Assembly: GCA_011389575.1 (NCBI GenBank)
Contig: JAABUB010000029.1
Span: forward strand, 1 to 37,052
DNA length: 37,052 nucleotides
Direction of reading: 5' to 3'
DNA from: Desulfotignum sp.
Lineage (GTDB): Bacteria > Desulfobacterota > Desulfobacteria > Desulfobacterales > Desulfobacteraceae
Shown here piece by piece: positions 1 through 37,052 of this stretch. Under the pieces are notes generated by a model. It was given only the letters and a program-made list of their open reading frames with translations, searched no databases and had not been told where the DNA came from. The translations under genes were made by a program, and so were the position numbers. The stretch's first letter is position 1, and every line of letters starts with the position of its first letter.

Positions 1-768
1 AAACTGGTAACCATTTCCGGCGGCCGTATCATCACCTTTCAAATGAACCCCAACCGGGTGGAGGCCTTCAACGATGTAAGGGTGCGCCAGGCCATTGTCC
101 ATGCCGTCAACAACGAAGGTATTGTAAAACAGATCATGAAAGGCACCGCCACAGTGGCTGCACAGCAGGGCCCCAAAGGCTATGCCGGTTACAAGGAAAG
201 CCTCAAACCCCGCTACGATGTTAAAAAAGCCCAGTCTCTGATGAAAGAAGCCGGTTACGGGCCGGACAAGATGCTTGAAATCACCATGATGGCCCCCAAC
301 AACCGGTACGTGAACGACGCAAAGATCGCAGAAGCCACAGCCCAGATGCTGGGCAAGATCTATATCAAGGTCAACCTGAAAACCATGCCAAAAGCCCAGT
401 ATTGGCCCGAGTTTGATGACAGGGCCGGGGACATGATGATGATCGGCTGGCACTCTGATACCGAAGATTCCGGGAACTTCTCTGAATTTCTCATGATGTG
501 CCCCAATGCGGAAACCGGTTACGGCCAGTACAACAGCGGGTACTGCAATCCCAAAGTGGATGAGCTGACCCTTGCAGCCCAGTCCGAAACCGATCTGATA
601 AAACGCGCCAAAATGCTTCAGGAAATCGAGCAGATCCTGTATGATGATGCCGCCTTTGTACCGTTTCACTGGCAGAACCATTCCTATGGCGTCAAAAACA
701 ACGTCCGTGCGAAACCGGTCATCAATGCCCAGAACTTTCCGTATATCGGAGACCTGGTAATCGAATAG
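1..768 (+). CDS. Peptide ABC transporter substrate-binding protein, C-terminal part
   Basis: The reading frame is open from the first base of the window, so the gene starts upstream and only about the last 255 residues are seen. The visible part matches the C-terminal lobe of SBP_bac_5 (DppA/OppA-type) periplasmic binding proteins: the segment VRQAIVHAVNNEGIV near the start, then LMKEAGYGP, and near the end a LQEIEQILYDDAAFVPFHW block that is typical of this family just before the C terminus. The protein would capture peptides or related solutes in the periplasm and hand them to the permeases encoded next. Four importer genes follow in the same direction, so this is the first visible gene of a dpp-like operon. 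The ligand cannot be told from sequence; nickel or glycoside binding proteins share the fold. Confidence 0.9.
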   Translation, partial: KLVTISGGRIITFQMNPNRVEAFNDVRVRQAIVHAVNNEGIVKQIMKGTATVAAQQGPKGYAGYKESLKPRYDVKKAQSLMKEAGYGPDKMLEITMMAPNNRYVNDAKIAEATAQMLGKIYIKVNLKTMPKAQYWPEFDDRAGDMMMIGWHSDTEDSGNFSEFLMMCPNAETGYGQYNSGYCNPKVDELTLAAQSETDLIKRAKMLQEIEQILYDDAAFVPFHWQNHSYGVKNNVRAKPVINAQNFPYIGDLVIE

Positions 769-800
769 AAAATTCGGTTGTCGATTTTTGCAGTTTAACC

Positions 801-841
801 TGTCACTGCCATCCGGGAAGGGTTTCCGGGCGGCAGTGACA
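801..841 (+). repeat. Intergenic hairpin between binding-protein and permease genes
   Basis: A 10-base arm TGTCACTGCC (801-810) pairs perfectly with GGCAGTGACA (832-841). Inside it, CCGGGAA (813-819) pairs with TTTCCGG (823-829) with one G-U wobble and a three-base loop. There is no U-run after it, so it is not a classical terminator. Stable hairpins at this place in importer operons often protect the upstream mRNA or reduce read-through, giving more binding protein than permease; that role is inferred here. Confidence 0.7.
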
Positions 842-864
842 AAATCTGGAAACAATTGCATCAC

Positions 865-1851
865 ATGATTGCATTTATCATACGCAGATTCCTCCAGGCA
901 GTGGTTGTCATGCTGGTTATCAGCCTGGTGGTATTTGCCATAAAAAAAGAGTTTGGTGATCCGGTCCGAGACCTGGTGGGAGAGCGGGTCACCCCGGAAG
1001 AGCGGCAACAGATCGCCGATAAAATGGGACTCAATGATCCGTTTCTGGTCCAGTACGGACGGTTTGTCAAAAATGCCGTCACCAAAGGGGATCTGGGCCG
1101 CTCCTTTTTATACAACAAGCCCAACCTTGAGGTGATCATCACCCATGCGCCGGCCACCATCGAGCTGGTGCTGGGGACTGCGTTTATCATCATCGTCCTG
1201 TCTTTACCCCTGGGGGTGTATTGTGCATTGAAGCCACGGAGCTGGTTGTCCCGGTTCACCATGAGCTTTTCCACTCTGGGTGTATCCATGCCGGTGTTTT
1301 TGACCGCTATCCTGCTGATTTATCTGTTTGCGGTGCACTGGCAGATCCTGCCCTCCTACGGCCGGGGGGAAACCGTTGACCTGTTCGGCAACGGCATCTG
1401 GATGACCGGACTTTTAACCATTGACGGACTCAAGCACCTGATTCTTCCCTGTATTTCGTTGTCCACGCTCATGCTGCCGCTGTTTATCCGCCTGATTCGC
1501 TCTGAGATGATGGAGGTACTGGAAACAGAATATATCAAATATGCCTGGGCCAAAGGGCTTTCCCCCAGGCGGGTCTGGCTGGTCCATGCATTCAAGAACA
1601 CCCTGCTGCCGGTGATTACGGTGTTCGGGGTGCAGATCGGGATCATGTTTGCCTTTACTCTGCTCACGGAACTTGTATTCCAGTGGCCGGGTATGGGATT
1701 CATGTTTTTAGAGGCGGTGAACCGGGCGGATCTCTCATTGCTCATTGCCTATCTGGTGGTGGTGGCAGCGTCGTTTGTGGTGGTCAATACTGTGGTGGAT
1801 ATTCTCTATGGCTTTATCAATCCCACGGTCAGGATAGCAGGAACCAAATGA
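865..1851 (+). CDS. Peptide ABC transporter permease (DppB/OppB type)
   Basis: A 328-residue inner-membrane protein with about six hydrophobic segments. It begins with the family-typical MIAFIIRRFLQAVVVMLVIS helix, has a soluble loop containing LGLNDPF-like and GDLGRSF motifs, and ends with the binding-protein-dependent transport EAA-type loop (EYIKYAWAKGLSPRRV, followed by HAFKNTLLPVITV). It would form one half of the membrane channel with the next gene product. I chose the ATG at 865 rather than the upstream in-frame TTG at 856, because family members start at this MI.FIIRR helix; the ribosome site is weak. Its stop overlaps the start of the next gene by four bases (ATGA), indicating translational coupling. 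Confidence 0.93.
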   Translation: MIAFIIRRFLQAVVVMLVISLVVFAIKKEFGDPVRDLVGERVTPEERQQIADKMGLNDPFLVQYGRFVKNAVTKGDLGRSFLYNKPNLEVIITHAPATIELVLGTAFIIIVLSLPLGVYCALKPRSWLSRFTMSFSTLGVSMPVFLTAILLIYLFAVHWQILPSYGRGETVDLFGNGIWMTGLLTIDGLKHLILPCISLSTLMLPLFIRLIRSEMMEVLETEYIKYAWAKGLSPRRVWLVHAFKNTLLPVITVFGVQIGIMFAFTLLTELVFQWPGMGFMFLEAVNRADLSLLIAYLVVVAASFVVVNTVVDILYGFINPTVRIAGTK

Positions 1852-2768
1852 AAACAAAATTACAGCAGTTTAAAGAATCGTATTTTTTATACAGTTTCAG
1901 GCGGGACATGGTGGCCATGGCAAGCTTTGTTGTCCTGGTGATTTTTTTGGGTATAGCGTTTGCCGCTCCCTGGATTTCTCCCATGAACCCATATGATTCC
2001 GCCAATATCGACATCATGAATTCAGAGATTCCCCCCATGTGGATGGACGGGGGATCAAAGGAATTTCCCCTGGGTACGGACAACCAGGGCCGTGACATGC
2101 TGTCCACCATGTTCTACGGGTTGCGCACCTCCATTATCATAGGACTCGGGGCCGTGGCCATCCAGGCGGCCATCGGCATTGTCTTAGGCCTCATGGCAGG
2201 GTATCTGGGAGGTAAAACCGATGCCATTCTCATGCGTCTGGCAGATATCCAGTTTTCTTTTCCCTACCTCATGGTGGCCATCTTCATGAGCGCCATTTTC
2301 CAGGTGGTGTTTGGTGCCGGAAGTTTTGAACAGCTTGCCATACCGCTGTTGACCATTATCATCGGACTGTCCAACTGGCCCATGTTCGCCAGGACCATCC
2401 GGGCATCTGTCATGGGGGAAAAAAACAAGGAATATGTGGAGGCGGCACGGGTGATCGGCCTGCCCCAGCGGATCATCATGTTCCGCCATATCCTGCCCAA
2501 TGCCCTGACCTCGGTGATGGTCATTTCCACCATCCAGGTGGCCAATGCGGTCATGAGTGAGGCGGCCCTGTCTTTTCTGGGACTTGGCATGCCCGTGACA
2601 AAACCGTCTCTGGGATCTCTTATCCGGGCCGGACAGGAGTACTTTTTTTCCGGATCATGGTGGATTACGGTGCTGCCGGGGCTGTGGCTGGTGCTCTTTG
2701 TTCTGGTCATCAACCTGCTGGGTGACTGGCTCCGGGATGTGCTTAACCCGAAACTATACAAAGGATAA
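1848..2768 (+). CDS. Peptide ABC transporter permease (DppC/OppC type)
   Basis: A 306-residue permease partner of the preceding gene. The N-terminal cytoplasmic stretch leads into one membrane helix (residues about 25-45). A periplasmic segment with PLGTDNQGRDMLSTM follows, the hallmark of the OppC_N/DppC group, then the transport domain with the coupling loop EYVEAARVIGLPQRIIMFRHILPN and the signature SEAALSFLGLGMP. The ATG at 1848 is used because it overlaps the stop of the upstream permease by four bases and begins MKTKLQQFKESYFLYSF, a normal N terminus for the family; a longer open frame upstream lies inside the previous gene. Function: inner-membrane channel half for peptide or related solute import. 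Confidence 0.93.
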   Translation: MKTKLQQFKESYFLYSFRRDMVAMASFVVLVIFLGIAFAAPWISPMNPYDSANIDIMNSEIPPMWMDGGSKEFPLGTDNQGRDMLSTMFYGLRTSIIIGLGAVAIQAAIGIVLGLMAGYLGGKTDAILMRLADIQFSFPYLMVAIFMSAIFQVVFGAGSFEQLAIPLLTIIIGLSNWPMFARTIRASVMGEKNKEYVEAARVIGLPQRIIMFRHILPNALTSVMVISTIQVANAVMSEAALSFLGLGMPVTKPSLGSLIRAGQEYFFSGSWWITVLPGLWLVLFVLVINLLGDWLRDVLNPKLYKG

Positions 2769-2780
2769 CTCAAATTTAAG

Positions 2781-3740
2781 ATGTCTTCTCTCTTAGAAGT
2801 CCGGGACCTTGAAGTGAAATTTGGCCTCAGGTCCGGTGATATCACGGCAATCGACGGTGTCAGCTTTGAACTGGATCCCGGAGAACGCATGGGCCTGGTG
2901 GGGGAAAGCGGGGCCGGAAAATCGGTTACCGGATTTGCCATCATCAACCTTATTTCCAAGCCCGGCTATATTTCCAGGGGCAGTATCCATTTTGAGGGAA
3001 AAGAAATATCTGCCTATCCCCCGGACAAAATGCGGACAATCAGGGGAAACCGGATTTCCATGATTTTTCAGGACCCCATGATGACCCTGAACCCGGTGTA
3101 CACCATCGGGTTTCAGATGATCGAAACCCTGAAAGCCCACAGGGATATATCCAAATCCCAAGCCCGGGCCATTGCCCTGGAAAAATTGAAATTGGTCCAG
3201 ATGCCCTCTCCTGAAAAGCGGCTGGCACAGTATCCCCACGAATTGTCCGGGGGCATGCGCCAGCGGATCATTATTGCCATATCCCTTTTGGCCGATCCTG
3301 CCATTATCATAGCAGATGAGCCCACAACCGCACTGGATGTCACCATCCAGGCCGAGATCATGGACCTGCTCCAGGAGTTGTGTGAGAATGAAAAAATGGG
3401 GCTGATGCTCATCACCCATGATTTAGGAGTGGTGTCCCAGGTGACTGAAAAGATTGCAGTCATGTATGCGGGCAAGATCATTGAATACGGCCCCACGGAA
3501 ACCGTGGTGCACCATCCGGTGCATCCCTATACCATCGGGCTCATCGGATCCATTCCCGGCTCCATTGAACCGGGCAAAGACCTCAGACAGATTCCGGGCA
3601 TGATGCCCACTCTTACCAATATCCCGCCCGGGTGTGCATTCAATCCCAGGTGCGAACTTGCAGCAGATATCTGTACCCGGCAGACCCCGGTGCTGGAAGA
3701 AAAACAAAACGGCATTATGGCAGCCTGTCATATGAAATAA
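2781..3740 (+). CDS. Peptide ABC transporter ATP-binding protein (DppD type)
   Basis: A 319-residue ABC ATPase on the cytoplasmic face of the importer. The Walker A motif GESGAGKS lies at residues 41-48. The Q-loop is in IFQDPMMTLNPV, the signature is LSGGMRQR, Walker B with the catalytic glutamate is IIIADEPTTALD, and the switch histidine is in LITHDLGVV. The C-terminal oligopeptide/dipeptide extension has the usual cysteines (GCAFNPRCELAADIC and a final ACH), a feature of DppD/OppD proteins. It starts 12 bases after the permease and is followed within 15 bases by its partner ATPase, so all belong to one operon. It energises import by ATP hydrolysis. Confidence 0.95.
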   Translation: MSSLLEVRDLEVKFGLRSGDITAIDGVSFELDPGERMGLVGESGAGKSVTGFAIINLISKPGYISRGSIHFEGKEISAYPPDKMRTIRGNRISMIFQDPMMTLNPVYTIGFQMIETLKAHRDISKSQARAIALEKLKLVQMPSPEKRLAQYPHELSGGMRQRIIIAISLLADPAIIIADEPTTALDVTIQAEIMDLLQELCENEKMGLMLITHDLGVVSQVTEKIAVMYAGKIIEYGPTETVVHHPVHPYTIGLIGSIPGSIEPGKDLRQIPGMMPTLTNIPPGCAFNPRCELAADICTRQTPVLEEKQNGIMAACHMK

Positions 3741-3754
3741 GATAAGGAATATCC

Positions 3755-4777
3755 ATGACGACGAATCATACCCCTTTACTGCGCGTCCAGGACGTGGTCA
3801 AGCATTTTGATATTTCCGGCGGATTTCTGGACCAACTGCGTTTCAAAGGCGGCATTCATCTGGAAAAAACCACTGTCAAGGCCGTGAACAATGTCTCTTT
3901 GTTTGTCAATAAAGGAGAAACCCTGAGCGTGGTGGGGGAAAGCGGGTGCGGAAAATCCACCCTGGCTCGGCTCATTCTGGGGCTTTACCGGCCCAATTCA
4001 GGCAAGATTTTTTATGACGGCCAGCGCATCGATACCCTCACCCATGAGCAGTGGCTTCCCTATCGCAGAAAAATGCAGATGATTTTCCAGGATCCCTATG
4101 CGTCATTGAATCCCAGGAAAACCGTCCGCCAGACCCTGGAAGAACCCTTGCGGTTTCATAATCCCAAAATGACAGCCCAGGAAGCCAGGGACAAGGTGGA
4201 CTTTGTCATGGAACAGGTGGGGGTGGACCCGGCCTGGATCGCCCGGCACCCCCATGAATTTTCAGGGGGCCAGCGCCAGCGCATCTCCATTGCCAGGGGA
4301 CTGATACTGGATCCTGATTTTATCGTGGCAGATGAGCCGGTGTCTGCCCTGGATGTCTCCATCCAGGCCCAGATTTTGAACCTGCTCATGGACCTGCGGG
4401 AAAAACATGACCTGACTTATCTGTTTATCACCCATGACCTTTCTGTGGTGCACCACATCAGCTCCCGGGTGGCAGTGCTGTATCTGGGTACCCTGTGTGA
4501 ACTGGCCTCGGCCAATGATCTGTTCAACGAACCCCGGCACCCCTATACCCGGGCCCTTTTGTCTGCCATCCCAAAGGTGGGGGAAAAAAAGGCCAAGCAC
4601 ATCAAACTCAAGGGCGAGGTGCCCACACCGGTGAAACTGCCGTCAGGATGTGTGTTTCACAACCGGTGTGTCTATGCCAGAGAACGGTGCAAAAAAGAAT
4701 TTCCCCGGCTGATTGAATTGTCCAACAGTACATTTGTGTCCTGTCACGGTGTTGAAGAAGGGTGGCCCATGGATTGA
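3755..4777 (+). CDS. Peptide ABC transporter ATP-binding protein (DppF type)
   Basis: A 340-residue second ATPase of the importer. Walker A GESGCGKS is at residues 61-68, followed by a Q-loop in IFQDPYASLNPR, the signature FSGGQRQR, Walker B IVADEPVSALD and the H-loop FITHDLSVV. An insertion before Walker A (SGGFLDQLRFKGGIHLEK) is characteristic of DppF/OppF compared with DppD/OppD. The C terminus carries the Cys-containing oligopeptide extension (GCVFHNRCVYARERC and a late SCHG). The start is supported by an AAGGA element about nine bases upstream. It is the last gene of the importer operon; the next gene on this strand is unrelated and has its own putative promoter. Confidence 0.95.
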   Translation: MTTNHTPLLRVQDVVKHFDISGGFLDQLRFKGGIHLEKTTVKAVNNVSLFVNKGETLSVVGESGCGKSTLARLILGLYRPNSGKIFYDGQRIDTLTHEQWLPYRRKMQMIFQDPYASLNPRKTVRQTLEEPLRFHNPKMTAQEARDKVDFVMEQVGVDPAWIARHPHEFSGGQRQRISIARGLILDPDFIVADEPVSALDVSIQAQILNLLMDLREKHDLTYLFITHDLSVVHHISSRVAVLYLGTLCELASANDLFNEPRHPYTRALLSAIPKVGEKKAKHIKLKGEVPTPVKLPSGCVFHNRCVYARERCKKEFPRLIELSNSTFVSCHGVEEGWPMD

Positions 4778-4875
4778 TCGGCACCAGGATCAATTTAAAA
4801 TCCTATCTGGTGGATTTATGAAAAATACGTATTTTCACTCAGTAATAACAGGTGAATTTTTGGGGTGTTTACCTA

Positions 4876-4904
4876 TTGCATTCCGGACCTTGTTATATTA
4901 TACT
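4876..4904 (+). promoter_or_regulatory. Putative sigma-70 promoter for receiver gene
   Basis: A good -10 box TATACT (4899-4904) is 17 bases downstream of a poor -35 match TTGCAT (4876-4881). It sits in the 189-base gap after the importer operon and about 60 bases before the receiver gene start. The surrounding sequence is AT-rich. No clear terminator of the importer operon is visible in the same gap. Confidence 0.4.
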
Positions 4905-4966
4905 TTCACCGATACAAGAAAAATATGGATAAGGTATGACCAAAAACTTTTTTTGGAATTATAAAA

Positions 4967-5359
4967 ATGCCTGAAGCTGCAAAAAAGCCTGCAAAAGTGC
5001 TTGTCATAGATGATGAAACAGCAATTTTGAAAATGCTGGCTTTGGCATTGTCCAGAAAAGGATTTGGTGTTGATACGGCTGACAGCGGTGAGAAGGGCGT
5101 AAAAATGCTGCAGTCCAATGATTACGGTCTGGTGATAACCGATATGGTGATGGGCAAAATGTCCGGCGAAGAGGTGCTGCAGGAAATCAGGCAGATCAAA
5201 GGGGACACCGTGCCGGTCATTGCCATGTCAGGCACCCCCTGGCTGATGGATGAACACCTGTTTGATGCGGTTCTTCCAAAGCCCTATTCTTTAAAAGTGC
5301 TTTATGGCATGGTAAAAGAATTTCTCTCCCCTATTTCTGAAAAAAACGCCCTTTCCTGA
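4967..5359 (+). CDS. Single-domain response regulator (CheY-like)
   Basis: A 130-residue protein consisting only of a receiver domain. The acidic pocket is D15-D16 (VLVIDDE), the phosphoacceptor is D59 (VITDMVM), the switch Ser is S88 (AMSG) and the conserved Lys is K105 (LPKPY), so all key residues are intact. It has no output domain and no histidine kinase beside it, so it would act by protein-protein contact, as phosphorelay or motility receivers do; its partner is encoded elsewhere. The neighbours (peptide importer upstream, YdcZ-type transporter convergent downstream) give no functional link. Confidence 0.9.
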   Translation: MPEAAKKPAKVLVIDDETAILKMLALALSRKGFGVDTADSGEKGVKMLQSNDYGLVITDMVMGKMSGEEVLQEIRQIKGDTVPVIAMSGTPWLMDEHLFDAVLPKPYSLKVLYGMVKEFLSPISEKNALS

Positions 5360-5508
5360 TATATCATCTGATTCAGTACTGTTGACATGCGGTGGACAAA
5401 AACGTGTATGGCACGCACAATGGCACAAAAACGTTTTTGGGGATGTATACAATAATACCATTGCCTGTGACGAAACCATAGGTGGGGTAACCCCGAACCC
5501 CGTGCCGG

Positions 5509-5943
5509 TTACCGCATGACCAGCCAGATGCCCAAAAGCATGACAAGCATGCCGGATATCCGGGACAGGCTGATCTGTCTGATTTCCGATCCGAACAGGC
5601 CGAACTGGTCAATCACAGCCGCTGTCATGAACTGAGCCGCCACCATTATGGTGAAAGCCGGCACCAGGCCCAGGCGGGGAACGCTGTAGCCAATGGCAGC
5701 GATGAGCACCAGGCCTATGGGACCAGCTATAAGGGTGTACCCGGGAACCTGGGTTAAGCCTGATAAATTCCCGCCCCGTAAAAGGATCATGATAATGCCG
5801 ATGAGAAATCCGCCGCCGCCATAAGTGACAAAGACGCTTTCAAGGGTCCCCACATTTTTGTCAATGCTTCCCATCAGCTGTCCCTGCAGGGCCACGGCAA
5901 TACCGCCGATGGCTGCTATGATAACCAGATATATGAAATTCAC
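5509..5943 (-). CDS. YdcZ/DUF606-family membrane transporter
   Basis: A 144-residue protein that is almost entirely hydrophobic, with about five membrane segments. It begins MNFIYLVIIAAIGGIAVALQ and contains the family-typical early GQLM and VGTLESVFVTYGGG region and the internal PRLGLVPAFTIMVAAQFMTAAVIDQFG block. These are features of the YdcZ (DUF606) branch of the drug/metabolite transporter superfamily, which acts as half-size transporters. The start is a GTG at 5943, chosen because an AAGGAG ribosome site stands seven bases upstream and no ATG fits as well. The substrate is unknown. It is convergent with the receiver gene and stands alone in its transcription unit. Confidence 0.8.
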   Translation of the reverse strand: MNFIYLVIIAAIGGIAVALQGQLMGSIDKNVGTLESVFVTYGGGGFLIGIIMILLRGGNLSGLTQVPGYTLIAGPIGLVLIAAIGYSVPRLGLVPAFTIMVAAQFMTAAVIDQFGLFGSEIRQISLSRISGMLVMLLGIWLVMR

Positions 5944-5960
5944 CTTTCTGCTCCTTTTAA

Positions 5961-6053
5961 ATGAAAGCCGTCAGTACTCAGTTATCAGCTTCCAGTAAAC
6001 AATTACAAATTTTTCCCTGCTGGTTACTACCGACTAACAGCTAATGGCTTTCA
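5961..6053. repeat. Imperfect inverted repeat in 323-base intergenic region
   Basis: ATGAAAGCC at 5961-5969 is matched by GGCTTTCAT at 6045-6053. Beyond this perfect 9-base outer part the two arms continue for about 26 more bases with roughly half of positions matching; many of the differences are transitions. The arms contain short CAGT/TCAG and TAG/CTAA-like words of the kind seen in degenerate intergenic repeats. No protein gene is credible in 5944-6266; the only other thing seen there is the ribosome site AGGAGG just before 6267. Confidence 0.45.
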
Positions 6054-6266
6054 TGATTTGTTGTGTCCGCAAGGGCATGGTTGTTTTTGAAAAAATCGGC
6101 CTGCCTTCTGCCATTGTGGTGCCTGTGCCTGCTTCATGGATTTTTAATCCCCCAACTACTACTAAAAAAGATGCCCAAAATCAAGCGGTTCAGGTTTCTC
6201 TTTTCATCTGGTGTATCTTAGGCTATTTTACATGGCATCATATTCGGCCAAGAAAAGGAGGCGGCA

Positions 6267-7115
6267 ATGCGAGTGTTATTCATTCTGGTGGCAGCAGTTC
6301 TGATTTTTCTGGCGGGATTGTATTTTTTTTCCCGCAGATTGTTGTATTTTCCTGTGCCTGTTACACCGGAGAGGCTGGCATACATCAAAACCAGGATCCC
6401 GGGGGTGGAGGAAATCCAGATCCCGGTGGAAAATAAAGTGGTGCTACATGGCTGGTTTTTAAAAAAAGATCTGGTCCGCCTGCCCACCATATTTTATTTC
6501 GGGGGCAATGCAGAAGAGGTGTCATTGAATCTGGAGGAGTATGCTGAAAAATTGTCTGCCAATGTGGTTTTGATGAATTACAGGGGATACGGATTGAGCA
6601 CAGGATCACCTGCTGAAAACCATCTCAAGTCAGATGCCCTGGCCATCTATGACCATATGGCTGACAAGCTTGGACTTGATCCGGCAAAATGTGTGGCCTG
6701 GGGCCGGAGCATAGGCTCTTCCATGGCCGCCTACCTGGCCCTGAAACGGGTTCTGGGCAGGCTGATTCTTACGTGTCCCTTTGACAGCATCCAGAATGTG
6801 GCCGCCGCCTATTACCCCGCCTGGCTGGTGAATCTGGTACTGCAGGACCGGCACCGCATTATTGATTTTTCCGCTGATATCCGGTCTTCCACTCTGGTGC
6901 TGGCATCTATGGAAGACGGGATCATTCCCATCCACAATACCCGGAACCTGTTTGACAGCCTGACCTGTCCTAAAGAAATGGTCTATATCCCCGGGGCAGG
7001 CCACAATACCATATCCATGTTTGATGCCTATTATGAGAATATAAACCGGTTTCTAAACAAAGATGTTGGGCCTGTAAAGTTATTGGAACAGCCGGTATCA
7101 GCAAAAAGTTTTTGA
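6267..7115 (+). CDS. Membrane-anchored alpha/beta hydrolase (BEM46/ABHD13-like)
   Basis: A 282-residue protein with one N-terminal membrane anchor (about residues 3-22, rich in L, I, F and A), so the catalytic domain is probably held at the inner membrane. The serine hydrolase core shows the strand NVVLMNYRGYGLSTG, the nucleophile elbow GRSIGSS, the late acidic residue in ASMEDGIIP, and the catalytic His in GAGHNT. The order and spacing agree with the BEM46/ABHD13-like group, usually annotated as esterase, lipase or peptidase without known substrate. A strong AGGAGG site precedes the ATG. It is probably monocistronic or transcribed with the following dodecin-like gene (127 bases apart). Confidence 0.85.
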   Translation: MRVLFILVAAVLIFLAGLYFFSRRLLYFPVPVTPERLAYIKTRIPGVEEIQIPVENKVVLHGWFLKKDLVRLPTIFYFGGNAEEVSLNLEEYAEKLSANVVLMNYRGYGLSTGSPAENHLKSDALAIYDHMADKLGLDPAKCVAWGRSIGSSMAAYLALKRVLGRLILTCPFDSIQNVAAAYYPAWLVNLVLQDRHRIIDFSADIRSSTLVLASMEDGIIPIHNTRNLFDSLTCPKEMVYIPGAGHNTISMFDAYYENINRFLNKDVGPVKLLEQPVSAKSF

Positions 7116-7242
7116 CATCCAGGCGGATTATTATATAATTCAGATATCAGTGTTGAATCTCATTCTGGTCTGTTTTATTGCCTGTTATTCATCTTGTGCT
7201 CCCACGACCTGCTTTTTTTAATTCTTTTTCAAGGAGGGTATC

Positions 7243-7452
7243 ATGAGCGAAAGTGTCTACAAAATTATCGAGCTTGTTGGATCCAGCACCACATCCTGGG
7301 AAGATGCAGCCAACCAAGCCATTGCAAAAGCGTCCGGTTCCCTGCGTGATCTGAGAATCGCGGAGGTCAAGAAGCTGGATGTGAAAATTGAAGAGGGCAA
7401 GCCTGCCCGGTTTCGTACCAATCTCAGGTTGTCCTTTAAATACCAGGATTAA
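7243..7452 (+). CDS. Dodecin-family protein
   Basis: A 69-residue protein matching the dodecin family over its whole length: MSESVYKIIELVGSS, then SWEDAANQAIAKASGSLRDL, and a C-terminal strand ending LRLSFKYQD. Dodecins form hollow 12-subunit shells, and the well-studied ones bind flavin between stacked tryptophans. Here the position of the flavin-stacking Trp (normally LxWFEV after the helix) reads LRIAEV, so the tryptophan is replaced by Ile and the next aromatic by Ala. It therefore probably does not bind flavin in the classic manner. An AAGGAGG ribosome site lies just upstream. The gene appears to be on its own. Confidence 0.9.
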   Translation: MSESVYKIIELVGSSTTSWEDAANQAIAKASGSLRDLRIAEVKKLDVKIEEGKPARFRTNLRLSFKYQD

Positions 7453-7745
7453 CCAGGTCCAAAAATCAAAGGTAAGGTCCGGAGCCGGCCCCTGCCCCTA
7501 AAATCTGGTTGTGGTCGGTTTCCGGATACCCCGGTCATCCGCAGTCCTTCTGCTTTTGATCAGGGGTGAGTGGTATGTGCAGTGTCTCTAAAGGCTGTCA
7601 CGGTATGCCCCGCCGCTAGCCCCGCCGCCTGTTTGCTCACTATCATGCGCCATGCGGATAACCAGCCGGCATGCAGGGGGTGTCTGTAAAAAGCAGCGAA
7701 AAAAAATGATTGCAAGTCTCTTTAAAGAAGCGCTATACCATCTTG
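7453..7745. other. Intergenic region without recognised features
   Basis: I see no credible gene, tRNA, terminator or strong promoter in these 293 bases. The only pattern is a nearby pair of CCCCGCCGC words around 7610-7630, which is too short to interpret. Confidence 0.5.
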
Positions 7746-8363
7746 ATGATACATTTTTTAACCATGGGTCTGGTGCTGGGGCTGTCAGCCGGACTTGCGC
7801 CGGGGCCGCTGCTGACCCTGGTAGTGTCTGAGACCTTAAGGCAGAATGCGGGGGCCGGCATCCGGGTGGCCCTGGCTCCTTTGATCAGTGACCTGCCTAT
7901 TATCCTGGTGTCGGTGGGTATTTTGTCCACCATGTCGGATTTTAAAGCGGTGCTGGGTGCAATCTCCCTTGTGGGTGGAGGGGTGGTGTTCCGCATGGGG
8001 TTCAAGGGGCTGCAGACCAAAGCATTGGTTATCAATGCGGATGTTTCAACGAACAACGCTCTGGCAAAGGGCGTTCTGGTGAATGTATTGAGCCCCCACC
8101 CGTATCTGTTCTGGATATCGGTGGGAGCTCCGGTGGTCCATCGGGCCATGGCTGTAAATGTAGCGGCAGCTACGGGATTTGTTGCCGGCTTTTACCTGCT
8201 GCTGGTGGGTTCCAAAGTAGGTCTGGCCCTTTTGGTGGGACGATCCAGGGCAGTTATCAAAGGCCGGGCCTATGTGTATACCATGCGCGGTCTGGGCCTG
8301 GCTCTGTGTGTTCTGGCCCTGATCCTGGTAAAAGACGGACTGACGCTTTTGAATATCCTATAG
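7746..8363 (+). CDS. LysE/RhtB-family amino-acid exporter
   Basis: A membrane protein of about 205 residues with six hydrophobic segments. The N-terminal segment MGLVLGLSAGLAPGPLLTLVVSETL is the LysE hallmark (G-x-x-PGP near the start). An internal cytoplasmic stretch, a NVLSPHPYLFWISVGAPVV block (corresponding to the NPK/NP..FW region) and a C-terminal helix follow. The family exports amino acids or related small molecules across the inner membrane; the substrate is unknown here. The start is uncertain: the ATG at 7746 begins right before the conserved helix, whereas an in-frame TTG at 7710 would add 12 residues; neither has a strong ribosome site. Confidence 0.85.
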   Translation: MIHFLTMGLVLGLSAGLAPGPLLTLVVSETLRQNAGAGIRVALAPLISDLPIILVSVGILSTMSDFKAVLGAISLVGGGVVFRMGFKGLQTKALVINADVSTNNALAKGVLVNVLSPHPYLFWISVGAPVVHRAMAVNVAAATGFVAGFYLLLVGSKVGLALLVGRSRAVIKGRAYVYTMRGLGLALCVLALILVKDGLTLLNIL

Positions 8364-8394
8364 AAAAGAACATCATTTGTAAAAATCTTGTGGC

Positions 8395-8832
8395 TTACAG
8401 GTCAAAATCCCGGGAGGTGACTGTGTGCTCCATGCGCTGGATCCGCTGGTCAATATTTTCAAATTTGCGTTTGATGCGCTGCAGAGCGGATTCTCTGGAG
8501 GTGGTATAGGACTGGTAAAACTCCTGGTCTTTTTCGTCCTGAAAGGGGACCACAGGTTCGGGTTTTAAAATTAGTCCGGCTGCAATATACAGCACCCCCA
8601 CCGGCCAGAATCCGGTGAATAAAAAAATCAGAAAGGTGATCATCCGCACCCAGAAAACGCTCAAATTGAAATGTTCGGCCACCCCCCGGCACACCCCCAT
8701 GAGTATGCCCCTTCTGGACCGGTATATGCGGTGGTCCCCGGCAATATCATTGAGCTGGTCTTTGAATCTGGTATAATGGTTTCTGCACCGGGCATACCCG
8801 GATTTTTGTCTGCGCTTGTAATGGTATCTCAT
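8395..8832 (-). CDS. pspC: PspC-domain membrane protein
   Basis: A 145-residue protein, third gene of the phage-shock operon. Residues about 35-95 form the PspC domain: LYRSRR-type start (IYRSRRGILMGVCRGVAEHF), then two adjacent hydrophobic segments (VFWVRMITFLIFLFTGF and WPVGVLYIAAGLIL). A charged C-terminal stretch (residues 100-145) is likely helical. In enterobacteria PspC with PspB senses envelope stress and releases PspA from PspF. The basic N-terminal 30 residues (MRYHYKRRQKSGYARCRNHY) are an extension compared with short PspC proteins. It starts three bases after the stop of pspB, so the two are translated from one mRNA. Confidence 0.9.
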   Translation of the reverse strand: MRYHYKRRQKSGYARCRNHYTRFKDQLNDIAGDHRIYRSRRGILMGVCRGVAEHFNLSVFWVRMITFLIFLFTGFWPVGVLYIAAGLILKPEPVVPFQDEKDQEFYQSYTTSRESALQRIKRKFENIDQRIQRMEHTVTSRDFDL

Positions 8833-8835
8833 GTT

Positions 8836-9081
8836 TTAACGGTCCTTTTTTTTGCGTTCTATCAAGATGGTTTCCAATGCTTCCACCCGCTCTTCCATTT
8901 TTGACAATCCATGGTAAATATCCTGGATCATCCGGGTTTCTTCATCCTGGGTCTTGCGGTCCTTTTTGCTGATGCCGCCGGTTTTGGCGGCCCGGATGAT
9001 ACCGATGACAATGAGTCCGACAGTAGCCAGAAACAAAATGAATCCGCCCATGGCGATTCCGATGATTGTCGCACCATGCAT
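8836..9081 (-). CDS. pspB: PspB-like phage-shock membrane protein
   Basis: An 81-residue protein with one N-terminal membrane helix (about residues 5-28, IIGIAMGGFILFLATVGLIVI) and a charged C-terminal coiled-coil (ISKKDRKTQDEETRMIQDIYHGLSKMEERVEALETIL). This architecture, length and position between pspA and pspC match PspB, the partner of PspC in stress sensing at the inner membrane. The ATG at 9081 has GGAGG nine bases upstream. Sequence identity to enterobacterial PspB cannot be measured here; the assignment rests on architecture and gene order. Confidence 0.82.
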   Translation of the reverse strand: MHGATIIGIAMGGFILFLATVGLIVIGIIRAAKTGGISKKDRKTQDEETRMIQDIYHGLSKMEERVEALETILIERKKKDR

Positions 9082-9111
9082 TATAAACGTCCTCCCCCTG
9101 ATGTGGATAAT

Positions 9112-9795
9112 TTACAGTGTATTAGTATCATTTTTCTGCGCTGTTTGGGAGGATTTTAAATCATGCAGCTGGCGTTCAATATCATCATCTGCACTGAGTT
9201 CTTCAAATGTTTCTTCCAGACTGGTTTTTTTGCCATAATTTACAAGATCTGCTTCCGCCTCCATCCGTTCGATGTGGGATTCCATTTCCTCAAACTTCTG
9301 CATGGCTTCTGCGGAATCCACGCGCCGAATTTCCTGGTGGGCCTTTTTTTTTCGCTGGGCCCGGATGTGCCGCTGGACCAGCATGCGCTGTTTTTCCCTG
9401 GCGGATTTGAGCTTGTTTTCCAGCTCCTGGATATCATCTTTGTATTGTTCCACAATGGCACCCAGCTCATCCAGCTCCTGTTCCACTGCCTCGCACCTTT
9501 GGGCAAACCGTCTTTTTTCCAGCAAAGCCTGGCGGGCCAGATCATCTCTGCCCCTGGACACGGCCAGGCCGGCTTTGTGGTCCCAGAAGGCTTCTTTGTC
9601 TCGGGTGTCCTCCAGGAGGCGGGTCACTTTTTTCTGGCTGGCTATGGTGCCGGCGCAGGAGGATTTGAGCTCCACCAGGGTGTCCTCCATCTCCCGGATC
9701 ATCAGTTTGATAAGTTTTTCCGGGTCTTCGGCCCGGTCCAGCATGGCGTTGATATTGGCAGATACAATGTCTCTGAATCGTGTAAAAATACCCAT
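9112..9795 (-). CDS. pspA: Phage shock protein A (PspA/IM30/ESCRT-III superfamily)
   Basis: A 227-residue, almost wholly helical protein starting MGIFTRFRDIVSANINAMLDRAEDPEKLIKLMIREMEDTL, which is the PspA/Vipp1 N-terminal amphipathic helix and helix 1. Long coiled-coil segments follow (LEKRRFAQRCEAVEQELDEL and ELENKLKSAREKQRMLVQRH). PspA coats and stabilises damaged inner membrane and, when unstressed, inhibits the activator PspF. It is the first gene of the minus-strand operon pspA-pspB-pspC. An AAGGAG site precedes the ATG, and a sigma-54 type promoter lies about 75 bases upstream. Confidence is high because the family, gene order and regulator all agree. Confidence 0.95.
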   Translation of the reverse strand: MGIFTRFRDIVSANINAMLDRAEDPEKLIKLMIREMEDTLVELKSSCAGTIASQKKVTRLLEDTRDKEAFWDHKAGLAVSRGRDDLARQALLEKRRFAQRCEAVEQELDELGAIVEQYKDDIQELENKLKSAREKQRMLVQRHIRAQRKKKAHQEIRRVDSAEAMQKFEEMESHIERMEAEADLVNYGKKTSLEETFEELSADDDIERQLHDLKSSQTAQKNDTNTL

Positions 9796-9868
9796 GGTTC
9801 TTCTCCTTGTTGGTGGGGACCAGGTCCCTGTGTTTTCAATTGTCAGATGTCAGATATCGGATATATTT

Positions 9869-9884
9869 AGCAGGAAGCGTGCCA
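9869..9884 (-). promoter_or_regulatory. Sigma-54 promoter of the psp operon
   Basis: On the minus strand the bases read TGGCACG-CTTC-CTGCT. This has the invariant GG and GC dinucleotides at the exact -24/-12 spacing and differs from the consensus TGGCACG-N4-TTGCW at one position. It lies 74 bases before the pspA start codon and is divergent from a gene for a sigma-54 activator, so its role is well supported. Confidence 0.88.
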
Positions 9885-9971
9885 TTGCTGGATCAAAATA
9901 AGATCATGAGTAGTTTTGACAGGTTACAGAGATTACAGGTATGGATCAGGATTGACACAAAAACAGCCATG

Positions 9972-9986
9972 TGGTAAATATTACCA
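9972..9986. promoter_or_regulatory. Candidate PspF binding site (upstream activating sequence)
   Basis: TGGTAA-ATA-TTACCA is a perfect 6-base inverted repeat, followed closely by another half-site-like TGGTA at 9992-9996. Its centre is about 120 bases upstream of the predicted pspA transcription start, in the range of PspF enhancer sites of enterobacteria, and about 70 bases before pspF itself, where binding could also repress pspF. The assignment is inferred from position and symmetry. Confidence 0.5.
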
Positions 9987-10052
9987 TTAAGTGGTAGAAT
10001 TAACTTTTTTGATGTATGATTTACCGTATTTTTTGAGGGGTGCACAACAGGC

Positions 10053-11171
10053 ATGGTTTATTCAGATTCTGATACATCCATGGATCACCATGTGTCCATG
10101 GATGGAGCGGTGGGTCAGTCTGAGGCATTTATTACGTTTCAGGAGCAAATTTCCCGGGTGGCTCCCATTGACCGTCCTGTGATGATTTTGGGGGAGAGGG
10201 GAACCGGCAAGGAACTGGCAGCCGCCCGGATCCATTTTTTATCCAGACGATGGCAAAAACCGCTGGTTACCCTTAATTGTTCCGCCTTAACCCCCACCCT
10301 TATCGGTTCTGAACTGTTCGGGTATGAAAAAGGGGCCTTTACCGGGGCCGGCACCCGCCACACCGGCAGGTTTGAACAAGCGTCAGACGGCACCTTGTTT
10401 CTGGATGAAATCGGTACCATTCCCATGGAGGTCCAGGAAAAAATTTTACGGGTAGTGGAGTACGGCGTATTTGAAAGGGTGGGATCTTCCCGGCCGATCC
10501 GGGTGGATGTGCGCATTGTTGCAGCCACCAACGCAGACCTGGCAGCCATGGTTCAGGCAGGAACCTTTAAGCGCGATCTTCTGGACCGCCTCTCCTTTGA
10601 GGTGATTTATGTGCCGCCTTTGCGGTATCGAAAAGAGGATATCCTGTTGCTGGCCAACCACTTTGCCTCCCGCATGGCCTTTGAACTGGGGTGGAAAAAA
10701 ATGCCGGAACTGACCGATCGTGCCCGAAAAAAACTGTCAGCCTATCTTTGGCCCGGCAATATCCGGGAGTTGAAAAACGTCATTGAACGGGCCGTATACA
10801 AAAGCAGTACCTTCCGCATACACGATATCGTTTTTGATCCGTTTGAAAATCCATATGCCGGCAATCCCGAAACCCTGGAAGAAAAACATCCCCTTCGGCC
10901 AGTGCCGCAGGATCGGGAATCTTCGGCGCCTGTATCAGGCCGGGTGGCACCTGCAATAACAGTGGAAAATATATCTTCAGAAAAGACCGGTCAGAAACAA
11001 TGGACAAAGGATCTGCTGACAATGCCCTTAAAGGAGGCGGTCCATGCTCTGGAAAGACATCGGGTAAAACAGGCCCTGGCGCAAAAAAAATTTCATCACA
11101 AAAAAGCGGCAGCCCTGCTGGGGCTGTCCTATGACCAGTTCCGGGGAATCAAAAAACGTCTGGGAATCTGA
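10053..11171 (+). CDS. pspF: PspF-type sigma-54 dependent transcriptional activator
   Basis: A 372-residue bacterial enhancer-binding protein. It has no N-terminal sensory domain, as in PspF. The AAA+ domain starts near residue 20, with Walker A GERGTGKE (47-54), the sigma-54 contact loop GAFTGA (94-99), Walker B TLFLDE (114-119) and an arginine-finger/sensor region (FKRDLLDRLSFEVIYVPPLRYR). A LWPGNIRELKNVIERAV segment closes the ATPase part. A linker of about 70 residues, longer than usual, leads to a C-terminal Fis-type helix-turn-helix (KKAAALLGLSYDQFRGIKKRLGI). It is divergent from pspABC and would activate it, held in check by PspA. The stop abuts the end of the convergent gene with no spacing. 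Confidence 0.92.
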   Translation: MVYSDSDTSMDHHVSMDGAVGQSEAFITFQEQISRVAPIDRPVMILGERGTGKELAAARIHFLSRRWQKPLVTLNCSALTPTLIGSELFGYEKGAFTGAGTRHTGRFEQASDGTLFLDEIGTIPMEVQEKILRVVEYGVFERVGSSRPIRVDVRIVAATNADLAAMVQAGTFKRDLLDRLSFEVIYVPPLRYRKEDILLLANHFASRMAFELGWKKMPELTDRARKKLSAYLWPGNIRELKNVIERAVYKSSTFRIHDIVFDPFENPYAGNPETLEEKHPLRPVPQDRESSAPVSGRVAPAITVENISSEKTGQKQWTKDLLTMPLKEAVHALERHRVKQALAQKKFHHKKAAALLGLSYDQFRGIKKRLGI

Positions 11172-13262
11172 TCATAAAACCACACCATCATGTTTGGCCA
11201 CCACCAGGGGGTAAATGAGTTTATGCCCCGGGTGCATGGCGTTGAAATCTGTTTTCGGGTTGTATTTTTTCAAAAGCCAGAACGGAATTTCCAGTTGTTT
11301 GAGGCACAAAGACCAGATGGTATCCCCGGATTTGATTTCATAGGTTTCCACTTCTGAGACCACAAAAGAGGCAAAAAAATCTTCTTCAATTTCCCGGTGA
11401 AACTCAAACCGCTGCTCTTCAAACCTCTCCGGATCTGCGGCAGTCAGCGGAATTTTTATGGTCTGGTTGATGGTGATGGGTGTGCCAAAGGTCAGGCGGT
11501 TCAGGGACCGGATCCGGCTGGTGGGGATTTTGAGCCAGTCAGCATAATGACCCAAAGTTTCCTCTGCCTCCACATGGATAATACCCAACCGGGTATCGCC
11601 GGCACCTGTCACAATTTTTTGTATTTTCAGGTTGCTGGTGTCAACCAGAGGATTGATTCTGTCGGGCGAAGGTGCGGGCAGGGCTGCCACATCCCCGGCA
11701 TGGTTTTTTTGTATTTCAGGTGTTTTAACTGCTACATTCACCGGTTGCTCAGGGGCTTTTGCCGGTTCGGGTAAAGAAACAGGGGATTTCACCCGGGCAG
11801 GTTTGGCAATTTTTCTGACAATGGTTTTGGGTCTGGTCTGCCGGCTGTCAGAGACCAGAAGATTTTTCGTATCAGTCTGGTCTGCCAGGATAGTGCCGGA
11901 CATGGCATTGGATTGGTCTTTCACCGGTATGCGCAGATTCTGTCCGATGAAGATCACGGCCTGCCGGTTAAGGTTGTTTGCCAGGATCAGGTCATTGAGA
12001 GAAACCTTGTGTATCCGGGCGATGGCACCGGCAGTATCTCCTTTGGCCACCACATGGAACCGGCTGGGCTTTTGCTTTTCCTGGTAAAGACTTACGGCCG
12101 TCTGTCTGGCATCATGGATCGGAATATGAGCGGGCAGGCGGATCTCAAAATCTTTGGGGATATATTTCTGGTCTTTGAATACCGGGCTGCGCAGGGACGG
12201 ATTCAGGGTGCGGAATTCCTGGATATCCAGGTTCAGTGCCCGGGTGAATGACCGGGCGTTCAGAAATCCTTTGGTTTTGAATCGGGTATATTTCACGGGT
12301 TTGGCAAAAGGCAGCTTTCCAAAATATTGCTGATAGTTCTTGGCTACATGCCGAGCGGCCAGAAATTCCGGGTAAAAGTTTCTGGAGGCAAACTTGAAGG
12401 AGCGGCTCTGGTACCGTAAAAATATGTTTTCATATGTGCCCCTGGCTTTTTGGGCCCGTTTCATGCCGGCCAGTCCGTGGTTGTAGGCGGTGATGGCCAG
12501 TGCCCAGTCCTTGAGCTGGGCATGGTTTCTTTTGAGCAGACGGGCGGCAGCATCTGCGGAAATATAGGGATCCCTGCGCTGGTCCACCACATAGCCGATT
12601 TCCATGAATTGTTTTCCGGTTCCCCGGGTAAACTGCCAGATGCCTGCTGCACCGAATTTGGAATAGGCATTGAAATCAAAGGAAGATTCCACACAGGGCA
12701 GGTACACAAGATCCACAGGCAGGCCATGGGACAAAAAGATGCGTTTATATTCATCAATCACCGCCCCGGACCGGATCAAACCCGCCATGAACTGGTCTTT
12801 GATGCCGGTCTGGCACCGGAGGCGGAAAGCAGCCTGTTTGAAATCTGCCGGGGCTGCATCAGGACCCAGCAGGCCGGCCACATGTTTTTCCAGAGGACGG
12901 ACAGGAGATTTGCCTTTGGCCAGGGCCAGTAAAATGGTTTTGTATTTTTTAAAGGCAGCCTTTTTGACGCGTTTGTTTTTCCGGGCAGCCGTAGCCGTGC
13001 GGTTAGGGTCCAGGTCAATGACCCCGTATATCCGGTCCAGGTGGCGGGAGTCGTGAATTACCCCATGGGACCGACCGTATTGGGTAAAAATCTTTATCCA
13101 GAAGGCCACATTGGGGGTAATGGCATCACAGGCAGGAAAATCTTCGGGTGCAACCCGGGCAGGTTGAGATGTGGTCCCCAGGGCAGGCAGTGCAGCAGTG
13201 AGCCACAATATGACGAAAAGGACAATTATTCCGGGGGCGTGTTTTGTTACCTGGTCAGGCAT
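11172..13262 (-). CDS. MltD-like membrane-bound lytic transglycosylase with three LysM domains
   Basis: A 696-residue envelope protein. The N terminus has a signal-like hydrophobic segment (residues about 9-29). The SLT catalytic domain spans about residues 165-330; the likely catalytic glutamate is E192 in LPCVESSFDFNAYS, followed by GAAGIWQFTRGTG and AITAYNHGLAG. Three LysM-like peptidoglycan-binding repeats follow: FHVVAKGDTAGAIARIH, a weaker one around IHVEAEETLGHYADWL, and the C-terminal YEIKSGDTIWSLC. The enzyme would cleave murein to 1,6-anhydro products. The start at 13262 is chosen over 13307 because AGGAGG lies just upstream and the signal segment then starts normally. A second, smaller SLT enzyme is encoded at 30092. 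Confidence 0.9.
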   Translation of the reverse strand: MPDQVTKHAPGIIVLFVILWLTAALPALGTTSQPARVAPEDFPACDAITPNVAFWIKIFTQYGRSHGVIHDSRHLDRIYGVIDLDPNRTATAARKNKRVKKAAFKKYKTILLALAKGKSPVRPLEKHVAGLLGPDAAPADFKQAAFRLRCQTGIKDQFMAGLIRSGAVIDEYKRIFLSHGLPVDLVYLPCVESSFDFNAYSKFGAAGIWQFTRGTGKQFMEIGYVVDQRRDPYISADAAARLLKRNHAQLKDWALAITAYNHGLAGMKRAQKARGTYENIFLRYQSRSFKFASRNFYPEFLAARHVAKNYQQYFGKLPFAKPVKYTRFKTKGFLNARSFTRALNLDIQEFRTLNPSLRSPVFKDQKYIPKDFEIRLPAHIPIHDARQTAVSLYQEKQKPSRFHVVAKGDTAGAIARIHKVSLNDLILANNLNRQAVIFIGQNLRIPVKDQSNAMSGTILADQTDTKNLLVSDSRQTRPKTIVRKIAKPARVKSPVSLPEPAKAPEQPVNVAVKTPEIQKNHAGDVAALPAPSPDRINPLVDTSNLKIQKIVTGAGDTRLGIIHVEAEETLGHYADWLKIPTSRIRSLNRLTFGTPITINQTIKIPLTAADPERFEEQRFEFHREIEEDFFASFVVSEVETYEIKSGDTIWSLCLKQLEIPFWLLKKYNPKTDFNAMHPGHKLIYPLVVAKHDGVVL

Positions 13263-13386
13263 GCATCCTCCTGTAATTTTACCGCCTGCCATCTGTCGCT
13301 CAGACATCCTGTGTCTGCAAGAAACATTTGGCAGGCATTTTCATCTTCCACTTTTATATCGGATAGCATACAACAAAACTTTTGGT

Positions 13387-14613
13387 CTACCCCCGGCTGA
13401 TGATGTTTCTGTGGGCCATGAGGCGAATGGCGTTGATGCGGATGAATCCTTCGGCATCTTCCTGGTTGTATCCGCCGGCAATGTCCATGGAGGACAGATC
13501 CTGGTCGTACAGAGAGGATGCACTGGTTCTGGCAACCGGATAGGCAACCCCCTTGTACAGTTTGAGGGTGACCTCGCCGTCGATGACCTCCTGGCTCTTG
13601 TCCATGGCTGCCATGAGAAATTCCATTTCCGGACTGAACCAGAACCCGTTGTATATCAGTTCGGCAAACTTGGCTCCCAGCATATCCCGCAGCCGCATCA
13701 CCTCCCGGTCCATGGCGATCCCTTCGATGTCCTTGTGTGCCTCGTGGAGGATGGTGCCCCCCGGGGTTTCATATACCCCCCGGGATTTGATGCCCACAAA
13801 CCGGTTTTCCACCATGTCCAGGCGGCCGATGCCGTTTTCTCTTCCCAGTTGGTTCAGATATTCAAACAATTCAAGGGCATCGGTTTTCCGGGTGTTGTCT
13901 TCCAGGTTGACCACCTCTACCGGTATGCCGTCCTTGAACCGGATTTTGATGCGGGTGGGGAGATCCGGCGCTTTTTCAGGAGACACAGTGTGGGAGTAGA
14001 TGCTTTCTTCGCATTCATGGGCCGGGTCTTCCAGGATGCCGGCTTCATGGGAAATATGCAGCAGGTTGTCATCTTCGCTGTAGGGTTTGGATGCGGTCTG
14101 CTTGGTGGGGATCCCGTGCTTGTCTGCATAGGCCAGAAGATCACTTCTGCCTTTGAATGCCGACAGGAATTCCCTGTTTTTCCAGGGGGCAATGATTTTG
14201 ATCTTCGGGTTGAGGGCATAATAGGACAGCTCAAACCGCACCTGGTCATTTCCCTTGCCGGTGGCTCCGTGGGAAACATAGGCTGCATCCACGTTCCGGG
14301 CGATTTCAATCTGTTTTTTTGCAATCAGCGGCCGGGCAATGGCGGTTCCCAGAAGGTACCGGCCTTCATACAGGGTATTGGCCTTGAACACGGGAAAAAT
14401 ATAATCGGTTACAAATTCCTTGCGCATATCTTCAATAAATACATCAGAAGCACCTATTTTCAACGCTTTTTTTCTGGCTTCTGCAAAATCTTCTTTCTGG
14501 CCGATATCCGCCATATATGCAAACACTTCATATCCCTGTTCCAGAAGCCATTTGAGAATCACCGATGTATCCAGTCCGCCTGAGTAGGCCAGGACCACTT
14601 TTTGTTTTGCCAT
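13387..14613 (-). CDS. argG: Argininosuccinate synthase
   Basis: A 408-residue protein matching ArgG along its whole length. The N-terminal PP-loop is [18 protein letters not shown] (residues about 6-23). It also has the citrulline/aspartate binding blocks [16 protein letters not shown] and [15 protein letters not shown], plus [21 protein letters not shown]. The enzyme condenses citrulline and aspartate, using ATP, in the penultimate step of arginine synthesis in the cytoplasm. AAGGAG stands a few bases before the ATG. No other arg gene is adjacent; the downstream transglycosylase gene starts 125 bases later and may share the transcript. Confidence 0.98.
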
Positions 14614-14713
14614 GCAAACTCCTTGGTATTATAGATTTATGGGCCTATTTAGACGGAAAATCATGCAATAGTCAAGTGCTTATGTCCGGGCCTGGATGCA
14701 AAGGCTGTACCCG

Positions 14714-15604
14714 TCAGGTAAAAATGGTGAGCAGAGCCCCGGATACCGCCATGCAGATGGCCACAGCCTTGTTGGCCGTGATTTTTTCCTTGAGAAATAC
14801 CGCAGCCAGAATAAAAATAAAAATGGTGGACATCTGGTTGAGGATGGCTGCCTGGGAGGCAGTAGTATATTTCATTCCGGCCACCCAGAGGAGCAACGCA
14901 ATATAATTGCCGCAGATGGATGCGGGCAGGGCAATGAGCCAGGACCTGGACCATTTGAGTTCTGCAAGATAGCGCTTTTTTTGCGGATGGCAGGCCACCA
15001 TGATCATGAGGGTGACCACACCGGCGCTCACCCTTACCAGGGTGGCCCAGAATACATCGGTATATTCCAGAATCTCTTTGATGATGACAATACCCAGAGA
15101 GAGAAAAATCATGGCCAGCACACCGGCAATGATGCCGGGCAGGTTGTCCGTGGGCGGCACAACCTCTTCCAGGGCCAGATCTTTTTTTTGCAAAGATCCC
15201 ACCAGAACGGCTGACAGCACCATGAGACCGCCGATGATACCCCCGATGCCCAGACTTTCATCCAGCAGAAGAAAAGAAAAAAACAGCACACAGGGCAGGT
15301 ACAGACACTCCACAATAGCCACAAGGCCGGCTCCCAGGCGATTCAGGGCCATGAAAAAGAACAGGTCTGCCAGGGTAATGCCCAAGAATCCGGACAACGA
15401 CAGAATCAGCCAGCTGTTCAGGGGCTGGTCCGGAAAAAAAGGAATCTGCAGCGCCAGCATGGTGATGGTTACCAGCACCATGGCCACCAGGCTTTTGTAG
15501 ATGTTCAAAGAAATCGGGGAGAATACCTCCCCGCTTTTTTTAAACAAAATAACGGCAGCAGCCCAGAAAAAGGCGGAACCCAGAGCAAACACCGATCCCA
15601 TCAT
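14714..15604 (-). CDS. EamA-family drug/metabolite transporter
   Basis: A 296-residue inner-membrane protein with about ten hydrophobic helices arranged as two EamA repeats. The first begins at residue 3 (VFALGSAFFWAAAVILFKKSG) and the second after a soluble linker (DLALEEVVPPTDN), at LPGIIAGVLAMIFLSLGIVIIKEILEY. Conserved features include the end of the first repeat (LGAGLVAIVECLYLPCVLFFSFLLLDESLG) and its counterpart near the C terminus (TASQAAILNQMSTIFIFILAAVFLKEKI). The substrate is unknown. It begins three bases after the MaoC-like gene and so forms a two-gene operon with it. Confidence 0.88.
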   Translation of the reverse strand: MMGSVFALGSAFFWAAAVILFKKSGEVFSPISLNIYKSLVAMVLVTITMLALQIPFFPDQPLNSWLILSLSGFLGITLADLFFFMALNRLGAGLVAIVECLYLPCVLFFSFLLLDESLGIGGIIGGLMVLSAVLVGSLQKKDLALEEVVPPTDNLPGIIAGVLAMIFLSLGIVIIKEILEYTDVFWATLVRVSAGVVTLMIMVACHPQKKRYLAELKWSRSWLIALPASICGNYIALLLWVAGMKYTTASQAAILNQMSTIFIFILAAVFLKEKITANKAVAICMAVSGALLTIFT

Positions 15605-15607
15605 GGG

Positions 15608-16543
15608 TTACTTTTCCCGGTTCGGCAAATGCAAACTACCCTTCAGATGGGGCAGGCCTTTGTCTGCATCCCGAAGCTCAAACACCACCTGCCCGGGGGT
15701 AACAGCAATATTTTCATATCCCAGGGTCAGGGTTGCAGGCATGAAAATGGGCAGCTTGAAGGCGGCATCCACTGCAAAAGGATGGGAGAAGGTCATGGTT
15801 TTTTCCAGAGCAGCCAGTGTCCGGGCCAGGCTCCACATGCCATGGGCAATGGCCTGTTTGAAACCGATGAGCCGGGCAGTGGCATGAAACAGATGGTGGG
15901 GATTGTAATCCCCGGATACCCCGGCGTATTTGCGGCCTGCGTTTTCCGGCACCTGTATGGTCATTTGTGCTGGCAGTGGCCGGTCCTGGATCTTTTTGCC
16001 CAGACCTTTACCAGGAGCGGGATCACGTGTCAGATAGGTGGATGTTCCCTCCCATACCAGGGTGTTTTTTCGGTGTATTTCCAGACAGAACCGGGTGAAG
16101 ATGCCTTTTGTCGTCCTGGTCATATCCTGGAGGGTGCAGGACAAATCCAGGGGTTCTTCCATGAACACCGGCTGTATTGATGTAAAAGACTGTCCGGTCT
16201 GGATCAGTCCCATGGGGTTGACGGGAAAAAAATCCGAGGTAATGTACCTGCCCAGAATGCCGATAAAAAAGGTTTGAAGGCAGCTGGCCGGAATGATTTT
16301 TTCTTCTGGAGTGCAGGAAAATCCGCATACTTTCCGGTATCTGCGGATGCGGTCCGGGTCAGGCACAAATCCGGGGAAAAGCAATTGTCCTTTTTGAACC
16401 CGGGCCCCAAAAGCAAGCCCTGGTTTTCGTACAAGGGACAAAGCCAGCAGTCTGCAGAAAACAGCCGGCATGAAAGGCAGGCTGTTCAGGCGAACACAAT
16501 GGATCTCTTTTGTCAGGGGAATCTGGGTGATATCGGTGTTCAT
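15608..16543 (-). CDS. MaoC-like hotdog protein (probable (R)-enoyl-CoA hydratase-type)
   Basis: A 311-residue protein whose C-terminal half carries the MaoC/hydratase-2 motif: YAGVSGDYNPHHLFHATARLIGFKQAIAHGMW, around residues 207-238, with the Asp and His expected for hydration of trans-2-enoyl-CoA. The N-terminal half (about residues 60-165) is likely a second, degenerate hotdog fold. Double-hotdog MaoC proteins act on fatty acyl-CoA or related thioesters; the substrate is not visible from sequence. It heads a minus-strand unit with the EamA transporter three bases downstream. The start codon ATG at 16543 has only a weak ribosome site. Confidence 0.83.
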   Translation of the reverse strand: MNTDITQIPLTKEIHCVRLNSLPFMPAVFCRLLALSLVRKPGLAFGARVQKGQLLFPGFVPDPDRIRRYRKVCGFSCTPEEKIIPASCLQTFFIGILGRYITSDFFPVNPMGLIQTGQSFTSIQPVFMEEPLDLSCTLQDMTRTTKGIFTRFCLEIHRKNTLVWEGTSTYLTRDPAPGKGLGKKIQDRPLPAQMTIQVPENAGRKYAGVSGDYNPHHLFHATARLIGFKQAIAHGMWSLARTLAALEKTMTFSHPFAVDAAFKLPIFMPATLTLGYENIAVTPGQVVFELRDADKGLPHLKGSLHLPNREK

Positions 16544-16732
16544 GGGTGGGTGTTTCAGTCCATATCTTTAGAATAGGGTATGTACAAAATATGCCAAATC
16601 TTGTGTAAAGGATTTGAGACTATCCTTGTTTGGGTATGAAGTCAATACGGATGCGGTGATTTTGCTGAAATACAAACAGGTTGGAAACAGGGATCTGAAA
16701 AGTTTTTGTTTTTGAAAAAAACCGGATTGGGG

Positions 16733-16759
16733 TTGACCCGGCCGGAATTAGGGTATACT
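16733..16759 (+). promoter_or_regulatory. Putative promoter for NAD-glutamate dehydrogenase
   Basis: A near-consensus -10 TATACT (16754-16759) lies 15 bases downstream of TTGACC (16733-16738). The spacing is shorter than ideal. It is 48 bases before the ATG at 16807, which has AGGAG upstream. Confidence 0.5.
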
Positions 16760-16806
16760 AGCAAGACCGGTACAGAGGGTTTATAATCATATAACAGGAG
16801 ATCCGA

Positions 16807-19800
16807 ATGCACATCACATCCAGCGGCGGACTGAGTGTCTCCGCAGGCGCCCATATCATAGAAAAAGCAAAACGTGTGAACCTTAACCCCAGCCTGCTGT
16901 ACGAGGCGGTAATTGACCTTTCATCGGAAGGGTTTATCACTGCCAACTGTATCAACCTGGCAGCCGGCATTCTTCTCGACGACCTGGGCCTGCCCGTCTA
17001 TTTTTTTGAAACCATCACCAAGGAATCTTTGAAAAGTATTCTGGCATCCATTGCCAAAGGCATTCACCTCAGCACAGACAACAAGGTGGCACTGCATTCC
17101 TGGGTGGCGGATATAGATTTTGACCTGAACCAGGACAGCAATGTCCAGCGGGTGCGCATTGCTACGGCTGAAACCCGTGACAGAATGGAACGGATCCTGG
17201 ATAAATTGTTGTCCGGGCATCGCAGAGAATATTATTACAACCCGGAAAAACAATATTTCACCTATGTGTTCCGGCCGGAAACTGTGGCGGATTTTCCGGA
17301 TGATGATTTTGCCGAGTCCCGTTTTCTGTTCAACAGGAACCAGGATTATACCGCCATTCCCCGGCTGACCCGGAACCGGTATGAAAAATTTCTGGCCCGG
17401 GTGGACCAGCATGTGACCCCGTTTGTGGAGGTGTTCAACCTGTCGGATATCGGTGAGATCCGGTTCATGTTCAATTCAGATTTTGAACGTCCCCAGCTCC
17501 CGGTCTTGAGAAAATTGTTTGCCGATCATGGCCTGACCATTACCCGGGCATACTGGGAACCCTATTTCACCGAGACCAGGGTGCCCACATCCATCTGTTC
17601 TCTGTATGTGGCAGGAGAACTGTCCAGGAACCAGGAAGCCCTTCTGCTCGATGATCTGCAGGCATTTTTGAGTTTTCACATCACCCGGATTACCAGGCTT
17701 TACGTGGAGGGCATCCTCAGTTTCAGGGAAATGCTGTTTGCCGGCAATGCCGTGGATTTCACCCACATGTTTATTTTCAAGGAACAGGGAACCAGAACAG
17801 ACAGGGAGATCATGGAAAGCCTGGATTCCGTGGACCACAGGGAAGCGTTTTCCGAACGGATCCATGAATCCAATAAGTTTACCTATGTATCGGAAATGAT
17901 ACTGGATACTGCCATGGAACATCCGGATCTGATCCGGTTTCTGTTTGCGCTGTTTGACCGGAAATTCAACCCGGCCGGTCAGGAGGGCCTGACTGCAAAA
18001 CAGTTTGAAAAAAAAGCTGCGGAGTTTAAACTGATGCTGGGGGTGCGGTTTATGGATGACCCCATGGGATATGATGTTTTCACATTCATGACCAAACTGA
18101 TCTCCTCCTGTCTGAAAACCAATTTTTACAAGCCGGAAAAACGGTCCTTTTCTTTCCGCCTGGACAACAAGGTCCTGGATCCGCTGGTGTTCAAGCAGTT
18201 TGTATACGGCCTGTTTTTTGTCAACGGCCATTATGCCTGCGGTACCCATCTGAGGGCCGATGACATTGCCAGGGGCGGGCTGCGCATGATCCGGGTGACC
18301 CCGGCCAACCATGGCATGGAACTGGACAATGCCGTGCTTCTCAATTATGCCCTGGGCCCCAAAGCCCAGCGCCTCAAGCACAAGGATATCTGTGAGAGCG
18401 GATCCAAAGGGGTGGTGGTACCTTATTTTTTATATGCCGGTTACAGCATGGATGCCCTGTTTGATTATACAGAGGGAATAATGGATCTCATGCTCACCGA
18501 TGCCCATGTGAAAGATTATTACGGCCGGCCGGAGATGGTTTTCTTCGGACCGGATGAAGGCACAGCCCCGCTCATGGATGCTGTGGCATTCCGGGCAAAG
18601 CAGCGGGGATATGCATATTGGCGGACCATTACCACGGGCAAGAGCTTCGGGATCCCCCACGATACCTACGGCATGCTGGAAAACAAAGATCTTTTTGGTC
18701 TGGTGCCCCATGGAAAAGCCGGCACCGAACTGCTCATCAAAGGCGAATCCTGTGGTACCTTCACAAACATGGCGGACATTTATGACCGCATCGGCGGGCA
18801 GGTGGATACCAGCGGCATGACCACCACCTCGGTCATGGGTGCTTTCCGGACCCTGATCGCCCACAGCAATGAAAAAGAACAGGACCTGAACCTGATGATG
18901 ACCGGCGGGCCGGACGGGGACCTGGGCAGCAATGAAATCCAGTGCTATAAAGGCAAAATATGCCTGGTGGTGGATGGCGGATCTGTTTTGTTTGACCCGG
19001 ACGGGCTGGATAAAAAAACCCTCATGCAGATCGCTTTCATGCGCCACACCAACCCCCGGGCAAATTCCCTGGCATTTCCAAAAGAAAAACTGGGGAAAAA
19101 CGGTTTTCAGGTGCCCTTGAAAGGCAAGAACATAACCCTGCCGGACGGCACCCTGGTGGCGGACGGGGCCATGTTCCACCGCAATTTCATCACTGATCCG
19201 GTCAACCGCAAATATATCGAACAGGCCGATATCCAGGCATTTATTCCCTGCGGCGGGTTCAAGGATACCATCAACCAGCGAAATATCAAAGCATTCACCA
19301 GCCTGTTCAGGGAACTGCGGTTCATTGTGGAAGGGGCCAATGTGTTTTTTGATGATGCTGCCCGCCGGTATATCGCAAAAAACACCGGTATTTTACAGAT
19401 CAAGGACTCTTCCGCCAACAAGGGCGGGGTATTTTCTTCAGCTGTGGCTGAAGTGCTCACCGCTTTTCTGTTTGAAGATGATTATGAAAAACGGCTCCTG
19501 GAAGATACCGTCACCCGGTGGGCCCTGATCCGGGACATTTTACATCTGGTGCATACCTATGCCTGCACAGAAACCGGTATGCTCCTGAAAATTCATGAGA
19601 AAAATCCTGACACACCGTTGTTTGTGTTATCTGAACAGACCAGTGAGCAGATTTTTGCTTTTCAGGCCCGGGTGGCCGACCGGCTCGATGATATTGTGAA
19701 AGACCAGGACCTGCTCTGGCAGGTGCTGGCCGCCTATATTCCCGGGGTTCTGGTGAAGATTCTGGGCAAAGAAGCCATTCTGGGCATTATGAATGCCAAA

Positions 19801-19950
19801 AAGCTGCAGCCATACCGCAATGCCATTGTGACCAAAAAGATTGCTTCCACTGCGTTTTACCGGTATGGCAGTGAGTGGGATGCATATGTGGCATCTGTTG
19901 AAGCTGATTTTACCGGTGCCATGAAGCAATTGTTCGACACCGGCAATTAA
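16807..19950 (+). CDS. NAD-dependent glutamate dehydrogenase, about 115-kDa (GDH2-like) type
   Basis: A 1047-residue enzyme that oxidises glutamate to 2-oxoglutarate and ammonia. The N-terminal 400 residues are a poorly conserved regulatory region. The catalytic part includes HLRADDIARGGLRMIR (substrate site), KGVVVPYF, GPDEGTAPLMDAVAFRAK, and TTTSVMGAF. The NAD-binding Rossmann region MTGGPDGDLGSNEI is also present, a motif shared with fungal GDH2, and later SSANKGGVFSSAVAEVL. Common bacterial large GDHs are about 1600 residues (180 kDa), so this protein belongs with the shorter fungal/protist-like class, which is also found in some bacteria. It is followed 58 bases later by a second, unrelated GDH. 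Confidence 0.9.
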   Translation: MHITSSGGLSVSAGAHIIEKAKRVNLNPSLLYEAVIDLSSEGFITANCINLAAGILLDDLGLPVYFFETITKESLKSILASIAKGIHLSTDNKVALHSWVADIDFDLNQDSNVQRVRIATAETRDRMERILDKLLSGHRREYYYNPEKQYFTYVFRPETVADFPDDDFAESRFLFNRNQDYTAIPRLTRNRYEKFLARVDQHVTPFVEVFNLSDIGEIRFMFNSDFERPQLPVLRKLFADHGLTITRAYWEPYFTETRVPTSICSLYVAGELSRNQEALLLDDLQAFLSFHITRITRLYVEGILSFREMLFAGNAVDFTHMFIFKEQGTRTDREIMESLDSVDHREAFSERIHESNKFTYVSEMILDTAMEHPDLIRFLFALFDRKFNPAGQEGLTAKQFEKKAAEFKLMLGVRFMDDPMGYDVFTFMTKLISSCLKTNFYKPEKRSFSFRLDNKVLDPLVFKQFVYGLFFVNGHYACGTHLRADDIARGGLRMIRVTPANHGMELDNAVLLNYALGPKAQRLKHKDICESGSKGVVVPYFLYAGYSMDALFDYTEGIMDLMLTDAHVKDYYGRPEMVFFGPDEGTAPLMDAVAFRAKQRGYAYWRTITTGKSFGIPHDTYGMLENKDLFGLVPHGKAGTELLIKGESCGTFTNMADIYDRIGGQVDTSGMTTTSVMGAFRTLIAHSNEKEQDLNLMMTGGPDGDLGSNEIQCYKGKICLVVDGGSVLFDPDGLDKKTLMQIAFMRHTNPRANSLAFPKEKLGKNGFQVPLKGKNITLPDGTLVADGAMFHRNFITDPVNRKYIEQADIQAFIPCGGFKDTINQRNIKAFTSLFRELRFIVEGANVFFDDAARRYIAKNTGILQIKDSSANKGGVFSSAVAEVLTAFLFEDDYEKRLLEDTVTRWALIRDILHLVHTYACTETGMLLKIHEKNPDTPLFVLSEQTSEQIFAFQARVADRLDDIVKDQDLLWQVLAAYIPGVLVKILGKEAILGIMNAKKLQPYRNAIVTKKIASTAFYRYGSEWDAYVASVEADFTGAMKQLFDTGN

Positions 19951-20008
19951 AATTGTGTTATAAAAGATGTGGACTGCATCTGGCAACCACAGGATACAGG
20001 AGAGAAAA

Positions 20009-21358
20009 ATGACCACGATTATGGATGTTATCAATGCAAGAGATCCCTTTGAAAAGGAATTTCACCAGGCGGTAACAGAGGTGATTGAATCGGTGAAACC
20101 GGTTCTGGACCAGAATCCCGAGTACCGGCATGCCCGGATCATGGAGCGTATGGTGGAACCGGAGCGTACCATCCAGTTCCGGGTGCCGTGGATGGATGAC
20201 CAGGGCAGGGTACAGGTCAACCGGGGGTTTCGCATAGAAATGAATTCAGCCATCGGGCCCTACAAAGGGGGATTGCGGTTTCATCCGTCGGTGAATCTGT
20301 CCATTCTCAAATTCCTGGCCTTTGAACAGGTGTTTAAAAATGCCCTGACCACCCTGCCCATGGGCGGCGGAAAAGGGGGATCTGATTTTGATCCCAAGGG
20401 AAAATCCGACAATGAGGTCATGCGGTTCTGCCAGTGTTTCATGGCGGAACTGTACCGCCACCTGGGACCGGATACAGATGTACCGGCCGGGGATATCGGT
20501 GTGGGCAGTCGGGAAATCGGATACCTTTTCGGTATGTACAAAAAATTGAAAAATGAATTTACCGGCGTGCTCACCGGAAAAAGCCTCAGCTGGGGCGGCA
20601 GTCTTATCCGCCCTGAAGCCACAGGATACGGGTCTGTTTTTTTTGCCGATGAAATGCTGGCCACCAAAAACCAGAGCCTTACAGACAAGATATGTCTGGT
20701 GTCCGGATCCGGGAACGTGGCCCAGTATACCACGGAAAAAATAATCGATCTGGGCGGTAATGTAGTCACCTTGTCTGATTCTTCAGGATATATCTATGAT
20801 GAAAAAGGCATAGATAAGGGAAAACTGCAATATGTGATGTATCTGAAAAATGTAAAGCGCGACCGGATAAAAGCATATGCAGAAAAATATCCGGAAGCGG
20901 TGTATACGGCACTGGATCCTGGATCCGACCACAACCCTTTGTGGGACCATAAGGCGGACTGTGCTTTTCCGTCGGCCACCCAGAATGAAATCAACAAAAA
21001 TGATGCCCGAAACCTGGTGAAAAACGGGGTTCAGGTGGTGAGTGAAGGGGCCAATATGCCCACCACCCCGGACGGGGTCGATATCTTCCTGGACAGCAAA
21101 ATGCTCTTTGCACCGGGAAAGGCTGCCAACGCAGGGGGCGTGGCGGTTTCCGGCCTGGAGATGTCCCAGAACGCCATGCGCATCAAATGGTCCAGGCAGG
21201 AAGTGGAGGCCAGGCTCAAAGGCATCATGCAGCGCATCCACGCGGACTGCCTGACCGCTTCTGAAGAATACGGCACACCGGGCAATTATGTGAACGGTGC
21301 GAATATCGCCGGATTTGTTAAAGTGGCGGATGCCATGATGGACCAGGGGCTCGTGTGA
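20009..21358 (+). CDS. gdhA: Glutamate dehydrogenase, hexameric GdhA type (probably NADP-specific)
   Basis: A 449-residue small-type glutamate dehydrogenase. The ELFV N domain has RVPWMDDQGRVQVNRGFR, then YKGGLRFHPSVN and the catalytic-lysine block LPMGGGKGGSDFDPKGKSD. PAGDIGVGSREIGYLFG follows, and the dinucleotide-binding domain has CLVSGSGNVAQYTTEK. Length and sequence are those of the E. coli GdhA class, which normally uses NADPH to assimilate ammonium into glutamate. The ATG at 20009 is chosen because AGGAGA stands five bases upstream; an in-frame ATG at 19967 would add 14 atypical residues. The gene lies 58 bases downstream of the NAD-type GDH and may share its transcript. Its stop abuts the convergent next gene. 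Confidence 0.95.
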   Translation: MTTIMDVINARDPFEKEFHQAVTEVIESVKPVLDQNPEYRHARIMERMVEPERTIQFRVPWMDDQGRVQVNRGFRIEMNSAIGPYKGGLRFHPSVNLSILKFLAFEQVFKNALTTLPMGGGKGGSDFDPKGKSDNEVMRFCQCFMAELYRHLGPDTDVPAGDIGVGSREIGYLFGMYKKLKNEFTGVLTGKSLSWGGSLIRPEATGYGSVFFADEMLATKNQSLTDKICLVSGSGNVAQYTTEKIIDLGGNVVTLSDSSGYIYDEKGIDKGKLQYVMYLKNVKRDRIKAYAEKYPEAVYTALDPGSDHNPLWDHKADCAFPSATQNEINKNDARNLVKNGVQVVSEGANMPTTPDGVDIFLDSKMLFAPGKAANAGGVAVSGLEMSQNAMRIKWSRQEVEARLKGIMQRIHADCLTASEEYGTPGNYVNGANIAGFVKVADAMMDQGLV

Positions 21359-21766
21359 TCAAAAATCGGTGATGTCCGGTGCGATGACAGCTGTTTCATT
21401 GGGCCGGATTGTCCGCCAGGATATGGTATACAAAGGGGTGCCGGACAGTTTCCGGTCAGGGGTCAGATGGGCCACCATGACCGGGTCATCCATTTTTACC
21501 CACATCACTTTTTCCATGTCAAGATCGTACTCTCTGCTGATTTTTTCTGCAAAGTTGTGGATATAATTTTCCAAAGAGGTGTTCATGACCGCATTGGTTT
21601 TTGCGGATTTGAACACTACGGCAAAGGGAAAGAGGTATTGGATACGGGAGGTTTCATCCCCTATTTTGAGAATTCTCACCTGGTAACGGCCGGGCCACCA
21701 GGAAATGGGTTTTTTTCCTGAATGGCTTTTTCCGTCCCATTCATAGGTGAAGTCATGCAGAATCAT
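21359..21766 (-). CDS. Conserved hypothetical protein, last gene of five-gene operon
   Basis: A soluble protein of 135 residues with no family I recognise. It begins MILHDFTYEWDGKSHSGKKP, has a WWPGRYQVRILKIG stretch, and is predicted mixed alpha/beta, without signal peptide, membrane helix or cysteine motif. The start at 21766 is chosen because AGGAGA lies four bases upstream, rather than the open frame running back to 21901. It starts 17 bases after the stop of the upstream 557-residue gene, so it belongs to the same transcript. The stop abuts the gdhA stop on the other strand. Confidence 0.75.
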   Translation of the reverse strand: MILHDFTYEWDGKSHSGKKPISWWPGRYQVRILKIGDETSRIQYLFPFAVVFKSAKTNAVMNTSLENYIHNFAEKISREYDLDMEKVMWVKMDDPVMVAHLTPDRKLSGTPLYTISWRTIRPNETAVIAPDITDF

Positions 21767-21783
21767 GGCATCTCCTTTCTTTT

Positions 21784-23457
21784 TCAGGCCAAAATGCTGC
21801 GGCAGGCGTGGGCAAAATCTTCCGGATACACCCCGCTGATCCACCGCAGCTGGGCCTCGGAAAATGTGGCCGGGGCATAGGGAAGCCTGGGGATAAAACA
21901 ATACATCAGATGCTGACCTATGTGTTTTTCATCAAACCGGCCGGAAAATTCTATGCCTGTGACCATGTCAGCTCCCAGTTTTTCCAGAACCTGGACCGCT
22001 TTCAACATACCCATATCCAGGGCCTTTCTGGTGGGAATGTCTGCTGCCAGCACATGGGGAATGCAGTTTTTAGTCATGAGCACAATTTCCCATTCACTGA
22101 CCTGGGCCTTGGGTACAAAGAGCAGGATATGGTCATCTTCATGAATAATGAGTGAATTTTCCCCCTTGTTGCTGCCGTCGGTACGGCAATTGTTTCGTAT
22201 GGCATCAAAATAAGCATCAAAAAACGGTTTGCCATGGGCGGTTTCATAGTTTCTGACAAAATCGGACACCAGATCTCCGCAGGAAAAGGATGGAAGAGGG
22301 CCGTGGGCAGGGTCATTCACCTGTCTGGGAATCAGCGCGTTCTGCTGGTGAATCATCTGGTGGGAGGCATGGAGTCTGTGGCCGGACTGGGCAAACCCGA
22401 ATCCGAAATTCCATCCCCACAAAGTCCCGTTGAAATCCAGTTCAGGACCCTGACCGCTGTCCAGAAGAGCCATGACTGACAGGCGCAGATCTTCTAACGT
22501 CTGTTCCGGCATACAGGTGCGATGCTGTGGGATCCGGATACCCAGCTGCCTGGCCAGGCGGGCATAGACCCGCTGGTAATACAGATGGCGCAGGCCCTGT
22601 ATGTCTGCGGTGGACAGGTCCTGTGCCCGGTACCGGATGCTGTCATAGGCCATGTTGGATGCAAAATGGCCCCAGGGAATATAGGAGTTGCGGCGCAGAT
22701 ATTCAAACACATGGGTGGCACCGTCAGTGTATTCTCCGACAATTTCACTGTTTCCCTGGATGCCGGGGCGAAGCACCATTGCCTCTTTGTAATCATCGGG
22801 CAGACAGGGATTGTTCACCAGCACTTCAAACAGGTCATGGCAGTGAATATCCGGCACAGGTGTGCCGGTATGTCCCGGACAAAAACCCATGCCGGCCAAA
22901 GATGCAGTCCCGGGTGTAAACACCAGGGTGCAGGCCTGGCAGGCCAAAGCGCACAATTCTTCAGGATCGGTGGATGCCTGGGCCAGGGCGATTTTCAAGG
23001 GATGGGGCAGGACTGTAATCAACCGGATCTTTTCATGGGGTGTAAGATCTTTATTCCATTCATCCAGACTGGCGAAAAAAGAGCATGCCTTGGGCCGGGT
23101 AATGCCGATTTTTTCAGGGTGCCCGGCTTTGGTATCTGCCCAGGTGGAATTGATATAGGTGGTGCCCCGGAAAGACAATGGATTGGCGATTTCATATATG
23201 GTGTCTGCTGCCGGTTCCTGAACCGTGTCCCCGGGGAAATTGGCATGATTCCATACCGGAGTGCCCCCGGGCAGGTGTCCCAGCCGGGAGATATAATCAT
23301 TTTCCCGCAGATTGGCCACAGTAAAATGCGGCCGGTGGATGCCTACCCGGAATCGTCCGCCGGGACTGACACAGGTGTGCACAGAGGAGAAGGCAGCAGA
23401 CAAAGAAGGGATGCAATTGGTGGGCATGTTCATGGAAGCCTCGGGTTTTTTTGTCAT
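21784..23457 (-). CDS. Uncharacterised 557-residue protein with histidine cluster (possibly HIT/GalT-like)
   Basis: A large cytoplasmic protein without signal peptide or membrane helices. A striking histidine cluster is present: H360, H363, H366 and H370 in GHRLHASHQMIHQQ, preceded by LWGWNFGFGF. Later, SLIIHEDDHILLFVPKAQVSEWEIVLMTK resembles the beta-sheet of HIT-superfamily nucleotidyl transferases (GalT, Ap4A phosphorylase). The HIT assignment is tentative because the exact HxHxH pattern is not met. Other recognisable blocks are CPGHTGTPVPDIHCHDLFEVL and GEYTDGATHVFEYLRR. The ATG at 23457 overlaps the stop of the cupin gene (ATGA); an internal ATG at 23433 with GAGG upstream is the alternative. 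Function unknown. Confidence 0.8.
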   Translation of the reverse strand: MTKKPEASMNMPTNCIPSLSAAFSSVHTCVSPGGRFRVGIHRPHFTVANLRENDYISRLGHLPGGTPVWNHANFPGDTVQEPAADTIYEIANPLSFRGTTYINSTWADTKAGHPEKIGITRPKACSFFASLDEWNKDLTPHEKIRLITVLPHPLKIALAQASTDPEELCALACQACTLVFTPGTASLAGMGFCPGHTGTPVPDIHCHDLFEVLVNNPCLPDDYKEAMVLRPGIQGNSEIVGEYTDGATHVFEYLRRNSYIPWGHFASNMAYDSIRYRAQDLSTADIQGLRHLYYQRVYARLARQLGIRIPQHRTCMPEQTLEDLRLSVMALLDSGQGPELDFNGTLWGWNFGFGFAQSGHRLHASHQMIHQQNALIPRQVNDPAHGPLPSFSCGDLVSDFVRNYETAHGKPFFDAYFDAIRNNCRTDGSNKGENSLIIHEDDHILLFVPKAQVSEWEIVLMTKNCIPHVLAADIPTRKALDMGMLKAVQVLEKLGADMVTGIEFSGRFDEKHIGQHLMYCFIPRLPYAPATFSEAQLRWISGVYPEDFAHACRSILA

Positions 23458-23915
23458 ATAAATGGATGTAATCCGCTGCCAAGGGAGTTGAACTTTTCCA
23501 GGTCGGATGGGTGATCCGCCAGAAAGCAAAAGTCGGTAAAATCAAATCCCGGTGCCACGGTACAGCCGGCAAGGGTATGGGCGCCTGTGGTTGCGGCTGC
23601 CTGCCAGACCCCTGCCGGAACAACTGCTGTATAATCAGGGCAGTCTTTGCCGATAAAAGTTTGCGTCAGATTGGATCCGTTAAACTGAATCAGGCGCAGG
23701 GGATCTCCCTGGTAGATATGCCATATTTCGTCGTGGATAACCCGGTGAAACCGGCTCACCTGGCCTTTGGGCAGCAGAAAGTAAATATGGGTGACTGCGG
23801 CCCGTTCAGCCTTTGCGGCATCTGACCATACCTGCTGCCCTGACCGATAGATTTCCCGGAAAAAACCACCTTCAGGATGGGGGTACAGGTTGAATTGTTT
23901 GATCATATCTTTCAT
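23454..23915 (-). CDS. DUF985 (cupin_5) family protein
   Basis: A 153-residue single-domain cupin. The N terminus MKDMIKQFNLYPHPEGGFFREIYRS is the hallmark of the DUF985 family, followed by THIYFLLPKGQVSRFHRVIHDEIWHIYQGDPL and a second strand set ending GFDFTDFCFLADH. The conserved His and Glu residues of the barrel (FHRVIHDEIWH) could bind a metal or small ligand; no activity is firmly known for the family. The start at 23915 gives the usual family length, but an in-frame ATG at 23990 (25 residues more, overlapping the upstream gene) is possible; neither has a strong ribosome site. It is coupled to the downstream 557-residue gene by a four-base overlap. Confidence 0.87.
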   Translation of the reverse strand: MKDMIKQFNLYPHPEGGFFREIYRSGQQVWSDAAKAERAAVTHIYFLLPKGQVSRFHRVIHDEIWHIYQGDPLRLIQFNGSNLTQTFIGKDCPDYTAVVPAGVWQAAATTGAHTLAGCTVAPGFDFTDFCFLADHPSDLEKFNSLGSGLHPFI

Positions 23916-23979
23916 ATAAGGGTGATACCGTATATCCCAAAATCTGTCAAGATTGGGTGTTTTCAGACCCAGTAACAGG

Positions 23980-24948
23980 TCAGCTTTCATCTTCAATGGC
24001 TGCCAGGGCATCCCGGGCAGCATCTTTCAGATCCGGGTGCACCAGACCGGGTAATATTTTCTGTATCCAGGCTTTTGTTTCACGTGTGCCGATTTCACCC
24101 AGAATGTATAATATATCTCCCTGGACCGAAACCTCTTGATCAGCAAATGCCTGGATAAGAAGGGGGCAAAGTTGTGCTGCCAGTTCAGGCGCTTCTTCTG
24201 CCAGGGTTTCCACCACCACCATGGCACCCAGACGCACCGACCATGTGTTGTGCAGCAAGAGTGCGGCAAAACCGTTGAAAATATGACCGGCCTGGATCAT
24301 CTGTTGACATATCCACCGGGCATCCCCCTGTTCCAGGATATTTTTCAGGGTATCAGGGCCCAGCTGTGAAGGATCCGGCCGGATAATCATGTCCAGGATT
24401 TCTTTTTGGGAGGTCTGACCGGTCCACCTGAAATCCTGGTTCAAGATCAAACAGGGAGCAGATAATACCTTGTGTTTTCGGGCTGATTCAGGAAACAGGC
24501 TGCCATCGATGATATGCAGAAAAATTTTTTTCTCATGGGCTGCCAAAGGAATAAGGGTCCTGACCATATCGGGACAATGGGGGCATTGCAGGGCAATGAA
24601 AAGAATCAAGCGGCAGGGATGATCCAGAAGAGTCAACATGCGTTGCTTGTGGTCTTCCAAAACAGGCAGGGGGTCGGCCAGAAAGGACAGGGCTTCCAGA
24701 AAAGGCGCCAGCTCTTTTTCCAGGGGAAGTGCGCTGAAAAGGATGTTGTCGGCTATAAAGATGGCGGGCAGATGTGTTTTTTGCTCTGAGGGCTGAATTT
24801 TGAGGCATGGGGCCAGTCGGGAAAGTTCTCTGGTAAAGTCATCAAAACCTGCCTGCTCCGGATGGCTGGACCGGGATAAAAAAATCTTTTGGGTATGTGT
24901 CTGTTTTTGTGCCCAGGCACGAATTTTTTCTTTGTCTTCGATTTTCAT
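23980..24948 (-). CDS. AhpF N-terminal-like thioredoxin-fold protein fused to HEAT repeats
   Basis: A 322-residue protein. Residues about 1-205 resemble the tandem thioredoxin-fold N-terminal domain of AhpF: a redox motif CPHC (C122-C125) in LQCPHCPDMVRTLIPLA, then FLHIIDGSLFPESARKHKVLSAPCLILN, which parallels the AhpF segment after its CxxC. Residues about 215-320 are HEAT-like helical repeats (LLHNTWSVRLGAMVVVETLAEEAPELA and VSVQGDILYILGEIGTRETKAWI). No flavin or NADH domain is present, so it is not a complete AhpF. It could act as a dithiol relay docked to a partner through the HEAT part. It overlaps the upstream regulator gene by four bases (ATGA). Confidence 0.82.
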   Translation of the reverse strand: MKIEDKEKIRAWAQKQTHTQKIFLSRSSHPEQAGFDDFTRELSRLAPCLKIQPSEQKTHLPAIFIADNILFSALPLEKELAPFLEALSFLADPLPVLEDHKQRMLTLLDHPCRLILFIALQCPHCPDMVRTLIPLAAHEKKIFLHIIDGSLFPESARKHKVLSAPCLILNQDFRWTGQTSQKEILDMIIRPDPSQLGPDTLKNILEQGDARWICQQMIQAGHIFNGFAALLLHNTWSVRLGAMVVVETLAEEAPELAAQLCPLLIQAFADQEVSVQGDILYILGEIGTRETKAWIQKILPGLVHPDLKDAARDALAAIEDES

Positions 24949-26612
24949 GCCTGAATCTGGTTGCCTCCTTGATGTAGCGCAATATCCAGGGCTTTCAAAG
25001 CCTGATGAACCAGATCAGGCCCTGAGACGGATCCCGCCCCCGGTGCGGCTGATGCCCGGTTTTCTGTGTCCTGCTTTTCTCCTGTAAAGCAGGCCATTCC
25101 AATGCTTAGGGTCAACCGGATCAGATGGGTGCCTACAGAAATTTTGTTGTCACCGATGTTTTGTCTGATACGTTCGGCCAGAATCTGTGCTTGGGTAAAC
25201 TGGGTGTCGGGCAGTACAATGCCGAATTTTTCCGCCCCGAACCGGCATACTACATCCAGGTCCCGTACCATCGCCTGGATCTTTGCAGCACAGGCGGTTA
25301 AAATCATATCACCGCTCTTGTATCCGTGTTTTTCATTAAAAGACAGAAACTGGTCCACCTGCACCAGCAGGATGGACAAAGGCAGGCGGTACCGCCTGGC
25401 TTTGGACATTTCCAAAGCCAGGGTCTGGTTGAACCAGCTGCGGTTCAACAGCCGGGTCAGTTGGTCCCGCCGGGAAATCAGATCAATTCGGTCCCGTGCA
25501 CCCTGAACTTTACGGGTCAGTCTGGCCTGGGTCAGGGTTTTCTGGATGGTATCCACCAAATCCATTGCTGATGTCTGTTCTTTGACCAGAAATGTGGAGG
25601 CACCGGTGGCAATGGCAGCAGCCCCGGCATCTGTATGGCGATGGTCCACTGTGTAGATTATCGGGGCCCTGGTTCTCAGCCGTACCAGCTTATCCAGCAG
25701 ATGCAGGCCGGAGCCGTCTGCCAGCTGGTGGTTGATAAAAATAATATCCGGCCGGCAGGAGGCCACATATTCCAGGGCCTGTTCAGCGGTGTCAGCCTGG
25801 ATAAGATCGGCTTTTATCCTGCCGGCAAGATAATGTTCAAAAATACTGAATTCATCTGTAAAATGGGTGGCAAATAGAATTCTGCCGGACCGGTTTTGGC
25901 CGGTTTTGTCCTGGAAAAGAATCTGACTGCCCACTTCCCGGTTCTGGGATCTGCGCAGCCGACGGATCACCTCTGCGATATGGGCGCCGGCTGTCCGGAT
26001 CCGGGTGACTCCCTGGCGCAGGCGCAGGGGCATGTCCGGTGCCTGCTGCAAAAAATAGGTGCTGGCCTGGATTTTGGATAAAAACGGCTGGATTTGATTG
26101 GTAAATGCAGATGACAATGCCAGAATATCTTTTTTCAGGGTGTTCTCAGATAATGAGGACTGGTGCTGATCCATAAACCGGGTATAGACTTTTTCCAGTT
26201 CCTGGATGCTCTGGTCCACAGCAATGCGGTGGCGGAAAAGTGCCATAAAAAGCAAAAGTTTGGCCCTGATCAACACCGGTTCAAGGGGTTTGGCCACATG
26301 GTCCAGCAGCAGGGGAGGCACTTTGTCATACAGATCCGGCAGCCCCGGGGTATCTGTTACCAGCAGAACCGGGGGGATTTTGGCATGAGCAAAGCGCAAC
26401 AGGCTGTCTGATAAGGCATGGGGGTCAATTTCCGGCAAAGACAGATCCATGACGATAAATGCCAGGGACCGGGAAAAAATGTGTTTCATGGCATCGGCAG
26501 TTGTCTCTGCCTGGATAATCACAAGTTCCGGGGTTTCTGCCAATGCGGTTTTGACCGCCTTGGCAGTGTCCCCGGGGGCGATGATTAATGCTGTGTGAGA
26601 GGTGGCGGTCAT
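24945..26612 (-). CDS. Double receiver protein with degenerate GGDEF domain
   Basis: A 555-residue regulator and first gene of a five-gene operon. Residues 5-125 are a receiver domain keeping D56 (FIVMDLSLP) and Lys (VAKPLE) but lacking the usual Asp pair. A helical linker follows (about 130-235). A second receiver (about 243-365) has Asn at the phosphorylation site (IFINHQLADGSG). The C-terminal GGDEF domain (about 375-550) has RRDQLTRLLNRSWF, but its active-site loop reads RFGAEKFGIVLP, so GG[DE]EF has become GAEKF and cyclase activity is unlikely. It may be a c-di-GMP or GTP sensor or a structural regulator. AAGGA lies before the ATG. Confidence 0.88.
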   Translation of the reverse strand: MTATSHTALIIAPGDTAKAVKTALAETPELVIIQAETTADAMKHIFSRSLAFIVMDLSLPEIDPHALSDSLLRFAHAKIPPVLLVTDTPGLPDLYDKVPPLLLDHVAKPLEPVLIRAKLLLFMALFRHRIAVDQSIQELEKVYTRFMDQHQSSLSENTLKKDILALSSAFTNQIQPFLSKIQASTYFLQQAPDMPLRLRQGVTRIRTAGAHIAEVIRRLRRSQNREVGSQILFQDKTGQNRSGRILFATHFTDEFSIFEHYLAGRIKADLIQADTAEQALEYVASCRPDIIFINHQLADGSGLHLLDKLVRLRTRAPIIYTVDHRHTDAGAAAIATGASTFLVKEQTSAMDLVDTIQKTLTQARLTRKVQGARDRIDLISRRDQLTRLLNRSWFNQTLALEMSKARRYRLPLSILLVQVDQFLSFNEKHGYKSGDMILTACAAKIQAMVRDLDVVCRFGAEKFGIVLPDTQFTQAQILAERIRQNIGDNKISVGTHLIRLTLSIGMACFTGEKQDTENRASAAPGAGSVSGPDLVHQALKALDIALHQGGNQIQA

Positions 26613-26747
26613 GGGCTTTTCCTTTTTATTGAAGGTGAAAATCAGGATAACTTCCTTGTTCTTTACCAGAATCTGGCTTTTAAATTAAGTGAAAATCATG
26701 TAAATAACATGCACCAGACCCCAACTTTTTGATTCAGGCTGAATATT

Positions 26748-29700
26748 ATGAGCTTTTATGCAGATCTTCATATCCATTCCAGGTATTCCCGGGCAACATC
26801 CCGGAACCTTGATTTTGAAAATATTTACCATGCAGCCCGGATCAAGGGCATCAGAGTTGTGGGCACAGGCGATTTCACCCACCCGGCCTGGGTCCGGGAG
26901 ATGGAATCCAAGCTGGAACCGGCTGAGCCCGGGTTGTTTGTGTTGAAAAAACAGATCGCAGCAGCCATTGATGATGCCATACCCCCATCCTGCCGGAATC
27001 AGGTGCGCTTTATGCTCCAGGCGGAAATTTCCAATATCTATAAAAAAGACGGCAAGGTCAGAAAAAATCATAATATCATCTACTTTCCGGATTTGACCAG
27101 TGTTAAAAAATTTAATGCCCGCCTGGATGCCATCGGCAATATCACGTCCGACGGCCGTCCCATTCTCGGGCTGGATGCCAGGGATCTTCTGGAGATCATG
27201 CTGGAAACCTCTGACCAGGCATTTTTGGTGCCTGCCCATATCTGGACCCCCTGGTTTTCCCTGTTCGGGTCCAAATCCGGATTTGACCGGATAGACCAGT
27301 GCTTTGAAGACCTGGCTTCCCACATTTTTGCGGTGGAAACCGGCCTGTCTTCTGATCCGGCCATGAACTGGCGGGTAGCTGATCTGGACCATGTCCGGCT
27401 CATGTCCAATTCAGATGCCCATTCTCCGGGATATCTGGGCCGCAATGCCTGCGTGTTTAATACGGATCTGGATTATTTTGCCATGCGCAAATCCCTTGAA
27501 AATGTTGACATTAAAGCATACCAGGGAACCCTGGACATGTATCCGGACCAGGGGAAATACCATTATGACGGTCACAGAAAATGCGGTGTCAGCCTGGATC
27601 CGGATGAAACTGCCCGGCTGGACAAGATCTGCCCGGAATGCGGCAAACCGCTGACCCTGGGGGTGCTGTATCGGGTCAGGGAGCTGGCTGACCGGCCACA
27701 AGGATTTGTGCCCTCTGACCGCCAGGGGTATACCAGTATTATTCCGCTTACAGATATGCTGTCTGAGATTTTCGGGGTGGGCCCCAAAACAAAAAAAGTT
27801 GCCCGGTATTATGAAAAAGCGGTGCAGCTCCTGGGACCGGAACTGGACATTCTGCTGGATTGCTCCTGTGAGGACATCCAGGCAGCCGGCATACCGCTTC
27901 TGGCTGAGGCTGTATCCCGGATGCGCAATAAAAACATCCATGTGGAACCCGGATTCGACGGACAGTTCGGCAAGGTTCATGTGTTCAGTGCCAGGGAAAA
28001 AAAACAGCGCAAAGGAGAGCTGCAGCTGCAGATGACCCTGGGCGGAAAACCGCTTGAACAGGTGGAAAAATCCTTTCCGGCTGCAGAAAAACAGCCGGAA
28101 AAAAAAGGGAGGAAAAACAGAAAGATACTATCCCGAAACACGCTGCCTGCATCCGGTGCAGCCGGTACATCCGGAATCTTGTCTGCCGGCACGCCGAAAA
28201 TACTTGAGGACTTGAATGAAAAACAGCGTCAGGCTGTGAATTCCACATCCCGTGCCATTCTCATCACAGCCGGACCGGGCACGGGAAAAACCCGGACCCT
28301 CACATCCAGAATCGCCCATCTGATATCGAACGACATGGTTTCTCCCGGACAGATCCTTGCCCTGACCTTCACCAACAAAGCAGCCCAGTCCCTCTCCCGG
28401 CGCATACAAGGATTTTTGCCACCAAAAGGACCCGGCGTGACCGCTGCCACCTTTCATGGATTCTGTCTGGCCATGCTCAAGGAATATGACGGGTGCAGGA
28501 TCCGTCTTCTGGAAGAAGATTACAAAAAAGAACTGGTAAAAACAGCCCTGAAAACATGTACAGAAAAACAAACCGGCTTTTCCCGCCAGGCAGCCCGGAT
28601 GGATCTGGATATCAGCTTGTGCAAACAGCAGCTGCTGGGCCCCGAAGATGACTTGTCCTGTGTGGCCCGGGACCAGGTACTGCTCAAAAAAGTGTATGCC
28701 GCTTACCTGAAGCAGCTTTCCAACCTGGATTTCATGGATTTTGAGGACTTGATTTTCCGGTTTTACCATTTGCTCACCCGGTCTTCGGCGCTGCTGCACC
28801 AGGTGCAGAACCGGTTCACATATATTTTTGTGGATGAGTACCAGGACCTGAACAAGGGCCAGTATGAACTGGTAAAACTGCTGGCACAAAACAGCCACAT
28901 CTTTGTCATCGGTGATCCGGATCAGTCCATTTACGGTTTCAGGGGATCGGACAACCGGTATTTCAAGCAGTTTGCCGCAGATTATCCCGGGTGCGAACAG
29001 ATCGTTTTGACCCAAAACTACCGGTCTACCCAGACCATTCTGGACGCTTCTTTTCAGATGATTTCCCGGTCCGGAAAAGACAAAGGGTTCCAAAAAATTT
29101 TTTCAGAAGATACCAAAACCAGGAAACTGGTTATCAGGGAAACCGGTTCAGAAACAGCAGAAGCGGTGGCTGTGGGAAAAATGATTGAAGCCGGAGTGGG
29201 GGGACTGTCCTTTTTTGCCATGGATACCAGGAAACAGGAAGATTTTCTGGACGGGGCCTATGGGTTCTCTGATTTTGCCGTATTGTTCCGCACCCGCAGG
29301 CAGAAAGACATGTTTGCAGATGTGTTTCAGAAACATGGAATTCCTTTTCAGACAGCAGACAAAAAATCAGGGCTGGATCTGGACGGCATCCGCCAGTTGT
29401 TAAGCTGTTTCAGGTTTATTACCGGCCGGTGGGAATCAAAGGATGTGCAGGTGTTGCATACCCATTTTTCCAGGGACAGGCAAACAAAAAATATTCCAAA
29501 AACCTTGGAGCAGATGCTTGGACCGGTGACAGAGCAGATACGGGACAGATCCAGCCATGCGTGTCTGGATATATTTATCCGGTTTCTGGGAGTCCAGCAG
29601 GCCCTGGCGGCAGATCCGGCTGCAGCAGACATGAGGGCCCATCTTGAACACCTGGCCCGCGTGTTTGCCGATCCTGATGATTTCATGGACCACCTGGCCC

Positions 29701-30071
29701 TGGAACAGGATCCGGATCATCTGGTTGATAGAGTGGAAAAGGTGTCTCTTCTGACCATGCATGCGGCCAAAGGACTGGAATTTCCCGTGGTGTTTGTCAC
29801 CGGGTGTGAACAGGGGCTCATCCCTTTTGCACGGGACAAAAAAAATTGTGAAAATCCGGCAGAGGAACGCCGCCTTTTTTATGTGGCCATGACCCGGGCC
29901 ATGGATGTTCTGTGTCTGACCTATGCCAGAAAAAGACAGATTTTCGGGGTGATGGAAAACCGGCAGCAATCGGTTTTTCTGGATGATATTGAAAGGCGCC
30001 TTGCGTTGGTTGAAAAACAAAAAAAGAGACAGCCGCCCAAACAGGCGCAAATCCAGCTGGAAATGTTTTAA
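26748..30071 (+). CDS. Endonuclease Q-like PHP domain fused to UvrD/PcrA-type helicase
   Basis: A 1107-residue DNA repair protein with two enzymes in one chain. Residues 1-235 are a PHP phosphoesterase with metal ligands D6, H8, H10, D42, E93, H164, D223 and H225. A zinc-finger region follows (C279, C295, C298; CPECGKPLTLGVLYRVRELADR), as in endonuclease Q, which nicks DNA 5' of deaminated bases. A helix-hairpin-like region runs to about 400, then a basic linker (445-465). The superfamily 1 helicase has Walker A AGPGTGKT (508-515), VDEYQD (695-700), GDPDQSIYGFRG (722-733), QNYRS (756-760), TMHAAKGLEF (1003-1012) and RRLFYVAMTR (1041-1050). The C-terminal QLEMF resembles a sliding-clamp motif. 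It is divergent from the operon to its left. Confidence 0.92.
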   Translation: MSFYADLHIHSRYSRATSRNLDFENIYHAARIKGIRVVGTGDFTHPAWVREMESKLEPAEPGLFVLKKQIAAAIDDAIPPSCRNQVRFMLQAEISNIYKKDGKVRKNHNIIYFPDLTSVKKFNARLDAIGNITSDGRPILGLDARDLLEIMLETSDQAFLVPAHIWTPWFSLFGSKSGFDRIDQCFEDLASHIFAVETGLSSDPAMNWRVADLDHVRLMSNSDAHSPGYLGRNACVFNTDLDYFAMRKSLENVDIKAYQGTLDMYPDQGKYHYDGHRKCGVSLDPDETARLDKICPECGKPLTLGVLYRVRELADRPQGFVPSDRQGYTSIIPLTDMLSEIFGVGPKTKKVARYYEKAVQLLGPELDILLDCSCEDIQAAGIPLLAEAVSRMRNKNIHVEPGFDGQFGKVHVFSAREKKQRKGELQLQMTLGGKPLEQVEKSFPAAEKQPEKKGRKNRKILSRNTLPASGAAGTSGILSAGTPKILEDLNEKQRQAVNSTSRAILITAGPGTGKTRTLTSRIAHLISNDMVSPGQILALTFTNKAAQSLSRRIQGFLPPKGPGVTAATFHGFCLAMLKEYDGCRIRLLEEDYKKELVKTALKTCTEKQTGFSRQAARMDLDISLCKQQLLGPEDDLSCVARDQVLLKKVYAAYLKQLSNLDFMDFEDLIFRFYHLLTRSSALLHQVQNRFTYIFVDEYQDLNKGQYELVKLLAQNSHIFVIGDPDQSIYGFRGSDNRYFKQFAADYPGCEQIVLTQNYRSTQTILDASFQMISRSGKDKGFQKIFSEDTKTRKLVIRETGSETAEAVAVGKMIEAGVGGLSFFAMDTRKQEDFLDGAYGFSDFAVLFRTRRQKDMFADVFQKHGIPFQTADKKSGLDLDGIRQLLSCFRFITGRWESKDVQVLHTHFSRDRQTKNIPKTLEQMLGPVTEQIRDRSSHACLDIFIRFLGVQQALAADPAAADMRAHLEHLARVFADPDDFMDHLALEQDPDHLVDRVEKVSLLTMHAAKGLEFPVVFVTGCEQGLIPFARDKKNCENPAEERRLFYVAMTRAMDVLCLTYARKRQIFGVMENRQQSVFLDDIERRLALVEKQKKRQPPKQAQIQLEMF

Positions 30072-30091
30072 AGGAGAATGATATTTTACCT

Positions 30092-30742
30092 GTGAAGACC
30101 AGCCTGCCCGGTGTCAGAATGCCGTGTTTTTCCAGCACAAACCGGTTTTACGTCTTCCGGTCCATGTGCAGGTACTGGCTGGTCTGCCTGTTACTGACCG
30201 GAGTTCTCTGGTATACGCCTGAATGTGTCACAGCTGATATCTACAAGTATATAGATAAAGACGGGGTGGTGCATTTTACCAACACCCCCACCACACCCGG
30301 TTATGAGCTGTATATTCGGGAAAAGGCCACAGACCGGGGCAGATCCCGGGATACAGACGTATATGATGACCTTATCCGCAATGCCCAGCAGCGTTACGGG
30401 GTGCCCTTTGCCCTGATAAAGGCGGTGATAGGGGTGGAGTCCGCATTCAATCCCCGGGCGGTATCTGCCAAAGGCGCAAGAGGTCTGATGCAGATCATGC
30501 CGGAAAATGATGCATTCCTGTCCCTGGCTGATCCATTTGATCCTTCTCAGAATATCATGGCCGGCACCCGGTACCTGAAACAGATGCTGGACCGGTATAA
30601 CCAGAAGCTGCCCCTGGCCCTGGCTGCCTATAATGCCGGTCCCACGGCCGTGGATAGGTACCGGCACATCCCGCCCTTTAAAGAAACCCGGGCCTATGTC
30701 CAGAAAGTGATGGCCCTGTTCACCCGGTATAAAGAGGCTTAG
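30092..30742 (+). CDS. Small SLT lytic transglycosylase with DUF4124 segment
   Basis: A 216-residue exported murein hydrolase. A hydrophobic signal segment lies at about residues 27-42. A DUF4124-like strand follows (IYKYIDKDGVVHFTNTP, 50-66). The SLT domain (about 92-210) has the likely catalytic glutamate E116 in VIGVESAFNPRAVSAKGARGLMQIMP and the late AAYNAGPTAVDRY block. The start is uncertain: the GTG at 30092 is used, but an ATG at 30119 or 30164 would still leave a signal segment. An AGGAG lies about 15 bases before the GTG. The gene is 20 bases downstream of the helicase and probably co-transcribed. Its stop overlaps the end of convergent galU by four bases. Confidence 0.88.
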   Translation: MKTSLPGVRMPCFSSTNRFYVFRSMCRYWLVCLLLTGVLWYTPECVTADIYKYIDKDGVVHFTNTPTTPGYELYIREKATDRGRSRDTDVYDDLIRNAQQRYGVPFALIKAVIGVESAFNPRAVSAKGARGLMQIMPENDAFLSLADPFDPSQNIMAGTRYLKQMLDRYNQKLPLALAAYNAGPTAVDRYRHIPPFKETRAYVQKVMALFTRYKEA

Positions 30743-31617
30743 GCCTGTTCTTCGGCCTGAACCGATTTGATGAAGGCAAGGAGCTTGTCTTTCATGTCTG
30801 GTCTTTCTAAGGCAAAAGCCAGATTGGCCATCTGAAACCCTACTTTGTCTCCGCAGTCAAATCGGTTGCCGTGGAATTTGTACCCAAAAACAGGCTGTTC
30901 CCGGAGAAGGGTTTTCATGGCGTCGGTGAGTTGAATCTCATTGCCCGCGCCGGTTTGTTTTTTGCCCAGAAGATCAAAAATTCTGGGCATGAGGATATAC
31001 CGGCCGATAATGGCCAGGTTGGAAGGGGCCTGGTCAGGGGTGGGCTTTTCCACCATATCATTGATCCGGTAGATATCCTCTTCCACGGCAGTGGCATCCA
31101 GGATGCCGTATTTATCGGTCTGGTCTTTCGGCACTTCCATAACAGCAGCCATGGAGGCCCGGAGCCGGTCAAATTTTTGTATCATTTCCGAGAGCACCGG
31201 TCTGTCGGTCTGGATCAGATCATCTGCCAGCAGCACGGCAAACGGCTCATCACCCACGATGTCTCTGGCACACCAGATGGCATGTCCCAGGCCCAGCGGT
31301 TCGTGCTGACGGGTATAGATAATGGTACCGGTGGGGGGGACCAGTTCCCGGATCTGTTTGAGCAGGTCCGCTTTTTTTTTGTTTTCCAGAGCGTGTTCAA
31401 TTTCATAGGACCGGTCAAAATGGTCTTCCAGGGCTTTTTTCCCCCGGCCCGTGACAAAAACGATCTGCTCAATTCCTGCCTGGAAAGCCTCTTCCACTGC
31501 ATACTGGATCAAGGGTTTGTCTACTACCGGCAGCATTTCCTTTGCCATGGCCTTGGTGGCCGGGATAAACCGTGTTCCCAGACCAGCCACAGGAAAAACC
31601 GCTTTTTTTATTTTCAT
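30739..31617 (-). CDS. galU: UTP-glucose-1-phosphate uridylyltransferase
   Basis: A 292-residue nucleotidyltransferase starting MKIKKAVFPVAGLGTRFIPATKAMAKEMLPVVDKPLIQY; the G-x-G-T-R and K-E-M-L-P elements are the GalU nucleotide-binding signature. Further family blocks are RQHEPLGLGHAIWCAR, FAVLLADDLI and the late YKFHGNRFDCGDKVGF. It makes UDP-glucose for envelope polysaccharides, in the cytoplasm. The ATG is preceded by AAAGGAGG. No exopolysaccharide gene is next to it in this window. It is convergent with the transglycosylase gene, overlapping by four bases at the stop codons. Confidence 0.97.
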   Translation of the reverse strand: MKIKKAVFPVAGLGTRFIPATKAMAKEMLPVVDKPLIQYAVEEAFQAGIEQIVFVTGRGKKALEDHFDRSYEIEHALENKKKADLLKQIRELVPPTGTIIYTRQHEPLGLGHAIWCARDIVGDEPFAVLLADDLIQTDRPVLSEMIQKFDRLRASMAAVMEVPKDQTDKYGILDATAVEEDIYRINDMVEKPTPDQAPSNLAIIGRYILMPRIFDLLGKKQTGAGNEIQLTDAMKTLLREQPVFGYKFHGNRFDCGDKVGFQMANLAFALERPDMKDKLLAFIKSVQAEEQA

Positions 31618-31762
31618 ATCCCCTCCTTTGGATTTAACGGGTTGACATTCAGCTGCATCTTCATCTCTTTTGTCTTAATGGGGATTCTTTGCTGTGTCAA
31701 ATCTAATTTTGGCCATATTTTCCGCCTTGCTGGCAAAGCCCTGCAAGCGTGTGTGTATCCGG

Positions 31763-31791
31763 TTGACATTATTGTATTTTTTTTATAGTAT
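31763..31791 (+). promoter_or_regulatory. Putative sigma-70 promoter for YkgJ-type gene
   Basis: A perfect -35 TTGACA (31763-31768) is followed by AT-rich sequence containing either TATAGT at 15-base spacing (31784-31789) or TAGTAT at 17-base spacing (31786-31791). It is about 50 bases upstream of the ATG at 31840. Confidence 0.55.
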
Positions 31792-31839
31792 CCAGGGCCT
31801 TTGATACACGCAAAAAAAATTCTATTTAAGGAAAAAAAT

Positions 31840-32631
31840 ATGAATGACCATAAGATATCTGAAATTCCGCCTGAACAGATGGGCCTCAATACCCGGTTCA
31901 CCTTTCAATGTCACAAAGGGGTAAAATGTTTTACCGACTGCTGCAGAGGAATTGATATCATGCTCACCCCTTATGATATTTTGACCATGCGCCGGAAACT
32001 GGACCTGTCATCTGAAGAGTTTCTGGCGGTGTTTACCGAGCCCAGGATACTGGAAAAAGCGGACATGCCGGTGGTGACCCTGAAACTGCTGGATGATGAA
32101 CGCAGATCCTGCCCGTTTGTGGAAGACAAGGACGGGTGTGTTATCTATGAGGATCGTCCCACCACCTGCCGGTATTATCCCATAGGCGTGGGGGCCTTGA
32201 GTTATTCCGGGGAACAGGGGGATAAGGATGAGTTTTTTTTCACGGTAAAAGAAGCCCATTGCCTGGGATTTGAAGAAGACAGGGAATGGACCGTGGCCCA
32301 ATGGCGCCAGGATCAGGGAATTGACGAGCGGGATGCGGTTAACGAAGGATGGATGGACCTTATGGTCCGGAAAAAATCTTTGCCCCCCAGCATGAAGCTG
32401 TCTGAAGAAAGCAAAAAGATATTTTTCATGGTCTGCTATAATATTGATAAATTCAGAGATTTTGTCTTTAATTCATCCTTTCTGAAGCGGTATGAAATTC
32501 CGGCAGACAAGACAAAAGAGATCCGATCCGATGATGTCAAGCTGCTGCAGTTCGGGTTTGAATGGCTGAAGTCGGCGTTTTTTCATGCCGGCAGGGAGAA
32601 TTTTCAGGTCAAAAACAGCAAAAAAGAGTGA
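31840..32631 (+). CDS. YkgJ-family cysteine-cluster protein
   Basis: A 263-residue cytoplasmic protein. The N-terminal cysteine set C24, C30, C34, C35 (FQCHKGVKCFTDCCRG) and the later SCPFV, DGCVIYEDRPTTCRYYP and HCLGF cysteines define the YkgJ/UPF0153 type Zn- or Fe-chelating domain. The conserved RP.TCR.YP block is intact. Members of this family are suspected metal-cluster proteins but lack a proven activity. The C-terminal 100 residues (WMDLMVRKKSLPPSMK onwards) are helical and not recognised. The ATG at 31840 has AAGGA seven bases upstream. It is divergent from galU and has its own promoter-like element. Confidence 0.88.
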   Translation: MNDHKISEIPPEQMGLNTRFTFQCHKGVKCFTDCCRGIDIMLTPYDILTMRRKLDLSSEEFLAVFTEPRILEKADMPVVTLKLLDDERRSCPFVEDKDGCVIYEDRPTTCRYYPIGVGALSYSGEQGDKDEFFFTVKEAHCLGFEEDREWTVAQWRQDQGIDERDAVNEGWMDLMVRKKSLPPSMKLSEESKKIFFMVCYNIDKFRDFVFNSSFLKRYEIPADKTKEIRSDDVKLLQFGFEWLKSAFFHAGRENFQVKNSKKE

Positions 32632-32650
32632 CATATTACTTTCCTGGACC

Positions 32651-32725
32651 GCCCCTGGTGGTGTCCTGTGAACGGCCCGAGATCCTCCGGATCTGACGGT
32701 CCGTTCACAGGACACCACCAGGGGC
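32651..32725. repeat. 25-base perfect inverted repeat with nested hairpin
   Basis: The 25-base left arm (32651-32675) is the exact reverse complement of the right arm (32701-32725). The 25-base centre contains a second perfect palindrome, AGATCC-TCC-GGATCT (32680-32694). It lies between convergent genes and could act as a bidirectional terminator or be a mobile palindromic (REP/MITE-like) element; there is no long T-run immediately after either arm. Confidence 0.85.
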
Positions 32726-32802
32726 TCCGGCCGGGCACCGCAAAGAGTTTCAGATGGATCTTTTTCCTGGCTGTGCAAGACACCATCAGCAGGCTTTTCC
32801 GT

Positions 32803-33213
32803 TCACTGTCGTTTTTTATATTCTTTTAAGATTAGTTTCGGGGCAAACCGGGGGTTGGAGATATACCGACCCATGTTTTTCATAAAGGTGTCCACCAGAG
32901 ACTCAAGCACGGCAACTTTTTCATGATCCATGATAAAGTTGCGCTCCAGGCGGTATTCATATACGATTTTTTCACCCAGGGTTTGCCGGATCTGTTCATA
33001 GGTGACATTGGTAAGCGGTTCATGTTTGAACAGGTCCGGTGTTACCTTGATTTCCATGGATGCCCGCATGATGACCACCCAGGCATCTGCGCTGATTTTC
33101 CGGGATTGATCAAAAAGCACTATGGTCTGTTCGTTTTCCAGTCTGATTTCTTTTATGATGGTGTCGGTCATTGCAGGTTTCTGGTTGAATTCAGTGTATT
33201 TGGATTTATTCAT
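32803..33213 (-). CDS. Conserved hypothetical protein coupled to dapA
   Basis: A soluble protein of 136 residues, not recognised. It begins MNKSKYTEFNQKPAMTDTII, has a strand-rich middle (IIKEIRLENEQTIVLFDQSRKI) and then DAWVVIMRASMEIKV, and a basic C terminus (APKLILKEYKKRQ). No signal or membrane segment is seen. The start at 33213 overlaps the end of dapA by eight bases, which suggests translational coupling; an internal ATG at 33171 (MTDTIIKEI) is an alternative. It is the second gene of a dapA-led unit and faces the large inverted repeat. Confidence 0.78.
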   Translation of the reverse strand: MNKSKYTEFNQKPAMTDTIIKEIRLENEQTIVLFDQSRKISADAWVVIMRASMEIKVTPDLFKHEPLTNVTYEQIRQTLGEKIVYEYRLERNFIMDHEKVAVLESLVDTFMKNMGRYISNPRFAPKLILKEYKKRQ

Positions 33214-34243
33214 AGTCGTACCATAGGCCTTCCTGGTGGGCGGGGTTGGAAAGTCTGTCATCAATGTCAATGCCGAAAAACTCCTTGATGGGTGCAAATA
33301 TTTCCGGGTTGGCTGCCTGGACTTTCTGCATGGCAGTTACCACCATATCAAGCCCCTGCCGGGTCATTTTGCCCAGGGGCTGGCGGCAGGGGCCTGCGGG
33401 CATGCCAAGCAGCTGCATCATGGTTTTCAGGGGCAGGGGGTTTCTGGCCCGGCACAGGACCGGTCCGAAAGAAGTCTCTTCGGTGGTGGTGACCACCACC
33501 AGGTCCAGCAGCGGTTTCAGCGCTGCCTGAAGCTGCCGGGCCGCATCGGTTTTGCCCTGGTTGAGGAAAGACACCATCCGGGTCATGGATTTTGGCACGA
33601 TATTGGACATGACAGATATGGCCCCGCAGGCCAGAATTTCCGGGTCGATCATGATATCATACACCAGCGCGTCATCACCGGAAAAGATTTGAAAATCCGG
33701 GGCGCAGCATTTGCGGGTGCGTTTCATGTTGTCCAGGTTGCCGGTGGCTTCCTTGACACAGGTGATATTGGGGTATGATCCGGACAGAATGGCCAGGTCC
33801 TGGGGAAGCATCTGGGCCCCGGTGCGGCCGGGGATGATATAGGGGATGATTTCCAGCTCCGGATAACGGGCTGCCACAGCCTCATAATATTCTTTGCGGA
33901 TTTCTAAAGAAGAGGGGCCGTTATAATAGGGATCCACCATGAGGATGGCATCCACCCCCTCTTTTTGTGCATGACAGGCTGCATCCATGGCTTCTTTGGT
34001 ATTGTTGCTGCCTGTTCCTGCGATGACCAGGCACCTGCTGTTGATCTGTTTGGCGGCCCGGGCAATGACATGGTTGTGTTCCTGCCATTTGAATGTGGGG
34101 CTCTCTCCTGTGGTGCCTGTGACCAGAATGCCGGTGATCTGGTTGTGGATTTGAAAATCAATGAGCTGTTCCAGGCCTTTTTGGTCCAGTTCTTCGGTCT
34201 TGGTAAACGGGGTGATGAGTGCGGTAAAGCATCCTTTTTCCAT
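33206..34243 (-). CDS. dapA: 4-hydroxy-tetrahydrodipicolinate synthase (DapA family), extended
   Basis: A 345-residue aldolase-fold enzyme of the lysine pathway, which condenses pyruvate with aspartate semialdehyde. The Schiff-base lysine is K164 (CVKEATGN). The catalytic triad residues are T44-T45 (TGTTGES), Y135 (PYIIPGRTG) and Y106/Y107, and the carboxylate-binding Arg is R140. It is longer than the usual 290 residues, with an insertion around TTTEETSFGPVLCRA and a C-terminal tail of about 36 residues (NPEIFAPIKEFFGIDIDDRL). The motif is YIIPGRTG where classical DapA has YNVPxRTG, so a related pyruvate aldolase activity cannot be excluded. AGGAGA lies nine bases before the ATG. Confidence 0.87.
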   Translation of the reverse strand: MEKGCFTALITPFTKTEELDQKGLEQLIDFQIHNQITGILVTGTTGESPTFKWQEHNHVIARAAKQINSRCLVIAGTGSNNTKEAMDAACHAQKEGVDAILMVDPYYNGPSSLEIRKEYYEAVAARYPELEIIPYIIPGRTGAQMLPQDLAILSGSYPNITCVKEATGNLDNMKRTRKCCAPDFQIFSGDDALVYDIMIDPEILACGAISVMSNIVPKSMTRMVSFLNQGKTDAARQLQAALKPLLDLVVVTTTEETSFGPVLCRARNPLPLKTMMQLLGMPAGPCRQPLGKMTRQGLDMVVTAMQKVQAANPEIFAPIKEFFGIDIDDRLSNPAHQEGLWYDYE

Positions 34244-34345
34244 GGAAGTCTTCTCCTGAAATTGTAAAATAAAGATCCAGGTGCTATCACAGGTGTAATC
34301 CGGGCGCAAGAAATATTATTGTCCGAAGACCAGACCCCAAAGATC

Positions 34346-34373
34346 TTGACTCCTGTGGCAAAAAGTCTATTAT
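34346..34373 (+). promoter_or_regulatory. Putative sigma-70 promoter for the TPR gene
   Basis: TTGACT (34346-34351) and TATTAT (34368-34373), each matching consensus at five of six positions, are separated by 16 bases. They lie 55 bases before the ATG at 34429 in an AT-rich stretch. Confidence 0.65.
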
Positions 34374-34428
34374 ATAAAATTTTACCCGTAACACAAGATA
34401 TAAATGTATAAAATATAAGGAGTTGTTC

Positions 34429-35106
34429 ATGTCAGATGCGCAGCAAAAGGAACATTTGCCCCGGAATGCGGATGAGCATATTGCAAGACTCAGATACCAG
34501 TTGACCCGGAATTCAGAATGCGGTACCACCCATTACAACCTGGGGGTGGCCCTTCTGGGAAAACAAGAATATATGGAAGCTGAAAAAGTACTGCATGAAG
34601 CCATTGAACACAGCCCTACCCTGGCGGAGGCCTATGTGCTTCTGGGCGGCATCTGTCTGCAGCGGGGGGATCTGGAAGGCTGTTACCGGTTCAACCAGCG
34701 GGCCACCAAAGCCCGGGCCGGATTTGCCGAAGGATATGCCAATATGGCTTTTGTTCTGCTTCAGCTGGTGGACGGCAAGGACCTTAAAGAGGATGAAGAA
34801 AAAGTGGACAAGGCTATTAAACACCTGAAAAAAGCCATTATCCACAACAAATATTTTGTTCAGGCATATGCCACACTGGGTACGGCCTATTTCATGAAAG
34901 GCCTGTATGCAGAAGGGGTCAAGGCCAACCAGGAAGCGGTTCAGGTGCAGCCGGAATTCCCTGTTGCACACAATAACCTGGCCGTGGGGTTTCTGGAACT
35001 TAAAGACTATAAAAAGGCCATCTACCATTGTGATAAAGCCCGTGAGCTGGGCTATGATGTGGCCCCCCAACTTATCGAAGAACTGGCAGCCCATAGAGAG
35101 GCATGA
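34429..35106 (+). CDS. TPR-repeat protein upstream of dsrA
   Basis: A 225-residue soluble protein made almost entirely of tetratricopeptide repeats, about five: HYNLGVALLGKQEYMEAEKVLHEAIEHSP, then AYVLLGGICLQRGDLEG, a third with a charged insertion KDLKEDEEK, AYATLGTAYFMKGLYAEGVKANQEAV, and HNNLAVGFLELKDYKKAIYHCDKA. There is no signal peptide, so it is probably a cytoplasmic scaffold. AAGGAG precedes the ATG. Its stop overlaps the start of the next gene (ATGA), so the two are coupled. Position just before dsrA suggests, but does not prove, a link with sulfate respiration. Confidence 0.9.
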   Translation: MSDAQQKEHLPRNADEHIARLRYQLTRNSECGTTHYNLGVALLGKQEYMEAEKVLHEAIEHSPTLAEAYVLLGGICLQRGDLEGCYRFNQRATKARAGFAEGYANMAFVLLQLVDGKDLKEDEEKVDKAIKHLKKAIIHNKYFVQAYATLGTAYFMKGLYAEGVKANQEAVQVQPEFPVAHNNLAVGFLELKDYKKAIYHCDKARELGYDVAPQLIEELAAHREA

Positions 35107-36326
35107 CTTTAAGGCCGGATATATCCTTTTACATGCCGGGCCACAACAGCCGGATTGGTCCGGGCAGCCCTGTGTGGTATATGCCCCTGTCCGGAAAAAA
35201 TACTGTAGACAGGAGAGGCGGGAACGACAGAAAAACTGCCGCTGCAAACCACTCTTTTCAAAATCCCTGTGAAGCGTTTACTGTAGGGGAATACTTTCTG
35301 GCAGCCCGGAATTTTTTGATCACAGATAACAGCGACATGCTGTGCCGGGCTGTCACATCCCTTGCAGACAAGCGTGGCCGGATCCAGGCCATTGACATCA
35401 GCCTGGAAAAACACGGCCCATTTTATCACCCCCTGAAAATAACCATTGCAACCCAGTCTTGTTCTCCCCTTTATCTGGTACTCAACGGTGCTGTAAAAGA
35501 ACCGGGTCTCACCCTCATCAAAAAAGAATCCCAGTTGCTGGCAAACATGGCCTCCCGGGTGGTACCGTCTTTTATTCCCCGGGTATTTGGTGTCGGTGAA
35601 ATCAGATCAGCCGGGAGAGTTGCGGCATTTTTTCTGGGAGAATGGTTTGCCGGATTCTGTGAATTTCATGTGACCCGGACATCCGGCAAAAACCAGGTGG
35701 CTGTCTGGCAGGATGACGGCACCCATATGGTGATTCCCTGGCACCATGCTGCCCGGGTTTACGAAAAAATTGCCTATATTCTGACAGCCTATTATGACAT
35801 TCACACCGGGCATGAAATTTATCCCTGGCACCATGCTGCCGGAGATTTTGTGGCGGCGGCAGGGGCTCTGCAGACAGGGGATGTCCGGCTGATTACAGTG
35901 CGGGGAACAGCCCCGGTGGTTGATGCGGCCCGGGATACATCCGCCCCTGGCGCACAACTGCTTTCCTGTCTGCTTTTTTATTTTTTGAATCTGACACTGC
36001 GCATGCGCCTGGACCGGCTGGATGGAACCGGCGCCATGGTTTTTTTGCCGCAGATCGTACTGGATGCAACCATAAAAGGCGTGCTCACAGCACTGGATCA
36101 CCGGGCAAACAAATCCCCGGGAGAAGGGGCGGAGAATCCGCCGGTACCGGAAGATATCTGTCGTGTATTTGTAGATCTTGTGAATGGTTTCAGTCAGATA
36201 CAGCTGAAGGATATCATGGCTAATCTTGTGGATGCCTGGCCTCCGGATGCTGCTGAACTGGAACTGGTCCATGAAAATCTTTTTTCCCACTGCTCCAGGA
36301 TTTGTCAGGTATTGAAGATACAATGA
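35103..36326 (+). CDS. Uncharacterised protein upstream of dsrA, possibly kinase-like
   Basis: A 407-residue soluble protein of unknown function. The middle has a pattern reminiscent of aminoglycoside-phosphotransferase/protein-kinase folds: KITIATQSCSPLYLVLNGAVKEP, then LIKKESQLLANM (a possible helix-C glutamate), a hinge-like FLGEWFAGFCEFH, and EIYPWHHAAGDFVA followed by VRLITVRGTAP in the catalytic-loop position. The canonical HxD or HGD motif is not present, so kinase activity is doubtful. The peptide PWHHAA occurs twice (residues 212-217 and 241-246) through a 19-base DNA repeat. The gene is translationally coupled to the TPR gene by an ATGA overlap and is followed by a terminator-like hairpin. 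Confidence 0.82.
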   Translation: MTLRPDISFYMPGHNSRIGPGSPVWYMPLSGKNTVDRRGGNDRKTAAANHSFQNPCEAFTVGEYFLAARNFLITDNSDMLCRAVTSLADKRGRIQAIDISLEKHGPFYHPLKITIATQSCSPLYLVLNGAVKEPGLTLIKKESQLLANMASRVVPSFIPRVFGVGEIRSAGRVAAFFLGEWFAGFCEFHVTRTSGKNQVAVWQDDGTHMVIPWHHAARVYEKIAYILTAYYDIHTGHEIYPWHHAAGDFVAAAGALQTGDVRLITVRGTAPVVDAARDTSAPGAQLLSCLLFYFLNLTLRMRLDRLDGTGAMVFLPQIVLDATIKGVLTALDHRANKSPGEGAENPPVPEDICRVFVDLVNGFSQIQLKDIMANLVDAWPPDAAELELVHENLFSHCSRICQVLKIQ

Positions 36327-36350
36327 CCAGATTTTCATGGCCAGAGTACG

Positions 36351-36377
36351 AAAAACCGGTGAATCGCTGGTTTTTTT
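36351..36377 (+). terminator. Rho-independent terminator-like hairpin
   Basis: AAAAACCGG (36351-36359) pairs with CTGGTTTTT (36367-36375) with one wobble pair and a seven-base loop, followed by a run of T up to 36377. It lies 25 bases after the stop of the upstream gene and just before the dsrA promoter, separating the two units. The stem is A/T-rich and only moderately stable. Confidence 0.6.
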
Positions 36378-36378
36378 A

Positions 36379-36407
36379 TTGACATGTGCAAACAGAAATT
36401 CTATACC
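36379..36407 (+). promoter_or_regulatory. Putative sigma-70 promoter of dsrA
   Basis: A perfect -35 TTGACA (36379-36384) and TATACC (36402-36407) are separated by exactly 17 bases. The start of dsrA is about 150 bases further on, which implies a leader of around 145 bases. Confidence 0.7.
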
Positions 36408-36494
36408 TGCAATGGTATTTTGCTGAAGGTGTACCTTGAAACAAGATGGTGTTTGCAGGACAACTATTTGAAATGATACAAAATCAGACTATTG

Positions 36495-36522
36495 AATGAA
36501 AAGTTTGGAAATTCTTTTCATT
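36495..36522 (+). repeat. Leader hairpin before dsrA
   Basis: AATGAAAAG (36495-36503) is the exact reverse complement of CTTTTCATT (36514-36522), with a 10-base loop. It lies in the predicted dsrA leader, about 38 bases before the start codon, and could be a DNA operator or an mRNA structure. Confidence 0.5.
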
Positions 36523-36559
36523 ATTGAATGTACATTTAACTTTTAACGGAGGTAAGTAA

Positions 36560-37052
36560 ATGGCTAAGCATGAAACTCCTTTACTGGACCAGCTGGAATC
36601 CGGCCCCTGGCCTAGCTTTGTCTCTGACCTGAAATTTCAGGCTGAAAAGAGAGCAAAGAATGAGGAAGGTATTGAATTCCAGATGCCGGTGGATGTTGTT
36701 GATGATCTTCTGGGAATTTTGGAACTTTCTTTCAAACACGGAAGAACCCATTGGAAGCATGGCGGCATTGTCGGTGTTTTCGGTTATGGCGGCGGTGTTA
36801 TCGGCAGGTACTGTGACCAGCCCAAGAATTTTCCCGGTGTTGAAGCCTTTCACACCATGCGGGTGAACCAGCCTGCCGGCAAGTATTACAAGACTGATTA
36901 TCTCAGAACGCTATGCGATCTGTGGGATTTCAGAGGTTCCGGAGTTACCAATATGCATGGTTCCACCGGTGATATCATTCTTCTGGGAACCACAACCAAA
37001 CAGCTGGAAGAAATTTTCTGGACTTTGACCCATGACATGAACCAGGACCTTG
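36560..37052 (+). CDS. dsrA: Dissimilatory sulfite reductase alpha subunit, N-terminal part
   Basis: The first 164 residues of DsrA; the gene continues past the window end. The sequence MAKHETPLLDQLESGPWPSF, then FKHGRTHWKHGGIVGVFGYGGGVIGRY, FHTMRVNQPAGKYYKTDYLR and RGSGVTNMHGSTGDIILLGT are typical of the alpha subunit of sulfate reducers. Together with DsrB and siroheme/iron-sulfur cofactors it reduces sulfite in the cytoplasm, the central step of sulfate respiration; the siroheme- and cluster-binding parts lie mostly beyond the window. A strong GGAGG lies seven bases before the ATG. This is the best taxonomic marker in the window. Confidence 0.98.
   Translation, partial: MAKHETPLLDQLESGPWPSFVSDLKFQAEKRAKNEEGIEFQMPVDVVDDLLGILELSFKHGRTHWKHGGIVGVFGYGGGVIGRYCDQPKNFPGVEAFHTMRVNQPAGKYYKTDYLRTLCDLWDFRGSGVTNMHGSTGDIILLGTTTKQLEEIFWTLTHDMNQDL

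Follow-up and report, generated by a model that had tools for sequence, protein, structure and literature searches.

The window analysed here is a stretch of 37,052 nucleotides from Desulfotignum sp. (contig JAABUB010000029.1). The open reading frame at 26748-30071 encodes a single chain that consists of an EndoQ module (aa 5-410) connected by a disordered linker to a complete SF1A helicase of the PcrA/UvrD type, with the following features:

26748..30071, + strand: endoQ-uvrD fusion gene, 1107 aa, uninterrupted by stops from its ATG start
26748..27977, + strand: endonuclease Q module, aa 1-410, assigned by TIGR00375 and by PfuEndoQ in sequence and predicted fold
26769..26777, + strand: HIH, first PHP metal motif (H8 in 50/51 and H10 in 51/51 aligned fusions)
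27573..27641, + strand: likely zinc site H276-x2-C279 ... C295-x2-C298, 51/51 in the fusion alignment
27990..28199, + strand: linker, aa 415-484, pLDDT under 50 at aa 430-481, variable in the 51-fusion alignment
28017..28040, + strand: ELQLQMTL, probably a decayed clamp-type motif, placed by its position in two alignments (one being the 51-fusion alignment)
28200..30023, + strand: SF1A PcrA/UvrD-type helicase, aa 485-1092, assigned by PF00580, PF13361, 1pjr and predicted fold
28272..28292, + strand: Walker A GPGTGKT, aa 509-515, K514 and T515 in 51/51 fusions
28833..28847, + strand: Walker B DEYQD, aa 696-700, D696, E697 and Q699 in 51/51 fusions
30048..30068, + strand: QIQLEMF, C-terminal beta-sliding-clamp-type motif that closes a disordered tail (pLDDT under 50)

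Judged from its sequence, the chain joins an enzyme that probably cuts beside a decayed base to a helicase that could act as a strand-peeling motor, and its terminal tag probably docks on the replication clamp. Two loci (L115 and L116) equal the window gene in architecture and length, and an orthologue is present in Desulfonema magnum (L121). Since 1107-aa ORFs are present in two Desulfotignum MAGs, with EndoQ halves 94% identical to that of the window, and the same architecture occurs in many other genomes, the fusion is not an assembly artefact. Our literature search found no study of an EndoQ-UvrD fusion protein.

The N-terminal half matches TIGR00375 over aa 5-410, covering positions 2-374 of the 374 in the model, with 176 bits (E 1.4e-51), below the curated cut-off of 326.6 bits, a score reached by none of the 395 genomes in our sample of the phylum. 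A sequence search of the PDB at E 0.1 returned three EndoQ sequences as its sole matches (E 9e-50 to 5e-49), and PfuEndoQ residues 5-382, nearly the whole enzyme, align with aa 5-412 of the window protein (E about 1e-49). The predicted model of this half superimposes on 5zb8 with a TM score of 0.88, normalised to the target, and an rmsd of 3.0. A closer relation of the N-terminus to a non-EndoQ PHP family, fixed beforehand as a test, was found neither in Pfam and NCBIfam (no match at E 0.1), nor among PDB sequences (no match), nor in the predicted fold. The PHP ligand positions H10, E93, H108, H164, D223 and H225 are conserved in 51/51 aligned fusions; of all catalytic ligands, residues of the pocket and zinc site, and helicase motif residues, H8 alone varies, in a single fusion. 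This agrees with the initial annotation, which had described a PHP nuclease with all visible metal ligands; its EndoQ assignment is supported by TIGR00375, the PfuEndoQ match, the predicted fold and the conserved residues. Among the PfuEndoQ residues that could be mapped, equivalents of E76, H84, H139, G169, S171 and D193 are conserved in the bacterial rows; position D193 is Asn in PDB chain 7k31. H139, G169 and S171 are said to exclude T and A (excerpt of PMC8307549), and the corresponding pocket residues H164, G199 and S201 occur in 51/51 fusions and 161/161 bacterial rows.

The zinc site likely has the ligand set H-C-C-C. H276, C279 and C295 were each found in 120/120 fused rows and C298 in 119/120, with one Gly at 298. 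A His replaces the first zinc Cys in 120/120 fused, 28/29 standalone and 9/10 split rows, while the remaining three positions are Cys in all three groups apart from that Gly in a fused row. The EndoQ-type zinc-finger segment named previously (CPECGKPLTLGVLYRV) starts at the second half of the site (C295, C298); the likely ligands are not the four cysteines of PfuEndoQ.

For the C-terminal half, Pfam gave PF00580 (E 1e-69) and PF13361 (E 2e-38), and the closest solved relative by sequence was PcrA 1pjr (E 1e-80). Its predicted fold resembles UvrD with a target-normalised TM score as high as 0.80, the UvrD/PcrA/Rep chains listed spanning 0.61-0.80. Residues Q493, K514, T515, D696, E697, Q699, R732, Y758, R759, K1008, E1011 and R1050, which we take to belong to the conserved helicase motifs, are present in 51/51 fusions. 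The complete SF1 helicase of the initial annotation, and its joining to a nuclease in one chain, are therefore borne out by these domains and motif residues, by the UvrD-like predicted fold, by TIGR00375 and by the uninterrupted frame; the domain search and structure prediction named there returned EndoQ and UvrD-type content and folds. Both engines are thus under selection, as the 51 aligned fusions, drawn from many phyla, all retain the catalytic (H8 once excepted), pocket, zinc-site and helicase motif residues.

Clients of the beta clamp carry a motif of the QL[SD]LF type. The corresponding element at the end of the fusion, QLEMF in the window protein, has Gln at position 1103 in 51/51 aligned fusions, and positions 1104 and 1106 are conserved at 90% or more. 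We counted terminal motifs in 108 of 119 fused loci (window excluded), the others being incomplete at their end or not exceeding 850 aa. A strict motif lies in the last 12 residues of 74/108 closed fusion ORFs versus 0/1087 other ORFs; a relaxed motif ends 87/108, and 21/108 fail the relaxed pattern. Among adjacent-gene loci, a clamp-type motif ends 8/9 closed partner helicases. A second, internal motif between the halves was found with the relaxed pattern in 69 of the 111 fusions counted (of 119 fused loci, window excluded); the window protein is without it, the motif having decayed in its own lineage. ELQLQMTL, which falls outside the pattern used for this count, is probably what is left, after decay, of the clamp-type motif with which EndoQ itself ends and which resembles GQKSLF in many relatives. 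Excerpts of PMC4858679 describe binding and stimulation of TkoEndoQ by PCNA via a C-terminal PIP box and note beta-clamp motifs in bacterial EndoQ. Neither the terminal motif nor the operon form of the system had been mentioned in the initial annotation.

EndoQ was found in 255/395 genomes of the window's phylum, and the fusion in at least 95 of these 395; the frequency check named in the initial annotation thus shows it to be common and widespread. This number comprises at least 90 genomes with a single stop-free match spanning the junction and five with one-ORF loci (G032, G183, G158, G272, G020). Computed open-frame lengths were set aside for fusion counts, because three genomes (G306, G350, G160) give values >1000 despite a stop codon between two genes. 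Among the best 80 EndoQ loci of a species-wide scan, 63 are fusions, distributed over about 11 phylum names; these were read from record titles, many of them of MAGs, and the count may shift, since titles such as 'Deltaproteobacteria bacterium' are filed as Myxococcota by taxonomy. The 80 loci L035-L114 were picked by hand from lists, so their proportions carry no meaning. In 10/160 classified loci EndoQ and helicase are encoded by adjacent genes on one strand, which overlap by 1 base at the closest and lie 224 bases apart at the widest.

In a FastTree phylogeny of EndoQ (161 bacterial rows, a single long archaeal outgroup, 30 short-flank loci L005-L034 left out), 119/120 fused halves fall within one 132-row group with support 94 (not starred). 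Ten standalone and two split rows, 12 non-fused ones in all, also belong to this group, and one fused row (L043) lies outside. The fused label requires at least 15 changes, 11 of them forced by starred branches, compared to a shuffled mean of 36.6. A quick helicase tree of 49 rows, which kept roughly every third fused locus and came with a long-branch warning, placed 36/36 fused helicases of the sample together in a group of 39 rows (support 99). The trees of both halves fit one main fusion with later losses, about a dozen by the EndoQ tree; fusion may also have happened more than once. Clustering of gene neighbourhoods at 128 loci revealed no gene that accompanies most fusions: the largest cluster covers 26/128 loci, on either side and either strand, and the next ones reach 12. 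A divergent upstream dnaN was found in 11/126 loci with 3 kb flank (10 fusions, 1 standalone EndoQ), limited to the window's order and records titled Desulfobacterales, Desulfobacteraceae or Deltaproteobacteria, with the genes on opposite strands.

UDG-superfamily genes (PF03167) are present in 353/395 genomes of the phylum, so in most hosts the fusion is not the sole candidate for uracil repair; the counts do not support the idea that the fusion has replaced UDG throughout the phylum. Among 20 listed of the 42 genomes lacking PF03167, 7 have junction-spanning fusions (5 of family f50, G042 and G146); the other 22 include the 11 remaining genomes of this family. In family f50 a UDG-superfamily gene above cut-off was detected in 0/16 genomes and EndoV in 0/16, while a junction-spanning fusion was demonstrated in 15/16. 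The absence of EndoV weighs little because it is rare in general (3/25 genomes tested). ExoIII, known from some archaea to nick at dU (excerpts of PMC4357722 and PMC6202378), was found in 16/16 family f50 genomes.

We consider it likely that the window protein carries out alternative excision repair of uracil, hypoxanthine and AP sites as a single, clamp-tethered chain. The QLxLF-type tail would dock the chain on the beta clamp of DNA polymerase III. The conserved residues suggest that the EndoQ half takes a uracil, hypoxanthine or AP site into its pocket and may nick 5' of the lesion, so that the lesion strand is left with a 3'-OH and a 5'-phosphate, the nick chemistry known from archaeal EndoQ. 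UvrD and PcrA are 3'-5' helicases. On its linker of about 70 aa, the helicase half would load at the nick onto the intact strand and run 3' to 5'; such travel would peel away the lesion strand, beginning at its 5' end, and displace the lesion as a flap. PolA, RecJ or another 5' nuclease could remove this flap, and polymerase and ligase would close the gap. In one of two repair models of the EndoQ authors, removal by helicase activity follows cuts by EndoQ and EndoV (legend of Figure 10, PMC4357722). The proposed mechanism is strengthened by the EndoQ identity, the kept residues, the adjacent-gene form, the matching trees, the terminal motif and the pattern in family f50; it is weakened by UDG in most hosts, the missed TIGR00375 cut-off, ExoIII in family f50, the motif missing in 21/108 fusions, the decay of the internal motif in the window's own lineage and the lack of a common neighbour.

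An unlikely alternative to such repair is a clamp-bound, replication-associated enzyme that acts mainly on AP sites or another lesion or structure, with a helicase for fork rescue and cutting at deaminated bases as a secondary activity. EndoQ also cuts AP sites (excerpts of PMC8307549 and PMC11354406), and the terminal motif, the divergent dnaN genes and the UDG-superfamily gene retained by most hosts would suit this role, but residues excluding T and A would be needless for an enzyme of AP sites alone and are invariant here, and the dnaN neighbourhood is taxonomically narrow (the window's order and three record-title groups) with genes on opposite strands. That the fusion is simply the general UvrD/PcrA helicase of the cell with a dispensable nuclease appended appears the least probable explanation. 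Among families, the helicase half does match PcrA best, and the own genome (83% complete) gave one more helicase as long as UvrD or Rep (620 aa), its further matches being two longer frames of 1636 and 1274 aa. However, the 620-aa protein scores 529 bits against the PcrA model, nearly all of which it covers, and the fusion reaches only 378 bits in two stretches, and the EndoQ residues are kept invariant.

A role in defence against phages with uracil-containing or otherwise modified DNA, in outline like Gabija, is very improbable as well. PADLOC GajB models match the helicase half (best E 1.6e-88), and antiviral defence is named as a possible role of Bacillus EndoQ in a review (excerpt of PMC8307549). 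Yet all PADLOC families listed (25 of 51) match within the helicase half, UvrD-like helicases generally match one another, and the presence of EndoQ in nearly two thirds of the sampled genomes is wide for a defence gene. Gabija itself was rejected, since among the matches listed all lie in the helicase half, and no gajA was found next to the gene, 0/10 neighbouring ORFs having a PADLOC match at E 1e-5. A phage or plasmid origin was likewise rejected: no match was found in phages or plasmids, and 35 stretches of viral contigs that matched in a scan with two short patterns included no relative.

Among known systems, archaeal EndoQ (PfuEndoQ, TkoEndoQ) and Bacillus pumilus EndoQ share catalytic residues, pocket, a likely zinc domain, near-full alignment and fold with the fusion, as judged by comparison with PfuEndoQ, and likewise a clamp-type motif at the C-terminus, in archaea a PIP box (excerpts of PMC4858679). 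The fusion differs from EndoQ by about 700 additional aa with the UvrD-type helicase, by a likely H-C-C-C instead of C-C-C-C zinc site and by the position of its clean clamp-type motif at the helicase end. With PcrA, UvrD and Rep it has motif residues, both UvrD domains and fold in common; unlike these, its helicase sits behind a lesion nuclease and ends in a clamp-type motif, and the stretch between two matched blocks comprises 84 residues compared to 128 in PcrA. Gabija GajA-GajB, whose nuclease is of another family, resembles the fusion only in how it works, by pairing a nuclease with a UvrD-like helicase. UVDE-type alternative excision repair couples a damage-side nick to strand removal, and in mismatch repair a MutL nick, the beta clamp and UvrD provide clamp-coupled strand removal; these are functional analogies with unrelated nucleases, whereas the fusion has nick and motor in one chain. 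UVDE is also mentioned by the EndoQ authors (excerpt of PMC4357722).

EndoQ thus occurs here in bacteria filed under many phylum names and frequently has a helicase of its own attached, a coupling that suggests what comes after its nick in bacteria. Tentatively, and with somewhat less than even confidence, we suggest that the fusion is a major bacterial form of EndoQ, combines clamp tethering with glycosylase-free excision of uracil and hypoxanthine in one polypeptide, and stands in for UDG in family f50. It would offer a possible glycosylase-free route to uracil repair, for which hosts without detectable UDG are now pointed out. Since the two faces of the clamp are unlike, tethering could bias incision to new strands and so remove misincorporated dUMP together with deaminated bases. 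Where the second clamp-type motif lies between the halves, one chain could fill both sites of the clamp dimer.

The endonuclease Q (EndoQ)–UvrD fusion of the window is encoded by a single ORF lying among the following genes:

23980-26612, minus strand: genes for a GGDEF-domain protein and for a thioredoxin-like protein that weakly matches DVU0298, upstream of the fusion gene
26748-30071, plus strand: endoQ-uvrD fusion, a single ORF of 1107 aa
30092-30742, plus strand (same strand as the fusion): lytic transglycosylase gene, downstream of the fusion gene

The initial annotation proposed a PHP/EndoQ-type nuclease and a UvrD helicase in one chain, and this was borne out by profile and PDB sequence matches and by the predicted fold. 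The EndoQ model TIGR00375 covers residues 5-410 (model positions 2-374 of 374) with 176 bits and E 1.4e-51, a score under the curated cut-off, and EndoQ was the only match for these residues in a PDB sequence search. UvrD-helicase and UvrD_C domains span residues 489-1061, with PcrA as the closest solved relative by sequence. An AlphaFold2 model built from 51 fusion sequences reached a mean pLDDT of 84, with low values at residues 168-176, in the linker (430-481) and in the tail (1094-1107). The predicted EndoQ half superimposed on the archaeal PfuEndoQ with a TM of 0.88 (normalised to the target), the helicase half on UvrD, PcrA and Rep with 0.61-0.80. Since the pTM is 0.57, the relative placement of the two halves is not predicted.

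In PfuEndoQ, replacing E76, H84 or H139, described as zinc ligands, by Ala abolishes activity, and H139, G169 and S171 are given as part of the pocket shutting out T and A (PMC8307549); the PfuEndoQ sequence from the PDB agrees with that review at these positions. The equivalents in the window protein, E93, H108, H164, G199 and S201, are invariant in 51 aligned fusions and likewise in 161 bacterial rows. D223 and H225 are also invariant; one row has Gln in place of H8. H276, C279, C295 and C298 make up the zinc site; its first place is a His, whereas PfuEndoQ has a Cys there, and position 298 is Gly in one of 120 fused rows. The tested helicase motif residues were present in all 51 fusions.

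How often the fusion occurs across Desulfobacterota had been posed as a check, and it proved widespread, with at least 95 of 395 genomes carrying it (at least 90 junction-spanning matches without a stop, using the full-length window protein as query, plus five proven by ORFs in fetched loci). TIGR00375 itself matched in 255 of the 395, in none above the cut-off. In a one-genome-per-species pattern scan, at least 586 stretches proved to be relatives (586 of the 589 among the matches listed). The nearest 80 of these loci comprised 63 fused, 4 split (adjacent separate genes) and 12 standalone genes (no adjoining helicase gene) and one of no assigned class, a set biased toward fusions by a query in which 12 of 14 rows were fusions. 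Record titles of fused loci named Desulfobacterota, Actinomycetota, Chloroflexota, Planctomycetota, Myxococcota and Alphaproteobacteria, and further Binatia, Fibrobacteres, Gemmatimonadetes, Latescibacterota and Aerophobetes. Isolates with the fusion include Desulfonema magnum, two Saccharothrix, Nocardiopsis halophila and Actinopolyspora mortivallis. No relative was found in the phages and plasmids searched or in viral contigs scanned with two patterns. The fusions of a Rhodococcus rhodnii record (L160) and a Kibdelosporangium philippinense record (L175) share an identical 14-residue tail and pair in the EndoQ tree with support 100; one of these records may be misnamed.

Our literature searches on EndoQ and the fusion, judged from titles, abstracts, term counts and partial listings, found no description of an EndoQ-UvrD fusion. 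EndoQ homologues are mentioned in Bacillus and Desulfovibrio (among PMC11354406, PMC8307549, PMC4357722, PMC4858679, PMC8438529, PMC6202378), and the Desulfovibrio protein in the bacterial domain-structure figure of PMC4357722 may be such a fusion.

Of the 160 loci classified, 10 have the two enzymes as separate genes, helicase after EndoQ, in the same orientation. The helicase ATG directly follows the endoQ stop in L108, the genes overlap by one base in L192, and they are separated by 3 to 10 bases in L109, L110, L154 and L194 and by 49 to 224 bases in L058, L111, L127 and L065. In the EndoQ tree 119 of 120 fused rows fell within one 132-row group (support 94, not starred) together with 12 non-fused rows, and one fused row and 8 of the 10 split pairs lay outside. 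All 36 sampled fused helicases shared one 39-row group of the helicase tree (support 99), which also held three separate helicases: one belongs to L133, a fusion broken over two frames, and two to L127 and L154, whose EndoQ genes likewise fall among fused rows in the EndoQ tree. These tree positions fit one main fusion of a pre-existing gene pair, with about a dozen subsequent losses or fissions. Repeated fusion is an alternative history that the trees also allow. The fused label requires at least 15 changes on the EndoQ tree, and the direction of change rests on one long archaeal outgroup. L055 and L136 are EndoQ genes within the fused group for which no helicase match was found in the fetched DNA (13.5 kb for L055; 8.0 kb for L136, with about 1.6 kb downstream); perhaps they lost the helicase half recently.

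A 2016 study already pointed out C-terminal beta-clamp motifs in bacterial EndoQ (PMC4858679). New here is that a clamp-type motif stands at the helicase terminus, both in fusions and in neighbouring helicases. Q[LM]x[LM]F occurred in the last 12 residues of 74 of 108 closed fusion ORFs longer than 850 aa, a number that rises to 87 under a relaxed pattern. The frequency in shuffled fusion tails was 0.0009, and none of 1087 other ORFs of at least 250 aa from the same loci had the motif (ORFs called mechanically, many of them not genes). Several actinobacterial fusions end in QLRLL or QLTLL. Among separate helicase ORFs 9 of 11 carried the motif, namely 8 of 9 adjacent partners and the broken fusion L133; it was absent from the terminus of the distant helicase of L188. 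The EndoQ tail shows QxxhF in 9 of the 10 split genes and in 16 of the 26 standalone genes that were scored, out of 29. This former tail, internal in fusions, kept the motif in 59 of the 111 fusions scored (69 relaxed; shuffles 0.014 and 0.051); of the 8 others among the 119 fused loci, six have ORFs of at most 850 aa. The internal motif was found in none of 11 actinobacterial fused rows, and in the window's lineage it has probably decayed to ELQLQMTL.

The uracil-DNA glycosylase (UDG) superfamily (PF03167) was found in 353 of the 395 genomes. In one family of 16 genomes (f50; 99-100% complete, e.g. G076, G277) it was above the cut-off in none; at E up to 10, five genomes gave weak matches (best E 0.002). 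EndoV was likewise absent from all 16, yet it was present in only 3 of 25 genomes tested overall. Junction-spanning fusions occurred in 15 of the 16, and G297 has an EndoQ match at a contig end. EndoQ-UvrD is therefore the only one found in these genomes among the protein families compared (UDG superfamily, EndoV and EndoQ). All 16 carry ExoIII and dUTPase; archaeal ExoIII is described as able to nick at dU (PMC4357722, PMC6202378). The window's own genome gave no dUTPase (PF00692) match, which may be an assembly gap since this genome is 83% complete. At a nick 5' of the lesion, the helicase half, if it moves 3' to 5', could load on the intact strand and would then peel away the lesion-bearing strand starting at the 5' end of that strand, which is the useful direction.

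Among the 126 loci with 3 kb of flank, 11 have a dnaN gene divergently upstream of the EndoQ gene: ten are fused (L044, L053, L120, L122, L124, L128, L130, L131, L132, L135) and one is standalone (L056). In 10 of the 11, gyrB stands beside dnaN; one gene of each kind was confirmed by family scans. No dnaN was found among the ten neighbours scanned in the window. In 13 loci, among them 9 of those with dnaN, the upstream region encodes two conserved proteins (about 204 and 175 aa). A representative of each was searched against Pfam and NCBIfam and gave no match; by eye only, the larger resembles RdgC. Twelve loci, fused or split, form a cluster in which an apparent lytic transglycosylase gene lies downstream on the same strand.
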